Assembly (NCBI GenBank): GCA_002070275.1
Contig: MWCY01000008.1
Coordinates: 1 to 64,000 of the forward strand
DNA: 64,000 nucleotides
Direction: 5' to 3'
From: Candidatus Hydrogenedentes bacterium ADurb.Bin170
GTDB lineage: Bacteria > Hydrogenedentota > Hydrogenedentia > Hydrogenedentales > CAITNO01
Within the stretch, counting starts at the first letter, position 1; each line of letters begins with the position of its first letter. Shown here in pieces: positions 1 to 64,000 of the stretch. The notes beneath the pieces were generated by a model. It was not told the origin of the DNA. It made no database searches and saw only the letters and a list, made by a program, of their open reading frames with translations. A program made the position numbers and the translations under genes.

Positions 1-115
1 CTTGTGTAAAATGGTGTGGGGACATTGTGTACTCCTTCGGTTGTTTTGTTGAAAATCTTATTCTACCGAAAAGAGTCGCAATGTCTCCTTTTTTGTTTCT
101 CAATAATTGCGTTTC

Positions 116-165
116 GAATTTGAACCCGCGGTCCTCACCATCAGAGCCGCTTTAAAGCCTTTATT
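116..165 (-). other. decayed tRNA-like fragment
   Basis: Read on the minus strand, this stretch contains CTGATGGTGAGG followed by CCGCGGGTTCAAATTC. It resembles the anticodon-to-T-loop part of a bacterial tRNA-Ile(GAU). The 3' half of the T stem (TTCGA on the plus strand) does not pair with CCCGC, the anticodon stem pairs poorly, and there is no acceptor stem or CCA. It cannot be a working tRNA as written. It may be a remnant left by an integration event or a chance resemblance. Confidence 0.2.
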
Positions 166-177
166 TACAGGGTGAAT

Positions 178-840
178 CTATAGAAGGGAATTTAAAAAAA
201 CAACGCTTCTCAGTTTTTTTTCAAAATGATGTTGAGTAAAGTCGTGCAGGTAATGCAGTAAATAAACGATTTCTTTTTCCTGTGGCTTTTGCTGATCTTC
301 CAGGCAACGCAGCCCCTCTTCAATCAGTGCCCGCTGTCGGACAGAGTAATTTTTTGTGACCGGAAGTTCAGCCAGCGTGCCGGAACTTGCGGAGACTCCC
401 GAAGTCTCCAACACCTGAAAAAGCGCAAGGCACAAGGAGGGCAGAGGTTCTGCGTCGGGCGAGTCAAGTTGTTCAAGTCCTGCTTTGCTTTGTGTAAACA
501 ATTCAGAGTTCGGGCACCCTTCAACGGATGCACACAATGCTGTTTCCAGCAGAACCGCTGCAGCAGCGGAACGTATTATGTCGCGTTTAACGACACCATA
601 ACTTTTCAACAACGCAGCATCCGTTATGGTCTGGACATTTCTGCTGTCTTTCCAAATGAGGGTAATATCAAGAAGATTGTATGTATCAAACAGTGCAGTC
701 AGAGGACTCCCTTTTCTTCTGCTGCCCTTTGCCATACCGGGCGTAATACCGCGCTCGGGCGTGATCAGCGTAACAATCCTGCTGGATTCACCGAAGTCAA
801 CTTTGCGTGCAACCAGTGCCTGAGTATGTTCGTATGTCAA
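178..840 (-). CDS. recO: DNA repair protein RecO
   Basis: RecO works with RecR and RecF to load RecA onto SSB-coated single-stranded DNA during gap repair. The N-terminal OB-fold pattern is visible (ALVARKVDFGESSRIVTLIT, then a glycine-rich GMAKGSRRKGS stretch at about residues 35-45), followed by a helical C-terminal domain. At 220 aa it is slightly shorter than most RecO proteins, and it lacks the four-cysteine zinc motif found in some relatives. The start is a TTG preceded by GGGGAG six bases upstream. It lies 19 bases downstream of the ceramidase-like gene on the same strand and is probably co-transcribed with it. The family assignment is from sequence pattern and is quite secure. Confidence 0.87.
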   Translation of the reverse strand: MTYEHTQALVARKVDFGESSRIVTLITPERGITPGMAKGSRRKGSPLTALFDTYNLLDITLIWKDSRNVQTITDAALLKSYGVVKRDIIRSAAAAVLLETALCASVEGCPNSELFTQSKAGLEQLDSPDAEPLPSLCLALFQVLETSGVSASSGTLAELPVTKNYSVRQRALIEEGLRCLEDQQKPQEKEIVYLLHYLHDFTQHHFEKKLRSVVFLNSLL

Positions 841-859
841 GTAACACTCCCCGCCTTTT

Positions 860-2140
860 TTATTTCGCCAGAGGCCTGTCCGGAGCTGGTGAACTTTTTA
901 TTAAATCCAGTGCTTCTTCGACATATTTTTCCGCTGCCATTTCGCCCAGACTTGTTTCCGAAATATAGTCGTATCGTTCAAAACTGTTGAAATCATATTT
1001 CGTCAGCATATAACCGAAGGCATCATTGGCAAGACCGAGCAGAAACGGGTGCCTTGCAGGCATTTTCCGTTTTAAATAAAAACCGATATTCGGAAGTGCT
1101 TCACCGGGGATGGTAAGCAACTGAGCGGTGCCGACAGACAAAAGATTCACTTGGGTTTTCACCTTATCGTACTCGCCCAGCGGATCTGCCATGGGAACAC
1201 TCTGCATCAGAAGCTGCATCAGGATGTTTTCTACCGGCAGAGAAATGATCCGGGCACTGCAATGCAGCACAGGCTGTTCCTGTTCTTCTGCATCGGCAAC
1301 AATGCGCAGCGCTTCATCGGCAAGCAATTCGCCTATACGCACACACTCCTCCCAAATCTCCATATCACCCTGCTCCGACCGGTTGTCGGCTGTGACCATT
1401 CCTCCTTGTGCACTATTCATAAAAAGAGCGATGCCGCCCGCTTTGCTTTCGATGCGGTCATAAAAAGGCCCGCAAAGATCAGGGCTGATAATCCCTTTGT
1501 CGCTACCGAGCACCTCCGGATGAATAGCATAATTTACAAAAGTTGCAATCACTTTTTCCGCTCCATCCGAAGCAGAAGCGACCGCCTGAATCACACCGCA
1601 GCGGGGATCATACAGTTGAGGCGCATAATAGTTGTAGGCAATTTTTCCTTCCGCTTTACCGACAGCAATTTTCAATCGGGCAGGCTGTCTTTTTTCCCAC
1701 GCCTCATTAATGGCATCTGCAGCCTGTACACAAACCCATTCAAGATAATTCAAATCTGCATGATGTTTTCCTTCAAGGTCAGGAAAGCAATAAGCATCAG
1801 GGGCGCTGTGCGTATGTGTTGCGGCAATGATAATATTTTCCGGCGGAATCGCTGAAACCCTCTTTCTGGTTTTATCTCCCCAGTAAGCCGGCCAGCCGAG
1901 ATTATCCACTGCTACCAGCGCAACAGCAGTATCGCCACTGTCAAAAACCAGGGCGCGCACCGACAGTTCTCCCCTTTTATCCGTCGTCGGTCGGGGCGTT
2001 CCTATGCCGCCCGAAGCGGGAAGAAGCGGATCGGGCGTAATAATGCGCATGGCGGCACCTGCTTTCAGTGACTGGGCATGCACCCCGGGAATCACGCAAA
2101 CAAGCAACAGAAGAAATAACCAGCGGGTATTGTGCTTCAT
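860..2140 (-). CDS. exported neutral ceramidase-like protein
   Basis: This 426-aa protein begins with a Sec signal peptide (about residues 1-23, ending HAQ). It resembles the N-terminal catalytic region of neutral/alkaline non-lysosomal ceramidases. It has the THTHSAPD motif (residues 108-115), a second histidine in NYAIHPE (His207) and the NSAQGG loop (about 242-247). In true ceramidases such histidines hold the active-site zinc. Many bacterial relatives of this length are annotated only as ceramidase-like hydrolases, so the substrate is not settled. I chose the ATG at 2140 rather than the upstream start because it gives a clean signal peptide and has AAGGAG 13 bases before it. It is followed closely by recO. 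Confidence 0.7.
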   Translation of the reverse strand: MKHNTRWLFLLLLVCVIPGVHAQSLKAGAAMRIITPDPLLPASGGIGTPRPTTDKRGELSVRALVFDSGDTAVALVAVDNLGWPAYWGDKTRKRVSAIPPENIIIAATHTHSAPDAYCFPDLEGKHHADLNYLEWVCVQAADAINEAWEKRQPARLKIAVGKAEGKIAYNYYAPQLYDPRCGVIQAVASASDGAEKVIATFVNYAIHPEVLGSDKGIISPDLCGPFYDRIESKAGGIALFMNSAQGGMVTADNRSEQGDMEIWEECVRIGELLADEALRIVADAEEQEQPVLHCSARIISLPVENILMQLLMQSVPMADPLGEYDKVKTQVNLLSVGTAQLLTIPGEALPNIGFYLKRKMPARHPFLLGLANDAFGYMLTKYDFNSFERYDYISETSLGEMAAEKYVEEALDLIKSSPAPDRPLAK

Positions 2141-2299
2141 AAAACAGCGAATGCTCCTTAAAAAAGAATGCAGGTGCAAAAGAAAAAGATACACCTGAAG
2201 TAAAATAGAGGCTTCTTTTGTGGCACATTTTTTTAAGATATCAGCACTGCCTCAGAAACCTTTTGGATCTTTCTGTGTTTAATTTGACTCTTCTCTTTT

Positions 2300-2857
2300 C
2301 TACTTTTTTTTCAGATACATTTCCGTCACATAAAAGCGACCGCATGGGGTACCGAAGACACCTAAACCAGTGTGCGTATATACGGGATTAAGCAACACTT
2401 TCCGGTGGGACGGACTCTCCAGCCAGGCGTCAATTGTCATGGCGGCAATCTTTTCCGGGCGATAGCCCTCAGTATAAAAGATTGTTTCTCCTACATGGCT
2501 CCAGGTAATCCCGGCTTGCGTGAGGCGGTCGCAGGGACGCAGCCCATCAGGATTTTTATGATCCAGGTATGATCGGTCAAACATGTCTTTAGAGTGCGCC
2601 AATGCCACAGAGGAAACGTCTGCATCATAAATCAAGGGGGTGAGCCCCTCTTCGACTCGGACTGCATTGACATACTCAAATATTGCCGCTTCTACCTCCT
2701 CCCGGATAACAACCTGCCCGTCATCAGGCGGATCTGTCGGCTCGATGCATTCGTCTTCCTCAGGCGGAACAACTATGGGCGGCACGTCTGGCGGACAGCC
2801 GGGCAGCACCAGGCAAATCATCAAAAGCAGGAGCAGAACAAGTTGTTTTTTACTCAT
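2300..2857 (-). CDS. CAP-domain (SCP/PR1-like) lipoprotein
   Basis: This is a 185-aa exported protein. The N-terminus is a lipoprotein signal with lipobox LPGC (Cys21), followed by a Pro/Asp/Glu-rich spacer (about 22-52). A CAP/SCP domain follows at about 58-180. CAP hallmarks are visible: LAHSKDM (His88), HVGE (Glu124), SPSHRKVLLNP (His151) and the closing GRFYVTEMY. Bacterial CAP proteins are extracytoplasmic and mostly of unknown function; some bind lipids or act on the cell wall. The ATG at 2857 has GGAG about ten bases upstream and gives the shorter, sensible signal. It stands alone on the minus strand between the ceramidase-like and pectate lyase genes. Confidence 0.82.
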   Translation of the reverse strand: MSKKQLVLLLLLMICLVLPGCPPDVPPIVVPPEEDECIEPTDPPDDGQVVIREEVEAAIFEYVNAVRVEEGLTPLIYDADVSSVALAHSKDMFDRSYLDHKNPDGLRPCDRLTQAGITWSHVGETIFYTEGYRPEKIAAMTIDAWLESPSHRKVLLNPVYTHTGLGVFGTPCGRFYVTEMYLKKK

Positions 2858-2967
2858 GGCACACATTCTCCAGCATCCGGCCAATCATAACCGGCAAATG
2901 TTTCATCAGATCAAAAAGGGCCTTTGCTGTCTGTTTTTATTTTACCATTTTTCGAGGCATTCGTAAA

Positions 2968-4113
2968 TTAATTTTCAACACATTCTCGTGCCTCTGAACA
3001 AATAGTTTGCGGCTTTTTCCAGGAAGCATATTCTTCAAGCAGCAGGGCAGGTCCTGTTCCGTACCACGCATAGCCGGAACGCCTTTCATGCTCCAGCTCC
3101 TCGATAGAATAGACTTTTGTGCCGTCCCGATTTGCCATAAACGGCCGGTTTGTGCCTATTTCGTAAAAACGCGCCCAGAGGGGAGGTGCTTCCGGATCCG
3201 GCACAGCAACGACATCTTTTCTGGACACTCTGTATTTGTATTGAACGGGCTCGCAGTCAATACGATCAATTCGCAGTCCGTTTAGCTGTGATTTTTTAAA
3301 CCAGTCAATAGCGCATTCCACCGCATAAACCGTTTCCTCTGTTTGAGGGGCTTCCTTCATGAGATAGTGCACAACGGTGGCACTTTCAAGGCTTACAAGT
3401 CCGGGCAGTTCAAAAGAGCGTCCGGCAGCCGGTTCCAGGGTACGCTCATCGTATTGCCCCGCCCACACAGTAGGCATGCCGTCCACGCGCACCTGCAGAT
3501 CAAGAAGGCATCTGTGCCCGCATTGCCAGGCTTTTTCAGCACGGAGCCGCAAAGCATCATCCAGAAAAGAAACGCTGCTTTCTTCCGAACACACTTTCCG
3601 AAGAGCGGAAAGCACCCCAACCATCACATCATCCATGATGGTTATGCGGGACAGATAACCCTCTTTCTGAGGATAGGAATGAGGCCAGCCGCCGTTCTCG
3701 TACTGGGCATCCAAAATGAATTGCAGCGCTTTTTCGGCGCCTGCCCGAAATCGCTCTTCGGCCGTACGTTTATAAACTTCGCTCAGATAAAGCATGTGCG
3801 TGTAGGTGCTGCGGTTGTCGAAAGTTGTATCTTTTGCAGCCTTTCGGTCCTGATGCACGGAGATTTCTTCAGGCGGGATCACACGCAGCGGGTCCCAGTT
3901 GGAAGCCCAGCCTCCGTTGTCCCGCTGCATCAGCAAAATATTATCCGCAATATCTGTCCATTGTGTTTCTTTAAAACGGGGATACGTTTTGCTATCTGCG
4001 AGTGCCTGATAATGATGGATGTTATCGAAAAACATGCTGACAGATACCGGCGCTGCCTTTTCTGCACAGATGGCAGAAGCGGACAGAATAAAAAGAAGCA
4101 AGAGGTGCGGCAT
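2968..4113 (-). CDS. pelA: secreted pectate lyase, PL10 (PelA) family
   Basis: The product is predicted to cleave polygalacturonate by beta-elimination outside the cytoplasm. It has a signal peptide (about residues 1-17, ending AICA). Paired NGGW motifs (near 66 and 140), the TFDNRSTYTHMLYL helix and the ITIMDDVM segment (about 157-164) match the alpha/alpha-barrel PL10 family. In that family an aspartate in the DD motif helps bind calcium and substrate. The length of 381 aa fits the catalytic domain alone, with no carbohydrate-binding module. An AAAGG site lies 11 bases before the ATG. The GH106-like rhamnosidase a few kilobases away supports a pectin-degrading role, though the two are not in one operon. 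Confidence 0.85.
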   Translation of the reverse strand: MPHLLLLFILSASAICAEKAAPVSVSMFFDNIHHYQALADSKTYPRFKETQWTDIADNILLMQRDNGGWASNWDPLRVIPPEEISVHQDRKAAKDTTFDNRSTYTHMLYLSEVYKRTAEERFRAGAEKALQFILDAQYENGGWPHSYPQKEGYLSRITIMDDVMVGVLSALRKVCSEESSVSFLDDALRLRAEKAWQCGHRCLLDLQVRVDGMPTVWAGQYDERTLEPAAGRSFELPGLVSLESATVVHYLMKEAPQTEETVYAVECAIDWFKKSQLNGLRIDRIDCEPVQYKYRVSRKDVVAVPDPEAPPLWARFYEIGTNRPFMANRDGTKVYSIEELEHERRSGYAWYGTGPALLLEEYASWKKPQTICSEARECVEN

Positions 4114-4190
4114 AGGAAAAAAGCCTTTCGTGTTTCCCTATTTGCAGGACAGCAACAGTTGAATTATGCTTTAATGCACTATAGAGAAAT

Positions 4191-4221
4191 CATCCGGATT
4201 ATGCAATGTTTTGACCGGATG
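4191..4221. repeat. 7-bp inverted repeat CATCCGG/CCGGATG
   Basis: CATCCGG (4191-4197) and CCGGATG (4215-4221) are perfect inverted copies separated by 17 bases, followed by CATTTTTG. It could be an operator upstream of the pectate lyase or a weak hairpin. No gene reads into it from the left on the plus strand, so a terminator role is unlikely. Confidence 0.35.
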
Positions 4222-4307
4222 CATTTTTGTGCGATAACTGAAAACTGCTCCCCCTATTTTTATTTTTTAAAACATGCCGTTTAACAGCGTGCAGCCTGCT
4301 GAAGCAT

Positions 4308-4337
4308 TTGACTAAATAGACAGGCACTTCGTATTAT
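4308..4337 (+). promoter_or_regulatory. candidate sigma70-type promoter for the GT2/radical SAM pair
   Basis: TTGACT (4308-4313) and TATTAT (4332-4337) are separated by 18 bases. The implied transcript start near 4344 leaves a leader of roughly 200 bases before the ATG at 4545. Confidence 0.4.
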
Positions 4338-4544
4338 TGCTCTGTCCGCCAGATGCAGTTAACGAACCGGATGAGAAAGGATCTTTTAGTGGTGTTGGAA
4401 TTCACAACAGTCCACGTTTTTTCTCTCTCGTAAAATCACATACAGCAACGGAATGTTTTTCCCTGCTTCTTCTTTGACCCGGCTTACTGCCGCTGACCTG
4501 CCCGATCAAACAATTTGCGATGCATAGCATAATCAGGAAAAGAA

Positions 4545-5555
4545 ATGAATGCTAAAAAAGTGGCAGCTGTATTGCCTGCCTATAATTGCGCCGCTACGTT
4601 GGGTGGCGTATTGGATATGCTGCTTTCCGAGAATCAGGATGGCCTGGAACTGACTGTAGTTGACGACGCTTCAACAGACAACACCCGAGAAATATGTGAG
4701 ACTCGTGCTGTTGCTGTTTATACCCAGCCTCGCAATTGTGGCCCTGCCGTATGCCGAAATCTTGCCATCAGAGTGACAGAGGCACCTGTACTTCTTTTTC
4801 TCGATTCCGATATAGACTGGGATGCGGGGCTGCTTGCTGCTATGCTGCGCTGCCTCGAAGAAAACCCGCATCTTGCCGGTGTCGCCACACTGACCTCTCC
4901 TGTTCCGCTGAACCCTTCCTTCGCATCCCGTTATTTTGCCCTCCAGGAGTATCTGCGGTACTCTGAATTGATCGACAGCGGAATGACAGACTGGTCTTTC
5001 ATCACTACCCGCTTCGGTTTACTGCGTCGCGAAGTCTTCGAAGAAACCGGCGGCTTCAATGAGTCCTTTTCCATGGCTTCCTATGAAGATCTGGAATTCA
5101 GTTCGCGAATGGACAACCGCCATCGTATTGCACTGAATAAATCCTTTGTAGTCAGACATCACTGGCCTGATTCGGTGTGGAAAATTCTGAAACGCCTGCA
5201 TATCAATGCTCGGGGTGTTATGCAATTTCCTGCGTCCATGCGGAAAAAAGCCGGTGAGCCTTTTGCCCGGGATCGCAATGCGCGTCTTTATCTGGGTCTT
5301 TTCGGTATCTTATTTCTGGGCGGTCTGATCCATCCGGTGCTATGGATCGGCGCCGTTGTGGCACACCTGGCTGCACTTTGGCAGGCAAAATGGCTTATTG
5401 CGGGGTGTATCAAGCACGAAGGCGTGCTATTCACGCTAAAGGCCTGGGCGGTCTACAACCTGACACTTCTGCCTTTTGCCACGGGGGTCGCTGCCGGCCT
5501 GTTTTCTATGCTGAGCCAAAAAATATCAGGATTTTTATATCATGGGCGCCATTAG
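4545..5555 (+). CDS. family 2 glycosyltransferase with C-terminal membrane segments
   Basis: This 336-aa protein has a GT-A fold glycosyltransferase domain at about residues 5-225. The nucleotide-binding VVDDAST motif sits near residue 40 and the metal-binding DSD at 87-89. Hydrophobic stretches at about 245-330 (LYLGLFGILFLGG, HPVLWIGAVVAHLAALW and a third near the C-terminus) suggest it sits in the inner membrane and transfers a sugar onto a lipid-linked or membrane acceptor. AGGA lies just before the ATG. The 3' end overlaps the radical SAM gene by 14 bases, so the two are probably translationally coupled. The donor and acceptor cannot be read from the sequence. Confidence 0.85.
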   Translation: MNAKKVAAVLPAYNCAATLGGVLDMLLSENQDGLELTVVDDASTDNTREICETRAVAVYTQPRNCGPAVCRNLAIRVTEAPVLLFLDSDIDWDAGLLAAMLRCLEENPHLAGVATLTSPVPLNPSFASRYFALQEYLRYSELIDSGMTDWSFITTRFGLLRREVFEETGGFNESFSMASYEDLEFSSRMDNRHRIALNKSFVVRHHWPDSVWKILKRLHINARGVMQFPASMRKKAGEPFARDRNARLYLGLFGILFLGGLIHPVLWIGAVVAHLAALWQAKWLIAGCIKHEGVLFTLKAWAVYNLTLLPFATGVAAGLFSMLSQKISGFLYHGRH

Positions 5556-6657
5556 AATTCTTTCAGGAATCGCGCATACGATGATGCACCCGCACCATCC
5601 CGGGCAGTTAGTGCTATTTGTGACCGACCGGTGCAACTGCCGCTGCCCCATGTGCTTTAACGCAGATAACGTATTTTCCGGGTGCCGGGCTCCGGACTTG
5701 CCTCTTGAAAACATCCTTGCCATTGCACGGTCATTGAAACCTCTGCCACAGCTGCTGCTCTCGGGCGGAGAGCCTTTCCTCAGAAAAGACATCCCGGAAA
5801 TCATCCGCGCCTTTCATCGCCTGTCGCACACCTCGCAAGTCAGCATTCCCACCAACGCCACACAGACGAACCGCATAACGGCAGCTTGCGAGCAAATTCT
5901 GCAGGAATGCCCCAAAATCTTATTGAACATCAATCTGTCTCTGGATGGCATAGGCGAAACACATGATGCCCACCGCCAGTATCCGGGTTGCTATGAAAAA
6001 CTTTGTGCTACCTATGAAAAACTGGCTGCCCTGCGGGAACGCTATCAGCAATTGACTGTCAATATCATCACAGTCATCTCCGAGCGGAATGTGAAGGATG
6101 CCGCTTCCATTATTGCTGAGATCCGGGAAAAATTCTCGCCCAACTATCATGCGCTGGGACTGCTTCGCAACGACACCATGGAAAGAGAATCCAGCCATAT
6201 TCTGGATGCGATGACCGACTCCATCAACGTCGTAAACAGCGAAAAAGAATCTTTCACCCGGCTGCCGGCTTTCAGTCACCTCGCACCTGCCGTTGCTGCC
6301 GTTGTAAAAAGAAAAGCGCTTCAGAGCCGGAAAACGAAGACACGGTGCTTTAAGTGTCTGGCAGGATCACGCATCATCGTTATCACCAATGACGGTCGCC
6401 TTATGCCCTGCGAACCGCTGTGGCTCGAAGATGATGTCCGGAACAGTGCTGACCAGAATGCCTATTGCATGGCTTTTCTTGAAGAATTCCAATACAACGT
6501 TAAAGAGGCACTTAAAAGCGATTCCGCCGCAAAAGTGCGTGATTTTGTGAAAAAGCGCCTTTGCTGGTGCACCTATGCCTGCGCCATTCAAAACGGCATC
6601 CTCTACAGCCCGACCCAATATATTCTGCTGATTCAGGAAATGATGCGAAAAAGATGA
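5542..6657 (+). CDS. radical SAM protein with C-terminal Cys clusters
   Basis: The CxxxCxxC signature that binds the catalytic 4Fe-4S cluster and S-adenosylmethionine is present at Cys31, Cys35 and Cys38, followed by the SGGEP motif near residue 76. The C-terminal third holds further cysteines: CFKC and PCEP at about 270-295, and CWCTYAC at about 345-351. This arrangement resembles SPASM or twitch auxiliary cluster domains. Length is 371 aa. Overlap with the preceding glycosyltransferase suggests joint action on a glycan, lipid or peptide product. No precursor peptide is visible next to it. Members of this broad group do very different chemistry, so the substrate is left open. Confidence 0.82.
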   Translation: MGAIRILSGIAHTMMHPHHPGQLVLFVTDRCNCRCPMCFNADNVFSGCRAPDLPLENILAIARSLKPLPQLLLSGGEPFLRKDIPEIIRAFHRLSHTSQVSIPTNATQTNRITAACEQILQECPKILLNINLSLDGIGETHDAHRQYPGCYEKLCATYEKLAALRERYQQLTVNIITVISERNVKDAASIIAEIREKFSPNYHALGLLRNDTMERESSHILDAMTDSINVVNSEKESFTRLPAFSHLAPAVAAVVKRKALQSRKTKTRCFKCLAGSRIIVITNDGRLMPCEPLWLEDDVRNSADQNAYCMAFLEEFQYNVKEALKSDSAAKVRDFVKKRLCWCTYACAIQNGILYSPTQYILLIQEMMRKR

Positions 6658-6857
6658 GGGAACGGGGATATCAAACCCCCATTCTTTGGTTCAGTCGTTA
6701 TGAGAGTTTCGGTGTTTCATGATTGTGTCTCCTGGCCGGATAGCATGGGCGCTCGTGTAACCGAGGTTTGTGATGTGGAACAATCCGCAGGAAAAGCCCT
6801 TTTCAAGTTTATGGGGTACAACATCCGATAAAAGCATGGGGCTACCTTTGATTGTTG

Positions 6858-9800
6858 TTAATCTTCCACACGACTATTCGGAGCCAGCAGTGTCACAGGT
6901 CCCAGCAGGCCCGAAGGCTGCAAGGGATCGTCCGCGTGCCAATGCCGCCAAGTGGCGAAGCTAATCCTGCCGGAGGGGCTGCTCTTTCCATCCAGCAGCC
7001 ATTGCGGCCAGAATTTCAGCGTACCGTCCGGTTTACGGTCGCTGTCTGCAGGCAGCCGTTCATCGCCGATCATTCGGTTGACCCACAGATTCACCACCTC
7101 GATTTCCAGATGGTTTGTGCCTGCATGCAAAGCGGCACCCGGAGGCAATCGGTACGGCTTCTTCCAGCAGATACCCAGATCCCGGCCATTCAGTTTTACC
7201 GATGCCGCAACGTTGACTGTACCAAGATCAATCTGAAGCCCCGGCAATTCAGCCAGCTTCTCCCCTATCTCGAAGTCACGTGCATAAATCGCGGGACCTG
7301 AATAATATCTGATTTCGGGTGAAGTATGCAGAGACCAGTCCGTCAACTCGCTGAAGAGAACCGGCTCTTTCGGCCCGCCCAAAGCGGGATCAAAACTGAC
7401 CTGCCAGGGCCCTGGAATCTCCGCCCGTTTTTCATAGGCGACAAAATTCTTTTGGGATGCCGGAATGCTGGATTTCGGCATCTCCGGGCTGAAGAGAACA
7501 AAATAACTTTCTCCCGCTTCAAAATGAAGGGGGATCTTCATGCGCCCGTCTTCAAGCCTTGCATATTCCGGCAGGGCACGAACACTGCCGTCTTCAGGGT
7601 GAAGCAGAATCGGCAAGCCACCGGCGGAGCGGAACACTGCCTCTGCGTCCAGAGCGGAGGCGCTGCCATTACTGACAAAATACAATGCGCCTTCCGCTGT
7701 TCTTTTATGAATGAAGCGGAGAGCCGCCGGCGCTTCAAAGTCGGGCGGAATACCCAAATCGCACAGAAGCGCTTCCAATGCGGCAGAGGGCGGATAAAGA
7801 CCGGAGCGTTTCCCGACAGGTTTTATCATGCCCCAAGGCGGTATGCCCATCTGCCCCAGCACCTGCACAGGCTTCCACTCTGCAGGAACCGCAGGCTTTT
7901 CCTGCCATCCGGATACTGCTTCTCTGCTGCTGTACCAGCTGCTGTCGGTACACAGCACCTCCTCTTTGCCGGACCGGCTGCGGATATGCAGAGCGGCAAT
8001 CAAACCGGCAGGGTTGGCTTCCTCTCCTGCATTGTCCACTTCAAAGGCAATCAGATTTTTGCCGGGGTACAGTAATGCACACACATCAAAGCTGCGGATT
8101 ACCGTAAAGTTGGTTCCTTCGCCCGCATAAGCACCGTTTATCCACAGGCGGAATGCATTGTCTGCCGTGACGGAGAGGGTGGCATCCGCGGGAGCGCCTT
8201 CCTCAGTGATCGAGCACTCTTTCATAAAAAAACACCGCCCCGGAAGTGCGGCAAGAGGGTCCTCATCACTACACCAGATCCAATGGGCATCGAGGAGAGG
8301 ATTTTTCTCTTCCCGGAGCTGACTGCCCGGATGCAGAGCACCGCCCCGAAAAATATTTCCTTTACCGACCCTGAGTTTCTGACGTTCCGCCGGGCACCGC
8401 TCTCCGTGCCATAAATCTGCCGCCAGTTCCCGAAGCTTTTCATCCTGCTCCGGGAGTCCCGAAAGCCCAGGTGTCCTGATGGGAGGCAGACCGACCACAG
8501 TCGCGCCGTCCTGCACCAGTTGCACTATCTTTTCAAGAAGTGGCAGGCTCATGATTTCAGAATCAGGCAGTATCAGCATCCGGTAGCGGGCATCGCCATC
8601 ACTTACGAGAAAGCCGTCTTCACACCGCACACGCCGCAGCAATGCATCGGCTGTGCATGCATCATATTTATACCCTCTAGGTGCAGGCTCGGGCCCCTGA
8701 AAAACGTTCGGTGCGCCTTCCAGACTCAAATAAAGCAGATCCGCCTCCGCCGGATGACGCAGGGCATTCTGGCAGCGTGCAAGATATTCATGCCAGGGCT
8801 GCGCCATTTTCCACCAATGCTGGGTGCGCTCGTAATGCAGCCCGTGCGGGCCGAGGCTCAGCCCGGGTCGTATCTGCATAAAGGGCTGATGGATGTACCG
8901 GTGGATGACCAGCCTGTTCACACCCTCGGAAAAAGCCCAGTCTCCGTTCGTTTTGATTGCTCCGGGATGAAGCAGCCATTTATCCACTGAGGTAAACGCT
9001 TCTGCGGCGACAATCGGCTTGCCGTAAATATGGGCGGCCGATGCCGCTTCACGAACACTGTAACGTGTATCGAAGGTGTCGCTCCAGAACTCGCACATGG
9101 GGACATCCGCTGCGGCACTCAAGTTCATATTGCCGCAGGGTGTCATATCATAGGCTTCAATAGAAAGCTTCAGCCCCGAATCGTGGGCAAGACGCTGCAT
9201 CTGTAATCCGTGATATTCGACAATCATCTCCGACACGGTCTGCCGGAGATCCCACAAGAAACGCTCAGATGAGGTGCCTGAGTCCAGAATCCTTCCGGAC
9301 ACCACCGGAAGCCACGGCAGGATATCATAGCCGCGGCGTTTCTCGAATTCATCCTGAAAATTATCCGTCCAATTTTGCCCGCCCACCTCCCAGCTGTCAA
9401 AATGAATTCCCGCAAGCGTTTTGCCTGCGAGATCACCGCTGTCCTGCAACAGCTTACTTATATAGGCGTTGAAATGCTCCTCCAGTGCGACGGGATTCAG
9501 TTTGTCGCATTCCAACCCCGGCAGCGGTGAAGGTCTGTTTGTCTGACCGGTACTTGTATACCCTGCCCGCAACACAATCCAATTGCCCTCAGGCACATCC
9601 CAGACAAGAGTGCCATCCGAACTCATATCATCACTGATATTCCGGACAGACTTCGGAGGCACACACTGAGACGGGTCTGCGGACGGATAGTCCGCTACGG
9701 GATCAAAGTAAGGGCGCACACCGGGCATGGAGGAAAAAGGTGCTCGGGTGTACAAAGATTTTTCTTCCAGCGCCTCTATATGTGCACCCGGCTGAGGTTC

Positions 9801-10328
9801 CGGAAAAGCAAGTACAGCAATATCCCGGTAGAAATCGCATACACTTTCCGGCTGCGGAAGAGAAGCCTTGAAATGCATAGGTCCGGTCACCCGTATTTCT
9901 GAAAAAACAAGTTTCTTCATCGATTTTTCAGCCGTGATCCAGGGACCTCCGCTTCCGGTCCAACCCGGGGCACTGTTGATAACCATCTGTAACCCCAGCC
10001 GGTTCGCCTCCTGCAGAGCAAAGGCGAAATGCGCCCGCCATTCATCGCTGAAAAAAGAAACAGGGCCCGGCGGAACGCTAAGCGCCACTTCCATCACAAT
10101 GGCTCCGCCGATCCCGGACTGTTCCATGGCCTCAAGATCGGCGGTAATACCCTCACGACTGATGTTGCCATTCTTCCACATCCAGTAAACCCAGGGGCGC
10201 GCCTCCGAGGTCAGCTTCAGAAGATCGGTGGGATCAGCAGCAAAGGTACTGCCTGACAAGAAAATGAAAATCAGCAAGCACCACAAAGAGGCACAGATAG
10301 AAAAGCGAGCCCGTAAATTAATTCCCAT
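6858..10328 (-). CDS. secreted alpha-L-rhamnosidase-like glycoside hydrolase (GH106 type)
   Basis: This is a 1156-aa exported enzyme. The signal peptide spans about residues 1-30. The mature N-terminus carries features typical of GH106: RPWVYWMWKNGN, SGIGGAIVMEV and APGWTGSGGPWI. A central region with LSLGPHGLHYERTQHWW is also characteristic. The C-terminal part has GH2-like jelly-roll sequences (SVKLNGRDLGICWKKPYR, EIEVVNLWVNRMIGD). GH106 enzymes remove alpha-L-rhamnose from rhamnogalacturonan and other plant or microbial glycans. I chose the ATG at 10328 because GGGAGAG precedes it and the longer reading would put about 31 odd residues before the signal peptide. Together with PelA it suggests pectin use. 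Confidence 0.83.
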   Translation of the reverse strand: MGINLRARFSICASLWCLLIFIFLSGSTFAADPTDLLKLTSEARPWVYWMWKNGNISREGITADLEAMEQSGIGGAIVMEVALSVPPGPVSFFSDEWRAHFAFALQEANRLGLQMVINSAPGWTGSGGPWITAEKSMKKLVFSEIRVTGPMHFKASLPQPESVCDFYRDIAVLAFPEPQPGAHIEALEEKSLYTRAPFSSMPGVRPYFDPVADYPSADPSQCVPPKSVRNISDDMSSDGTLVWDVPEGNWIVLRAGYTSTGQTNRPSPLPGLECDKLNPVALEEHFNAYISKLLQDSGDLAGKTLAGIHFDSWEVGGQNWTDNFQDEFEKRRGYDILPWLPVVSGRILDSGTSSERFLWDLRQTVSEMIVEYHGLQMQRLAHDSGLKLSIEAYDMTPCGNMNLSAAADVPMCEFWSDTFDTRYSVREAASAAHIYGKPIVAAEAFTSVDKWLLHPGAIKTNGDWAFSEGVNRLVIHRYIHQPFMQIRPGLSLGPHGLHYERTQHWWKMAQPWHEYLARCQNALRHPAEADLLYLSLEGAPNVFQGPEPAPRGYKYDACTADALLRRVRCEDGFLVSDGDARYRMLILPDSEIMSLPLLEKIVQLVQDGATVVGLPPIRTPGLSGLPEQDEKLRELAADLWHGERCPAERQKLRVGKGNIFRGGALHPGSQLREEKNPLLDAHWIWCSDEDPLAALPGRCFFMKECSITEEGAPADATLSVTADNAFRLWINGAYAGEGTNFTVIRSFDVCALLYPGKNLIAFEVDNAGEEANPAGLIAALHIRSRSGKEEVLCTDSSWYSSREAVSGWQEKPAVPAEWKPVQVLGQMGIPPWGMIKPVGKRSGLYPPSAALEALLCDLGIPPDFEAPAALRFIHKRTAEGALYFVSNGSASALDAEAVFRSAGGLPILLHPEDGSVRALPEYARLEDGRMKIPLHFEAGESYFVLFSPEMPKSSIPASQKNFVAYEKRAEIPGPWQVSFDPALGGPKEPVLFSELTDWSLHTSPEIRYYSGPAIYARDFEIGEKLAELPGLQIDLGTVNVAASVKLNGRDLGICWKKPYRLPPGAALHAGTNHLEIEVVNLWVNRMIGDERLPADSDRKPDGTLKFWPQWLLDGKSSPSGRISFATWRHWHADDPLQPSGLLGPVTLLAPNSRVED

Positions 10329-10362
10329 GACATGGCTCTCCCGTTTCAGGATTGATGACAAG

Positions 10363-10392
10363 ATAATAAGTAACACACGGAGAACAATACAA
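10363..10392 (-). promoter_or_regulatory. candidate promoter for the GH106-like gene
   Basis: On the minus strand TTGTAT (10387-10392) and TATTAT (10363-10368) are 18 bases apart. They lie about 35 bases upstream of the rhamnosidase start. Confidence 0.4.
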
Positions 10393-10433
10393 GGACTTGT
10401 GGCGGTCGGCGTTAAAATCATAGGGCTCCATCT

Positions 10434-10463
10434 TTGGTATTCTTTTCCTTTACAAGGTACAAT
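10434..10463 (+). promoter_or_regulatory. candidate promoter for the small membrane protein/methyltransferase pair
   Basis: TTGGTA (10434-10439) and TACAAT (10458-10463) are separated by 18 bases. They lie about 50 bases before the ATG at 10516 and are divergent from the rhamnosidase promoter. Confidence 0.4.
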
Positions 10464-10515
10464 AGATCACCTTTGTGTTCTTTTCCAACCTCCAAATCAG
10501 AAAAAGAGATGTTTT

Positions 10516-10743
10516 ATGAATGTCCGGTTCCTTTTTCTTTCAGTGCTATTTGCTTCCCTTTTCATTTATCAGCAACAGGCACACGCCTATCTGGACCCCT
10601 CTTCCGGATCGGTACTGATCCAGATTATTCTGGGCGGTGTTGCCGGTTTTTTTGTGCTGCTGAAGATTTACTGGCGGCGCATCCGGCGTGCGCTGGGACT
10701 GTACAAAGAAGACAGCCATCCTGAGAACGTGTCCGATGAATGA
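10516..10743 (+). CDS. small membrane protein with YLDPSSGS motif
   Basis: This 75-aa protein has a signal peptide or first membrane helix (about residues 1-24), then AYLDPSSGSVLIQ. A second helix follows (about 33-50, rich in Ile, Gly, Val and Phe), then a basic, short cytoplasmic tail (KIYWRRIRRALGLYK). I recall similar YLDPGTGS-type small proteins next to surface-polysaccharide and methyltransferase genes in many bacteria, but I know of no assigned function. The ATG at 10516 gives the signal peptide; an AAAGAGATG stretch precedes it. It overlaps the following gene by 8 bases, which argues for coupled translation and a shared task. Confidence 0.75.
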   Translation: MNVRFLFLSVLFASLFIYQQQAHAYLDPSSGSVLIQIILGGVAGFFVLLKIYWRRIRRALGLYKEDSHPENVSDE

Positions 10744-12148
10744 GGGATTATTTCATCAGGAGCCCGGCTCTTTCCGTGACCGAAACAATCAGGTTTATAT
10801 GGTTGACGGCCGCATTGTGCGGGGCATCTCATCCACGGCACGTGCGCATTGGGAAGCACTGAAAGAGAGTTCCTTCTACAAAAAACACAGTGCTGCCGGT
10901 CGTATTGTAGCCACCCGCGAGATTGCGCCGGACAACCTGCCTTCGCCTTTTACTGAAGAGCAGCTCTGGGACTGCTACCTCGAACATGACCGCCTTCCTT
11001 TCATCAGCTACGTTTATGAGTGGTGCTTCGGCATGCTGAAAGATGCGGCGCTCCTGCATCTTGACCTGATGGAAGGAGCACTTCGTGAAGGTCTTATTCT
11101 GAAAGATGCATCGGTTTTCAACATTCAGTTTTCCGGTGCCCGGGAAGTATTTATCGATCTTCCTTCTTTTGAGCGGTATGAGGCCGGAATGCCCTGGGTG
11201 GGCTTCCGCCAGTTCTGCCAGCATTTCCTGTATCCTCTTATGCTGCAAAGTTACAAAGACATTTCTTTTAAAAACTGGTTTAAAGGAAATGTGGACGGCA
11301 TTACCCCAAAAGAATGCAATAACATTCTTTCGTTTCGCGATAAATTCCGTAAAGGCGTTTTTTCTCTCGTATATCTCCAGTCAAAGCTGGTTGATTCCAT
11401 GGGAAATGCAAAGCGCTCCATTGTTTCTGAAGCACAGGACAGCGATTTCGGCAAAGAAATTATTCTTGCCAATGTTAAAAAATTGCGCAAAATTATTTGC
11501 GGGCTGGAGTGGAAGCCTGCCCGATCTGAATGGTCGGATTACACGAAAACACACAGTTACGACGACACCTGTTTTGAGCAGAAATGCCGCTTTGTAAGCG
11601 AAGCCGTTGCAGAGAAGCCCCTGAAGCTGGCGTGGGACATAGGCTGCAATACCGGGCATTTTTCCCGGATACTGGCGAAAAACAGTGCATATGTTGTAGC
11701 TCTGGATATTGATGAGCTGTCCGTCCAGCGGCTGTACGAGTCGCTTCGTCAGGAAGGGACAGACAATATTCTTCCTCTGGTATTTGACCTGACCAATCCC
11801 TCTCCTCCGCTTGGCTGGCGTTGCCGGGAACGGCATGCTTTAGAGCAACGGGGTGCGCCGGAGCTGGTCCTGTGTCTTGCACTGGTACATCATCTGGTGA
11901 TCACAGGCAATGTTCCGCTGCGGGAGGTTATCGAGTGGCTCGCTTCTTTCCGCTGCGCCATTGTTATCGAAATGCTGACAAAAGAAGATGATATGGTCAG
12001 AAAGCTTCTTCTGAACCGGGTGGATCAATATCCGGAATTTACCATTGACGGTTTTGAAAGCCTTGCCGCTCCCTATTTCACCGTGAAGAAAAAAGAAGAG
12101 GTCATGGCAGGAAAACGTTTCCTTTATCATTTACTCCCACGGGAATAA
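10736..12148 (+). CDS. kinase-like domain fused to SAM-dependent methyltransferase
   Basis: This is a 470-aa cytoplasmic protein. The C-terminal half is a class I methyltransferase, with motif I WDIGCNTGHFS (about residues 300-310) and the acidic ALDID at 322-326. The N-terminal half has a stretch resembling the catalytic core of APH/protein-kinase-like folds: LILKDASVFNI (Asp124, Asn129) followed by VFIDLPSFE (Asp141), in the order expected for the catalytic loop and the metal-binding Asp. The kinase reading is my inference. The overall protein resembles methyltransferases related to nodulation protein NoeA. The ATG at 10736 overlaps the end of the small membrane protein gene. A role in surface-glycan or lipid modification is suggested by context only. 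Confidence 0.75.
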   Translation: MNEGLFHQEPGSFRDRNNQVYMVDGRIVRGISSTARAHWEALKESSFYKKHSAAGRIVATREIAPDNLPSPFTEEQLWDCYLEHDRLPFISYVYEWCFGMLKDAALLHLDLMEGALREGLILKDASVFNIQFSGAREVFIDLPSFERYEAGMPWVGFRQFCQHFLYPLMLQSYKDISFKNWFKGNVDGITPKECNNILSFRDKFRKGVFSLVYLQSKLVDSMGNAKRSIVSEAQDSDFGKEIILANVKKLRKIICGLEWKPARSEWSDYTKTHSYDDTCFEQKCRFVSEAVAEKPLKLAWDIGCNTGHFSRILAKNSAYVVALDIDELSVQRLYESLRQEGTDNILPLVFDLTNPSPPLGWRCRERHALEQRGAPELVLCLALVHHLVITGNVPLREVIEWLASFRCAIVIEMLTKEDDMVRKLLLNRVDQYPEFTIDGFESLAAPYFTVKKKEEVMAGKRFLYHLLPRE

Positions 12149-12174
12149 GCGTCTGCATAACAGACATTCGTTTT

Positions 12175-12210
12175 AATGGCACCGCCTTCAGGCAGTGCCA
12201 TTTCTTTTTC
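12175..12210 (+). terminator. intrinsic terminator after the methyltransferase gene
   Basis: AATGGCAC pairs with GTGCCATT, with an inner GCC/GGC pairing around a TTCA loop. A T-rich tract (TTTCTTTTTCT) follows. Confidence 0.8.
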
Positions 12211-12372
12211 TAATGTATGCAGCCGTTTCGCCGATTTTACCTTCCGTTATCTCTTTTCTGTTTTTGTGTCTCTTTCTGTTAAATTTCTTTTGAGACGTTT
12301 TTTTCTGTAGAATGTAGAAATCGCTTATACAGAAACAATACCGGACACCAACAAAGTACAGGAACAGAACCT

Positions 12373-14163
12373 ATGAAATCCTGCCGAGCTTTTCGTACCC
12401 TTTCCGCAGTTTTCGCCTTCATCGTCTTGTGCGTTTTTTCTGCCGCGGGCAATACGCTCACAGATCAGTCGCTGGCACGCCTTGCGGCAAAACCGCCTGT
12501 GTGCGATGACGTGGTGGACTTTGTCGTCTGTGCCGACCCGCAGCCGGGAGGATTATTAGGCACACCGCAAGTTTTTCTTGATATGCTGGATGAATGGAAT
12601 GTACTGCAGCCTGACCTTGTCATGTGTGTGGGCGATATGATCATGGGCGGTCCGGCGGATGTCGTCGGTTCCATGTGGGATGAATTTCTGGGCAATGTGG
12701 GTAAGCTTCAGGTGCCTTTTTTTCCGACAGCCGGGAACCATGATGTCAATCCGGAGCCTGCTGTCATGAGCACTTATGAAGAACGGGTATCCCCTTTTTA
12801 CTATTCGGTCGTACGGGGCAACAGTGAATTTATTGTGCTCAATACGGAGGAGCCGGGAAATCCTGACGGCTTTTCTCCGTCTCAGCGGAAGTGGCTTGAA
12901 AAAACGCTTGCCGCCAGCAAAGCCAGACACATCTTCATTTTTCTGCATGTCCCGCTGTTTCGCGGCAACTGGGCGCGGGACTGGCAGCATATGGAAGATC
13001 TTTTTGTCCAATACCCGGTCCGTGTTGTTTTTGCGGGACATGAGCACCTCTATCGTGACTGGGGCACGCATAAAGGAATCCGTTATGTAGTCGCCGGCAG
13101 TGCAGGCGGCGGTTTCCGCACGCCGGAGGAAGAAGGCGGTATGTTCTGCTATCTCTGGGTGAAAGTCCGGGGAGAAGAAGTATCCTGGTCTGTGGTCCGC
13201 CCCGGTGCTGTGCTTCCTTCCGATGTTGTGACTGAAACCAACGTGCAGAAACTGCATGCGCTGCAGAAAATTCTTGACATTGAAGAAATTGCTGTACACT
13301 GGAACAGCACACTGGATCAGAAAATCGAAGTACGCCTGCACAATCCCTTTTCCGAAGAAATCAGCAGTACTTTCCTGTGGGAAATACCGGAAGGCTGGAC
13401 GGTAACCCCTGCCTCCCATACCTTTAAAGTCGCCCCGGGAACCACCGAAGTGCAGCAGTGCCATGTGAAAACAGATGGCGCCTTCCGTTTTCCCAGTCCT
13501 GTACTGCAGGGAAAAGTGGAAGCGGAAGAACTCGTGAGGACGCTGGAATTAAGCCCATCACTGGATGTAAAACCGCAGGCTTCAGCGCCGCAGGCTCCGG
13601 GAAAGGTTGTTTTGGATGGTGACCTTTCTGAATGGTCGGGGGCTGTTCCCCTTCCCATGCTATACGGAAGCAGTTATGACCCGGCAGAGACGGAAGATCT
13701 GCAGGCACAGGCGCGGCTCATGTGGGATGAAAACAATTTGTATATCGCTGTGGAAGTGGAAGACAACGAATTTCATCAGCCTCACTACGGTGATGTTGTG
13801 TGGATGGCCGATAGCGTTGAGCTGTGGGTGGAAGATTCAAACTGGAGCTTCAGCCTCACTGAAAGCGGGCCTCAGGTGTTTCTGGACGAACGCCCGGACA
13901 AGCATCTGGATGCGGTCATCGACGGCGTACCGCTGGCTGTAAAACGGGACGGAAGGCGTACCGTTTATGAAGCGGCCTACCCCGCAGAGGAGCTGCCTCA
14001 GATCGCCTGCCGTGCCGGAAGTGTCATCCGTTTTTCCATTCTGGTCAACGATCTGGATCCTTCGGGTCCACTGACAAAACGGCATTATGCGGAACTGACG
14101 CCGGGTGCCGGGGCTCACTTTGACTGTGCCAAATATTTTATAACGCTGGAAGCAGCCCGCTGA
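12373..14163 (+). CDS. exported calcineurin-like metallophosphoesterase with CBM9-like C-terminus
   Basis: This is a 596-aa exported protein with a signal peptide at about residues 1-26. Metallophosphoesterase motifs occur in order: DPQ (Asp55, Gln57), GDM (87-89), GNHD (121-124), LHVP (near 195) and GHEH (near 225). These coordinate a two-metal centre that hydrolyses phosphate esters. A beta-sandwich linker follows. From about residue 412 there is a module starting VLDGDLSEWSG, with DENNLYIAVEVEDNEF and DSVELWVED, typical of CBM9/DOMON-like sugar-binding domains. The combination suggests a cell-surface phosphoesterase tethered to polysaccharide. AGGAAC precedes the ATG. It stands alone and converges on the SIMPL-domain gene. 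Confidence 0.82.
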   Translation: MKSCRAFRTLSAVFAFIVLCVFSAAGNTLTDQSLARLAAKPPVCDDVVDFVVCADPQPGGLLGTPQVFLDMLDEWNVLQPDLVMCVGDMIMGGPADVVGSMWDEFLGNVGKLQVPFFPTAGNHDVNPEPAVMSTYEERVSPFYYSVVRGNSEFIVLNTEEPGNPDGFSPSQRKWLEKTLAASKARHIFIFLHVPLFRGNWARDWQHMEDLFVQYPVRVVFAGHEHLYRDWGTHKGIRYVVAGSAGGGFRTPEEEGGMFCYLWVKVRGEEVSWSVVRPGAVLPSDVVTETNVQKLHALQKILDIEEIAVHWNSTLDQKIEVRLHNPFSEEISSTFLWEIPEGWTVTPASHTFKVAPGTTEVQQCHVKTDGAFRFPSPVLQGKVEAEELVRTLELSPSLDVKPQASAPQAPGKVVLDGDLSEWSGAVPLPMLYGSSYDPAETEDLQAQARLMWDENNLYIAVEVEDNEFHQPHYGDVVWMADSVELWVEDSNWSFSLTESGPQVFLDERPDKHLDAVIDGVPLAVKRDGRRTVYEAAYPAEELPQIACRAGSVIRFSILVNDLDPSGPLTKRHYAELTPGAGAHFDCAKYFITLEAAR

Positions 14164-14183
14164 TCCTGTTGTTCGGAAGCACG

Positions 14184-14861
14184 TCACTGGGTGGTCATCA
14201 TATAGGTGACCTGCACCTTTGCGGTACATCCGATCTGCGCGCTTTCTCCATATTGCTTTTGAGGCTGCTGCTCCCACACAACCTCCTTAATCTCCACTTT
14301 TTCAATGGCATAAATGGTGCTTTTCAAGGCCTCTGAAACTGCTTCTGCGTGGGGAAAGGCGTTTTCAGTTGCCCGTGCCACCACTTCGGCTTCTATGGCT
14401 TCTTTCTGCATGGTGAAGAAGAAAGGATCCTCGAGCGAAGCCTGCATCTCTGAGGCAAGGAGTGATAGCCTGTCGGAAAGTGCCGCAAAAAGAGCGGCGC
14501 CGGAGGGCGTGTTGAAGGAGCTCATGCTGAACTGAACCAGAATACCCGATGAAACCATACAGCTGGATACCGGCAGAACCGGGGTCATACGGATGTCAGT
14601 AGGCTGCAGCTCGGCATCCCGGATCTGAGCCAGGGCGGCATGGCGGTATGCATCACACTGGGCGACCGCTTCACTCAAGCTTTCTCCACCGAATTCCCGG
14701 TTGAAAAGAAATTCCACATGGGTCGGCAACGTCAGTTTTGTCGCTGTACCGCAATTTATAATGACCGGAGAATCCAGTGCATGCGCCTGAACAGAAGCAG
14801 TCAGGAAAACAGCAACGAAGCTGCAACGCAGCAGAAAATCAGGCAAAGAGCGCATATGCAT
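14184..14861 (-). CDS. exported SIMPL (DUF541)-like protein
   Basis: This 225-aa protein has a signal peptide at about residues 1-28. The mature part shows the SIMPL/DUF541 pattern: a start resembling a beta-strand plus GTATKLTLPTHVEFLF, a helix with repeated AVAQCDAYRHAALAQI, then LQPTDIRMTPVLP. It closes with a predicted strand, AKVQVTYMM. SIMPL proteins are periplasmic or outer-membrane associated and have no well-defined biochemical role. GGGAGA lies 10 bases before the first ATG; a second ATG two codons later is also possible. It is the third gene of a leftward operon behind the lipoprotein and PIG-L genes. Confidence 0.6.
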   Translation of the reverse strand: MHMRSLPDFLLRCSFVAVFLTASVQAHALDSPVIINCGTATKLTLPTHVEFLFNREFGGESLSEAVAQCDAYRHAALAQIRDAELQPTDIRMTPVLPVSSCMVSSGILVQFSMSSFNTPSGAALFAALSDRLSLLASEMQASLEDPFFFTMQKEAIEAEVVARATENAFPHAEAVSEALKSTIYAIEKVEIKEVVWEQQPQKQYGESAQIGCTAKVQVTYMMTTQ

Positions 14862-14876
14862 AAAATCTTTGTCTCC

Positions 14877-15698
14877 CTACATCTTCAGCATCGGAGCAAA
14901 AATATCTTGGAGTCTTTGCTTGTCCGGCTGATTTCCGTATTCACAGACCTGAAACATTTCAGCAAAACGGCAGGATGCTTTACCGGCAGGGGTCCACTCA
15001 GCCAGTGCATCGCCGTGCAGCTTTACCGGCAGTTCCAGTTCGGGTGAAAAGAACTGTTTCAACCAGAAGAGGCGTTCCGCAGGATCCGCATCAGCGGGGG
15101 GCACCTCTCCGGCCTTCCCTTCCAGCCAGGGCAGCCATTCATAAAACTGTGAATCCATAGCGTCCAGCAATTGCCATTTCCGCGGCATCAGGGTATCCAC
15201 AGGCAGCGCAACGTCCGCGCGAAAGGGCACCGGGTAGGTAAAGGGATCAAAGAGATAAAGAAAAAGCGGATTCTTCTGAAGCGCAGGGACATCCGGGCAG
15301 AACTGAGGAACCGTCACCATAAAGGCAGCATCCTGTACCGCCTGCGCCGCATATCTGTGATCCGGATGATAATCATTGGGACGATGGGTAAACACAATAT
15401 CCGCCCGGCATCGGCGGATAATACGCACAATCTCTTTGCGCAGTTCCAGTGTAGGCATCAGCTCGCCGTCATGATGATCCAGCACCAGCGATTCATAACC
15501 ACCGATTTCTGCTGCCCGCGCAGATTCAGCCAGACGACGCGCTGCCAGCATGCCCCCACCCAGAGCGTAATGTCCGATATCACCATTGGTAAGAGAAACA
15601 GCGAGCACCCGGTGTCCTGCTTCAGCAAAGCGAATCATGGTCGCACCTGCGAAGACTTCAGGGTCATCGGGATGGGCGCCGAAACACACCAGATTCAT
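14877..15698 (-). CDS. PIG-L/LmbE family deacetylase
   Basis: This 273-aa protein has the zinc-binding AHPDDPE motif at residues 8-14 and HPDH at 111-114, the defining residues of PIG-L/LmbE N-acetylglucosamine deacetylases. There is no signal peptide, so it acts in the cytoplasm. Relatives remove acetyl groups from GlcNAc-containing glycolipids, mycothiol or bacillithiol precursors, or antibiotics. The substrate here is not evident. The ATG lies just upstream of the lipoprotein gene's TAA (start 15698, stop ending at 15700), so translation is likely coupled. Confidence 0.88.
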   Translation of the reverse strand: MNLVCFGAHPDDPEVFAGATMIRFAEAGHRVLAVSLTNGDIGHYALGGGMLAARRLAESARAAEIGGYESLVLDHHDGELMPTLELRKEIVRIIRRCRADIVFTHRPNDYHPDHRYAAQAVQDAAFMVTVPQFCPDVPALQKNPLFLYLFDPFTYPVPFRADVALPVDTLMPRKWQLLDAMDSQFYEWLPWLEGKAGEVPPADADPAERLFWLKQFFSPELELPVKLHGDALAEWTPAGKASCRFAEMFQVCEYGNQPDKQRLQDIFAPMLKM

Positions 15699-15699
15699 A

Positions 15700-16368
15700 T
15701 TACTGCACCGCCCGTTTGAAGTTGATGCGGACGGGGTTGCTCATGATGGCGACCTGCTCAGCAGAGGTGGCTGTTTTCGGGTCAAGCAGATCTTCCGCCG
15801 TGCCTGTTTCCATGAGCCACGCATCGGCCCGGGCATGTACAAGCATGGTTTCCGGAACAGATTCCAGCCCCGCCATGACATCTACGGTGAACGTGCGAGG
15901 ACGCGGTTTTCCATCGGCGCCCACGGGTTCCTGACGCGCATCCCTACCCATAATCCAGGCGCTGCTCTCTTCGGTTATTCGTTCATCGTCACGATAGGCA
16001 TGGATACGGACGACAACAGGCCTCTCAACGAAGGGTCGTTGGGAAAACAGGCTGAAACTGATAGGAAGTGTCTCAGGGAAAGGCTCTTCCACAGTGATTG
16101 TTGCCATGGATAGAGAACCGCGGAGTGTTTCCACATAATCAGCGCTCACGGTCGAGGAGGCAGCGCCCCGTGCCAATTCCGCCCGAATCGTCAGACCGCT
16201 GTCCACATCGCCCAGATCAATCGGTGGCTTGGAGGGCATGGTTGTGCTCTGAACAGCGGTGCCCGCCGCTACCGGTGCTGCCGCCCGCGAAGGGTCTTTT
16301 TCAGAGTCACGTCCGCAGCCCGCAAACATCAGAACAAAGGCTGTTGCAAAAACCAGAAACTTTCTCAT
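15700..16368 (-). CDS. putative lipoprotein of unknown function
   Basis: This 222-aa protein begins with a lipoprotein signal and lipobox MFAGC (Cys near residue 18), then an Ala/Pro/Ser-rich spacer. The remainder looks like beta-sandwich, with RPVVVRIHAYRDDERITEES and regularly spaced hydrophobic strands. I recognise no family. The ATG at 16368 gives the proper signal; an upstream in-frame start would add 11 residues without one. It is the first gene of the operon with the PIG-L deacetylase and SIMPL genes. Confidence 0.65.
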   Translation of the reverse strand: MRKFLVFATAFVLMFAGCGRDSEKDPSRAAAPVAAGTAVQSTTMPSKPPIDLGDVDSGLTIRAELARGAASSTVSADYVETLRGSLSMATITVEEPFPETLPISFSLFSQRPFVERPVVVRIHAYRDDERITEESSAWIMGRDARQEPVGADGKPRPRTFTVDVMAGLESVPETMLVHARADAWLMETGTAEDLLDPKTATSAEQVAIMSNPVRINFKRAVQ

Positions 16369-16482
16369 AAACTTACTCCAGGTACAAAGGGTTTCAGACA
16401 ATTCATTTTATCACGGCACAGTCAATAAAATGAAGATACTGCAAAATGGTCCTTTGGGGACTGTGCGCAAAGAGAAAAATAT

Positions 16483-17997
16483 ATGGCTCTATCCCGTCAC
16501 ATCTTCTGCGTTGCCCTTCTTTTCACCCTGCCTTTTTTTCTCATGACAGCCGCAGCGGCTTCCGATCAACCTCAATGGGGACAGCGCTTCAGCCGCAATA
16601 TGGTTTCGGAAGAAGCAGGACTTCCTGCGTCCTTTGATCCCCAAACAGGCCACAATGTGCTGTGGACAGCCCCTCTGGGAGGCGGTTGTTACAGCAGCGC
16701 TATTGTTGCGGAAGGCTGCGTCTTCATAGGGTGCAACAACAGTGACCCGAAAGACCCGCATCAACAAGGAGATCGCGGAACGCTCTACTGTTTGAATGAA
16801 AAAGACGGATCGCTCAAGTGGCAGCTGCTGGTGCCCCGCATCGGGGGTGACGACTTTCTCGACTGGCCCGGCATCGGCATATGTTCGCCGCCCACCGTTG
16901 AAAACGGAAGAGTCTACACCATGACCAACCGGACGGAAGTTGTGTGTCTTGATCTTGCTGGCATGACAGACGGCAATGGCGGTGTATTTCAGGAAGAAGG
17001 GCGACATATGACTCCAGCCGGCTCTCCTGCTGTTGAACCGGGTGCTGCTGATGCGGATATTCTCTGGCTTTATGACCTGCGCAATGAACTGGGCGTATAT
17101 CCGCATGACTCTCCGCATACATCCATTCTGATTGACGGTGACTTCCTTTATCTGAACACCTGCAACGGAACAACCAATACCCATCGCGAAATCGGAAACC
17201 CGGAAGCACCCGCATTCATCGTACTCAACAAACATACGGGCAGACTGGTTGCGCAGGAACGGGAGGGAATGAGCCGTCGCATGTTTCATTCCACCTGGGC
17301 TCCGCCTTCTCTCGGAGAAGTTCAGGGCAAACGGCTGATTTTCTTCGGTGGCCCGGACGGTATCTGCTATGCCTTTTATGCCCTCAAACAACAGGTTTAT
17401 GAGACTGTACAAGACCTGGAATTATGCTGGCGCTTCGACTGTGATCCGACCGCTCCGAAAGAAAATGTGTTTGATTATTTAAACAACAATAAGGAAGGCC
17501 CGAGTCTTATCATGAGTATGCCGGTCTTCATGAATGGCCGGATTCATGTCACAGCAGGCGGGGATATCTGGTGGGGCAAGCGGCAGTCCTGGCTTAAATG
17601 CGTCGACCCGGCAGGGACAGGCGATGTAACGGCAGCCAAAGAAATCTGGTCATATGAAATTCCCTATCAGTGCAGCAGCACTCCGGCAGTGACCGCCGAT
17701 CTTGTTTTTGTGGGTGATGATGGCGGGCAGCTTCATTGTGTGGATGCAAAAACAGGCGGAGCCTGCTGGGTTCACAAGTTCGGACGGAAGATCTGGGGCT
17801 CTGCGCTTGTGGCAGACGGGAAAGTATTTGCTGCGGGACGCAACGGCACTCTTGCTGTTTTTGAAAATTCCAGAGAGAAAAAACTGCTTTGGGAAACACG
17901 CTTTCCCGAAGAAATCAACGGAACGCCTACGGCGGCAAACGGAGTCCTTTATGTGGCAACTTTAAGCCGCTTATACGCCTTGAAGGCGATGGACTGA
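16483..17997 (+). CDS. secreted PQQ-type beta-propeller repeat protein
   Basis: This 504-aa protein has a signal peptide at about residues 1-26. Propeller blades follow with typical PQQ/YrdA-like pieces: GTLYCLNEKDGSLKWQ, GGQLHCVDAKTGGACWVHKF, and VADGKVFAAGRNGTLAVF near the end. Such proteins bind or scaffold rather than use PQQ unless the dehydrogenase residues are present; I do not see the calcium and PQQ ligands of alcohol dehydrogenases. Its role at the cell surface is unknown. It ends one base before the convergent beta-CASP gene. Confidence 0.8.
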   Translation: MALSRHIFCVALLFTLPFFLMTAAAASDQPQWGQRFSRNMVSEEAGLPASFDPQTGHNVLWTAPLGGGCYSSAIVAEGCVFIGCNNSDPKDPHQQGDRGTLYCLNEKDGSLKWQLLVPRIGGDDFLDWPGIGICSPPTVENGRVYTMTNRTEVVCLDLAGMTDGNGGVFQEEGRHMTPAGSPAVEPGAADADILWLYDLRNELGVYPHDSPHTSILIDGDFLYLNTCNGTTNTHREIGNPEAPAFIVLNKHTGRLVAQEREGMSRRMFHSTWAPPSLGEVQGKRLIFFGGPDGICYAFYALKQQVYETVQDLELCWRFDCDPTAPKENVFDYLNNNKEGPSLIMSMPVFMNGRIHVTAGGDIWWGKRQSWLKCVDPAGTGDVTAAKEIWSYEIPYQCSSTPAVTADLVFVGDDGGQLHCVDAKTGGACWVHKFGRKIWGSALVADGKVFAAGRNGTLAVFENSREKKLLWETRFPEEINGTPTAANGVLYVATLSRLYALKAMD

Positions 17998-17998
17998 C

Positions 17999-19384
17999 CT
18001 ACAGGTCGAAGCGCTGCGGTTGAGCTTCCCGCATAATTTTCACACCCCGCGCTTTTTGTTCTTCCAGGCCTGACTTCAGTGCCTGCAACGACGCATTTTC
18101 GCCATGAACCAGCAGGATGTTTTTCGGCCGCCTCCTGAACCGTGCTCCGAATTCCAGCAATTCCTGTCGCCCGGCGTGAGCACTGAAACCGTTCAGCGTT
18201 TTCACCTCCGCATTCAAGGGGCGCTTTACGCCGAATATCTTGATTTCCGGCTGCCTTTCCACAATCCGTCGACCGAGGGTGTTCTGCGCCTGGAACCCAA
18301 CAATAACTATGGTATTTTTAGGATTTTCGCAATGATTGCGGAGGTGATGCAGGATGCGCCCGACCTCGCACATGCCTGATGCGGAAATGATAATGCAGGG
18401 TCCCTTAAAGGAGTTGATGCGCAGAGAATCATCCATGTTGCGGATGTATTCAATGTGCTTCAGGAGAAAGGGGTCGCCGCCTTCCTGCATAACCTGTCTG
18501 AATTCGTCATCAAAATTTTCTGTATGATATCTGAATATTTCTGTAATGTTGACAGTAAGGGGGCTGTCCACAAAAACGGGGATTTCCGGAATAGTGCCCG
18601 ACATTTCGAGACGCTTGAGACAAAATACCACCTCCTGAGCACGTTCCAAAGCAAAACTAGGTATAATCACTTTGCCGCCCCGGTTGACTGTGCGCAAGAC
18701 CACTTCAGCCAGTTTTGCTTCGTTGGTTTCTATGGGATCATGATCCCGGTCACCGTAAGTGCTTTCCATCATCACGACATCAGCATCGTCCGGCTCCCAG
18801 GGATCCTGCAGCAGCGGCATATTCTTTCTGCCGATATCGCCGCTGAAAATAAAACGCCGGTCCCGGTTCTTTTCCCGGTACTGTACCTCCACCATGGCGG
18901 AACCCAGCACATGCCCGGCATCGTGAAAAGTGACATAAATATCAGGGGCAACTTCAAAACGTTCTTCATAGGAGTAGGACACAAAACGTTTCATAGTGGC
19001 ATACACATGATTTTCATCATAGAGCGGCGCAATAAAACTGCGATGTTTTTTCTGCAGCCATTCAGCGTCTCGTTTTTGAATAAAGGCGCTGTCTAAAAGC
19101 ATGATGTTGCATAAATTGTAGGTGGCGTGGGTGGAATAGATATGCCCTGTGTAGCCCTGTTTAATCAGCAGCGGAAGCACGCCGCTGTGATCGATATGCG
19201 CATGGCTTAAAACAACCGCATCGAGCGTGGACGGATCAAAAAGAGATTCCCTGTTTTTCCGATCCGCCTGTTCGCGGGATCCCTGAAAAAGCCCGCAGTC
19301 GAGAAGAATGCGATGATCACTTATTTCAAGAAGGTGTTTCGAACCGGTAACATTGCCTGCTGCACCGAAAGACGTAATTTTCAT
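17999..19384 (-). CDS. MBL-fold beta-CASP nuclease (Ysh1/CPSF-like)
   Basis: This 461-aa protein has the metallo-beta-lactamase metal motif HAHIDH (residues 61-66), with further ligands in HDAGHVLGS and SGDIGRK. It has an inserted beta-CASP domain (about 180-340) and the closing RMMBL part with GFSAHAGRQELL. It belongs to the bacterial relatives of the CPSF73/Ysh1 RNA-processing nucleases, which cut RNA with two zinc ions. There is no signal peptide, as expected. It appears to be its own transcription unit, with a good -10 upstream. Confidence 0.88.
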   Translation of the reverse strand: MKITSFGAAGNVTGSKHLLEISDHRILLDCGLFQGSREQADRKNRESLFDPSTLDAVVLSHAHIDHSGVLPLLIKQGYTGHIYSTHATYNLCNIMLLDSAFIQKRDAEWLQKKHRSFIAPLYDENHVYATMKRFVSYSYEERFEVAPDIYVTFHDAGHVLGSAMVEVQYREKNRDRRFIFSGDIGRKNMPLLQDPWEPDDADVVMMESTYGDRDHDPIETNEAKLAEVVLRTVNRGGKVIIPSFALERAQEVVFCLKRLEMSGTIPEIPVFVDSPLTVNITEIFRYHTENFDDEFRQVMQEGGDPFLLKHIEYIRNMDDSLRINSFKGPCIIISASGMCEVGRILHHLRNHCENPKNTIVIVGFQAQNTLGRRIVERQPEIKIFGVKRPLNAEVKTLNGFSAHAGRQELLEFGARFRRRPKNILLVHGENASLQALKSGLEEQKARGVKIMREAQPQRFDL

Positions 19385-19458
19385 AGTACCTCCTCCTGTT
19401 GTCCGGTAAAGGCAGCACCTTGTAAAAACGGAAAGTTCACAAACGGCGTGCCCTGTCC

Positions 19459-19489
19459 ATTATACGCCTGAATGGCGCTTGCACTGCAA
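19459..19489 (-). promoter_or_regulatory. candidate promoter for the beta-CASP nuclease gene
   Basis: On the minus strand there is a perfect TATAAT (19459-19464) with TTGCAG (19484-19489). The spacing is 19 bases, longer than ideal. Confidence 0.4.
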
Positions 19490-19575
19490 GAGAAAAACCA
19501 GAAAAGAACAGAGCCGGCTGATGTGTATATTATCCCTGCCCCCGCGCTTCCTTTCCCGCCTGTTTTTTCAAGGCT

Positions 19576-19604
19576 TTGAATCCGGGGAAAGCTCAGAGTA
19601 AAAT
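19576..19604 (+). promoter_or_regulatory. candidate promoter for the GT39-type gene
   Basis: TTGAAT (19576-19581) and TAAAAT (19599-19604) are separated by exactly 17 bases. They lie about 45 bases before the ATG at 19650. Confidence 0.5.
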
Positions 19605-19649
19605 GAGCAGGACAGCTGCCCGTTTCCCTGCAAGCTAGAGGAATCTGTT

Positions 19650-22157
19650 ATGTCCACAACACCGCCAGCCGGTTCCATACCTGTGATTTACGCGCCACCG
19701 CCTCAGTCCGATGGAACAGTACAACAATATGTGATGGTACCTGTTCCGGCGCCTCAGTCACCGACAAAAAGTTCGAAGAAAGAAAGTGCGTTCGCCTGGC
19801 TGGTTCTTTTCCTGATTCTTACAGTGCATCTTGCAGCGAATCTGTACTGGCTGCACACAGACCGGCATCTCATCCGCATGGATGAAGCCCATCATATGAA
19901 ACAATCGCTGGCGTACCATGACGCTTTATTTACAGAGGATACAGGAAGCACTGCGGAAGGGATCCTGGCGGCGCTTTCCATCGAATCTCCCTATCCGCCT
20001 CTGCTGCATATTATCGGTGCCATCTGTATCCGCTACCTGGGAGGGTCTCCCGATTCAGCGGCTCTTGCCGGAAGTATAGCACTGGCATTGCTCCTGATCG
20101 GCGTTTTCGTTTTAAGCCGTCTGGTGCTTGCTCCTCAAGCGGCGCTGCTCGTTGCAGTCGTCACCGGCTTCACGCCCATGGTTTTCGGTTATGCGCGCCT
20201 CATGATACCGGATACTTTTATGGCGGCGTGGCTGGTCTGGTGTCTAGCTGCGCTGATCAGAACTGGTGCATTTCATAAAAGCGGCTGGTCGCTGCTTTGC
20301 GGTTTCTTTGCCGGGCTGGCGATGCTGTCAAAGCAGAACACCCTGATTTACCTGAGTCCCCTGCTTGCAGGAGCAGTTTTGTGGGGACTCAAAAAAGCCT
20401 TTTCAGAAAGGAAACGCGACGGGGCAGATAAATATACTTTTTCACGCATTCTGGTGAACCTGCTCCTCTTCAGCTGCACCTTTGCCGCTGTGTGTGGATG
20501 GTGGTACATTCGCCATGCTGAGTACCTCTATGGATGGTGGAGCAGCGCATCCGAAGAAAATGCAAGTGTTTTTCAGGAACCGGCTGCGAGCCTTTTCGCA
20601 AAAGTTCTTCCTCCTTCCGGTGCGGTTCCTGCTCTGGTAACCGATCCTGATCTGCCTGTTCCGTATAAAGAAATCCCCGCTTCCGACAAAGGGAGCGGCA
20701 TAGCCTTTTTCTCAGATGCTTTATACCGTTATGGCACGATGAATCTTTTTTACTTAATTAACAGCGTCCTTTTTTTGCCGCTGGCGCTTGTTGCCGGATT
20801 AGGCGTTCTTTCCCTGCTCCTCAAAAAGAACAGAAACAGCCTTTCGCTGATTTTCCTGCTGTGGGTTGCAGCGGTGTGGTTTATTCTCACAGGGCTGTTT
20901 GCGCTTCAATCGCCCCGCTTCCTGTACCCGCTTATACCGGCGCTGTCTTTTTTTGTGTATCTCGCACTTAACGGGTTATCGGCCACCCGCGCTTTCAGAG
21001 CGGCGTGGGCTCTGGTTTTCATCGCTCTTCTGCTCCAGTTCATCAACCTCAGTTTTGTTCCCGCCCCGTACGCCATGCATCTCAAACTTCCTTTTTTTCA
21101 AAACACGGAGGAGGCGGAAGAAAACGACGTGCAACCGTTGACTGTTCTGTCGGGTGAAGTCGCCGCAGGTAATTACATTATTCAGGCACCTGTTACAGAA
21201 ATACCTGTCAGCGAAAAACTCGTTGCCGCCATGGAAGCCCACTATCCGCCTGATGCCACCGTGGCGTGGTATCAAATCATCGGGGATATGCCCGACGCTC
21301 TCGGTGTGGATTTTTATGCACACAGTTTTCCGCACCGCTCCCTTTTTGACTGTTTTCTTGAAGCAGACGCACCCGGGAAGCACCCTGTTTTTTCAGCGCT
21401 GAATGAAGCTGCGGCAGAACTCTCAGCGCATCCTGCCGATACTGCCGAAGCAGATTTTATTATCCTGCAGCGTGCAAAGGCCAGCCAGACCGAGCCGCTT
21501 CTTGAAAAAGATGCAGCACTTCTTATGAAGCAGGGCTTTCAGATGGCTTTTCACGCTGTTCTGCCCGGAGCGGAAAAGCAACAGCCTGCACAAGTACTGC
21601 TTATGGCCCGGACAACTACCCTTACACCTGGTGCATGCACCGATCTTTTTTCGCTTTATGACCTGCTGGAGCGGGACGGGCGTGAATGGGTGCTCACCGA
21701 TGAAGAAAGGCGGGATGCGGAATCTCGCTATGCCCGGCAGATATCGGCCTATGCTGTGCCCCGCCCCTTAAAACAGGGTATTCATTTTATGGGGGTTCAT
21801 ATTGCGCAAGCGGCCGAAAATGCCTATCTGATCAGAATTATCCTGCATGTTCAGCAGACACCGCAGGAAAAACTGCGTGTGTGGATGCGGGGCATATCCG
21901 AAACAGCGGGAGCTCAGGCAGCCATTTCCGAAGCGGCATCCTGGGACTTCGATCCGGATCCGCCTTCCATGCAATGGGGCGAAAATGAGGCAATCATTCT
22001 TTCCAGACCGGTGCTGGTTTCCCCGGCGGTTTTCCATCTGGAAATCGGGCTATTCAACCCGGAAACAGCGGACAGACCCCTAGCCCTTCTGGAAACGGAG
22101 ACAGTCGATTTCGCAGAAACAGACCGACTGGACAGGGACTACAGGGAGGCGTTATAA
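19650..22157 (+). CDS. GT39/ArnT-like integral membrane glycosyltransferase
   Basis: This is an 835-aa protein. A Pro-rich cytoplasmic N-terminus (1-45) is followed by a first membrane helix. A periplasmic loop then carries the catalytic-type acidic pair RMDEAHH (Asp78, Glu79), and a string of membrane helices runs to about residue 450. The last 370 or so residues are a soluble periplasmic domain with no match I recognise. This topology fits the polyprenyl-phosphate-sugar-dependent PMT/ArnT/GT39 superfamily. Those enzymes transfer mannose, aminoarabinose or other sugars onto proteins or lipids on the periplasmic side. The acceptor is not evident. The 3' end overlaps the convergent rlpA by six bases. 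Confidence 0.8.
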   Translation: MSTTPPAGSIPVIYAPPPQSDGTVQQYVMVPVPAPQSPTKSSKKESAFAWLVLFLILTVHLAANLYWLHTDRHLIRMDEAHHMKQSLAYHDALFTEDTGSTAEGILAALSIESPYPPLLHIIGAICIRYLGGSPDSAALAGSIALALLLIGVFVLSRLVLAPQAALLVAVVTGFTPMVFGYARLMIPDTFMAAWLVWCLAALIRTGAFHKSGWSLLCGFFAGLAMLSKQNTLIYLSPLLAGAVLWGLKKAFSERKRDGADKYTFSRILVNLLLFSCTFAAVCGWWYIRHAEYLYGWWSSASEENASVFQEPAASLFAKVLPPSGAVPALVTDPDLPVPYKEIPASDKGSGIAFFSDALYRYGTMNLFYLINSVLFLPLALVAGLGVLSLLLKKNRNSLSLIFLLWVAAVWFILTGLFALQSPRFLYPLIPALSFFVYLALNGLSATRAFRAAWALVFIALLLQFINLSFVPAPYAMHLKLPFFQNTEEAEENDVQPLTVLSGEVAAGNYIIQAPVTEIPVSEKLVAAMEAHYPPDATVAWYQIIGDMPDALGVDFYAHSFPHRSLFDCFLEADAPGKHPVFSALNEAAAELSAHPADTAEADFIILQRAKASQTEPLLEKDAALLMKQGFQMAFHAVLPGAEKQQPAQVLLMARTTTLTPGACTDLFSLYDLLERDGREWVLTDEERRDAESRYARQISAYAVPRPLKQGIHFMGVHIAQAAENAYLIRIILHVQQTPQEKLRVWMRGISETAGAQAAISEAASWDFDPDPPSMQWGENEAIILSRPVLVSPAVFHLEIGLFNPETADRPLALLETETVDFAETDRLDRDYREAL

Positions 22158-22583
22158 GGGAGCCTGATTCAGTCCCGGCGGCTCGGAGCCCAGATTGTAG
22201 ACTTTGACCGGAACCAGTCCAGCCGTTGGATGGAGCGCTTTCATGGCGCTTCTGGAGAGGTCAATGACACGGTTTTTCACAAAAGGACCGCGGTCATTGA
22301 TCCGGCACACGACAGATTTGCCGTTTTCTGCCACTACAAGTACATAGTCTCCAAATTCGCCTGTGCGCATGGCGCAGGTCATCGCGTTGTCCTTCAAACG
22401 TTCGCCGGATGCGGTGATGCCTCCGGTGCCTCTTACCGTGTAGTAAGATGCCAGCCCTTCAACTACGGGCTGCATGGGCTGATGTGACAACAACACGAAA
22501 GCAATAACGGTAAACATATACCTTGCTCGACTCCGCCTGACTGATTCTTCTGTGCACCCGCGACCCAAGCCACAGTTGTCCAT
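22152..22583 (-). CDS. rlpA: RlpA-like septal ring lytic transglycosylase/DPBB protein
   Basis: The double-psi beta-barrel of RlpA is clear: EGLASYYTVRGTGGITASGERL, then AMTCAMRT, VCRINDRGPFVKNRVIDLSRSA and a closing VKVYNLG. RlpA proteins cut naked glycan strands of peptidoglycan or help link the cell wall to the outer membrane. The start is uncertain. The ATG at 22583 leaves a long basic N-terminus before the hydrophobic segment MFTVIAFVLL; an internal ATG at 22517 begins right at that segment. There is no SPOR domain. The protein is short (143 aa) and single-domain. Confidence 0.78.
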   Translation of the reverse strand: MDNCGLGRGCTEESVRRSRARYMFTVIAFVLLSHQPMQPVVEGLASYYTVRGTGGITASGERLKDNAMTCAMRTGEFGDYVLVVAENGKSVVCRINDRGPFVKNRVIDLSRSAMKALHPTAGLVPVKVYNLGSEPPGLNQAPL

Positions 22584-22646
22584 ATGCAATGTACAACAAT
22601 GATTCAGGCTACCCCTTCAATGCACTAAATTTCAGCCCGGCTGTTT

Positions 22647-22714
22647 TGTGTGATCCCGGCGCAGCCCAACTGCGCAGACCATGATCTAATAACAAACATG
22701 AGTGGTATCACACA
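22647..22714. repeat. nested inverted repeats, possible three-way structure
   Basis: TGTGTGAT (22647-22654) and ATCACACA (22707-22714) are perfect inverted copies. Between them lie the hairpin GCGCAG/CTGCGC (22659-22675) and a weaker CATG/CATG pairing. There is no T-run, so it is not an intrinsic terminator. Confidence 0.4.
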
Positions 22715-22789
22715 TTCGTTCAGCAAATACAGTTCAAGCCATTATACAAAACGCGACACTTAAAGTCAACTTTTAGGGAAACGCCGTGT

Positions 22790-22840
22790 CGTAACTCTTT
22801 AGAAATGTCCCCTTCCGTAACTCTTTTAAACTGTCCCCTT
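22790..22840. repeat. two direct copies of a 25-base unit (REP-like)
   Basis: The copies at 22790-22814 and 22816-22840 share 22 of 25 bases, beginning CGTAACTCTTT and ending TGTCCCCTT, with one base between them. The (A/C)TGTCCCC core resembles sequences that flank REP-associated or other transposases in many genomes. No transposase gene is nearby. Confidence 0.6.
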
Positions 22841-22923
22841 GTTTTCTGAGTAATGCATTTTTGGTGAACTCCGCCGACCCGATACGCACCGCCACGCAAA
22901 AGAAAATTATACCGCCATTGGGC

Positions 22924-22952
22924 TTGTAAGTTTGCGTACGCAGTGCTACACT
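22924..22952 (+). promoter_or_regulatory. candidate promoter for the Tat-exported isomerase-like gene
   Basis: TTGTAA (22924-22929) and TACACT (22947-22952) are 17 bases apart, about 98 bases before the ATG at 23050. Confidence 0.3.
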
Positions 22953-23049
22953 GTAACCAGAATTGAACAAAGCCGTTTCTGTCCTTTCATATTTGTACTA
23001 TGGGTCAGTGTCTTTCATACTTACTTCAACAGGCGAAAGGAAGTCTGTC

Positions 23050-24693
23050 ATGTGCGCTCAGGAACATCACGACCATTCTTCTGCACATTCCCACCGTTGT
23101 TCGGGCTGCTGCGGCACCCGGTTCTCGGAATTGAGCCGTCGCCAGTTCATTGCAGGCACAGGGGCGGTCGCGCTGGGCAGTGTTTTCATGCACCACCTGC
23201 AGGGGCGCACCGCCTTTGCTGACACGGTGCCGCGCCGCATCCTGAAACAGGACAGACCTCTGCGTATTCAGCCCGTACTCACCTGCTCCCTGCCCCGATA
23301 TTCCGAAGCAACCTCGTGGCGCCCCTGGGGTGGTCTGCTCACCGATTCACATGTGCGGGAGGAATGCGCAAAAATCCAGGACGAACTGAACGCCATGGCT
23401 GCCAAAGCAGATTTTCCATTGGAACTTCTGCCGTTGAAGACAGTACAGTCCGCTGAAGAAGGACGCTCGATAGCCGCGGAAGATCACGACGGGACACTGA
23501 TCTTTGGTGCAGCCGGCGGCACCGATGTTATTATTTCGCTTGCCGATCCTAAAAAACACAACCTGCTTTTTGTCCGGCATAAATCAGGACCCGTCTATCT
23601 TTGGTTTGAAATAGCCGACCCGCGGTTTCTGCGTCAGGAAAGTGACTTTCCCAAAGGTACGGGCGGCATGGATCACAATGATGTCATTGTTGACGATTTT
23701 GATGAAATCCTGTGGCGGTTGAGAGCACTCCACGGTCTGAAGAATATCCGCAATAAACGCATTGTTGTCATCGGCAACGCCATCGGCTGGGACCGGGGTA
23801 CAGCCAGTGATTCCCCTAAACGCGCTCAGGAGCTCTGGGGACTGGATTATCGGGAGATTCCCTATACAGAAATGGGAGAGCGCATTCGTGCCGCCCGTGC
23901 CAATGATGCTTTGGTGCGGCAGTGCCGTGATATGACAGAAGCCTATCTGCGACAGCCCGGAGTAACTCTTTTGCCCCGCCAGCAGCAGCTGACCACCCGG
24001 GAACTGATCGCCGGTGCCGGTTCGTCGGATACTCTTCAGGAGATACGTGTCTTTACGGAAAAAGCGTTCCTGCTGACTGAGGTATTCCGCGATCTTATGG
24101 AAGAACATGAGACAGATGCCCTTACCGTAAGCGAATGTATGGGTACGATTATCAGCATGTCTGAAACAACTGCCTGCCTCTGCCTGACGCTGCTGAACGA
24201 TGAAGGCTGCATGGCCTTTTGCGAATCTGATTTTGCCGTGATTCCCTCAGGAATCCTGCTGCATTACATCTGCTGCAAACCTGTATTCCTCTGTAATCCC
24301 ACTTTCCCGCATAACAACATGATTACTGTGGCGCACTGTACGGCGCCACGAAAAATGGATGGTGTGAATGCGGAAAATATGTTCGTACGCACCCACTTTG
24401 AATCTGACTATGGCGCTGCTCCGAAAGTCGATTTCAAACTGGGACAGAATATGACCATTCTCGCCCCTGATTTCGCAAGCAGGCGCTGGATGGGCTTTGA
24501 AGGAACGGTTCTGGAAAATCCCGAACTGGATATCTGCACGAGCCAGGTAGACCTGCGTATTAACGGCGACTGCGACCGCTTGCTGCATGAAAAAGCAGGA
24601 TTCCATGTCATGGCGTGCTACGACAATTATCTTCGTGAAGTCGGGTATGCACTGCATAAGGCCGGCGTGGAGTGGGTAAATCTTTCCGCATAG
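23050..24693 (+). CDS. Tat-exported L-fucose/arabinose isomerase-like protein
   Basis: This is a 547-aa protein. The N-terminus is rich in His and Cys (HHDHSSAHSHRCSGCC), followed by a twin-arginine signal, SRRQFIAGTGAVALGS. The rest follows the L-fucose/L-arabinose isomerase fold: an N-terminal region with IFGAAGGTDV-type loops, a central domain, and a C-terminal section with ECMGTIISM, CESDFAVIPSGILLHYI and NPTFPHNN. Those enzymes interconvert aldoses and ketoses with a metal ion. Export by Tat is unusual for this fold and its true activity is uncertain. The ATG at 23050 is preceded by AAAGGAAG; an upstream TTG would hide the Tat motif deep inside the protein. Confidence 0.72.
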   Translation: MCAQEHHDHSSAHSHRCSGCCGTRFSELSRRQFIAGTGAVALGSVFMHHLQGRTAFADTVPRRILKQDRPLRIQPVLTCSLPRYSEATSWRPWGGLLTDSHVREECAKIQDELNAMAAKADFPLELLPLKTVQSAEEGRSIAAEDHDGTLIFGAAGGTDVIISLADPKKHNLLFVRHKSGPVYLWFEIADPRFLRQESDFPKGTGGMDHNDVIVDDFDEILWRLRALHGLKNIRNKRIVVIGNAIGWDRGTASDSPKRAQELWGLDYREIPYTEMGERIRAARANDALVRQCRDMTEAYLRQPGVTLLPRQQQLTTRELIAGAGSSDTLQEIRVFTEKAFLLTEVFRDLMEEHETDALTVSECMGTIISMSETTACLCLTLLNDEGCMAFCESDFAVIPSGILLHYICCKPVFLCNPTFPHNNMITVAHCTAPRKMDGVNAENMFVRTHFESDYGAAPKVDFKLGQNMTILAPDFASRRWMGFEGTVLENPELDICTSQVDLRINGDCDRLLHEKAGFHVMACYDNYLREVGYALHKAGVEWVNLSA

Positions 24694-24932
24694 CGATATT
24701 CCTTTCAGAACGAATGCTGCGACAGGAGATTGCCTCCATCCCGTCCCCCTGCGGTTACGGGCATTTTGTCCATGCCGAAATGAAGGGAATGAGCATCTGC
24801 CGGACAGGCACGCTCACGGCTCCGATTGATGTCTCTTTCTCTTTCATGGATAATAGGACAGGCTTGGAGTTATGTCGGATCTGGTCACTCTGAAGGAATC
24901 AGACGGCGCTGTCAAAACATAAAGGGTGTATC

Positions 24933-25250
24933 GTGAAAACAGTCTATGTGGTCACAATGTGGTCTGGCGGTCGTCCCGCAAAGAAATGGAAAACAGAGCA
25001 CGCTCCGGAACTTCTTGCGCAGGGGACCGGCATTTCTTTCATTAATGCGGGCACTAAAATGCAGGTGTCTGTTATCGGCAGTATTTCTGTTGAAGAATAC
25101 GAATCCGGCAAGGAAGAGCTTGAAATGGGTCTGAATCCGACCCCGGGCATTACATCTGATTTTTCGCAGGGGAAACCGGACAACTGTGAATCTCTTTCCG
25201 ATTTTAAGCGCAGCAAAAAAAACATATTTACCGATGAAGTTCAGGAATAA
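24933..25250 (+). CDS. small hypothetical protein
   Basis: This 105-aa protein has no signal peptide, membrane helix or recognised domain. The first half is mixed beta/alpha with VYVVTMWSGGRPAKKW, and the C-terminus is charged. The GTG start has AAAGGG seven to eight bases upstream. It lies 44 bases before comEC on the same strand and may be its operon partner, but nothing links it to DNA uptake. Confidence 0.5.
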   Translation: MKTVYVVTMWSGGRPAKKWKTEHAPELLAQGTGISFINAGTKMQVSVIGSISVEEYESGKEELEMGLNPTPGITSDFSQGKPDNCESLSDFKRSKKNIFTDEVQE

Positions 25251-25294
25251 CGGAAAAGACATACCCCCTGACCTCAAAGGGATGCACCTGTTGA

Positions 25295-27727
25295 ATGGCG
25301 GATAAACTATCAAACCAGCACTTTGAGTCCCGCCCGCGGCAGCTCATTCAAAGGCACTGGCTCCTTTTTTTCTGCGGAGAGGCATCAGGAATTCTCTGGG
25401 CTCTTTTCCTGGTAGACACAGCAGCCCTTACCATTGCTGTCGTGTTTCTCCTTTGCTGTGCCCTGTACTTTTATCCGGGACTCCTTCCGGGGCGCCGTTT
25501 GGTCATCTGGTTTCTCCTCTTTTTTGCCTTCGGAAATCTTCTGGTTGTTTTTCACGGCCTTCCGCGCAAAGCGGACAAACTGCATGAGCTGGCGCTCTCT
25601 TATCCGCGCGGCATGATGGAGTTTGAAGGAACGGTATCCGATACAAGCCCCTTTCTGTCCGGTCGCACTGCATACAGCACTTGTGTTCTTCATGTGGACA
25701 CGCTGGTGAAAGACAAAGCATCCATGCCGTTATCCGGAAAAGCAGTGCTCCGGTGGAGCGAACCTTCCTGCGCGCTTTTCAACGGATCCCGTGTCCGTGT
25801 TATCGGCCGCCTCTCTCCGCATCTGAGCACCGTGAACTACGGCGTGACAGACAGCGAAGACCGTCGGCGCCGGCAGGGTGTTTTTTCCGGTATCCATACC
25901 CGGAACGGGCAGGTACAAATCATTCATGATCCGGGCTTTACTCTTGCCGGTATGGCATCACGTCTCCGGCAAAGTCAGGCGGAGCATCTCGTAAAAACAG
26001 TACCGGAAGAAGTATTTCCCTTTGTTCTGGGCATATGGCTTGGCGATCGCTCCCTTATCACCGATGAGACCTATCAGATCTTTGCATGGTCGGGGACAGC
26101 CCACGTTCTGGCTGTCTCGGGGCTGCATGTGGGTGTTATTGCGCTCACTTTTCCCTTTTTATGCAGACTCCTTCGCCTCCGGAAACGATACACACTTCTG
26201 TGTTCCATGGCAGGCATTCTTCTTTTCACATTGATGACCGGAGCACATATCAGCGTCATCCGGGCCTCTCTGATGATGCTTCTTTATTATTTGTATCAGC
26301 TGCTCAGAAGAGAGCCAGACACCATTTCGGTTCTCAGCCTGTCCGGAGTCATTTTTTTAACCATTCAGCCTCATGTGATTTTGGATATTGCCTTTCTCCT
26401 TAGTTTCGGAAGTGTGTCCTCCCTTCTTCTCTTTTATCCGGGCATCCTCGCACGCCTGCAGAAGCTGCCCCGTTTTTTAAGTTCCGCCTGCGCCGTCACG
26501 CTGGCATCACAAGTAATCACAGTGCCTATTATCGCATGGTCATTTTTTACTGTGTCTCTGACCGGTATTGCCGCCAATCTTCTGGTTGTTCCCCTTCTGA
26601 TTCCTGTGCTATGGCTTTCCATGGCAACAGGAATACTCGCCCCCATATCATCAACCCTGGCACTGCTGCCCGGCCATGCGCTGCTTCCTCTTGTGTCCCT
26701 TATCCAGTGGGTCAACAGAGCAGCGCTCCTCCTTCCCGTCTCATTTCTTTATGTAAACCGCCCGACATTGTGCGCTCTTGGATTTTACTGTCTCTTTCTC
26801 ATCTTTTTTTACCTGGTCCTTTATGAGGAACGAAAGCAGCGGCGCAATCGCCTTCTGTGCATTTTGTGCGTATGCGCCTGTCTGGTTTTCTGGCGTCCCT
26901 GGACCGCCCCTGCTCTGGTGGATTTTCTGGATGTGGGACGGGGCGACAGCAGCTTTGTCCGGACACCGGGCGGCACTTCTCTGCTCATTGATGCCGGCGA
27001 TTCAGACGGCCACACCGATGCAGGCAAGCGGATGATAGTTCCCTATCTGCGCGCCAACCGCATTTCACATCTGGACTATCTTGTCATCAGCCATGCAGAC
27101 CGGGATCATATAGGGGGCGCATTTTACGTCCTGAACCATTTCCCTGTAAAAAAAGTGGTGCTGGGAGCGGTTCGGGATGATTACAACGCTCTGGAAAGCA
27201 ACCTGATCGCCTTGTGTGCACAGAAGAATATCCCTGTACTGCATCTTTCCCGGGGCGATTTTCTTCCAGCGGAAAAAGCATCCGTTGAAGTGCTGCATCC
27301 GCCCTTGCACAATACGGACAATCTGTCACGCAACGACGGAAGCCTCGTGCTTGCCGTGGCATTTGATGGAATACGTATCCTGTTTGCCGCGGATATTGAA
27401 GAGGCAGGCGAAAAAGAAATCCAGCCATGCATTCAGACGCCCTTCGATGTATTAAAGGTGGCCCATCACGGCTCTCCCACTTCAAGTCGAATTGAGTTTC
27501 TCGATGCCGTCCGGCCTTCTCTGGCCGTTGTTTCAGCACACCGGGCAGGCTCACGGGGAACACTGATGACACCCGCCATGGCAGAGCGTTTTGAAGCCCG
27601 AAAAATAACGCTGCTGCGGACAGACTGGCACGGCGCCATACGATTGCAGGCGGATCGAAAGAATGGCGGCTACAAAGTAAGCACTGCCCGGGAGTCAAGA
27701 GGATATAGTTTACAGCCCGTAGAGTAG
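25295..27727 (+). CDS. comEC: ComEC/Rec2 DNA uptake channel protein
   Basis: This 810-aa inner-membrane protein is predicted to carry single-stranded DNA into the cytoplasm during natural transformation. Membrane helices near the N-terminus flank an OB-like region. The competence domain starts around LGDRSLITDETYQIFAWSGT and AVSGLHVGVIAL (about residue 250 on). A C-terminal metallo-beta-lactamase-like domain carries DVGRGDSSF and SHADRDHIGG (about 545-615). All three standard parts are present at full length. The 3' end overlaps convergent mfd by 18 bases. No other competence genes are in the window. Confidence 0.9.
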   Translation: MADKLSNQHFESRPRQLIQRHWLLFFCGEASGILWALFLVDTAALTIAVVFLLCCALYFYPGLLPGRRLVIWFLLFFAFGNLLVVFHGLPRKADKLHELALSYPRGMMEFEGTVSDTSPFLSGRTAYSTCVLHVDTLVKDKASMPLSGKAVLRWSEPSCALFNGSRVRVIGRLSPHLSTVNYGVTDSEDRRRRQGVFSGIHTRNGQVQIIHDPGFTLAGMASRLRQSQAEHLVKTVPEEVFPFVLGIWLGDRSLITDETYQIFAWSGTAHVLAVSGLHVGVIALTFPFLCRLLRLRKRYTLLCSMAGILLFTLMTGAHISVIRASLMMLLYYLYQLLRREPDTISVLSLSGVIFLTIQPHVILDIAFLLSFGSVSSLLLFYPGILARLQKLPRFLSSACAVTLASQVITVPIIAWSFFTVSLTGIAANLLVVPLLIPVLWLSMATGILAPISSTLALLPGHALLPLVSLIQWVNRAALLLPVSFLYVNRPTLCALGFYCLFLIFFYLVLYEERKQRRNRLLCILCVCACLVFWRPWTAPALVDFLDVGRGDSSFVRTPGGTSLLIDAGDSDGHTDAGKRMIVPYLRANRISHLDYLVISHADRDHIGGAFYVLNHFPVKKVVLGAVRDDYNALESNLIALCAQKNIPVLHLSRGDFLPAEKASVEVLHPPLHNTDNLSRNDGSLVLAVAFDGIRILFAADIEEAGEKEIQPCIQTPFDVLKVAHHGSPTSSRIEFLDAVRPSLAVVSAHRAGSRGTLMTPAMAERFEARKITLLRTDWHGAIRLQADRKNGGYKVSTARESRGYSLQPVE

Positions 27728-30700
27728 CGGATCCTCTTCTTCCATGGAATCTTCAGTCATCATGGCATGCAGTTGTCTGAGGAGCAGACTGAAGTTTTCA
27801 AGTCCCTGTTCTATATTGTCATAGGTCAGGGACATCGCCGGTTTATCTTTCCAGGAGAAAACGATCGTATCGCCATACATGCGGCGCAGCTGTGCCTGCA
27901 CGCCCTGAGCCAGCGTTCTGCCTGTCTCAAAGTAAACTGTTGCGGCTCTTTGTCCTGCTTCGAGTGCGGCAATGCCCAGATCAGCGGCGCGCGCCCGTGC
28001 TTCCATGATCTGCAGAAGGCGGCGCAGCGGACGCGGAACAGGACCGAAGCGATCCCGCAGTTCTTCCTGCAGCTCCTGCACTTCTTCAAGCGTTTTCAGT
28101 GCCGCAATACGCCTGTACAGGATAATTTTCTGAGAGGCAACAGGCATATAAGCATCAGGGATGAAGGCATCCACCGCCAGGTCAAAGGAAGGCAGCGATC
28201 TTTTGTACAAACTTTTCCCCTGCGCTTCCGCCACTGCTTCTGTGATCATCTCACGGTATGTTTCATAGCCCACAGTGGCAATGTGTCCCGACTGGTCGGC
28301 CCCAAGCAAGTCGCCTGTTCCGCGAATTTCCATATCCCGCATAGCAATGCGGTACCCTGATCCCAAGGCGGAGAAATCGTGAAGCGCCTGCAGCCGGGCT
28401 TGCGCCTCCGAAGTGAGCGACCGGTCTCCGGGGATGAGCATATAAGCAAAGGCACGGTGTTTATATCTGCCTACACGTCCGCGAATCTGGTATAGCTGGC
28501 TGAGCCCGAACTGATCCGCCCTGTCCACAATGATGGTGTTGGCATTGGGAATATCGATGCCGGAAGCAATAATGGTCGTGCACAGAAGAACGTCTGTCTC
28601 ATGGTTAATAAAGCCGGTCATAACGGATTCAAGCTCCGTTTTGGACATTTGCCCGTGACCGATACCCACACGGGCATGAGGCACGATCTGCTTTAAAAAT
28701 GCGGCAACTCTGTCAATAGTCTGGACGCGATTGTGCAGAAAAAACACCTGCCCGTCCCGTGCAAGTTCCCGGGTAATCGCCTCCCGAATCAGTTCTTTGT
28801 CCCAGGCGTCTATACAGGTGTGAATCGGAAGACGGTCATTGGGTGCCGTATTGATCACGCTCATATCGCGGATGCCCAGAAGCGAAAAATGAAGGGTTCT
28901 GGGGATGGGCGTGGCGGACATGGTCAGCACATCGACGTGCGTGCGCATTTCTTTCAGTCGTTCCTTGTGCCGGACACCAAAGCGCTGTTCCTCATCGATA
29001 ATAACAAGCCCCAGATCTCTGAATCCCACATCTTTCGATAAAAGGCGGTGTGTCCCCACCACCACATCCACTTCCCCGCTTTTCAGACGTTCCAGCGTGC
29101 TCCTGATCTGCCGTCCCGACTGAAAGCGGTTGAGCACTTCCACCGTGATGGGGTAGGCGGCAAAGCGTTCCCGAAATGTATTGTAATGCTGCTGCACAAG
29201 AACCGTCGTCGGCGCCAGCATGGCGACCTGCTTTTTGTCCATAACCGCCTTGAAAGCAGCACGAAGCGCCACCTCCGTTTTACCGTAGCCAACGTCACCG
29301 CACAAAAGCCGATCCATGGGCCGGTCGGATTCCATATCCCGCTTCACCTCATCAATGGCGCGGCGCTGATCAGGCGTCTCTTCATATTCAAAGGCATCTT
29401 CAAATTCCGTCTGCCATAGGGTATCCCGTGTGAAAGCATACCCTTCGCTGCTCTCACGGGCGGCATATAATCTCACCAGTTCGGCTGTCATTTCCCGGAC
29501 AGCACGGCGCACTCGGGCTTTGGTCGCCGACCAGGTGGCACCGCCGAGCCTGTCCATTTTCGGCAGCACGCCGTCTCCGCCCATGTATTTCTGGATCTGA
29601 TCCAGCTGTGTAACAGGCACATAAATGGTATCGCCTCCGGCATAGCGAAGCGTCAGGTAGTCAACGCTCCGTCCTTCCAGGCGGCGCAGCCCCTGATAAC
29701 GGCCAATCCCATGCACCTCATGAACAATATAATCGCCGGCACGAAGATCCGCATATTCGGTTATGGCTGCTCCTGCCTCAAAGCGCCTCCGTTTCCTGCG
29801 CACATACCGTCTGCCGAAGACCTCTTTCTCACTGAGGAGAACCATCTTGTCTGCATGAGAAACAAAACCGGCATGTATTCTTCCAAGGGAGACCGTAATC
29901 CGGGAATCGCGTTCCGGCCGGTAGCCGTGTTCATGAAGCAGCTCGATAAAGCGTCGCTGCTCGCCGGAATTGACACAGAGGATGTGCACCCGATAGTCCT
30001 GCATGTCCCAGGCATGGATCTGCTCCCAGAATTCGTTGGTTCGTCCGGAAAAATTCTCAACCATGCTCATTTGCATGGCAAAACGGCTTGACGCCTCCTG
30101 CCGTTGTTCAGGCATCTGGCTCAGGGTCAGCCTGGGGAATTTGGCGAGATGGGCCTGTGCCTGCTGCCAGGTCATGAAAAAAGGACTTTGGCTCCATTGC
30201 TCCGTGAGAGCAACCGCTTTATCCCGCACTGCCAGAGACTCCACGGTGGCCACAAGAGTATCTGGGGGAAAACAGGCACTGAAAGGCACCAGCGACTTCA
30301 AGTGATGTGCCTCTTTCAGGACATCTTTTTCCGAGCAGGGCGGAATTTTGACAGCCTCAAGACGGGTGACGCTGCGCTGTGTTTCCGGTTCGAAAGCACG
30401 GATCGACTCGATTTCATCGTCAAAATATTCCAGACGGCAGGGCAGCTCGGCGGACATGGGGAAAACATCGAGAATTCCGCCGCGCACACTGAAATCGCCC
30501 CGCTGTTCCACCATGACTTCCCGGGTATAGCCACGTTGCAGGAGGTGGTCTATGAGCGTTTCCATGGGAAGTATTTCGCCTGTACGGACATGCAGTATTT
30601 TGTCCTGAAGCGACTTCAGCGACGTTACATACTGCAAAAAAGCCTGAACGGACGCGACAACATAAAAAGGATTCTTCCTTTCTGACATTTCCGCCATACG

Positions 30701-31015
30701 CTCGAGGGTATGAATACGTTCGGCAATAATATCTCCGGCGGGATCCATAATTTCATCGGGCGATACTTCCCAGGCGGGAAAGTGCAAACACGCCTCTTCC
30801 CCTGCACTGCTGGCCAGATCTTCATAGAGTGCTTCGGCTTCATTACGGCTGGAAGCAATCAGCAAAAGAGCGTGTTCCATCTTTCGGGCGAGTTGCAAAG
30901 GTACCAGCGCTTTTGCGGCACCGAGAACCCCGAAGAGATCAACAGCGCCCTTCGGCTTTTTATCAAAGGCATTTTTCAGCGTTGCGGTTATTGAAAATTC
31001 GGGTAGTTGTGTCAT
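27710..31015 (-). CDS. mfd: transcription-repair coupling factor Mfd
   Basis: Mfd pushes stalled RNA polymerase off damaged DNA and recruits UvrA. In order it shows a UvrB-like N-terminal region, an RNA-polymerase-interacting domain beginning GDYIVHEVHGIGRYQGL, a RecG-like translocase with Walker A GDVGYGKTE, and DEEQ. Helicase motifs follow (TATPIPRTL near residue 720 and QIRGRVGR near 860). A TRCF C-terminal domain starts around FGPVPRPL. Length is 1101 aa, close to the usual 1100-1170. It is a monocistronic-looking gene on the minus strand. Confidence 0.95.
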   Translation of the reverse strand: MTQLPEFSITATLKNAFDKKPKGAVDLFGVLGAAKALVPLQLARKMEHALLLIASSRNEAEALYEDLASSAGEEACLHFPAWEVSPDEIMDPAGDIIAERIHTLERMAEMSERKNPFYVVASVQAFLQYVTSLKSLQDKILHVRTGEILPMETLIDHLLQRGYTREVMVEQRGDFSVRGGILDVFPMSAELPCRLEYFDDEIESIRAFEPETQRSVTRLEAVKIPPCSEKDVLKEAHHLKSLVPFSACFPPDTLVATVESLAVRDKAVALTEQWSQSPFFMTWQQAQAHLAKFPRLTLSQMPEQRQEASSRFAMQMSMVENFSGRTNEFWEQIHAWDMQDYRVHILCVNSGEQRRFIELLHEHGYRPERDSRITVSLGRIHAGFVSHADKMVLLSEKEVFGRRYVRRKRRRFEAGAAITEYADLRAGDYIVHEVHGIGRYQGLRRLEGRSVDYLTLRYAGGDTIYVPVTQLDQIQKYMGGDGVLPKMDRLGGATWSATKARVRRAVREMTAELVRLYAARESSEGYAFTRDTLWQTEFEDAFEYEETPDQRRAIDEVKRDMESDRPMDRLLCGDVGYGKTEVALRAAFKAVMDKKQVAMLAPTTVLVQQHYNTFRERFAAYPITVEVLNRFQSGRQIRSTLERLKSGEVDVVVGTHRLLSKDVGFRDLGLVIIDEEQRFGVRHKERLKEMRTHVDVLTMSATPIPRTLHFSLLGIRDMSVINTAPNDRLPIHTCIDAWDKELIREAITRELARDGQVFFLHNRVQTIDRVAAFLKQIVPHARVGIGHGQMSKTELESVMTGFINHETDVLLCTTIIASGIDIPNANTIIVDRADQFGLSQLYQIRGRVGRYKHRAFAYMLIPGDRSLTSEAQARLQALHDFSALGSGYRIAMRDMEIRGTGDLLGADQSGHIATVGYETYREMITEAVAEAQGKSLYKRSLPSFDLAVDAFIPDAYMPVASQKIILYRRIAALKTLEEVQELQEELRDRFGPVPRPLRRLLQIMEARARAADLGIAALEAGQRAATVYFETGRTLAQGVQAQLRRMYGDTIVFSWKDKPAMSLTYDNIEQGLENFSLLLRQLHAMMTEDSMEEEDPLLYGL

Positions 31016-31213
31016 AACTGTATTGACTGATAATTGGAGAATAATTCAGGAAGGAAACGCCGCGGCACCGGCTTTTTTTAGTTTGTACAGAATAACAGGA
31101 ACAGGCAAAGAAAAGAAAGTCTCTGCCTGATTCTTTTGGTATAAAAGCCCGGATCATGGTAGCATGGTGAATACACGCGCCCCTTCTCATTACCTATAGG
31201 AGAGCATACTTTT

Positions 31214-31738
31214 ATGGATTTATCCGAGGTCATCCGCAACGTACCCAATTTCCCGAAACCCGGTGTTCAGTTTAAAGATATCACTACGCTGGTATTAAAT
31301 CCGGAGGCTTTTTTGCAGGTTATTGATGTCTTCGCAAACCGCTACGCCGCCGATAAACCCGATGCCATACTGGCTGTTGAATCCCGGGGCTTTGTCTTCG
31401 GTGGTGCGCTTGCCGTGCGGCTCGGCGTGCCTTTAATCATGGCGCGTAAACCCGGAAAACTTCCCGCGGATACGATCCGGGAAAGTTTTAACCTGGAGTA
31501 CGGCACCGATGCTATTGAAATCCATACAGGTGCCCTTCTTCCCGGGTGGCGTGTGCTGATTCTGGATGATCTGCTGGCAACGGGCGGCACTGTTTCCGCT
31601 GCGTGCTCTCTGGTAAAACGGGCGGGCGGCACTGTGCAGGAAGCCGCTTTTGTCATTGAACTTCTTCCCTTAGGAGGCCGCGAAGCCCTGTCGCCGGTTC
31701 CCGTCTTTTCTCAAATCACCTTTCATGTAGATGAATAA
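31214..31738 (+). CDS. apt: adenine phosphoribosyltransferase
   Basis: This enzyme converts adenine plus PRPP to AMP in purine salvage. At 174 aa it matches the family length. It has the N-terminal IRNVPNFPKPGVQFKDIT signature, the purine-binding ESRGF and the PRPP-binding loop VLILDDLLATGGT. An AGGAGAG site sits upstream of the ATG. A stem-loop between this gene and the sialidase-like gene may modulate read-through. Confidence 0.93.
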   Translation: MDLSEVIRNVPNFPKPGVQFKDITTLVLNPEAFLQVIDVFANRYAADKPDAILAVESRGFVFGGALAVRLGVPLIMARKPGKLPADTIRESFNLEYGTDAIEIHTGALLPGWRVLILDDLLATGGTVSAACSLVKRAGGTVQEAAFVIELLPLGGREALSPVPVFSQITFHVDE

Positions 31739-31739
31739 A

Positions 31740-31776
31740 CAGAACATCAGGCACGGTCTGATACGCCGCTGTTCTG
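31740..31776 (+). other. stem-loop between apt and the sialidase-like gene
   Basis: CAGAAC (31740-31745) pairs with GTTCTG (31771-31776), with ATCAG/CTGAT (31746-31750/31758-31762) stacked inside. No T-run follows, so it may be an mRNA processing or attenuation element rather than a terminator. Confidence 0.35.
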
Positions 31777-31791
31777 AATAAGGAGTTGGAT

Positions 31792-32976
31792 ATGTCAGTG
31801 ATTCTTTCCGGACTGGTAGTAGCAGCCGGTATCTTCGGAGCCGCTTTTGAAAGCGAATACATTTTCCCGCTTCAGGACAAGCACGTCCATGCAAGCAGCA
31901 TTGTCGAAACTCCGGACGGCGATCTTCTCGCCGCCTGGTTTCACGGCTCAGGAGAAAGAGGAGCGGATGACGTGCAGGTTCAGGGTGCCCGGCTTAGAAA
32001 AGGCGACTCCCAGTGGAGCCCCGTATTCATCATGGCGGACACGCCGGGTTTTCCGGACTGCAACCCGGTTCTGTTTATTGATGCAAAGGAACGGCTTTGG
32101 CTTTTCTGGATCGCTGTTCTTGCCAATGAATGGGAAAATAGCCTGCTCAAATATAAGCGGGCGGACAACTTCAGTGCTGACGGTGCCCCGGAATGGAACT
32201 GGCAGGATGTTATTATCCTTAAACCGGGCGACTCTTTTTCCGATGAATTGAAAGACGCGTTTAAAGTGGTGCTCCCCGATGAAGGCATGTGGGGCGGTTA
32301 TGCGCCGCCGTATAGCCAAATGCTGATTGACGCGGGAAAAGACAAATTGAAACGCCAAATGGGCTGGATGACAAGAAACCAGCCGCTCACACTGGACTCG
32401 GGCAGAATCCTCCTCCCTCTTTATAACGACGGGTTCAACATTTCCATCATGGCGTACTCCGATGATCTCGGCGACAACTGGCACGCCGGGGCGCCCATTG
32501 TAGGACTCGGGCCTATTCAGCCAACTCTTGTCAGAAAAAATGACGGAACGCTTTTTGCCTACTTCCGAGACAGCGGCGGAGAGCCTCAGCGTATCCAACA
32601 GGCGCATTCCGAGGATGACGGCATTCACTGGTCGCTGACCAGCGACACAGACATACCCAACCCGAGTTCCAGTATGGAGCTCCAAAGGCTTGACGACGGT
32701 CGCTGGATCCTGATCTTTAACGATACGGAAGACGGTCGGCACAGGCTAGCCGTCGCCCTTTCAAAAGATGAAGGGAAAAGCTGGCCGGATAAAAGATATC
32801 TGGAGCAGGCGGAAAGCAAACAGGACGGATCTTTCGGCTATCCCTCCATCATCCAGGCGAAAGACGGCACAATACACGCCACCTATTCGTACAAGACCAA
32901 AGAAGGCGCCGCTATTAAACACGCCGCCTTTTCGCCCGACTGGATCACAAGCGGCAAAGTGCGGAAAAGCCGCTGA
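31792..32976 (+). CDS. exo-alpha-sialidase-like (BNR repeat) protein
   Basis: This 394-aa protein is a six-bladed propeller. It has Asp-box (BNR) motifs SDDLGDNWHAG, SEDDGIHWSL and SKDEGKSWPDK, and DGDLLAAWFHGSGE near the N-terminus. Such proteins include sialidases and other carbohydrate-active propellers. The arginine triad needed for sialic acid cannot be confirmed by eye. A short hydrophobic N-terminus (about 1-18) may be a signal peptide. The ATG at 31792 has AAGGAG six bases before it, which beats the in-frame TTG two codons upstream. It sits 53 bases after apt. Confidence 0.78.
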   Translation: MSVILSGLVVAAGIFGAAFESEYIFPLQDKHVHASSIVETPDGDLLAAWFHGSGERGADDVQVQGARLRKGDSQWSPVFIMADTPGFPDCNPVLFIDAKERLWLFWIAVLANEWENSLLKYKRADNFSADGAPEWNWQDVIILKPGDSFSDELKDAFKVVLPDEGMWGGYAPPYSQMLIDAGKDKLKRQMGWMTRNQPLTLDSGRILLPLYNDGFNISIMAYSDDLGDNWHAGAPIVGLGPIQPTLVRKNDGTLFAYFRDSGGEPQRIQQAHSEDDGIHWSLTSDTDIPNPSSSMELQRLDDGRWILIFNDTEDGRHRLAVALSKDEGKSWPDKRYLEQAESKQDGSFGYPSIIQAKDGTIHATYSYKTKEGAAIKHAAFSPDWITSGKVRKSR

Positions 32977-32986
32977 AGAGTCAGTT

Positions 32987-34384
32987 TCAGGTAGGAATAT
33001 CAGTGCGCAGGTGCATGCTTTTCAGACGGGTCAGATGTAAAAATCCGTGATGCGAAAGGGTGGCACCACGGCCTGTGTCTTTAACACCGCACCAGGGCAG
33101 CGCCGGATCCAGATAATCACAGCGGTTCATATAGAAAGTTCCGGTGGCGATCTGCTCACCGATGCGCACCGCCCGGGCAAAATCTGACGTCCAGATGGAT
33201 GCGGTCAATCCGTATGCACTGTCGTTCATATACTGTATCGCTTCCTCATCGCCGGAAACGGGCGTTATTCCGATGACAGGACCGAAGCTTTCTTCCTGCA
33301 TCAGCGCGCAGTGCTGCGGTGCATCAGCCACCACTGCCGGTCCGAAAAACCAGCCCTGATCGGGGCGGGCAAACTCATCGGAAGAAACAACCAATCTCCC
33401 GCCTGCCGCCACCGCATCAGCCACCTGTTTTTCCAGCAGTGCCGCCGCGCTTTTTCCTGCCAGCGGGCCCATACTGGTTCCCGATGCCATGGGATCGCCC
33501 AGCACATATTCCCGTGCTTTGGCGGCATAGGCTTCAACAAAACGATCATAGATGGATCGTTCCACATAGATACGTTCTATGGCACAGCAGGACTGGCCCG
33601 CATTATAGAATGCGCCGTCAACGCAGTTGTCAACGGCGTAGTCAAAATCGGCATCGGCACAGACATAAGCCGGATCTTTGCCGCCCAGTTCAAGGCCCAC
33701 ATCGATAAATCTGCCGGCAGAAGCCGCCATGACTTCGTGCCCGCCTTTAACCGAGCCCGTGAAAGAGACATGGTCTACCTGTTTATGCTGAATCAGCATG
33801 GCAGTAACCGCATGATCAGCAATCACATTCTGCACCAGATTGGGCGGTGCACCGGCATCACGAAAAAGATCCTGAAACATCTGACCGGCCAGGGGGGTCC
33901 GGCTCGAGTGCTTTACGATTACCGCATTGCCTGCAAGGACGGCCGGAACAACAACATTCACGGCAATAAGAAGCGGATAATTCCAAGCGGCAATATCGAG
34001 CACAACCCCCAGCGGTTCGTGACGGATATAGCGTTTGAATCCGGGCACATCGGGAAGCCACTCATCTGCAAGTGCCTTCTCGGCAATACTCATCATATAA
34101 TCCATACGCCCCAGCATGCCTGAGACTTCATTGAGCGACTGCTGCAGGGGCTTGCCCATCTGGCGGGTCAGATTGCGGGCGATCTCATCGCGCTTTTTTT
34201 CCACAGCATCAGCAAATCGCTGACAGCAGGCGATACGCTCTCCCATGGAAGTGCTGCGCCACACAGAAAAGGCGTTCTGTGCTCTTTGCACAACCAGGTC
34301 AATTTCCTGCGGCTTCAGCAGCGGCAGCGTAAATTCTTCTTTTTCCGTAAAAGGATTCACAACATGAAGAAGCTGATCGGACAT
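32987..34384 (-). CDS. NAD(P)-dependent aldehyde dehydrogenase
   Basis: This 465-aa cytosolic enzyme oxidises an aldehyde to an acid. The ALDH features are clear: AAWNYPLL and PAVLAGNAVIVKHSSRTP for cofactor and substrate binding, FTGSVKGG, the catalytic glutamate in LELGGKDP, and the catalytic cysteine in NAGQSCCAIERIYV (GQSC). EESFGPVIG lies near the C-terminus. The closest style is the succinate-semialdehyde/betaine-aldehyde branch, but the substrate cannot be fixed. It appears monocistronic with its own promoter, divergent from the HtrA protease. Confidence 0.9.
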   Translation of the reverse strand: MSDQLLHVVNPFTEKEEFTLPLLKPQEIDLVVQRAQNAFSVWRSTSMGERIACCQRFADAVEKKRDEIARNLTRQMGKPLQQSLNEVSGMLGRMDYMMSIAEKALADEWLPDVPGFKRYIRHEPLGVVLDIAAWNYPLLIAVNVVVPAVLAGNAVIVKHSSRTPLAGQMFQDLFRDAGAPPNLVQNVIADHAVTAMLIQHKQVDHVSFTGSVKGGHEVMAASAGRFIDVGLELGGKDPAYVCADADFDYAVDNCVDGAFYNAGQSCCAIERIYVERSIYDRFVEAYAAKAREYVLGDPMASGTSMGPLAGKSAAALLEKQVADAVAAGGRLVVSSDEFARPDQGWFFGPAVVADAPQHCALMQEESFGPVIGITPVSGDEEAIQYMNDSAYGLTASIWTSDFARAVRIGEQIATGTFYMNRCDYLDPALPWCGVKDTGRGATLSHHGFLHLTRLKSMHLRTDIPT

Positions 34385-34416
34385 GGCAACACTCCCGTTA
34401 AGTTAAGGAAGCGTTG

Positions 34417-34445
34417 ATTATACGAAAGTATTAAAAAAAATCCAA
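34417..34445 (-). promoter_or_regulatory. candidate promoter for the aldehyde dehydrogenase gene
   Basis: On the minus strand TTGGAT (34440-34445) and a perfect TATAAT (34417-34422) are 17 bases apart. Confidence 0.55.
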
Positions 34446-34547
34446 AAGTGAAGCCATTGACGGATCCAAGGGTGAAGGCAGCTCTTGATCCTGTCACCCG
34501 AAAAGACCGTTTTTTTTCTGCCTCTTCACGCCAGTCGCCCCGGAAAT

Positions 34548-34576
34548 ACGACAATCATTATGTACTGTGCTAAAAT
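34548..34576 (+). promoter_or_regulatory. candidate promoter for the HtrA-type protease gene
   Basis: ACGACA (34548-34553) and TAAAAT (34571-34576) are 17 bases apart, upstream of the ATG at 34649. Confidence 0.35.
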
Positions 34577-34648
34577 GAGGCTCTTCGCGCCGGGGCGTAC
34601 CGGCAACTTTTCCCAGGGAAACTCAATCGTTCTTGAAGGGACATCATC

Positions 34649-36703
34649 ATGAAAATATCCAGCACCAGCCGCACTCTCTGGCTGCTTCCCCTTTTTCTTT
34701 TCTCCGCTGCTTGCTCTCTGTTCGCCGATGAAAGACCAGATTCAATCACCGATCAGTTATCGTTGTCCATCAAAGCGGCTGCGGCCCGGGTGACCCCTGC
34801 TCTGGTTCGGATTCATGTCGTCGAGGCCTACTACAGGGAAGGCCGTGAAATGAAATCAGAGTCGTCGGGCAGTGGCGTGGTCATCGATGCACAGGGGCAT
34901 GTAGTGACCAACCATCATGTTGCGGGGCATGCCAAACAGATGAAATGCGTCTTCGCCGATAAAAGCGAGTATGCCGCAGAACTGGTAGGCACGGATCCAT
35001 TGACAGATATTGCGGTGATTAAACTGAAAGGCGGCGAAAACAGCAGTTTCAATCTTGCGCAATGGGGTGATTCCAGCGCCGTACGTGTAGGCGACACCGT
35101 GCTTGCCATGGGCAGTCCGCTGGCGCTGTCCCAGTCAGTGACGCGGGGTATCATCAGCAATACAGAAATGACCCTGCCCTCCTGGATGAGCCAGATGGGC
35201 GGGCTGACTCTGGACGGCGAAAACGTGGGCGCACTGGTGCGCTGGCTAGCCCACGACGCACAGATTTTCGGTGGCAATTCCGGTGGTCCGCTTGTGAATA
35301 TGGCAGGTGAAATCATAGGGATTAACGAGATCAGTTTGGGCTTGAGCGGTGCCATCCCGGGCAATCTGGCACGGTCGGTGGCGCAGGAACTGATTGCCTC
35401 CGGCTCTGTCCGCCGTGCCTGGGTAGGGCTGGAAGTTCAGCCCCGGCTCAAATCAGACAGCCGTTCAACAGGCGTTCTTGTCAGTGGAACCATTGCCGAT
35501 TCACCTGCTCGGTCATCCGGGCTTGAACCGGGCGATCTTCTTTTATCGGTAGGCGGGGAGCCTGTAGACATCCGCTTTCCGGTGCAGCTTCCTGATTTTA
35601 ACCTTATGATCACCCATCTCCCGATTGGCGAAGCCGTCGCTTTTGAAGTGGAACGGTCGGGTGAAAAGAAGATTCTGTCTGTAACGCCGGTAGAACGAGA
35701 AATTTTTGAGCAAAAGGAATATGAGGAAATTCAGTGGGGCATCACGGTACGCAATATTTCCTTCATGATGGCAAAGGAACTCAAACGGAAAAGTACGGAC
35801 GGGGTGCTGGTAACGTCGGTGCGCTCGGGCGGCCCGGCGGGTGATGCGAAGCCACCGATCAGCACCAACGATGTTATTGTCTCCATCGGTGGTGAGACGG
35901 TGAAAAATGTCCGGCAGTTTCAGGAGGTAACAGAACGGATCACCGGGAATGCGTCTGAGCCCGTACCGACTTCGACTCTGCTGGAACGCAAAAATGACCA
36001 CCTGTTGACTGTGGTAAAAGTAGGGATTCGAGAGCCCCGTGACCCGGGTCAGGAAGTGCGAAAAGCCTGGCTGCCGATTGAATATCAGGTGATCACCCGG
36101 GATATTGCCGGTTCTCTTGGCGATGAATCCTTGAAAGGCTACCGTGTGAGTCAGGTGTACAAAGGCGGTACTGCGGAAAAAGCGGGCCTGCTGGTGGGCG
36201 ACCTGATTCTTGCCGTAGATGATGAGCCTATGACCGCCTCATCAACAGAGCACTACGAAGAATTGGCTGCTTTAATCCGTCAGTATTCCATTGGCGATAC
36301 AGTGGCTGTGCAGGTAAAACGCGGTAATGAAACGCTCTCCCTTTCAATAGAACTGGCGGCATCGCCGAAACTCCCACGGGAAATGAAAAAGATTGAGGAT
36401 GAGCATTTTGAGTTTACGGCACGGGATATCACCTTTTTTGACCGCGCGGCAGAACAGTGGGCGGAAAGCCAGTCGGGCATACTTGTGGAACAGGTGAAGC
36501 CGGGCGGTTGGGCGGCTCTCGGCAGTCTCACTCCGGGCGACCTGATTCTGGAAGTGAATGGGACGGCGCTATCCTCTGTCGACATAGCACGCAAAATACT
36601 GGGCGACCTCTCCGAGGAGAAAGCCCCTTCCATAGTTTTCAAAGTCCAGCGTGGCATCCGCACACTTTTTCTTGAACTTGAGCCTCAGTGGAGCAATAGT
36701 TGA
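34649..36703 (+). CDS. HtrA/DegP-like serine protease with four PDZ-like domains
   Basis: This is a 684-aa exported trypsin-fold protease. A signal peptide covers residues 1-26, possibly a lipoprotein with Cys22. The catalytic triad is His90 in TNHHVAG, Asp120 in DPLTDIAVIKL and Ser211 in GGNSGGP. After the protease domain come four PDZ-like regions at about 255-345, 360-450, 475-570 and 590-684, each with a GDLIL-, DVIVS- or DLLLS-like strand. DegP/DegQ normally have two. It would degrade or refold misfolded envelope proteins. Its own promoter lies upstream; no neighbour shares the strand closely. Confidence 0.88.
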   Translation: MKISSTSRTLWLLPLFLFSAACSLFADERPDSITDQLSLSIKAAAARVTPALVRIHVVEAYYREGREMKSESSGSGVVIDAQGHVVTNHHVAGHAKQMKCVFADKSEYAAELVGTDPLTDIAVIKLKGGENSSFNLAQWGDSSAVRVGDTVLAMGSPLALSQSVTRGIISNTEMTLPSWMSQMGGLTLDGENVGALVRWLAHDAQIFGGNSGGPLVNMAGEIIGINEISLGLSGAIPGNLARSVAQELIASGSVRRAWVGLEVQPRLKSDSRSTGVLVSGTIADSPARSSGLEPGDLLLSVGGEPVDIRFPVQLPDFNLMITHLPIGEAVAFEVERSGEKKILSVTPVEREIFEQKEYEEIQWGITVRNISFMMAKELKRKSTDGVLVTSVRSGGPAGDAKPPISTNDVIVSIGGETVKNVRQFQEVTERITGNASEPVPTSTLLERKNDHLLTVVKVGIREPRDPGQEVRKAWLPIEYQVITRDIAGSLGDESLKGYRVSQVYKGGTAEKAGLLVGDLILAVDDEPMTASSTEHYEELAALIRQYSIGDTVAVQVKRGNETLSLSIELAASPKLPREMKKIEDEHFEFTARDITFFDRAAEQWAESQSGILVEQVKPGGWAALGSLTPGDLILEVNGTALSSVDIARKILGDLSEEKAPSIVFKVQRGIRTLFLELEPQWSNS

Positions 36704-36730
36704 TTGACCTGTTCACATGCATTGATCCGC

Positions 36731-36759
36731 TTGCCGGAGCAGTCACAGACAGATATAAT
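36731..36759 (+). promoter_or_regulatory. candidate promoter for the lipoprotein/FGE-fold gene pair
   Basis: TTGCCG (36731-36736) and a perfect TATAAT (36754-36759) are exactly 17 bases apart. Confidence 0.55.
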
Positions 36760-36842
36760 AGGAACAGCAGTGGCAGTGCGTCGCTGCGAAGTGAGCAACT
36801 GTGCGCCTCCGACGCTATTTCGGGTTCTTTAAAGTTTTGATT

Positions 36843-37505
36843 ATGGCATTGATCCGGTTGATATACAAGAGCGTTTCGGCTTCCCTTCTGATTCTCGCCT
36901 GCCTTCCGCTTTTATGGAGCTGCAATTCCAAATCTGTATCCGATGAGTATCCTGCCCCCGGCGAAATGCGTGTTGTTTCTGTAACACGACTGGAACGCCC
37001 GAAACAGACGCTCAACCTGATCCGGAACGGTTCGTTCAAAGACTGGATGCCGGGAAGCCCTATCTGTTCCGGCTTTTCAGCCCCGAATCCCGAGTTTTCC
37101 AAAGTATTTCGGGGGGAAACCGGCAACGGTGCGAATCTGGTTATGGTTCAGCAATGGAGTCGGGCGGAAACAAATTCCGATCCCTCTACCTGCCTCCACA
37201 CGGTCGTTGACGCCCTGAAAGCGGATACAGAATACTGCCTTTCCGTGATTGCGGAAAGTGCGGGAAATGTTTCTGCCGTGCTGATGGCTGTCGAGCGAGA
37301 CAGTCAGGGCGGGCTGGTTATGCTGAATCCGGACATACTCAGCACACTTCCCGGCACTCAGCTGATCAAACAATATACGGGCACATTCCGGACGCAGTCG
37401 GGCGGTACTGTTCTGATCGGGGCAGCAGCCCGCTCTGCAGGCGGTAAAGATGCCGGAATCAAATGGCACGAGTGGCTTCTTTTTGAAGCATCCGAAAAAA
37501 AGTAA
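36843..37505 (+). CDS. putative lipoprotein of unknown function
   Basis: This 220-aa protein has a hydrophobic signal (about 1-26) ending LLWSC, an imperfect lipobox. The mature part begins with a stretch like NLIRNGSFKDWMPG and continues as a beta-sandwich reminiscent of carbohydrate-binding (CBM4/CBM_4_9-like) folds: NGSF start, ADTEYCLSVIAESAG, GTFRTQSGGTVLI. That fold is an inference. An upstream GTG at 36801 is an alternative start that would add 14 basic and aromatic residues. The FGE-fold gene follows 6 bases after the stop. Confidence 0.6.
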   Translation: MALIRLIYKSVSASLLILACLPLLWSCNSKSVSDEYPAPGEMRVVSVTRLERPKQTLNLIRNGSFKDWMPGSPICSGFSAPNPEFSKVFRGETGNGANLVMVQQWSRAETNSDPSTCLHTVVDALKADTEYCLSVIAESAGNVSAVLMAVERDSQGGLVMLNPDILSTLPGTQLIKQYTGTFRTQSGGTVLIGAAARSAGGKDAGIKWHEWLLFEASEKK

Positions 37506-37511
37506 GCGACC

Positions 37512-38300
37512 ATGGAGAGAAAAGACAAAAGACTGCTGCTTTTCCTGCTCAGTATCACATGCCTTGCGGGATATGCATTTGCAGAGCACCAGCCCGGTGA
37601 AACGCAGGACTTCGGCTCCATTCCTTTTGTATGGTGCCCGCCAGGCCAGTTTGTCATGGGCACTGGGAGCGCTGCTTCCGCCGAAGGCGACCCTTCCTGG
37701 TTCAGCGATGAACAGCCTGCGCGTGAAGTCACCATAGAAAAAGGCTTCTGGATCAGCCGCTCGGAGATTACCCGGGAACAGTGGGCGCTTTATATGCAGA
37801 CGCGCCCCTGGGCAGGCGTGGACTCGGAGGAGAACTCCGCCCTTGCTGCAACCGGGATGGATGTGCGGGCATGTAGGGAATTTGCGGAAAAACTGGGAGA
37901 CTCCATTAAAAGCAAATGCACGCTTCCCTCCGAAGAAGAATGGGAATATGCATGCCGGGCAGGAGGAACTGATCCGGAGTACGGCTGCGCCTCTCTGGAA
38001 ACATTGGGGGAATATGCCTGGCATCGCTGGAACAGCGAAGGCGGGAAACTGCATCCCGTCGGCCAGAAAAAACCCAATGCCTGGGGCATCTCTGATATGC
38101 ACGGCAACGCCTGGGAATGGACAGCAACACCTTATCTCCCGCTGCACAATACAGGCGAATCCGGGCTAAGCGGGTATTCGGTTATCCGGGGAGGAAGTGC
38201 GGCGGCAACTCCGGTATTTCTACGTTGTGCCTCACGTCTGGGCCGGGCGGACAGTGCCGGTTCCCCCCTTCTTGGCTTTCGGGTGATTATTGTTGAATAA
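37512..38300 (+). CDS. exported formylglycine-generating-enzyme-fold (SUMF1) protein
   Basis: This 262-aa protein has a signal peptide (about 1-24) and then the FGE/SUMF1 fold: FVMGTGSA, ISRSEITREQWALYM, LPSEEEWEYACRAG, GNAWEWTATPY, VIRGGSAAATPVFLRCASR and LGFRVI. The fold is clear. The pair of catalytic cysteines that aerobic FGEs carry shortly after the GGS motif is not visible; only a single Cys in the RCASR region remains. A binding or structural role is likelier than sulfatase activation, and no sulfatase is nearby. It is probably co-transcribed with the upstream lipoprotein. Confidence 0.82.
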   Translation: MERKDKRLLLFLLSITCLAGYAFAEHQPGETQDFGSIPFVWCPPGQFVMGTGSAASAEGDPSWFSDEQPAREVTIEKGFWISRSEITREQWALYMQTRPWAGVDSEENSALAATGMDVRACREFAEKLGDSIKSKCTLPSEEEWEYACRAGGTDPEYGCASLETLGEYAWHRWNSEGGKLHPVGQKKPNAWGISDMHGNAWEWTATPYLPLHNTGESGLSGYSVIRGGSAAATPVFLRCASRLGRADSAGSPLLGFRVIIVE

Positions 38301-38402
38301 TGCTCATAGAGTCCGCTGCTCTCCACGGACGCACCTCCGATTTTTCCGCTCCGGCAATGAAGGTTAATTTGTGTCGATCACCCTGAAGAAGAGAACCGGA
38401 AG

Positions 38403-40694
38403 ATGAAAAAAAAGCTGATCAGGCTGCTGCATCTACACGATCTTTTCTGCTCTCCTACGCAATGGACGTATCGGCAGATGCTGAAAGAACGGGACAAAGC
38501 CTTCCCCCGGAGTTTTGAGCAGGTTCATTGCGATGGGATTCCGGGCCTGGTTTCCATCATCCTGCCTGTCCATAATGGCGCACGTTATCTGTCGGAAGCC
38601 ATTGAATCCGTGCGGGCTCAGGACTATCCGCACTGGGAACTTATCATTGTAGACGACGGCTCTACCGATGGCAGCGCAGCGATTGCTCTGGACTATACCC
38701 GACAGGATCACCGTATCCGGTATATCTATCAGGAAAACCAAAAACTCCCCGGCGCGCTCAACACAGGCCACGCAGAAGCGAAGGGAGAATTCATCACCTG
38801 GACAAGCGATGACAACAGACTGAAGACCAATTTTCTTTCTGTCCTTGTACAGGAGATGAAGGATCGTCCGTCTGTGGATATGCTGTATGCCAATCTGGAA
38901 GTCATCGACGATGCAGGGCGCATTACCGGAACGCACAACTACTACCGTGATTACCAGTATCCGGAAGGAAGCGGACAAATACAGCTTCCGCACCACGTCT
39001 CCATGCTGCATGCGTGGAATTTCATAGGCGCCGCATTCTTGTACCGACGCCGCGCAATTATCCTGCTGGGCGGCTACAGCGCCTATTGGTGTATTTGTGA
39101 AGATTATGATTTTTTTCTTCGTGTCAATGCACAGATGACTGTTCGACATACACGCTTTTTAGAAGCGCTTTATCAATATCGGGTGCACCTGGCGTCACTC
39201 ACCTCCCGGTCAGGGGATTCATTTATTGCAAAGAAACTGGAAGCACTGCAGATTTTTGATGACGGACGCCGGGATCTTTTATCCGGGCCGGCAGCATGGT
39301 TTATTCAGGCTGACCCTTCAGCCGCCTGCTGCCACATTCGGGATCAGTTAAAACAACTGGTGGCAGCTCAAGGTCATTTTCTTCCGGAAGGAGACATCTC
39401 CGCCATCCGTTGGGGCACACCGGTTATTTTTGTTTCGGTCACTGAAAACGGGGCTTCTGCACCTCCCCCGGAAGCATTTTTCTGTCATGCCCGCATACGG
39501 CTGGCAGCAGGCCCCACGCCTCCTTCCCCCGCAGATTCCGGCGACTGGACGCTCCGCCTTAGCACAGAAGCTCCCGAAGTTGCCCCCGGCAACCCTTTTC
39601 ACTCCGGCGTTCTCTCTGCTTCAGAACCGGAAGTCCTGTTTCATCTTATGCACGCCCACGGCGCAGCACGCTTCCTGCAGACTTATGAAACTTTTGCCGC
39701 CGCACCCGAAGATAATCCGCCGGACATTTCTGTTCTCATCTGTACAAACCGACGGATTGAATTTTGTGAAAGAGCGCTGCGCTCACTGATCCGGCAAAGT
39801 CTGGCTCCGTCCCGCTATGAGATTATTGTCGTCAACAATGCTCCCGGAAAGCACGATTATCAGGCGGCTATTAACTCTTTTTCCCCGCCTCCGGGATTGA
39901 AAGTGCAGGAAATCCCCGCTTTGCCAGGCGGTCTGTCCTATGCGAGGAATGTGGGTGCAGCTGCGGCGCGGGGAGAAATACTGCTGTATATGGACGATGA
40001 CGCGGAAGCGGATTATTGCCTGCTGGAAGAAACGGTTAACGCCTATAAAAGCCACCCGGCTGCAGGGGGCGGCGGCGGAAGTATTCTTCTTTCTCCTCCG
40101 GATCCGGCCCCGTGGTGGTGGGGTCCGGAACTCGCCCCTTTCTGGTCTGAATTTCGCCCTGATGAAAAAGAGTGCCGCACTGTTACAGACTGGCTGCAAT
40201 TCCCCTACGGCGCGAATTTAAGTATAAGGCGGAAAGTTCTGTGGGCGATCGGCGGTTTCAGAAGCAGGTACGGTCCGGGCGGGAGAAAGACATCCTGGGG
40301 TGATGACACGGTCGTCTGCCTGCAAATCAGACAGGCCGGTCATGATATTCTTCTCACCCCGAAAGCCCGGGTTTTTCATCACGTCGATCCTGCACGTTTC
40401 TCGCTGTCGGAACTTTTTCGCATGTGCCGCCAGTCTTACAGTACCATGTCACTTATGATTCAGGAAAAACGGATCCCGGCAAACATGAATTTTATCACTG
40501 CCGGGCTGCGTGCGGCGGTGCGTTTTGCACTGGCGCTGGTGCCGGTGCCGCATCCTCTATCGTGGAGAATCCGGCAGCTGGCACTGGCGCAAGGACTGAT
40601 CGCCTGCTCCGTTGCGCTGCTGCGGTACGCGCTTTATCCGCTTTTTACGCGTCCGCCTGAATCTGCAAATCCCCCATCTGAAAGGATCACGTAG
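38403..40694 (+). CDS. tandem family 2 glycosyltransferase (two GT2 domains)
   Basis: This 763-aa protein carries two GT-A domains. The first (about residues 48-290) has VSIILPVHNGARYL, IIVDDGSTDGS and the metal-binding TSDD. The second (about 445-690) has DISVLICTNRR, VVNNAPG and MDDD, followed by hydrophobic segments near the C-terminus. Such tandem enzymes often make alternating-linkage chains or add two sugars in turn. Its stop shares a base with the wecB start (TAGTG), so translation is coupled. The sugar donors are unknown. Confidence 0.87.
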   Translation: MKKKLIRLLHLHDLFCSPTQWTYRQMLKERDKAFPRSFEQVHCDGIPGLVSIILPVHNGARYLSEAIESVRAQDYPHWELIIVDDGSTDGSAAIALDYTRQDHRIRYIYQENQKLPGALNTGHAEAKGEFITWTSDDNRLKTNFLSVLVQEMKDRPSVDMLYANLEVIDDAGRITGTHNYYRDYQYPEGSGQIQLPHHVSMLHAWNFIGAAFLYRRRAIILLGGYSAYWCICEDYDFFLRVNAQMTVRHTRFLEALYQYRVHLASLTSRSGDSFIAKKLEALQIFDDGRRDLLSGPAAWFIQADPSAACCHIRDQLKQLVAAQGHFLPEGDISAIRWGTPVIFVSVTENGASAPPPEAFFCHARIRLAAGPTPPSPADSGDWTLRLSTEAPEVAPGNPFHSGVLSASEPEVLFHLMHAHGAARFLQTYETFAAAPEDNPPDISVLICTNRRIEFCERALRSLIRQSLAPSRYEIIVVNNAPGKHDYQAAINSFSPPPGLKVQEIPALPGGLSYARNVGAAAARGEILLYMDDDAEADYCLLEETVNAYKSHPAAGGGGGSILLSPPDPAPWWWGPELAPFWSEFRPDEKECRTVTDWLQFPYGANLSIRRKVLWAIGGFRSRYGPGGRKTSWGDDTVVCLQIRQAGHDILLTPKARVFHHVDPARFSLSELFRMCRQSYSTMSLMIQEKRIPANMNFITAGLRAAVRFALALVPVPHPLSWRIRQLALAQGLIACSVALLRYALYPLFTRPPESANPPSERIT

Positions 40695-41848
40695 TGCAAC
40701 TTCCCATGAAAATAGCCATTGTCTTCGGAACAAGACCTGAAGCAATAAAACTGGCACCCCTCTATCTGCAACTGAAGAAGGAACCGGCTTGTTTTGAGCC
40801 TTTATTGTGGGTGACCGGGCAGCACAGGCAGATGCTGGATCAGGTAATGGCAACCTTTCATCTGGTCCCGGATAGGGACTTTAATCTGATGAAACCGGGA
40901 CAAAGCCTTACTGATGTAACCTGTGCCGTCCTGACGCATCTGCAGGATGCCTTCGCCGAACAACGTCCTGATCTGCTGATTGTTCAGGGAGATACAACGA
41001 CAGTCTTCGCCGGAGCCCTTGCCGCTTTTTACGCCCGGATTCCTGTCGGACATGTGGAAGCCGGACTCCGCACCTGGAACAGACATTCGCCCTGGCCGGA
41101 GGAAATCAACCGGCAGCTCAGTTCTTCGCTGGCAGAACTGCATTTTGCACCCACAGCCAAGGCGCGCGAAAATCTTTTGCGCACAAACATAGATGAACGT
41201 GCCATCTGGGTTACGGGCAACACGGTTATCGATGCGCTGGACATTGTTGTCAAACAGGTCAGCGAAAAGCCTCCTGCTTTCGCCGATGATTTTCCTTTGG
41301 ATCTTCTTGCCGATGGCAGACGTATGGTTCTTGTGACAGGACATCGGCGCGAAAGTTTCGGCAGCGGCTTTGAAAACATCTGCCAGGCGCTTCTGACACT
41401 GTCCCGGAAATACAGCGATACGGAATTTATTTATCCCGTGCATATGAATCCCAATGTGCGCAAACCCGTCAATGATATCCTCAGGGGACAGCATAACATC
41501 CACCTGATTGAGCCGCTCGCCTATGAGAACTTTGTCTGGGCAATGAATCGCGCTTATTTTCTGCTGAGCGATTCGGGAGGCGTTCAGGAGGAAGCGCCGC
41601 ATCTTGGCAAACCTGTGATTGTTATGCGTGGCACCACGGAGCGCCCCGAAGCGATTGAAGCAGGCACTTCACTGCTTGTGGGCACAGACCGGGAAAAGAT
41701 TATCAATGTCTGCTCGACTCTGCTGGACGACGATAACGCATACAAAGCCATGAGCCTCGCCGCCAATCCTTTCGGTGACGGTCAGGCGTCGGTGCGCATA
41801 GCAGAGGCGATCAAGGAACACTTTCGTCTTTTTCCCGAAAGACCCTAG
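40694..41848 (+). CDS. wecB: non-hydrolysing UDP-GlcNAc 2-epimerase
   Basis: This enzyme interconverts UDP-GlcNAc and UDP-ManNAc, feeding surface polysaccharides. It has the N-terminal GTRPEAIKLAPLY motif, the GDTTTVFAGALAAF and HVEAGLRT signatures, and SDSGGVQEEAP near the C-terminus. At 384 aa it is full length. The GTG start at 40694 has AAAGGA seven bases upstream; an ATG four codons later is possible but badly spaced. It lies between two glycosyltransferase genes. Confidence 0.93.
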   Translation: MQLPMKIAIVFGTRPEAIKLAPLYLQLKKEPACFEPLLWVTGQHRQMLDQVMATFHLVPDRDFNLMKPGQSLTDVTCAVLTHLQDAFAEQRPDLLIVQGDTTTVFAGALAAFYARIPVGHVEAGLRTWNRHSPWPEEINRQLSSSLAELHFAPTAKARENLLRTNIDERAIWVTGNTVIDALDIVVKQVSEKPPAFADDFPLDLLADGRRMVLVTGHRRESFGSGFENICQALLTLSRKYSDTEFIYPVHMNPNVRKPVNDILRGQHNIHLIEPLAYENFVWAMNRAYFLLSDSGGVQEEAPHLGKPVIVMRGTTERPEAIEAGTSLLVGTDREKIINVCSTLLDDDNAYKAMSLAANPFGDGQASVRIAEAIKEHFRLFPERP

Positions 41849-41865
41849 AAAGCGGCTGCCTTTTT

Positions 41866-42819
41866 ATGACTGATTCCTTTGTTCATCCTGTCATTTCCAT
41901 CATCACTCCTGCCCGAAATCAGGAGAGGTATATACAGGAGATGCTGCGCAGCATTCAGGCTCAGTCCTTTCAGCAATGGGAATGTATTGTGGTGGATGAT
42001 GCTTCCACAGACGGCACAGCGGATGCAGTCCATTCTCTGCATGATCCAAGAATTCGTCTGATTTCCCATGAAGTACGCCAAGGCGTTTCTCATGCGAGAA
42101 ACACAGGCATGGCGCACGCCGCCGGTACATTTCTGTATTTTCTCGATGGTGACGACCTGCTGTTTCCCGGGAGCCTTGAACGTTTTATTCGCTGCTTTGA
42201 GGCCCATCCACGGTATAGTGTTGTTTATGGAGAAGTGCAGATACTTGCGTCAGACGGAAGCCCCGCCGGAAAAGCAAAAGCCCCGTTATTTCATCCGCGT
42301 CCCACAGGCAATATCCTGACTGCCTTATTAAAACGTAACCTTATTCCCACCGGTGCACTCTGTGTACGGGCAGAAACGGCACAGTCCGCCGGAGGGTTTA
42401 ACCCGTCTCTTTCCATTGCGGAAGACTGGGAATACTGGTGCCGTCTCGCTTCACTTACGCCCTTTTTCTATCTGGGCGCCAAGCCCCTTGCCGGGTACAG
42501 AATCCATTCTGCCGGTACCTCCCGATCAGGAAAGTACGGAGCGGACGCAGGGCTGTCTGCTGTTGATGCCATTTTTTCCAACCCTTCCATACGCCAGCAG
42601 GCAGGCGCAAAAAAAAGCGCCTCTTTAAAAAAAGAGGCGCAGGCATCAACCTATGAATACGCTGCAAACCACTGCCTTCGAAACCGGCAGTGGCAGGAGG
42701 CACGGCAACTGCTCCGCAAAACACTGGGTCATTCTTTTTTTCGGCCCCGCGCCTGGATACTGCTCTTTTTTGCCTGTATCGGATTCCTGCCAGGTTTTGT
42801 GGAGCGGCATTTGAAGTAA
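41866..42819 (+). CDS. family 2 glycosyltransferase
   Basis: This 317-aa GT-A enzyme has ISIITPARNQERYI, VVDDASTDGTADA and the metal-binding DGDDL (near residue 93), plus an acceptor-side motif, SIAEDWEYWCRLA. A C-terminal hydrophobic segment with LLFFACIGFLPGF may anchor it to the membrane. It begins 17 bases after wecB and likely shares its transcript, extending the glycan made with ManNAc or GlcNAc. Specificity is unknown. Confidence 0.88.
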   Translation: MTDSFVHPVISIITPARNQERYIQEMLRSIQAQSFQQWECIVVDDASTDGTADAVHSLHDPRIRLISHEVRQGVSHARNTGMAHAAGTFLYFLDGDDLLFPGSLERFIRCFEAHPRYSVVYGEVQILASDGSPAGKAKAPLFHPRPTGNILTALLKRNLIPTGALCVRAETAQSAGGFNPSLSIAEDWEYWCRLASLTPFFYLGAKPLAGYRIHSAGTSRSGKYGADAGLSAVDAIFSNPSIRQQAGAKKSASLKKEAQASTYEYAANHCLRNRQWQEARQLLRKTLGHSFFRPRAWILLFFACIGFLPGFVERHLK

Positions 42820-42832
42820 TGCCCTGCCGACG

Positions 42833-44308
42833 TTATTTTCCGCCGGTAATTTTATTGATGATCCAGGTGGTCGACTTGCCTTCACGGCCGGGGATAATCG
42901 CTATTTTTCCGCCATAGGACTCCACAGCCTGACGTTCTTCCTGATCGATGGTATCCACAGTATAATCACCGCCTTTTGCATACACATCAGGCTCCAGCAG
43001 TGCAATTAAAGGCAGCGGCGTTTTTTCATCAAAGATAACAATATAATCCACACATTCAAGCGCTGCCAGAACCTGAGCACGATCTTCTTCACAGACCACA
43101 GGACGCTCCGGCCCTTTGATCGCCTGAACGGAAGCATCGCTATTCAGCCCCACCACCATAATGTCCCCCTGATTACGTGCTTCCTGCAGATACATGATAT
43201 GCCCCACATGAAGGATATCAAAGCAGCCGTTCGTCCATACGACTTTTTTCCCTTCCCGTTTCAGCCGTTTCACAATTGCCTGCAGCTGCTCGCGATTTTT
43301 CTGCTTCTCTGTCTTCGTTGAAACCCCTTCGACGAGTGCGTCACGCACTTCTGCATTGGAAACCGTCACCACACCGGTTTGCGTCACGGCTATACCTGCC
43401 GCCAGATTGCCCAGGAAGGCTGCTTCGGCTAAGGTGGCTCCGCTTGCCAATGCCAAAGTAGCCGCGGCAATCACTGTGTCTCCGGCTCCGGTCACATCTA
43501 CAGCACGAACGGGGCGCCCTGCCACCTTTTCCATTCCCTTCTCCCGCGTAAAACAGGCGATACCATCGGGACCGAGAGTAATCATGACCATATCGGATCG
43601 TTCAAGCAGGAGTTTTCCGACTTTTTCAAGTGACGCATCATCGGTAATTTGAATGCCCGAGGCCAGCTGCGCTTCCATATCATTGGGGGTGATCAGCGTA
43701 ATCCCTTTAAACATGCCCGCCCGGGCACGGGAATCGGCGGTCGTGATCAGATTATGCTCCTTTGCGCAGGACACGATTGTTTCCAGCACACGGTCACTGA
43801 TGGTGGCGGATACCTGGTCACCAATCATAATAGCGTCCACCTGCGCCGCCAGGAGTTTAATTTTATCAATAAGCTGCTGCTCTACAGCCCCTTCAATCAT
43901 TTTGGGCCGGGGCGTATCGGTACGCAGCATTTCCTGCGTGGGAATATTGTGTCCGCCGGCGCGCCATTTTCCGTACGTATTGGTCGGCCGTCCCGGATCT
44001 TCCGTCAGATGATCCGCATTGACATTGCGCTTCTGGAACTCACGCCGGATAATGCCGCCATTGGTGTCCGTACCGATTACGCCCAGCATGGTCACCTGTG
44101 CGCCCAGCGACGCCGCATTGCAGGCGGCATTTCCCGATGCACCGGGATTGTACCTGCGCTCCTGAACCTCGACCACAGGGATAGGCGCTTCAAGACTGAT
44201 TTCCGTTACAACACCATACACATACTCATCAAGATAAATATCGCCAATCGCGAGAAGCCGAACTTTTTCGAACTGATTGAGCAATTCAAGACAGCGCTTT
44301 GTATCCAT
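42833..44308 (-). CDS. hldE: bifunctional heptose-7-phosphate kinase/heptose-1-phosphate adenylyltransferase
   Basis: HldE makes ADP-heptose for the LPS inner core. The N-terminal ribokinase-like half has PGASGNAACNAASLGAQV and the catalytic DVTGAGDTVIAA. The C-terminal nucleotidyltransferase half has TNGCFDILHVGHIMYL. At 491 aa both domains are complete. The ATG at 44308 has AGGAAGA upstream; the longer reading adds 19 unlikely residues. It is separated from the convergent glycosyltransferase by 13 bases. No heptosyltransferase gene is in the window. Confidence 0.92.
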   Translation of the reverse strand: MDTKRCLELLNQFEKVRLLAIGDIYLDEYVYGVVTEISLEAPIPVVEVQERRYNPGASGNAACNAASLGAQVTMLGVIGTDTNGGIIRREFQKRNVNADHLTEDPGRPTNTYGKWRAGGHNIPTQEMLRTDTPRPKMIEGAVEQQLIDKIKLLAAQVDAIMIGDQVSATISDRVLETIVSCAKEHNLITTADSRARAGMFKGITLITPNDMEAQLASGIQITDDASLEKVGKLLLERSDMVMITLGPDGIACFTREKGMEKVAGRPVRAVDVTGAGDTVIAAATLALASGATLAEAAFLGNLAAGIAVTQTGVVTVSNAEVRDALVEGVSTKTEKQKNREQLQAIVKRLKREGKKVVWTNGCFDILHVGHIMYLQEARNQGDIMVVGLNSDASVQAIKGPERPVVCEEDRAQVLAALECVDYIVIFDEKTPLPLIALLEPDVYAKGGDYTVDTIDQEERQAVESYGGKIAIIPGREGKSTTWIINKITGGK

Positions 44309-44479
44309 GAAATCTTCCTGCCTTAATGTTAACGGAACGCAATAAAACAAAGGGTAGTTTATCATAACTGCCGGGCTCTGCCGGAATTTAATTTTTTACT
44401 GATGCGTTAGAGAAGCGAAGCATGTTATAGTATTTTCGGTGGTATGAGTGTAATTTCTATCCGGTAAAGGAGCCTGACA

Positions 44480-44710
44480 ATGCCTCTTTTTCTATATACC
44501 TGCAAAAAATGCGGCACTTCGTCTGAGATTCTGGTTCGCTCAGACAAAGAAAAACCTGAATGTCCTGAATGCGGATCCAGGCAGATGGAAAAGCAACTGA
44601 GTCGCTTTGCTGCTGTCAGCGGAAGCAGCACACCGGAACTTCCCTGTGCCGGGGGTGCCTGCAGTCTCCCTTATGGCGGCGGCTGTCCGGGCGGCTCCTG
44701 CCCGCTTTAA
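44480..44710 (+). CDS. FmdB-type zinc ribbon protein
   Basis: This 76-aa protein starts with the conserved MPLFLYTCKKCG, with a second CPECG pair near residue 28, forming a zinc ribbon. The tail is rich in Gly, Ser and Cys. The family was named after a regulator of formamidase expression, but most members have no known role. A strong AAAGGAG precedes the ATG. It is the first of two small genes before the 45117-45150 terminator. Confidence 0.88.
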   Translation: MPLFLYTCKKCGTSSEILVRSDKEKPECPECGSRQMEKQLSRFAAVSGSSTPELPCAGGACSLPYGGGCPGGSCPL

Positions 44711-44741
44711 GGCATAACCAACACGGCGGCGGATTTTCTTT

Positions 44742-45116
44742 ATGCCAAAGAAACAACCCGATACATCACCTGTATCTTTGAAGGTTCTTTTCATTAAAGG
44801 CTTTAAAGAAGCGCACCGCCGCAGGCCTCTCAGCTTTTATCTTCTCCTGCTTATCCCGCTCGTGCTCCTGCTGGGCGCGCATATCTTCCGGCGCCCTGTA
44901 TCGCTTTTGCATTTTGCCGGGATCGTGCTTCTTCTCTTTCTGTTTTTCTGGATTATCATGATCCGGGCTGTCCGGGATCTGTTTTCCCTTTACAAACAGA
45001 TGCGTGCTGAGCAGCTGCGCGTCTATCAGGAAACGCTCGGCAGCGCTGAATTCAAAGCCTCTTCGAATCCGGCAGATGCGGCAGAAGTCCCTTCACAACA
45101 GAAGTCTGAAGAATAA
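44742..45116 (+). CDS. small two-helix membrane protein
   Basis: This 124-aa protein has a basic N-terminus, two adjacent hydrophobic helices (about residues 33-50 and 56-75) separated by a short RRPVSLLH loop, and a charged C-terminal tail. I recognise no family. It follows the FmdB-type gene by 31 bases and ends at the terminator shared with the opposite-strand surface-protein gene. Confidence 0.6.
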   Translation: MPKKQPDTSPVSLKVLFIKGFKEAHRRRPLSFYLLLLIPLVLLLGAHIFRRPVSLLHFAGIVLLLFLFFWIIMIRAVRDLFSLYKQMRAEQLRVYQETLGSAEFKASSNPADAAEVPSQQKSEE

Positions 45117-45150
45117 AAAACGCTGCGGCATATATTACCGCAGCGTTTGT
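45117..45150 (+). terminator. bidirectional intrinsic terminator
   Basis: AACGCTGCGG and CCGCAGCGTT form a 10-bp stem around CATATATTA, with A- and T-runs on both sides. It ends both the rightward small-gene unit and the leftward surface-protein operon. Confidence 0.85.
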
Positions 45151-45176
45151 GCTAAATAAGCCCGGAAAGAATCAGG

Positions 45177-48100
45177 TCAGCTTTTTCCCCTGCCGACACC
45201 AGCCAGCAGCAGAAGCGCCATCACGCTAAGCCCCAGAAGCAGCCAGTCGCCAAAGAGCTGACGCACGTCATACGCCCGGCTTTCTGTGGATCGGCAGCAG
45301 CCCACTGCTGCATCTTCATCTTCCGGTTGGTCGATCTCACCTTCGGATTGTGTTTCGCCTTCGGTCACGATCTCTCCTTCAGGCTGTACTTCACCTTCGG
45401 GTTGTGTTTCGCCTTCGACCACACTCTCACCCTCTGTCGGAGAGGCACAGAAATGGGCAGGGTCTTCAACCACAACCTGCAGTGTTTTTTCTGTCTTGCC
45501 GCCTGCCTGATCCGTGACAGAAAGAATCACGGTATTTGCGCCGAGGTTCGCACAATCAAAAAGATCCGGCTCAGCGGTAATCGTCAGTTCGCCTTTTTCA
45601 AAGGAACTGCAGTTGTCCGTCAGATAGCGCACAGCTGCTGTACCATAAGGCTGCGTCTCGTCAAAGAGAGATACGGTGCCGTCTTCACCAAGAGATAGCG
45701 TTATCGCGTCAGTAAAGACTACAGGTGCGGTTTCGTCCGGATCACAGGGCGCCTCGTGTTTTCTGATAAAGTCTTCCAGCAGCGCCGCCGTCAGCATCTG
45801 GTTTTCTGCCAGTTGACCTGCAATAAACAAAAGTTCGCCCGCCGCAACCCCAGGGTGTGCATCGGCATAGGCGTTGAGTGCTTCCTCCTGCTCCGACTTA
45901 TCAAGCAGACTGTCGCCGTTGGCATCCCAGGTGCCGAAACTTCCCCACACCCAGGACGCAAAATCAAAGGGCAATTCATCCATTTTGTTCATGGTAACCC
46001 AGACCAGCCGGGCAAAAGTAATATCAGCCCGCAGATCTCCGCCTGCTTCCAGGAAGTTCGGCAGGAAAGAGCCGTCAAAGATAGGCACAAAGCCGCCCAC
46101 GCCTGGCGGTGGCGTGTGGTTGCCGGTACTGTCCTGTGCTTCGTAAACGACCAGATAATACCCCGGATGATTTACAAAGTCATCGTAAGAGTACCAGAGA
46201 GGCACTGTCATAGGCGTATTCCACAGAGGCTCTTTTGTGAACGGATCAAGGGCCCAGGCATAGGCAATCAGCGGTGCTGTGGAAGGGGGCATCAGCGGCG
46301 CAATGGCCGAAAAAACGCCCTCACAGGCATCAAAAACAGTAAAGTCACTGGGCTCAACAAAAGTATTGCCCTGATACCATTTCAGGAAACCACCTACTAT
46401 TTCAGCAGTCGGCCCATAATTTGAACCGGCATGAATTACAGGCGGTATTGTGTCTTCCACAATCACTGTGCGTGTTGCCATATCCGTGTTTCCGGAGGGA
46501 TCTGCAACAGTATAGGTGATGTTAAAAATACCGGGAATGGCAGTATCCACAACAGGCAACGCCTGGATCATCGCTGTAAGGTCGCCGGCACAGCTGTCCG
46601 TGGCTGTAACCGGATCAGTCCAGGTCACTCCGCATTGGACAATGACGGTATCCGGACCGTTCAGATGAATAACAGGCAGTTCATGATCCTGTACTTTCAC
46701 CATGCAAATACGGGGTACCGCCGCATTGCCCGCGCTGTCTGTAACAGCGTAGGTGAGTTGGTAATTGCCTGGAACTCCAACATTTACAAATCCGCTTACA
46801 GTGATTGTCGAGGTCAGATCTCCGTCACAGTTGTCAAATGCAGTGACATCGAAACTGTAAGAATCATGGCATTCGATAAGGATAGAGTCCGGTCCGTTAA
46901 CAGAAAGCACCGGCGGCGTCATATCCGAAACAATGACAGTCAGATATGTCGGCACGGCAGCATTGCCGCTGCTGTCGGCGACTGTATAACCGAGCGTATA
47001 GGTTCCAGGAATGTTCGTGTTTACAGTACCGGTGACCGTCAGAGCCGCCGTCAAATCGCCGTCACAGGCATCTATCGCAGTAACGGGGCTGCTGAAAGAG
47101 CTTCCGCAATCCACCTGCAGTGTGGCGGGCCCATTGAGCAGTATCTCCGGAGGTGCGGTATCCACTACCGAGACGGTACGCCACACGGGCACGGCTGCAT
47201 TGCCGCTGCTGTCGGTCACTGTGTACGCAATCGTATAGGAGCCCGGCACCGATATGTTTACAGTGCCTGAAGCGGTGACAAGGCTGCTTATGTCTCCATT
47301 GCAATCGTCAAAGGCGTAGACAGAATCCTGGAAAAGTGTCCCGCATTCCAGAACCATAGGATCTGTACTACCAAGAGAAATTTGAGGCGCAACACTGTCT
47401 ACAATACGCACAAGCCTTCCGTAGTCAATTGCCAGTACTTCCAGCTGTGCATCCAGATAAAGAGGCGACGGAAGCGTCGGAGCACCCAGTGCGTTCAAGG
47501 TGGGATAACTGTCTCCGTGCGCATCGTAAGCAACATAGAAAAGGAGATAGTCTCCGGGATGTCTGATGTAAGCGTCGGCAGAATAGACAAGAGGAATGCC
47601 ATTCTGCACAACGGGCTGTTTTGCAGCATCCAGCGCCCAGGCAAAGGCTTTGACCCCAGCCTCTCCCGGCTGCAATCCGGAATTGGGCCTGCCGAGATCA
47701 CCGGTACACAGATCGCTTGCCTGAAAATCAACAGGCTCAATAAAATCTCTGGAGCACTCCCAGACCTGGAAGCCGTTCTGGAAAACGGGCGGTTCGGTGA
47801 AAACAGAGCCTATATACAGGTAGAAGGCGCTCTTCACCACAATTTTCCGCTCCACCGCCTGAGCCTTATTGGCTGCGCTGTCGCTGACATTATAGTGTGC
47901 GCGGTATATTCCCGGGGCAGCTCCATTCAGGGTATCCACAGGATTGCCGTTTTCATAAAAATACGAGACAGTCACCTGCGATGTCAGCGTCCCTTCGCAG
48001 TCATCTTCCGCCGTTGCGCCGGGATCAGCAAAAGCAGTACCGCAATTGATCGTCATTTCGGCATCACCGACAAGTGTGAGCGTCGGGGCTTCTGTATCTT

Positions 48101-51100
48101 CCACGACAATCTGCCGTTTCTCAATGCTTGTGTTGCCTGCCGGATCCGTCGCCTGATATACGACCTCATAGGTACCGGTCGGCGCCCCTACCAGAGCGTC
48201 CAGTCCCGTAACAGTCACTTGTATGGTACCGGCGGGAACATCAAACGCCGTTGCCCCGGCATCGCTGTACGCAACACCGCATTCTATGGTTTCAGGATTG
48301 TTCCCCAGCACAGTAATGGTCGGAGGAAGCCCTTTCCCCACAGCGGATCCAAATTTCGGCTCATCCAGAAGATTGCCGTCGGCATCGGTCATGAGCGGGT
48401 TCACTGTCAGAATCAGCGAGCCGCCATCGAGCATTTCCGCCGGGCTGTTCCATTCCAGAATATACGCACCGGGCTCTGACGGATCCTTCAGCACACGATC
48501 CGGGTGGGCACCGAAAGAGCCACGACCGGGACCGCTGAGGGTATAATAAGCAGGCATCAATGCCTGACTGCTCATAGGACGGCTGAAAACAACCAGAATA
48601 CTGGATGTCGAGGGAACAGTGACAGCGCCCACATGGGGTTTGTCCAAAGCAGTCACATAAACAGTTCTTGTAATTGTCGCTGTATTCTGTCCATCCGAGG
48701 CTGTATAGGTCACTGTATAGACACCGGGTTGATCTGCCCGAACAACCGCAGCGGCATCACTGGTTACGGGAACAACACCCCGGCACTGGTCAAAAGCAAA
48801 TGGGATCTGATCTGTAAAGGTCTGTCCCGTTTCAATGTTGATAACAGGAAGTTCCGTCATTTCAAACACAGGCGGGTATGTATCCTCGACAATAACAGTT
48901 CGGGTGAGAGGTCCCACCGTATTTCCTGCCGTGTCACCGGACACTGCTTCATAGAACAACTGGTAAACGCCGGGCTGGGAAAGATCCAGATTTCCGTTCA
49001 CAACATAAGGAATTACGCCATCGCAGCTGTCAACCACGACTGCGCCCGGATCGACAAAAGTATCCGCATTGCACTGAAGCCTGATTTCCGCATCTCCCAG
49101 AAGTGTTATTTCCGGTGCGATGGTATCCTGCACTTTTACATCACGTTCTTCAGTTGATGCATTGCCGGCACTGTCCTGTACGGAATAAATAACTTTATAA
49201 TCGCCTGGCACGGATGTGTCGACTGCGGTGGCGTCGATAATGAGCGCATAGCTGATATTGCCGTCCCAATCATCCAGAGCCGTCGCTCCGAGCTCTGTAT
49301 AGACGGTGCCGCATTCCAGCGTAAGCGCCGCATCTCCTTTGAGTGTAATTACCGGCGGCGTGACATCATTCATAAGAAAAATCGCCAGTGCGTTGGCGAG
49401 ATAATAATGCATGCCGTCCACACTCATGGAACTGAAAGCACCGCCGGCAAATAAGAAGGGCTTTATGCTGTCATGGGTCAGTACATACACAGGCTGATCC
49501 GCTTTGGGAAGGAGGGAAAAGAACTGTCCGAACTCGGGAAGCACCGGGTCTGACTGAATCACAGCCAAATTACCCAGCAGCAACGCCTCTTCCTGTGCTT
49601 GCGGGACGCTGTGAGAAAAGTTACCGCCGGCGGCAAGATAAACCCCGTGAAAAGCCGGCAGCAATGAATAGACGGGGCCGTTAACTCCCGGCGTCCAGTC
49701 AGTTCTGACGATGCCGTTCGCAACGGAATCATCTATGCGCGCCAGATGCATACAAGTATGCACATTGGATGCATTTTTAATTTCATTGAAAAAACCGCCT
49801 GCATACAGAACATCACCTGGTGCAGAAGCCAGGCTACGTACCGCCAGATCCGCCTCGAGTGTCCATACGGGAGATCCGCCCGTATTGATACAGGCGACCA
49901 GCCCGTCATAATCCGCCTCTTCACCGCCTGCAAATATGAAATCATTGTCGTCCGACAAAGCCAGCGCATAGTATACGGCGGGCAGACCCGGCTGCCAGTT
50001 GATTAGACTGCCATAGTCCGCATCGCCTGCAGAGGCGTTAACTGCCGCCAGACCCGGACGCACCTGTTCGTCTATTTTCGTAAAAGCCCCGCCCATATAC
50101 AGCAGCTTCGGCGATAAAGCCAATGCATCTGTATACGAAAGGGCATATACTGTGCGATCTGCTTCAGGCGTCCACGCATCGATGAGTTTTCCGTAATTGG
50201 TCCCACGGTCGCCGTGAATGGCAGCCAGCCGTTTCCGCTCCTGGGCATACACCTCCGGATTGCCTGTATCACCCATGGAAGTAAATATGCCTCCGGCATA
50301 AACAACCGCATCTCCTTCAGAGACAGCCAGTGCGTAAACCGGATTGTTGGCATGAGGATTCCAATCATTCAGAACATAGTCCGGCCCAGGCGTTGCACCT
50401 TTATCAAAGGCGGCAAGGCGGTGGCGAATCTTTCCATTGACCTCGGTCGCTTTGCCTGCCACCAGCACCTTTTCTTCCCCGGCAACCGGATCCACATACG
50501 GAGAGAGCACATAAGTTATATCGCCCGCACCGGGATCCCATCCGGTCGGTGCTCCGTAAGTACTCGATTCCGAATCACAGTTTATTTTTGCCAGACGTGC
50601 ACGGACTTTGGATCCGATACGGGTAAAATGCCCCCCTGCATAAAGCAGATCCGGAGTGGTTGACAAAGCAAGAGCGGTCACCCATCCATTAAGTTTTTCA
50701 GTATCTTCCCGCAGGAGCCAGCTGTCCGGAACCTGTCCGGAAACACGATCCACCGCTCCGAGAAAAGAACATTTCCTGAAACCAATACGGTTAAAAGACC
50801 CTCCGGCATAAACCGTTTTGTCGTCAACGGCAAGAGCAAAAACAGGGTTGTCCGGAGCTGGATTCCAATTGCGCGCGACAGCGGTGTCGGCATCGACCGC
50901 TCCCAGAAAACTCTTGTGGCTGTTGCCGAGCGTGGAAAACCACCCGCCGACATAAAGAACATACTGATCCTCGGCGTTGTCAGGATCTTCCGGCTCTTCA
51001 AACTCTCCGTCTATCGCTTTTGTATAAAAGAGTGTTTCTACAGCACCGTCCGCTTCCGGATCCCAGGTGGTCAGCGCACCAAAATTTGCCGATGCAGGAT

Positions 51101-51800
51101 CTGCATGCACAGAAAAAAGATATGGCTGATTTCTTTCCAACTTTGACGCTTCAAAGTTACCGCCCACATACAGCAGTTTCTTGTCGTGCGACTGGGCAAA
51201 GACCCGGACAAAGCCGTCCGGATCGGGCTGCCAGACATGCACGGCACCGGTTGCGGTATTTAAAGCTGCAAGATTTCTTCGGTTCACGCCTCCGATAGCT
51301 TCAAATTTGCCTCCAATAAAAAGCATCTGCCCGTCTGCTGACAGTGCAAGTGCATAAATAGCCTCTCCGCCCTGGACATTGACCCCGGGCAACGGGTCGG
51401 TATAGAGGATACCGTCTGCATCCATGTGGGCAAGCCCGGCGTGGCGCTCACCGCCCGCTACGGAAAAAGCGCCTCCGAAATACCATCCGCCCTTTCCATC
51501 AGGTACAGCGGCATAAACAATACCCTGCACTTTGGGAAAAAACCTGTCAAAAAGATGAGTCGTTCCGTCGAGGCGCACCAGATTCCCCGTCTGCTGCCCC
51601 ACGTACGTGAAGGCTCCGCCGATATATACGGCATCCGAAGAGGGCTCTATGGCATGAACCGGTCCATTGGCAGACCAGCCATCCTGCCAGGGAATGGCGC
51701 TTACTTGAGCAGATGCATGGTTGTCGATGATGGCTATGCTAAAAATAAGCAGAGCGATAGCACACGAGACAAAAGCAAAGTGATTTTTTTTATACAACAT
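45177..51800 (-). CDS. giant surface protein: propeller-type repeats, Ig-like repeats, EGE stalk, Cys-Cys/TM tail
   Basis: This 2207-aa protein has a Sec signal peptide (about 1-30). Residues 40-830 hold roughly 14 repeats around a (V/A)GG(A/S/N)F motif with NWNPAADN-like turns, consistent with beta-propeller or delta-60-type repeats. About ten Ig-like DUF5011/HYR repeats follow, starting DxxPPxIxLxGD and carrying paired Cys. A calcium-type EF-hand loop, DANGDSLLDKSE, comes next, then one more Ig-like domain. The C-terminus carries a Glu-Gly-Glu stalk (about 2120-2166), GCC (2167-2169), a membrane helix with GDWLLLG and a basic tail. This looks like a cell-surface anchoring or sorting signal. 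AAGGAG precedes the ATG. Confidence 0.83.
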   Translation of the reverse strand: MLYKKNHFAFVSCAIALLIFSIAIIDNHASAQVSAIPWQDGWSANGPVHAIEPSSDAVYIGGAFTYVGQQTGNLVRLDGTTHLFDRFFPKVQGIVYAAVPDGKGGWYFGGAFSVAGGERHAGLAHMDADGILYTDPLPGVNVQGGEAIYALALSADGQMLFIGGKFEAIGGVNRRNLAALNTATGAVHVWQPDPDGFVRVFAQSHDKKLLYVGGNFEASKLERNQPYLFSVHADPASANFGALTTWDPEADGAVETLFYTKAIDGEFEEPEDPDNAEDQYVLYVGGWFSTLGNSHKSFLGAVDADTAVARNWNPAPDNPVFALAVDDKTVYAGGSFNRIGFRKCSFLGAVDRVSGQVPDSWLLREDTEKLNGWVTALALSTTPDLLYAGGHFTRIGSKVRARLAKINCDSESSTYGAPTGWDPGAGDITYVLSPYVDPVAGEEKVLVAGKATEVNGKIRHRLAAFDKGATPGPDYVLNDWNPHANNPVYALAVSEGDAVVYAGGIFTSMGDTGNPEVYAQERKRLAAIHGDRGTNYGKLIDAWTPEADRTVYALSYTDALALSPKLLYMGGAFTKIDEQVRPGLAAVNASAGDADYGSLINWQPGLPAVYYALALSDDNDFIFAGGEEADYDGLVACINTGGSPVWTLEADLAVRSLASAPGDVLYAGGFFNEIKNASNVHTCMHLARIDDSVANGIVRTDWTPGVNGPVYSLLPAFHGVYLAAGGNFSHSVPQAQEEALLLGNLAVIQSDPVLPEFGQFFSLLPKADQPVYVLTHDSIKPFLFAGGAFSSMSVDGMHYYLANALAIFLMNDVTPPVITLKGDAALTLECGTVYTELGATALDDWDGNISYALIIDATAVDTSVPGDYKVIYSVQDSAGNASTEERDVKVQDTIAPEITLLGDAEIRLQCNADTFVDPGAVVVDSCDGVIPYVVNGNLDLSQPGVYQLFYEAVSGDTAGNTVGPLTRTVIVEDTYPPVFEMTELPVINIETGQTFTDQIPFAFDQCRGVVPVTSDAAAVVRADQPGVYTVTYTASDGQNTATITRTVYVTALDKPHVGAVTVPSTSSILVVFSRPMSSQALMPAYYTLSGPGRGSFGAHPDRVLKDPSEPGAYILEWNSPAEMLDGGSLILTVNPLMTDADGNLLDEPKFGSAVGKGLPPTITVLGNNPETIECGVAYSDAGATAFDVPAGTIQVTVTGLDALVGAPTGTYEVVYQATDPAGNTSIEKRQIVVEDTEAPTLTLVGDAEMTINCGTAFADPGATAEDDCEGTLTSQVTVSYFYENGNPVDTLNGAAPGIYRAHYNVSDSAANKAQAVERKIVVKSAFYLYIGSVFTEPPVFQNGFQVWECSRDFIEPVDFQASDLCTGDLGRPNSGLQPGEAGVKAFAWALDAAKQPVVQNGIPLVYSADAYIRHPGDYLLFYVAYDAHGDSYPTLNALGAPTLPSPLYLDAQLEVLAIDYGRLVRIVDSVAPQISLGSTDPMVLECGTLFQDSVYAFDDCNGDISSLVTASGTVNISVPGSYTIAYTVTDSSGNAAVPVWRTVSVVDTAPPEILLNGPATLQVDCGSSFSSPVTAIDACDGDLTAALTVTGTVNTNIPGTYTLGYTVADSSGNAAVPTYLTVIVSDMTPPVLSVNGPDSILIECHDSYSFDVTAFDNCDGDLTSTITVSGFVNVGVPGNYQLTYAVTDSAGNAAVPRICMVKVQDHELPVIHLNGPDTVIVQCGVTWTDPVTATDSCAGDLTAMIQALPVVDTAIPGIFNITYTVADPSGNTDMATRTVIVEDTIPPVIHAGSNYGPTAEIVGGFLKWYQGNTFVEPSDFTVFDACEGVFSAIAPLMPPSTAPLIAYAWALDPFTKEPLWNTPMTVPLWYSYDDFVNHPGYYLVVYEAQDSTGNHTPPPGVGGFVPIFDGSFLPNFLEAGGDLRADITFARLVWVTMNKMDELPFDFASWVWGSFGTWDANGDSLLDKSEQEEALNAYADAHPGVAAGELLFIAGQLAENQMLTAALLEDFIRKHEAPCDPDETAPVVFTDAITLSLGEDGTVSLFDETQPYGTAAVRYLTDNCSSFEKGELTITAEPDLFDCANLGANTVILSVTDQAGGKTEKTLQVVVEDPAHFCASPTEGESVVEGETQPEGEVQPEGEIVTEGETQSEGEIDQPEDEDAAVGCCRSTESRAYDVRQLFGDWLLLGLSVMALLLLAGVGRGKS
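45297..45440 (-). other. EGE-repeat stalk and GCC motif before the C-terminal membrane helix
   Basis: Codons for at least six xEGE units (TEGE, VEGE, PEGE, PEGE, TEGE, SEGE), an acidic stretch and Cys2168-Cys2169 lie here. The hydrophobic helix and the RGKS end follow just downstream on the minus strand. Confidence 0.65.
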
Positions 51801-51866
51801 TCTCTGTTGCTGCTCCTTATTGCTTAAGTATTTTCAGGGACGCCACATCAGGATAAAAGCCTGCTC

Positions 51867-54800
51867 TTATCGGCTGAATTCGCGTACCGGAGTATCCTGG
51901 AGTTTCATGCTCTCTGCTTCACTGGCATAAATGGAGAAACTGGCACGGGCCGGTGTGCCATCCATAAACAGATATCCCGATGCGTCTTTGTATACGGTCT
52001 GTGCAGTCAGCGTATAGAAAATCTCATTGCGGCGATTTGAATCAGCATTGATATTTTCTTTCAACGGCGGATTGCCTTCGTCACCCAGGCGTGTGAAGAG
52101 TTGGTTGTAGTACATACAGGCATCCGGACGGCGCGCTAAAAAACGGTCGCGCGGAAGCATGCATGCCCAGGCATTCGACAGATTTGCAGGAGGTGTATTC
52201 ATTTCCTCTGTATTTTGCACAATAACGGCATCGTGCCGGAGCAAATCGACAAGAAGGTTAAACGGACGGGCGGACTCAGCCCAGTTGTCTTGAGCCAGTC
52301 CTGAAGCCACCAGAGCGCCATCGCGGTAAAACTTCCAGAAGATCCGTATATTGTCCGGATCCACCGAAGAGAGACCGGAAGTCGGCACGATCACACGGAA
52401 GCGCACATCCGCATTGATGCGCTCTTCGCACGCCCGATCAAAAGGAGGAAGCGGCACTCGGGTCGCATAACCGAAAGAATTTTTTTTCTCGAGCGTACCT
52501 GTCAATTCCAGTTCGTTCAGTTCTTTAAGACCGGATTCAGTAAACAGCTTTACATGAATATCCGTGTTAATTGCCACATTCTCAACGCCATGCACCCACA
52601 AAACATAGTCAATACCGGCAGCGGACAGATGCGCTACCGTCAGCCCTGCAGAGCTGTAATTGGCGGGCACATACTGCACGTTGCCGCTTTCATCCGCCCC
52701 GATGATATCCAGACACAGCGGTACGCCTATGTTGTTCCGAAGAATTGCCTGAAAAGCGGTTCCTCCGAGCAGGGTGGAACCCTGCAGCGGGTCACCAAGC
52801 CACTCGGATTGACCCAAAGGCGTCAGAGTGCCATTATCTTCCACACGATAGATGCGGAAGCGTGCCAGCTGGCGGCACGCCGGTGCAGCCTCAGGCATTT
52901 TCGGCCCTACAAGTTGCCACGCCGCTGAAGGCGGATCCGAACGTACCTGCATCTTGTCAGAAAACCGGGCTGCTGTTCTGTAGAGCCAATGCACAACAAT
53001 ATTATTCTGGCTGGCTGTGTCAGGCTGGTTGCCTGCACGGTCTGACGCCAGAAGTTTAAATGCGGTCTGCCAGTCATCGGCGTTGCTGCCCCGCTGCATC
53101 CTCACACGCCAGGCCACCGTCATATCTGCGGGAGAGACAAGCGTCTGGGTGTAGCTGTCTACAGTAGTGGCAGGAACTCCGGTGCCATTCCACTGGGCGG
53201 TACCGGGACGCCCTTCCGGGAAAACATAAGGCGTTGCCGGTGTGGCGGCGGCTGCAGAAAATCCTGAAAGGGTTACAGGAAAACTTGTTCCGCCCTGTGA
53301 GGGAGGCACATCGACAAAGCGCGCCTTTACCAGCATCTCCAGAAAGTCGTATGAAAGAGCATCGGCCGAAGAATAGGGGACGTCCTGTCTGGAGCCCGGG
53401 TTGACATAAACATGCATATCAGAGACAGCAAAAGAGGCTGCATTTTTGGGTGTAACGTCAGGATCAATCTGTCCCGGTACCCATCCTGCAGGCATCAGCC
53501 AGTTCGCATCGGGAAACACACGGTTCACGCCACAGATGGAGGGCGAGCCAGCACAGGCATTAGCCACACCGCCCGGCGTGTCAATTACCAGTGCCGGGGG
53601 AACGGTATCGATCAACGTGGTACAGGCATCGAGCAAGCCCGGCTTCAACTCACCGTTGATGGCGACCTCAAAGGACGCCAAACCGTCGGTGCAGATTACA
53701 TTGCCATTGGAAGCAGCATTAAAAGGCTGGCCGAAGTGGAAAGGAAAACGGATCTCTTCCATGTCACCGACAAAAGAAGGGGCTCCTGCCGGGCTCAACT
53801 GTATATAATTGCCTTCTGCGAAAGGCCTCCCGGCATAGGTCTCTGGAACAAGAGCAACAAAGGTTATGGATGACAGATTGAGTCCGGTGATCACCAGAGT
53901 GGCGTTGGTGCTTTTTCCTGCCAGCCGTTCCACATCACAGGATGCGATCTGAGCATCCGCTATGCGAAAACGAAAAACGGCCGCTCCGTTGCCATGGCAG
54001 GCATCACTCACCCTTTTAATAATGTCATGTGCCGTGGGACAGGTGATGCTTCCTGAAAGGGATTCAACAACATAGGGGTAGGAACCCGCCTCAAAATCGC
54101 CGTTAGGAATCAGGTTCAGCGTACCAATCCACTCCGGATCAGCCATTTCCAGTGCAGGCGACAGATAAGTCAGACAAAAGTCATCCACCATCCAGAAAGC
54201 ACTGGAGAAGGAGGGGTCAACGGAAACCCGCACTTTGGGAAGAAACGGCATCAATATCATATGGTCAGGGATGTAGTCAAAAACACGCACACACGCCCCG
54301 CCCACGTTGAAGGCATTCGTACCTAAGATGTAGGGTGACGGGAACCCGGTGACCTGCAGTTCGCCATTCAACGGTTCATCCCCGTAACGCAACTGGATAA
54401 ATGCATTCACCGGCCCGCCGGTTTCGCCCTCGCCCTCGCCCTCGCCCTCTCCCTCTCCTTCACCTTCACCTTCGCCCTCGCCTTCGCCCTCGCCTTCGGC
54501 ACCGACACCGGCATTAAAGCGAACGGAAGCCGACAGACGCGGAGCCCCAATACCGCCCAAACGAGCCGTATACCGCTGCGCTTCTCCAGCGATACCGTCG
54601 GCAGTAATTTTATAGGCACCCGGTATCGTGAGGCCGGACTGCGTGAGTTCACTCTGATAAACGGCTTTTTTCAGGGTATCAGCCTGGTCGGGACCCCCAG
54701 TTAATTCTGTCCCTGCCAGCTGCACTGCTCCTATAAGAATAGTCGTCGGCTTTCTGTCGGGCACATCTGTACGGGTATAGCTTTTAATTTCGATCGCTCC

Positions 54801-55172
54801 GGCAATCGGCTCACCAACAGAAACATTGACAGGCAGAAGGTGCCATCCTTCATCAGTCCAAATGGTCGGCCAGCCATTTGCAGGAAGTGTCAGCACGGGC
54901 AATTTATTAAAGAAGATTTCCAGTTTTTCCCCATTTGCCTTCTGGTTGCGGTGCAGCACCTTCAGCCAGATATTGACTTTCATCTGCGGAGAACTCAGGT
55001 CTGACACACCATAAGGCAGGGCGAGCGTCTCCACCAAAAGAGACGGCAGCTCCTGCAGGGTAATCGGCGTTTGAACCGTCAGATCCATCAGGGTGCATGG
55101 ATCGGACTGCCCCAGTGCTCCTAACGGCAGAAACAGCATGCCGATCAGCAGTGCCACAGAAATTCGGTGCAT
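51867..55172 (-). CDS. large exported protein with Glu-Gly repeat linker, function unknown
   Basis: This 1101-aa protein has a signal peptide at about residues 1-22 and no C-terminal membrane helix. The N-terminal 220 residues look like a beta-sandwich. A run of 13 Glu and 12 Gly strictly alternating (226-250) then acts as a flexible acidic linker. The remainder contains Ig- or Fn3-like beta-rich sections, with cysteines spread through it. I recognise no catalytic motif. It is the first gene of a two-gene operon, 66 bases ahead of the 2207-aa protein, behind a strong-looking promoter. Its context suggests a secreted partner of that surface protein. Confidence 0.75.
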   Translation of the reverse strand: MHRISVALLIGMLFLPLGALGQSDPCTLMDLTVQTPITLQELPSLLVETLALPYGVSDLSSPQMKVNIWLKVLHRNQKANGEKLEIFFNKLPVLTLPANGWPTIWTDEGWHLLPVNVSVGEPIAGAIEIKSYTRTDVPDRKPTTILIGAVQLAGTELTGGPDQADTLKKAVYQSELTQSGLTIPGAYKITADGIAGEAQRYTARLGGIGAPRLSASVRFNAGVGAEGEGEGEGEGEGEGEGEGEGEGEGETGGPVNAFIQLRYGDEPLNGELQVTGFPSPYILGTNAFNVGGACVRVFDYIPDHMILMPFLPKVRVSVDPSFSSAFWMVDDFCLTYLSPALEMADPEWIGTLNLIPNGDFEAGSYPYVVESLSGSITCPTAHDIIKRVSDACHGNGAAVFRFRIADAQIASCDVERLAGKSTNATLVITGLNLSSITFVALVPETYAGRPFAEGNYIQLSPAGAPSFVGDMEEIRFPFHFGQPFNAASNGNVICTDGLASFEVAINGELKPGLLDACTTLIDTVPPALVIDTPGGVANACAGSPSICGVNRVFPDANWLMPAGWVPGQIDPDVTPKNAASFAVSDMHVYVNPGSRQDVPYSSADALSYDFLEMLVKARFVDVPPSQGGTSFPVTLSGFSAAAATPATPYVFPEGRPGTAQWNGTGVPATTVDSYTQTLVSPADMTVAWRVRMQRGSNADDWQTAFKLLASDRAGNQPDTASQNNIVVHWLYRTAARFSDKMQVRSDPPSAAWQLVGPKMPEAAPACRQLARFRIYRVEDNGTLTPLGQSEWLGDPLQGSTLLGGTAFQAILRNNIGVPLCLDIIGADESGNVQYVPANYSSAGLTVAHLSAAGIDYVLWVHGVENVAINTDIHVKLFTESGLKELNELELTGTLEKKNSFGYATRVPLPPFDRACEERINADVRFRVIVPTSGLSSVDPDNIRIFWKFYRDGALVASGLAQDNWAESARPFNLLVDLLRHDAVIVQNTEEMNTPPANLSNAWACMLPRDRFLARRPDACMYYNQLFTRLGDEGNPPLKENINADSNRRNEIFYTLTAQTVYKDASGYLFMDGTPARASFSIYASEAESMKLQDTPVREFSR
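54423..54497 (-). repeat. hexanucleotide repeat coding for alternating Glu-Gly
   Basis: Twelve and a half near-copies of a 6-base unit encode E-G steps. Codons vary between GAG/GAA and GGC/GGA/GGT. The DNA is therefore less regular than the protein, which points to selection on the protein. Confidence 0.9.
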
Positions 55173-55211
55173 AACTTTCTCCTCTTAGTGCTTTCCCGGA
55201 GTACTTTTCAC

Positions 55212-55258
55212 CGGTTTTTTCTCAAAACCGTACCGGCTGTGTGCTTTTCTCTGCACAC
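55212..55258 (-). other. two hairpins in the surface-protein operon leader
   Basis: CGGTTTT/AAAACCG (55212-55218/55224-55230) forms a 7-bp stem with a 5-base loop. GTGTGC/GCACAC (55239-55244/55253-55258) forms a 6-bp stem with an 8-base loop. Both lie between the predicted transcript start and the ATG. Confidence 0.55.
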
Positions 55259-55277
55259 TTGGAGTATTATTACATAA

Positions 55278-55306
55278 ACTATACCTTAGAAGTGATTTTC
55301 TGTCAA
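55278..55306 (-). promoter_or_regulatory. sigma70-type promoter of the surface-protein operon
   Basis: On the minus strand a perfect TTGACA (55301-55306) and TATAGT (55278-55283) are exactly 17 bases apart. The start would be near 55271, giving a leader of about 100 bases. Confidence 0.75.
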
Positions 55307-55360
55307 ATTTTTAAATGCATTTTCAGCAGTAAAACAGGCCGCTTTCCCCTGCATGGCAGT

Positions 55361-55395
55361 CCGGGTGCCGATCCCGTGTAAACTGGCACACCCGG
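55361..55395 (+). other. bulged hairpin upstream of the 49-codon gene
   Basis: CCGGGTGCC pairs with GGCACACCCGG, with a two-base bulge, around a 15-base loop. It lies about 130 bases upstream of the small gene. Confidence 0.45.
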
Positions 55396-55525
55396 AAAGT
55401 AACAGAATGCTTTTATGCAAGGGAAAAGAGGCTTGCCCTGTATACTTTTATCAGTATTCAGGCGTTTTTCTTCTGTGCGGTTCTCAATCGGTCAAAAAGC
55501 CATACATTTTGAAAAGGATACCCCC

Positions 55526-55675
55526 ATGAAACACCTGAGACTGGTCAGCCGCCCCCCCGCCACAGCACAAATGGACGCAGGGCAGCTCATCACCATGCTT
55601 GCCAAAATCCTGCAGGCCGTGGGCGCCATGATGGTCACCAAGGAAGAAAACACCCAGGGCCCCTACGACTGGTAA
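55526..55675 (+). CDS. 49-residue small protein, unknown
   Basis: An ATG with AAAGGAT nine bases upstream opens a 49-codon frame. The middle is amphipathic (AGQLITMLAKILQAVGAMM) and the tail ends in acidic and aromatic residues (EENTQGPYDW). No match is recognised. The good ribosome site and position just before the rpsB promoter make it plausible, but a chance frame is possible. Confidence 0.4.
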   Translation: MKHLRLVSRPPATAQMDAGQLITMLAKILQAVGAMMVTKEENTQGPYDW

Positions 55676-55739
55676 CGCCTTTTTCCGGCTTTTTTCTGCT
55701 CTATCTCGCCTCATTTTCGGGCGTAGTCTGCAAATAAAA

Positions 55740-55769
55740 TTGCAGTGCCGTCCCTGAAAATGCTATTAT
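55740..55769 (+). promoter_or_regulatory. promoter of the rpsB operon
   Basis: TTGCAG (55740-55745) and TATTAT (55764-55769) are 18 bases apart, with an extended TGC just before the -10. The leader to the rpsB ATG is about 120 bases. Confidence 0.6.
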
Positions 55770-55828
55770 CCTGCTACTTAATTTCACAGGGGCGCTATTT
55801 TTCCAACACACACTGGAAGAAAACTCAC

Positions 55829-55881
55829 TCGGGTGTCCGGTATGGATCCGGATGCACGTGGCGCTCCGAGGCACAACCCGA
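55829..55881 (+). other. structured rpsB leader
   Basis: TCGGGT (55829-55834) and ACCCGA (55876-55881) can pair as an outer 6-bp stem enclosing further GC-rich pairings, just before the rpsB ribosome site. It may let ribosomal protein S2 control its own operon, as happens in other bacteria. Confidence 0.35.
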
Positions 55882-55895
55882 CTGGAGATTTTTTT

Positions 55896-56735
55896 ATGGC
55901 ACTCGTAACAATGCGAGAACTGCTGGAAGCAGGGATTCATTTCGGACATCAGACCCGCCGCTGGAATCCCAAAATGAAACGTTACATCTACGGTGAACGT
56001 AACGGCATTTACATTATCGACCTGAAGCACACCCTGCGTCAGCTCTATCTGACCTACGCGCTGGTACGTGATATTGTTACCAAAGGCGGGCACGTGCTTT
56101 TTGTCGGCACCAAACGTCAGGCACAGGATGCCATCGCCCGCGAATCTGAACGCTGTGGCATGTACTTCGTCAACACCCGCTGGCTCGGCGGCACACTCAC
56201 GAACTACCAGACCGTGCGCCAGAGTATCGCCAGACTGAACGGCCTGCAGGAAATGGAGCGGGACGGCACGATTGACAAATTCAATAAAAAAGAAGCGGCT
56301 GCGATGCGCAAAGAGCGCATGAAACTCGAAAAGAACCTGCAGGGTATTCAGACCATGCCCGGTCTGCCCCAGGTTGTTTTCGTTATCGATGCCGACCGTG
56401 AAAGCATCGCTATTAAAGAAGCACGCCGCCTGGGTATCCCCTGCATTTCCATCATTGATACCAACTGCGATCCGGACGATGTCGATCTGCCTATCCCCGG
56501 AAATGATGATGCCATCCGCGCTATCGATCTCTATACGAAGTTGGTTGCCGATGCAGTAATTGAAGGCAAGATGCGCCGCGAAAAACTGGAAGAGGAAGAA
56601 GCAGCTGCAGCGCTTGCCAGCAACGAAGGCAGTGACCTGGCAGAGGAAGAAAGTCAGGAAAAGGATGCGGACGTGAGCCCTGACGATGCCTACGACGCCC
56701 AGTACGACATCGATGCGGAAGAGGAAGAGGCGTAA
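55896..56735 (+). CDS. rpsB: 30S ribosomal protein S2
   Basis: This 279-aa protein starts [20 protein letters not shown] and contains [14 protein letters not shown], both diagnostic of S2. The last 50 or so residues are an acidic extension rich in Glu and Asp, longer than in most bacteria. The ATG at 55896 has TGGAG upstream; the longer frame adds 21 residues without a ribosome site. It is the first gene of the rpsB-tsf-pyrH-frr operon. Confidence 0.96.
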
Positions 56736-56799
56736 TCACACCTCGGCTTTTGGTCACTGTCACTGATCCAACAAAAAAATATAAAGGAGATAAAATCCC

Positions 56800-57459
56800 A
56801 TGACAATCTCAGCAGCAACTGTGAAAGAACTCAGAGACGCAACCGGTGCCGGTATGATGGACTGCAAACGTGCGCTGGAAGAAAAGAACGGCAATTTTGA
56901 AGAAGCCATCAAATACCTGCGTGAGAAAGGAATGGCAAAGGCCGCCAAACGGGCAAGTAAAGTCGCCGCCGAAGGTGCCGTCGCTTCTTACATTCATATG
57001 GGCGGTAAAATCGGCGTGCTTGTTGAAGTCAACAGTGAAACCGATTTTGTGGCACGGGGCGATGCTTTTCAGGCTTTTGTCCGCGATATCTGCCTGCAGA
57101 TCTGCTCCGCTTCACCGACCTATATCAGCCCGGATGAAATTCCCGCCGCCGCCCTTGCCGCGGAAAAAGAGGTTTATGTGAATCAGGCGCTTGCTACCGG
57201 AAAACCGGAAGCCATGTGCGAAAAAATTGCCGAAGGCAAGGTGAAAAAGTGGTACAGTGAAGTGTGCCTTCTGGAACAGCCTTTCGTAAAAGATGACAAA
57301 AAGAGCATCAAAGATCTGATCGCCGATCTGACTTCCAAATGTGGAGAAAAAATCGTGATCCGTCGCTTCGTCCGCTTCCAACTGGGCGAAGGCATCGAAA
57401 AAGAAAAGGTTGACCTTGCTGCTGAAGTGGCTGCCGAACTTGCAAAAGTCGAAAAATAA
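56800..57459 (+). CDS. tsf: elongation factor Ts
   Basis: EF-Ts exchanges GDP for GTP on EF-Tu. The 219-aa protein has the N-terminal TVKELRDATGAGMMDCKRAL and the core VEVNSETDFVARGDAF. It is shorter than the 283-aa E. coli form, typical of the compact version. AAAGGAG precedes the ATG. Confidence 0.96.
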   Translation: MTISAATVKELRDATGAGMMDCKRALEEKNGNFEEAIKYLREKGMAKAAKRASKVAAEGAVASYIHMGGKIGVLVEVNSETDFVARGDAFQAFVRDICLQICSASPTYISPDEIPAAALAAEKEVYVNQALATGKPEAMCEKIAEGKVKKWYSEVCLLEQPFVKDDKKSIKDLIADLTSKCGEKIVIRRFVRFQLGEGIEKEKVDLAAEVAAELAKVEK

Positions 57460-57477
57460 CCACAGGGTTCTCCCTCA

Positions 57478-58200
57478 ATGGCATCACCGCTATTTAAACG
57501 AATCATGCTGAAGCTGAGCGGTCAGGCACTTGAAGGTCCTGACCGCAGCGGTGGCATTGATTTCTCCACGGTAGGCAGGTTCTGTGATGAGGTGGCGGAA
57601 ATTGCCCGTTTGGGTGTTGAGATCGGACTGGTCGTCGGCGGCGGTAATATTTTCCGGGGTGCTCAGACAGAGCGCTCAGGCCTCGACCGCCCCACAGGCG
57701 ACTATATGGGTATGCTCGCCACCGTCATCAACTCTCTTGCCCTGCAGGGGTCACTGGAAGAACGGGGCATTCTTACCCGTGTGATGAGTGCCATTGAAAT
57801 GCCGCCCATCGCCGAGCGGTATATTCGCCGCCGTGCGATCCGGCATCTTGAGAAAGGACGCGTGGTTATTTTCGCTGCCGGAACAGGCAACCCCTTTTTC
57901 ACCACGGACACAGCTGCCGCATTACGCGCCAACGAAATCGGTGCCGAAGTGCTGATGAAAGCGACCCGGGTCGACGGCATATATTCCACCGATCCCGAAA
58001 AAGATTCCGGCGCTGTAAAATATGATAGGCTGTCTTTTGACGATGTGCTGTCACAACAGTTAAAAGTCATGGATGCAACCGCAATTTCGTTGTGCCGGGA
58101 AAACAATCTTCCGGTGCTTGTCTTCAATCTTACGCAGTCAGGAAATCTTTTGAAAGCAGTGCTCGGCGACACCGTCGGCACGCTGGTGAAAGGAGAGTAA
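57478..58200 (+). CDS. pyrH: UMP kinase
   Basis: This enzyme phosphorylates UMP to UDP. The 240-aa amino-acid-kinase-fold protein has [19 protein letters not shown] and the [11 protein letters not shown] segment. It lies 18 bases after tsf and just upstream of frr, the classic order. Confidence 0.95.
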
Positions 58201-58202
58201 CC

Positions 58203-58763
58203 ATGCCTCACACGCAAGCCATGAAAGATACGAAAGACCGGATGAAAAAAAGTGTTGAATCCTTCAGGCAGGAGCTGGGAAGTATTCGCACAGGCCGGGC
58301 AAATGCCGCCATTCTTGACAATCTCGATTTTGAAGTATACGGCTCCAAAATGAAACTCAATCAACTGGGTACGGTAACCGTGCCCGATGCGCACACCATT
58401 GCCGTTGATTTATGGGATAAAACCCAGATCCCGCTGATTGAAAAAACGCTGCGCGCCTCTGCGTTGAATATCAATCCCACCAACGACGGCCGTTTAATTC
58501 GCATACCCATTCCACCGCTTACCGAAGAGCGACGCCGGGATCTGGTGAAACTTGCCAGCCAGTATGCAGAAGAGGCAAAAGTTGCTGTCCGCAATATCCG
58601 GCGCCAGGCAAACGACATAATCAAGCAGTTCCAGAAAGACGGCGTTGTGCCTGAAGACAACGCCCATCGCCTTTCGGACGACGTTCAAAAATGGACAGAT
58701 GAGCATATCCGCGAAATTGATGATGTGCTGAAAGCCAAAGAAGCGGACATTATGGAAGTGTGA
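58203..58763 (+). CDS. frr: ribosome recycling factor
   Basis: RRF splits post-termination ribosomes together with EF-G. This 186-aa helical protein has the family patterns SIRTGRANAAILDNL, VPDAHTIAVDLWDK and IRIPIPPLTEERRRDLVK. It starts two bases after pyrH. A strong terminator follows. Confidence 0.96.
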   Translation: MPHTQAMKDTKDRMKKSVESFRQELGSIRTGRANAAILDNLDFEVYGSKMKLNQLGTVTVPDAHTIAVDLWDKTQIPLIEKTLRASALNINPTNDGRLIRIPIPPLTEERRRDLVKLASQYAEEAKVAVRNIRRQANDIIKQFQKDGVVPEDNAHRLSDDVQKWTDEHIREIDDVLKAKEADIMEV

Positions 58764-58806
58764 CATCGGCGGAGAGGCACCGCCGTGCATCAGCCTGTTT
58801 TTTGTA

Positions 58807-58839
58807 GCGGCAAGCCGTCCAGGGTTGTCGCTTTTTTTT
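58807..58839 (+). terminator. intrinsic terminator after frr
   Basis: GCGGCAA pairs with TTGTCGC (one G-T pair) around an 11-base loop, followed by eight T. A second small hairpin, GGCGG/CCGCC, lies upstream at 58768-58784. Confidence 0.8.
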
Positions 58840-58886
58840 ATCAGTGCAAGGGCATCATGCCATTGTGGCACCGGAAGTAAATCGAC

Positions 58887-59627
58887 ATGGATACGGCACA
58901 ACAGATCGCTGCGCTCCTGGATAAAGAAAAAATTCCCGGTCACGTTGCCATTATCATGGACGGCAACGGACGCTGGGCGGAAGGCAGGGGCAAGTCCCGC
59001 CTCGAAGGGCACGAAGCAGGGGCAAGAAACGTAAAGGTCATCACCGAAGCCTGTCAGGAACTCGGTGTGCGTGTCCTGACGCTTTATGCATTCAGCACAG
59101 AAAACTGGCGTCGCTCGAAGCAGGAGATCGATTCTCTGTTTCAGCTAATGGGTCGCTATCTGAAGCAGTATTCCGGGCAGCTTCACAAAACAAACGTCCG
59201 CCTGCTGCACATGGGCGAAAACGACGGACTGCCCGCTAAAACAGTGAACGATATTCAAAAAGGACTGGATCTCACCCGAAACAATTACGGCATGGATGTC
59301 TGTGTAGGATTTAATTACGGCGGACGACGCGAAATAGTGCGTGCTGCCCGGCGGCTTGCTGAAAAAGTGCGGCAAGGCGAACTTTCTCCGGAGGAAATCA
59401 CCGAAGACCTTTTTGCCGAGCATCTGTATCTGCCTATGCATAATGAAGTGGATCTGCTGATCCGCACAAGCGGAGAGTACCGCATCAGCAATTTCATGCT
59501 CTGGCAGATCTCCTATTCAGAAATTGTAGTTACGCCCACGTTCTGGCCCGATTTTTCAAAAGAGGAATTTTTTAAGGCCATACAGGAGTATCAGACACGA
59601 CTGCGCCGGTTCGGAGGAAGACCTTGA
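58887..59627 (+). CDS. uppS: isoprenyl transferase (undecaprenyl diphosphate synthase)
   Basis: UppS makes the C55 lipid carrier for peptidoglycan and surface polysaccharide. The 246-aa protein has IIMDGNGRWAEGRGKSR, YAFSTENWRRSK and the closing RTSGEYRISNFMLWQ. It sits after the frr terminator, perhaps starting a new transcript, and overlaps cdsA by four bases. Confidence 0.94.
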   Translation: MDTAQQIAALLDKEKIPGHVAIIMDGNGRWAEGRGKSRLEGHEAGARNVKVITEACQELGVRVLTLYAFSTENWRRSKQEIDSLFQLMGRYLKQYSGQLHKTNVRLLHMGENDGLPAKTVNDIQKGLDLTRNNYGMDVCVGFNYGGRREIVRAARRLAEKVRQGELSPEEITEDLFAEHLYLPMHNEVDLLIRTSGEYRISNFMLWQISYSEIVVTPTFWPDFSKEEFFKAIQEYQTRLRRFGGRP

Positions 59628-60469
59628 GCATTGTCCCTAAAAACAATCTGGCTTTACGCCTCTTTACAGCATTGCCGCTGATTCCCCTTCTGCTGGCGGT
59701 CATGCTGATTCCTGCTCTGAGCCCGGTCTTTGCGCTGATCGTTGTATTTCTCTCTTTCATGGGCGCCCGGGAACTGAAAGAACTCATTGCAGCACGGCAG
59801 CCTGAAATAACGCCGTTGCGCATATTGCTGCTGGCACCGCTTCTGCCGCTGATTCTTTTCGCTGAAAAAGCGCCGGGGCCGATCTTCTTTACTGCGCTCC
59901 ATGTACTTCTGTTCTTTCTGGTTGTCGAATATCTGCTGCAGAAAGAAGCACCCCTCGAGCGGCTTGCATATGCCATTGCGGGGCTTTTCTATATTGGAGG
60001 CCTCCCCTGTTTTTTTATCGAACTGCATCGCATTCCGCAAAGCGGACCGGGACTGATTACTTTCCTGCTCGTTGCGATCGGGCTCTCCGACACTTTTGCC
60101 TTTGCTTTCGGGAAAATGCTGGGAAAACACAAACTCTGCCCTGCCATAAGCCCCAACAAAACTGTTGAAGGCAGCATCGCAGGACTTGCGGGCGGCGCAC
60201 TTGTCGGACTTATGGCATATGCCATACAACAGATCTGGCATCTTGAAGGCCTGCCCGGCTGGTCGCCCCTGCTCTATCTTTCTGCCGGGATTTGTCTGTC
60301 CTCCGTCGGACAGATCGGTGATTTGGTGGAATCTGCCCTGAAACGGAGTGCCGGCGTAAAGGACTCGGGCCGGCTCTTTCCCGGACATGGCGGTGCTCTG
60401 GATCGCTGCGATGCGTTTCTTTTCGGTGGACCCGCCCTTTACTGCCTGCTGCTCATAGTGGGCAATTAA
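59624..60469 (+). CDS. cdsA: phosphatidate cytidylyltransferase
   Basis: CdsA makes CDP-diacylglycerol for phospholipids. The 281-aa membrane protein has several helices and the signature VKDSGRLFPGHGGALDRCD near the C-terminus. The TTG start overlaps the uppS stop (TTGA) and has GGAGG upstream. The usual next gene, dxr, is absent here; prfB follows instead. Confidence 0.92.
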   Translation: MSIVPKNNLALRLFTALPLIPLLLAVMLIPALSPVFALIVVFLSFMGARELKELIAARQPEITPLRILLLAPLLPLILFAEKAPGPIFFTALHVLLFFLVVEYLLQKEAPLERLAYAIAGLFYIGGLPCFFIELHRIPQSGPGLITFLLVAIGLSDTFAFAFGKMLGKHKLCPAISPNKTVEGSIAGLAGGALVGLMAYAIQQIWHLEGLPGWSPLLYLSAGICLSSVGQIGDLVESALKRSAGVKDSGRLFPGHGGALDRCDAFLFGGPALYCLLLIVGN

Positions 60470-60493
60470 CTGTTTTTTAAGGAATTTCCTTTT

Positions 60494-61615
60494 ATGTACG
60501 AAGCAGAACTTGAAATTATGACAGACCATGCCAAGCGCCTGTCGGAACTGACCCGCTGCCTCAATGCGGCAGATGTTCGCGCAGCCATTGCTGCGATTGA
60601 AGAGAAAATGGCAGCCCCGGACTTCTGGAATGATCAGGAAGAAGCGCAAAAGCAAGTCAAGCGTCTGAAGGCATTAAAAACCATTATCAATGCGCCCGAT
60701 GAACTGCAACGGGAAATTGAAGATGCGCAGGTGCTGATCAGTCTGGCGGAAGAAGAAGAAGATGCGTCCATGCGTCCTGAGATTCTCGGACAGATCGAAA
60801 CGCTGCAACAGAAACTGGATCGTCTGGAACTGAACAGTCTTTTCACGGATCCCCGCGATGATAATGCCGCTATCGTGAGTATACATCCCGGCGCCGGCGG
60901 CACAGAGTCCTGCGACTGGGCTGATATGCTCTATCGCATGATTACCCGTTTCTGCGAACAGCGCGATCTTGAAGTCGAGGTGCTCGACCACCAGCCCGGA
61001 GACGAGGCCGGACTGAAAAGTGCCACCATTAAAGTGACGGGGCCCTATGCGTACGGACTGCTCAAATCCGAGGAAGGAGTACATCGGCTGGTGCGCATCT
61101 CCCCCTTTGATGCCAATGCACGGCGGCACACTTCCTTTTCTGCCGTGGAAGTTCTGGCTGAGGTGGACGATACCATTGAAATAGAAATCCGGGAAGAAGA
61201 CATCAAGATGGATGTATACCGTTCTTCCGGCGCAGGCGGACAAAAAGTCAACAAGACCAGCAGCGCCGTCCGGCTGACCCATATTCCTTCAGGCATTATT
61301 GTTGCCTGCCAGATTGAACGCTCCCAGCACCGGAACCGTGCCACGGCTCTGGGCATGCTGAAAGCGAAACTGTATGATATGGAATTAAAAAAGCAGGAAG
61401 CGGAACTGAACGCCCAGAGAGAGACACAGCAGGATGTCGCCTGGGGAAGCCAGATTCGCAGTTATGTCCTGCATCCCTACCAGATGATTAAAGACCACCG
61501 AACGTCCATGGAAACAGGAAATACCACCCGTGTGCTGGACGGTGATCTTGACCCCTTTATTGCGGCTTATCTGAAATGGAATCTTGAGCGTAAAAGCAAA
61601 AACAAAACAGTGTAA
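60494..61615 (+). CDS. prfB: peptide chain release factor 2
   Basis: RF2 terminates translation at UGA and UAA. The 373-aa protein has the GGQ catalytic loop (SSGAGGQKVNKTSSAVRL) and the RF2-type SPF recognition element (RISPFDANARRHTSF). It reads in one frame from the ATG with no UGA near codon 25, so the programmed frameshift used by many bacteria is missing. AAGGAA precedes the ATG. Confidence 0.94.
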   Translation: MYEAELEIMTDHAKRLSELTRCLNAADVRAAIAAIEEKMAAPDFWNDQEEAQKQVKRLKALKTIINAPDELQREIEDAQVLISLAEEEEDASMRPEILGQIETLQQKLDRLELNSLFTDPRDDNAAIVSIHPGAGGTESCDWADMLYRMITRFCEQRDLEVEVLDHQPGDEAGLKSATIKVTGPYAYGLLKSEEGVHRLVRISPFDANARRHTSFSAVEVLAEVDDTIEIEIREEDIKMDVYRSSGAGGQKVNKTSSAVRLTHIPSGIIVACQIERSQHRNRATALGMLKAKLYDMELKKQEAELNAQRETQQDVAWGSQIRSYVLHPYQMIKDHRTSMETGNTTRVLDGDLDPFIAAYLKWNLERKSKNKTV

Positions 61616-61658
61616 GAGCGCAATCATTACCCATAGCCCCTGCAGCCAATCAACTCAA

Positions 61659-63209
61659 ATGGAACAGAACAAAATGACAGAACAAGATCTGCACACTGGT
61701 GACAATCCGGAATCTGCCGAAAAAGGAGGCGAACAGGAACTGCGGCGCCATCGTCTGGCAAAACTTGACCGTATCCGACAACGGGGCGATGAACCCTATA
61801 AATATGTTTTTGACCGAACGCATTCCATCGGTGACGCACGAAATCTGCTCGAATCAATGGAAAAAGAAGCGGATGAAAATGAACCGCCTGCTTTCCCTGC
61901 GCGGCTTGCCGGGCGTATTGTTGCGCGCCGGGTTCAGGGCAAGAGTACTTTTATGGACATCCGCGATGAAAGCGGACGGATTCAGGTTTTTCTCGGAGAA
62001 AAACAGGTAGGCGAAGTCGCATACGAAGAAACCAAGGATCTTGATATTGGTGACTTCATTGGCGTCTCCGGCTCTGTGAAGAAAACCCGCCGCGGTGAAA
62101 TCACACTCTTTGCCGAAGTCTATGAAATTCTGGCGAAATCACTGAGACCCTCCGCCGAAAAATATCACGGCCTTGCGGATGTGGAAATCCGCTACCGCCA
62201 TCGTTTTCTGGATCTCGTCGCCAACCCCGAAGTGATGACCGTTTTCCGCAAGCGTATTGAAATGATCGAAGTAATGCGATCCTGGCTGCGCAGCCACGGT
62301 TTTCTGGAAGTGGAAACGCCTATGCTCCATCCTATCCCCGGCGGAGCCACGGCACGGCCTTTTATTACGCATCACAATACATATGACTCCCAGTTTTATC
62401 TCCGGGTCGCTCCGGAACTCTATCTGAAGAAACTTCTCGTCGGCGGCTTTGAAAAGGTCTTCGAAATCAACCGCTGCTTCCGTAACGAAGGCGTGGACGG
62501 GCGACACAATCCTGAATTTACCACCATGGAAATGTACGAAGCTTATCAGGACTATATGGGACTCATGGACGAAACGGAAGACATGCTGACTCATATGATG
62601 GAAGCCATTGTGGGCAGCCGGAGCTTTGTCTATCAGGGGCAGGAAATCGAGATCGGACGTCCCTGGAAAAGACTTACGCTTTTTGATGCGATCCGTCAGT
62701 ATGCGGGCATTGATCTGGAAAGTACAAAAGACCGGGACACCGCCGCCAGGCTTGCAAAAAGCATTGGTGTCGAAATTACCCCGGATATGGGCTACGGTAA
62801 AATTGTAGATGAAGTGATGTCCGAAAAAGTTCAGCCCAATCTGGTACAACCTACTTTTCTCTACGATTATCCCTGGGAGCTCTCACCGCTTGCAAAAAGG
62901 AAACGGGGCAATCCTGAGCTGACAGAACGCTTCCAGCCTTTTATCGCCTGTCTGGAAGTGGGCAATGCCTTTTCCGAACTGAACGATCCTATTGATCAAC
63001 GGCAGCGCTTCGAGGCACAGGTTGCTCTGCGGGAAGCCGGAGACGATGAAGCGCAGTATCTGGATGAAGATTTTCTGACTGCACTGGAAGTGGGCATGCC
63101 CCCTGCCGCCGGACTGGGAATAGGGATAGACCGCATGGCGATGATCGTGACCAATTCGCCGTCCATACGCGATGTGATTCTTTTCCCTCAGCTTCGCCCG
63201 GGTGTATAA
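61659..63209 (+). CDS. lysS: lysyl-tRNA synthetase, class II
   Basis: This enzyme attaches lysine to tRNA-Lys. The roughly 516-aa protein has an OB-fold anticodon domain (FMDIRDESGRIQVFLG), motif 2 (INRCFRNEGVDGRHNPEFT) and motif 3 (GLGIGIDRMAMI). ATGs at 61659 and 61674 are both possible; a longer frame would overlap prfB by 32 bases and is unlikely. It follows prfB by about 40 bases. Confidence 0.94.
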   Translation: MEQNKMTEQDLHTGDNPESAEKGGEQELRRHRLAKLDRIRQRGDEPYKYVFDRTHSIGDARNLLESMEKEADENEPPAFPARLAGRIVARRVQGKSTFMDIRDESGRIQVFLGEKQVGEVAYEETKDLDIGDFIGVSGSVKKTRRGEITLFAEVYEILAKSLRPSAEKYHGLADVEIRYRHRFLDLVANPEVMTVFRKRIEMIEVMRSWLRSHGFLEVETPMLHPIPGGATARPFITHHNTYDSQFYLRVAPELYLKKLLVGGFEKVFEINRCFRNEGVDGRHNPEFTTMEMYEAYQDYMGLMDETEDMLTHMMEAIVGSRSFVYQGQEIEIGRPWKRLTLFDAIRQYAGIDLESTKDRDTAARLAKSIGVEITPDMGYGKIVDEVMSEKVQPNLVQPTFLYDYPWELSPLAKRKRGNPELTERFQPFIACLEVGNAFSELNDPIDQRQRFEAQVALREAGDDEAQYLDEDFLTALEVGMPPAAGLGIGIDRMAMIVTNSPSIRDVILFPQLRPGV

Positions 63210-63237
63210 CCCTTCAACAGACCGAGGAGTTTCCGCA

Positions 63238-64000
63238 ATGTCCCATACCGTTAATCGACGCAATTTCATGCTTGCCGCAGGCACCGGGCTGAGCGCATTA
63301 GGTTCCCTGCACACAAGTGCTGCTGCGACCACACCTTCTGCCTCCGCAACGTCTCCCATGAAACTGGGCATGGTTACCTATAATATGGGCAAGGATATGA
63401 GTTGTGAAGAACTCATTTCACTTTGTAAAAAAACAGGCATCGCCGGAGTGGAACTTCGCACGACCCATGCCCACGGCGTTGAAATTTCCCTCAATACCGG
63501 GGAGCGCGCCCGGACCAAATCGCTCTTCCGGGATTCGGGCATTGAAATTGCCGGTATAGGAACCGCCTGCGAATATCATTCCAGCGATCCTCGTGAAGTG
63601 GAAGCGCAGATCAAGGAATCCATTGCCTTTGCGCAGCTGGCGGCAGATGTGGGTGCCCCGGCGATCAAAGTGCGGCCCAACGGTATACCGAAAGGCGAGG
63701 AGGTGGAGACGGTGCTGGAACGCATCGGAAAAGCCTGGGGGAACGTGGCACAGGCAGCCGCTGATTTCGGTATAGAAGTGCGCATGGAAGTGCATGGCAC
63801 GGAAGCGACACGGAATCTTGGAAATATCCGCAAGATGCTGGACTATGCCGCTCAACCAAATGCGACTGTCTGCTGGAATTCCAACAGCGGCGAAGAAGAC
63901 AGCACTGGAAGCATCAGATCCAATTTTGATCTGGTTAAACATGCGATCGGGCAGGTGCACATTACCGACATCGGCGTGTACCAGTATCCCTGGCAGGAGC
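63238..64000 (+). CDS. Tat-exported sugar phosphate isomerase/epimerase-like protein (partial)
   Basis: The first 254 codons are visible; the gene runs off the window. A twin-arginine signal, NRRNFMLAAGTGLSALG, spans about residues 6-22. The mature part follows the AP-endonuclease-2/xylose-isomerase-like TIM barrel: KLGMVTYNMG, GVELRTTHAHG, GIEIAGIG, APAIKVRPNG and EVRMEVHGTE. Export by Tat is unusual for this fold but common in sugar-degrading bacteria of this style. AGGAG lies nine bases before the ATG. It is downstream of lysS on the same strand, with no clear terminator between. Confidence 0.78.
   Translation, partial: MSHTVNRRNFMLAAGTGLSALGSLHTSAAATTPSASATSPMKLGMVTYNMGKDMSCEELISLCKKTGIAGVELRTTHAHGVEISLNTGERARTKSLFRDSGIEIAGIGTACEYHSSDPREVEAQIKESIAFAQLAADVGAPAIKVRPNGIPKGEEVETVLERIGKAWGNVAQAAADFGIEVRMEVHGTEATRNLGNIRKMLDYAAQPNATVCWNSNSGEEDSTGSIRSNFDLVKHAIGQVHITDIGVYQYPWQE

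Follow-up and report, generated by a model that had tools for sequence, protein, structure and literature searches.

By its sequence, the 470-residue protein encoded in the window, a 64,000-nucleotide stretch of contig MWCY01000008.1 from Candidatus Hydrogenedentes bacterium ADurb.Bin170, belongs to the NoeA/Lani_1194 family of kinase-methyltransferase fusions, and its gene is preceded by that of a 75-residue small membrane protein with a YLDPxxGS motif, a pairing that recurs across many phyla. The enzyme family itself is already known. Krysińska et al. (2022; PMC9758233) described the Lani_1194 family as a kinase-methyltransferase fusion with NoeA as a homolog, so the system is not undescribed, as the sequence-only reading had supposed. 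What is new here is how strong and how widespread the association of this enzyme with the YLDP microprotein is.

The small protein is encoded at positions 10,516–10,743 and the 470-residue protein at 10,736–12,148, both on the forward strand. The two lengths and the overlap read from the sequence earlier were confirmed: the frames share 8 bp (ATGAATGA, 10,736–10,743, forward strand), an arrangement that is consistent with translational coupling. The gene to the left (6,858–10,421) lies on the opposite strand and the one to the right starts at 12,373, about 225 bp past the enzyme gene, so the pair looks like a unit of its own. A promoter and terminator scan around the pair returned only sites near shuffle level. 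Read by eye, the left neighbour is a large secreted glycosidase-like protein, the right neighbour (12,373–14,163, forward strand) a metallophosphatase-like protein, and a PIG-L/LmbE-like deacetylase follows at 14,877–15,698 on the reverse strand; these genes near the pair make up no evident polysaccharide cluster.

Sinorhizobium meliloti NoeA aligned with the 470-residue protein at 33.5% identity over 97% coverage (E about 1e-63) in a tblastn search of plasmid records, in which full-length relatives were also found in Sinorhizobium, Rhizobium, Singulisphaera, Gemmatirosa and others, annotated as NoeA or as SAM-dependent methyltransferase. Among the matches listed, the nearest named record was a Candidatus Hydrogenedentota metagenome-assembled genome at 63% identity. 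The best 80 loci from genome contigs span at least Planctomycetota, Actinomycetota, Alpha- and Gammaproteobacteria, Acidobacteriota and Binatia, besides others, and a full-length homolog is present in 12 of the 68 genomes searched from the order of the window. We dropped the idea of phage cargo because a single relative among viral contigs does not make a typical viral gene. On that IMG/VR contig (L106), which may be a misassigned bacterial fragment, the NoeA homolog is accompanied by a NoeB-like gene and a divergent YLDP gene.

The N-terminal half (residues 1–262; 10,736–11,521, forward strand) was modelled by AlphaFold2 with a mean pLDDT of 89.3 and a pTM of 0.88; for the whole protein, modelled with 45 sequences, the values were 91.2 and 0.92. 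All but one of the 50 PDB fold matches listed for this half were kinases or kinase-like proteins, including PknG, Abl, Src, AceK and RNase L, the exception being a chain given merely as an entry for a pre-40S ribosomal particle. The best E value was 3.1e-5 and the probabilities were 0.95–1.00, yet the TM-scores were low (0.28–0.44), from which we conclude that this half has a divergent kinase fold. No Pfam kinase model matched the 470-residue protein, no Pfam or NCBIfam family covered the kinase half, and its sequence profile found no match among PDB sequences at E values up to 5. In the model, strands 120–122, 130–133 and 136–139 flank Asp124, Asn129 and Asp141 in the order of a kinase catalytic loop and metal-binding Asp. 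The sequence-only reading had proposed a kinase or APH domain from KDASVFN, which occupies residues 123–129, and VFIDLPSFE, which contains Asp141. The kinase fold is borne out by the model and the fold matches, and the three residues, whose conservation had been suggested as a check, are invariant in an alignment of 16 homologs and again in all 45. An aminoglycoside kinase was discarded, because no APH Pfam model matched and no APH was among the 50 listed structures, which lie nearer to protein kinases (PknG, AceK and tyrosine kinases). Arg29 and Glu95 are likewise identical in 45 of 45 homologs; Arg29 is placed by the model in a strand preceding a helix, like Lys72 of PKA, and is our proposed equivalent of that residue. 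The kinase-like domain of Lani_1194 is described in the same terms: the equivalents of D166, N171 and D184 are kept and Arg replaces Lys72 (PMC9758233).

For the C-terminal half (about residues 289–470; 11,600–12,145, forward strand), SAM methyltransferase Pfam models matched about residues 300–402 below their curated cut-offs, among them Methyltransf_12 (E 2.4e-5). Motif I is DIGCNTG at residues 301–307, and Asp301, Gly303, Asn305, Gly307, Asp326, His385, His386 and Glu412 are identical in 45 of 45 homologs. The fold matches of this half were class I methyltransferases, with NodS among the first and WbdD lower down, which together with the Pfam models upholds the methyltransferase half recognized earlier. 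Neither the whole-protein model nor the fold matches contained an additional domain C-terminal to the methyltransferase. The PADLOC model mad2 matched residues 283–357, in the methyltransferase region, weakly (E 3.8e-7); we took this as generic methyltransferase similarity and dropped a defence system.

Among named systems, NoeA comes with the same two domains, the same invariant residues and an overlapping small open reading frame with the motif YLDPGTGS directly upstream. It differs in its nodL and noeB neighbours and rhizobial host, whereas the window pair has neither neighbour and a non-rhizobial host. The window protein shares with the Lani_1194 family the order of kinase then methyltransferase, the D/N/D residues and the Arg for Lys72; the published family has conserved neighbours, and the window enzyme has a constant one in the YLDP protein. 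In the published survey, the methyltransferase is fused in 94% of about two thousand Lani_1194 homologs, and among 816 neighbourhoods Lani_1193 occurs in 65% and Lani_1195 (NoeB) in 38% (PMC9758233); the NoeB neighbour, of alkaline-phosphatase fold, is thus common without being defining, and it is absent beside the window pair. The main text of that article does not mention the YLDP motif; Lani_1193 is probably the YLDP small protein. WbdD of E. coli O9a is also bifunctional, with a kinase and a class I methyltransferase; it phosphorylates the terminal mannose and then methylates the phosphate in ABC-transporter-dependent O-antigen synthesis (PMC3482155). Its methyltransferase half resembles the window protein in fold and weakly in sequence (E 0.012), but no sequence similarity to the WbdD kinase was detectable in the kinase half, and the WbdD order of methyltransferase, kinase and C-terminal coiled coil is reversed in the window protein, which has no counterpart of the coiled coil. 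Membership in the WbdD family is therefore unsupported, the likeness being one of domain content. The Lcin_0519 family, another kinase-methyltransferase fusion with an envelope context, is treated in its published description as a family of its own, in which the interface between the domains differs (PMC9758233).

The 75-residue protein starts with MNVRFL and includes AHAYLDPSSGSV. A signal-peptide-like N terminus ending in AHA leads to YLDPSSGS, which is followed by the hydrophobic segment VLIQIILGGVAGFFVLL and the basic tail KIYWRRIRRALG. The same layout of a single hydrophobic segment and a basic tail after the motif is found in other members. In many Gram-negative ones a signal-like stretch ends with AxA right before YLDP, and many actinobacterial ones begin a few residues ahead of it. 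Within the YLDPxxGS segment, Tyr, Asp, Gly and Ser are invariant. By the positive-inside rule, the hydrophobic segment and basic tail suggest that the YLDP end faces outward and the tail inward. No credible family for the protein was found in Pfam, NCBIfam or PADLOC. One member of the set matched the NCBIfam model blaBIC (E 0.0019), which we took as chance on account of its signal-peptide-like residues.

A motif scan found YLDPxxGS-like upstream open reading frames in 76 of 97 loci, and a profile built from those added 15. Of the 96 loci with enough upstream sequence, 91 thus have the YLDP gene directly upstream of the enzyme gene and on its strand. This figure is slightly optimistic, since the window itself is among the loci, one contig seems to be counted twice (as L004 and L026), and training and scoring of the profile drew on one set of loci. 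The recurring linkage that the sequence-only reading had asked about is therefore real, in constant order and strand, and the pairing is far beyond chance. Four of the remaining loci lack the YLDP gene; in the fifth (L025, Deltaproteobacteria bacterium Smac51) it lies downstream of the NoeA homolog, 1443 bases past the start of the enzyme gene. Apart from this one downstream gene, the profile found no comparable matches in the rest of the locus flanks. The YLDPGTGS frame that overlaps S. meliloti noeA (L022, 5,748–5,963) is annotated as a hypothetical protein. A reverse search with a model of the small protein in the 68 genomes from the window's order found both genes in 12, the enzyme alone in one and the YLDP gene alone in none, for a hypergeometric probability of about 2e-12 with relatedness ignored; in one of the 12 (G017), the enzyme is a contig-end fragment adjoining the YLDP gene.

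Two related genomes (G034 and G036) had a divergent YLDP-like match on another contig, beside a fusion of a family 2 glycosyltransferase and a methyltransferase. These small proteins (L125, 1,474–1,782, reverse strand; L126, 1,441–1,686, forward strand), with the motifs YIFGGMEA and YIDGGMAA, are apart from the NoeA homolog of the same genomes. This arrangement suggests that the YLDP family has further partners, likewise glycan enzymes.

In 30 of 97 loci the enzyme gene is followed immediately, on the same strand, by a NoeB-like gene whose product has a Sulfatase domain, and 67 of the 97 carry such a gene at some place in their flanks. Both counts are approximate because of shadow frames in the gene calls of high-GC flanks. 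The profile behind them was made from sulfatase-fold proteins encoded nearby and matches S. meliloti NoeB at 2.2e-20; a search with the single NoeB sequence found no relatives in the locus flanks. S. meliloti NoeB (L022, 7,378–9,036) itself matches Pfam Sulfatase (4.3e-11), which fits the published prediction of an alkaline-phosphatase fold. The profile found no NoeB-like gene adjacent to the window pair, and elsewhere in the source genome sulfatase-fold proteins are at most weakly similar to NoeB.

We hold with moderate confidence that the window encodes a NoeA/Lani_1194 member with its usual YLDP partner, a membrane-held enzyme that would phosphorylate and methylate a glycan or a lipid-linked sugar. 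The YLDP protein would sit in the inner membrane, with its YLDPxxGS end outside and its basic tail inside, and hold or regulate the soluble cytoplasmic kinase-methyltransferase there. The enzyme would phosphorylate a sugar or lipid-linked glycan of the cell envelope, and the product would then be methylated, possibly on the phosphate itself by analogy with WbdD. Many other genomes have a NoeB-like membrane enzyme of sulfatase/phosphodiesterase fold, which may contribute to this pathway on the outer side of the membrane. Both the membrane tethering and the glycan or lipid substrate are plausible.

The enzyme might instead act on a small molecule or a secreted signal, and not on a polymer of the envelope. 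According to Ardourel et al. (1995), as cited in PMC4053727 and PMC9048898, noeA is a host-range gene of nodulation. NoeA belongs to the nodL-noeA-noeB operon and has been hypothesised to modify Nod factors (PMC9048898; PMC9758233), and a natural truncation of noeA coincides with poor nodulation (PMC4053727). The family nevertheless occurs in bacteria of many phyla without known nodulation, and its steady association with a membrane protein favours the envelope, which makes this explanation unlikely. We consider it less probable still that the enzyme phosphorylates or methylates a protein such as the YLDP protein, with the pair being an enzyme and its dedicated substrate. Such a relationship would agree with the near one-to-one pairing, the invariant Tyr, Asp, Gly and Ser and the predominance of protein kinases among the listed fold matches of the N-terminal half, but the conserved segment is predicted to be extracytoplasmic and so apart from ATP and SAM, and the cytoplasmic tail is not strongly conserved. 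The least probable explanation is a catalytically dead kinase half that scaffolds or gates the methyltransferase. The replacement of Lys72 by Arg and the lack of a Pfam kinase match would fit it, as would the lack of an ion-pair Glu, which according to the published description was not found in the Lani_1194 kinase domain (PMC9758233); against it, all 45 homologs, divergent as they are, keep Arg29, Asp124, Asn129 and Asp141, which is what one expects at an active site.

Since the description of its operon in 1995, what NoeA does biochemically has been a matter of hypothesis. That role becomes more accessible now that NoeA is seen as a branch of a widespread family, one accompanied constantly by a small membrane protein; the gain is moderate because the enzyme family was already published. 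Our broader proposal is tentative: the YLDP microprotein may be a dedicated and required membrane subunit of a widespread, two-component envelope-modifying kinase-methyltransferase, with the NoeB-like protein as an optional third part. If so, rhizobial NoeA would be a copy that was recruited from a general system of envelope decoration.
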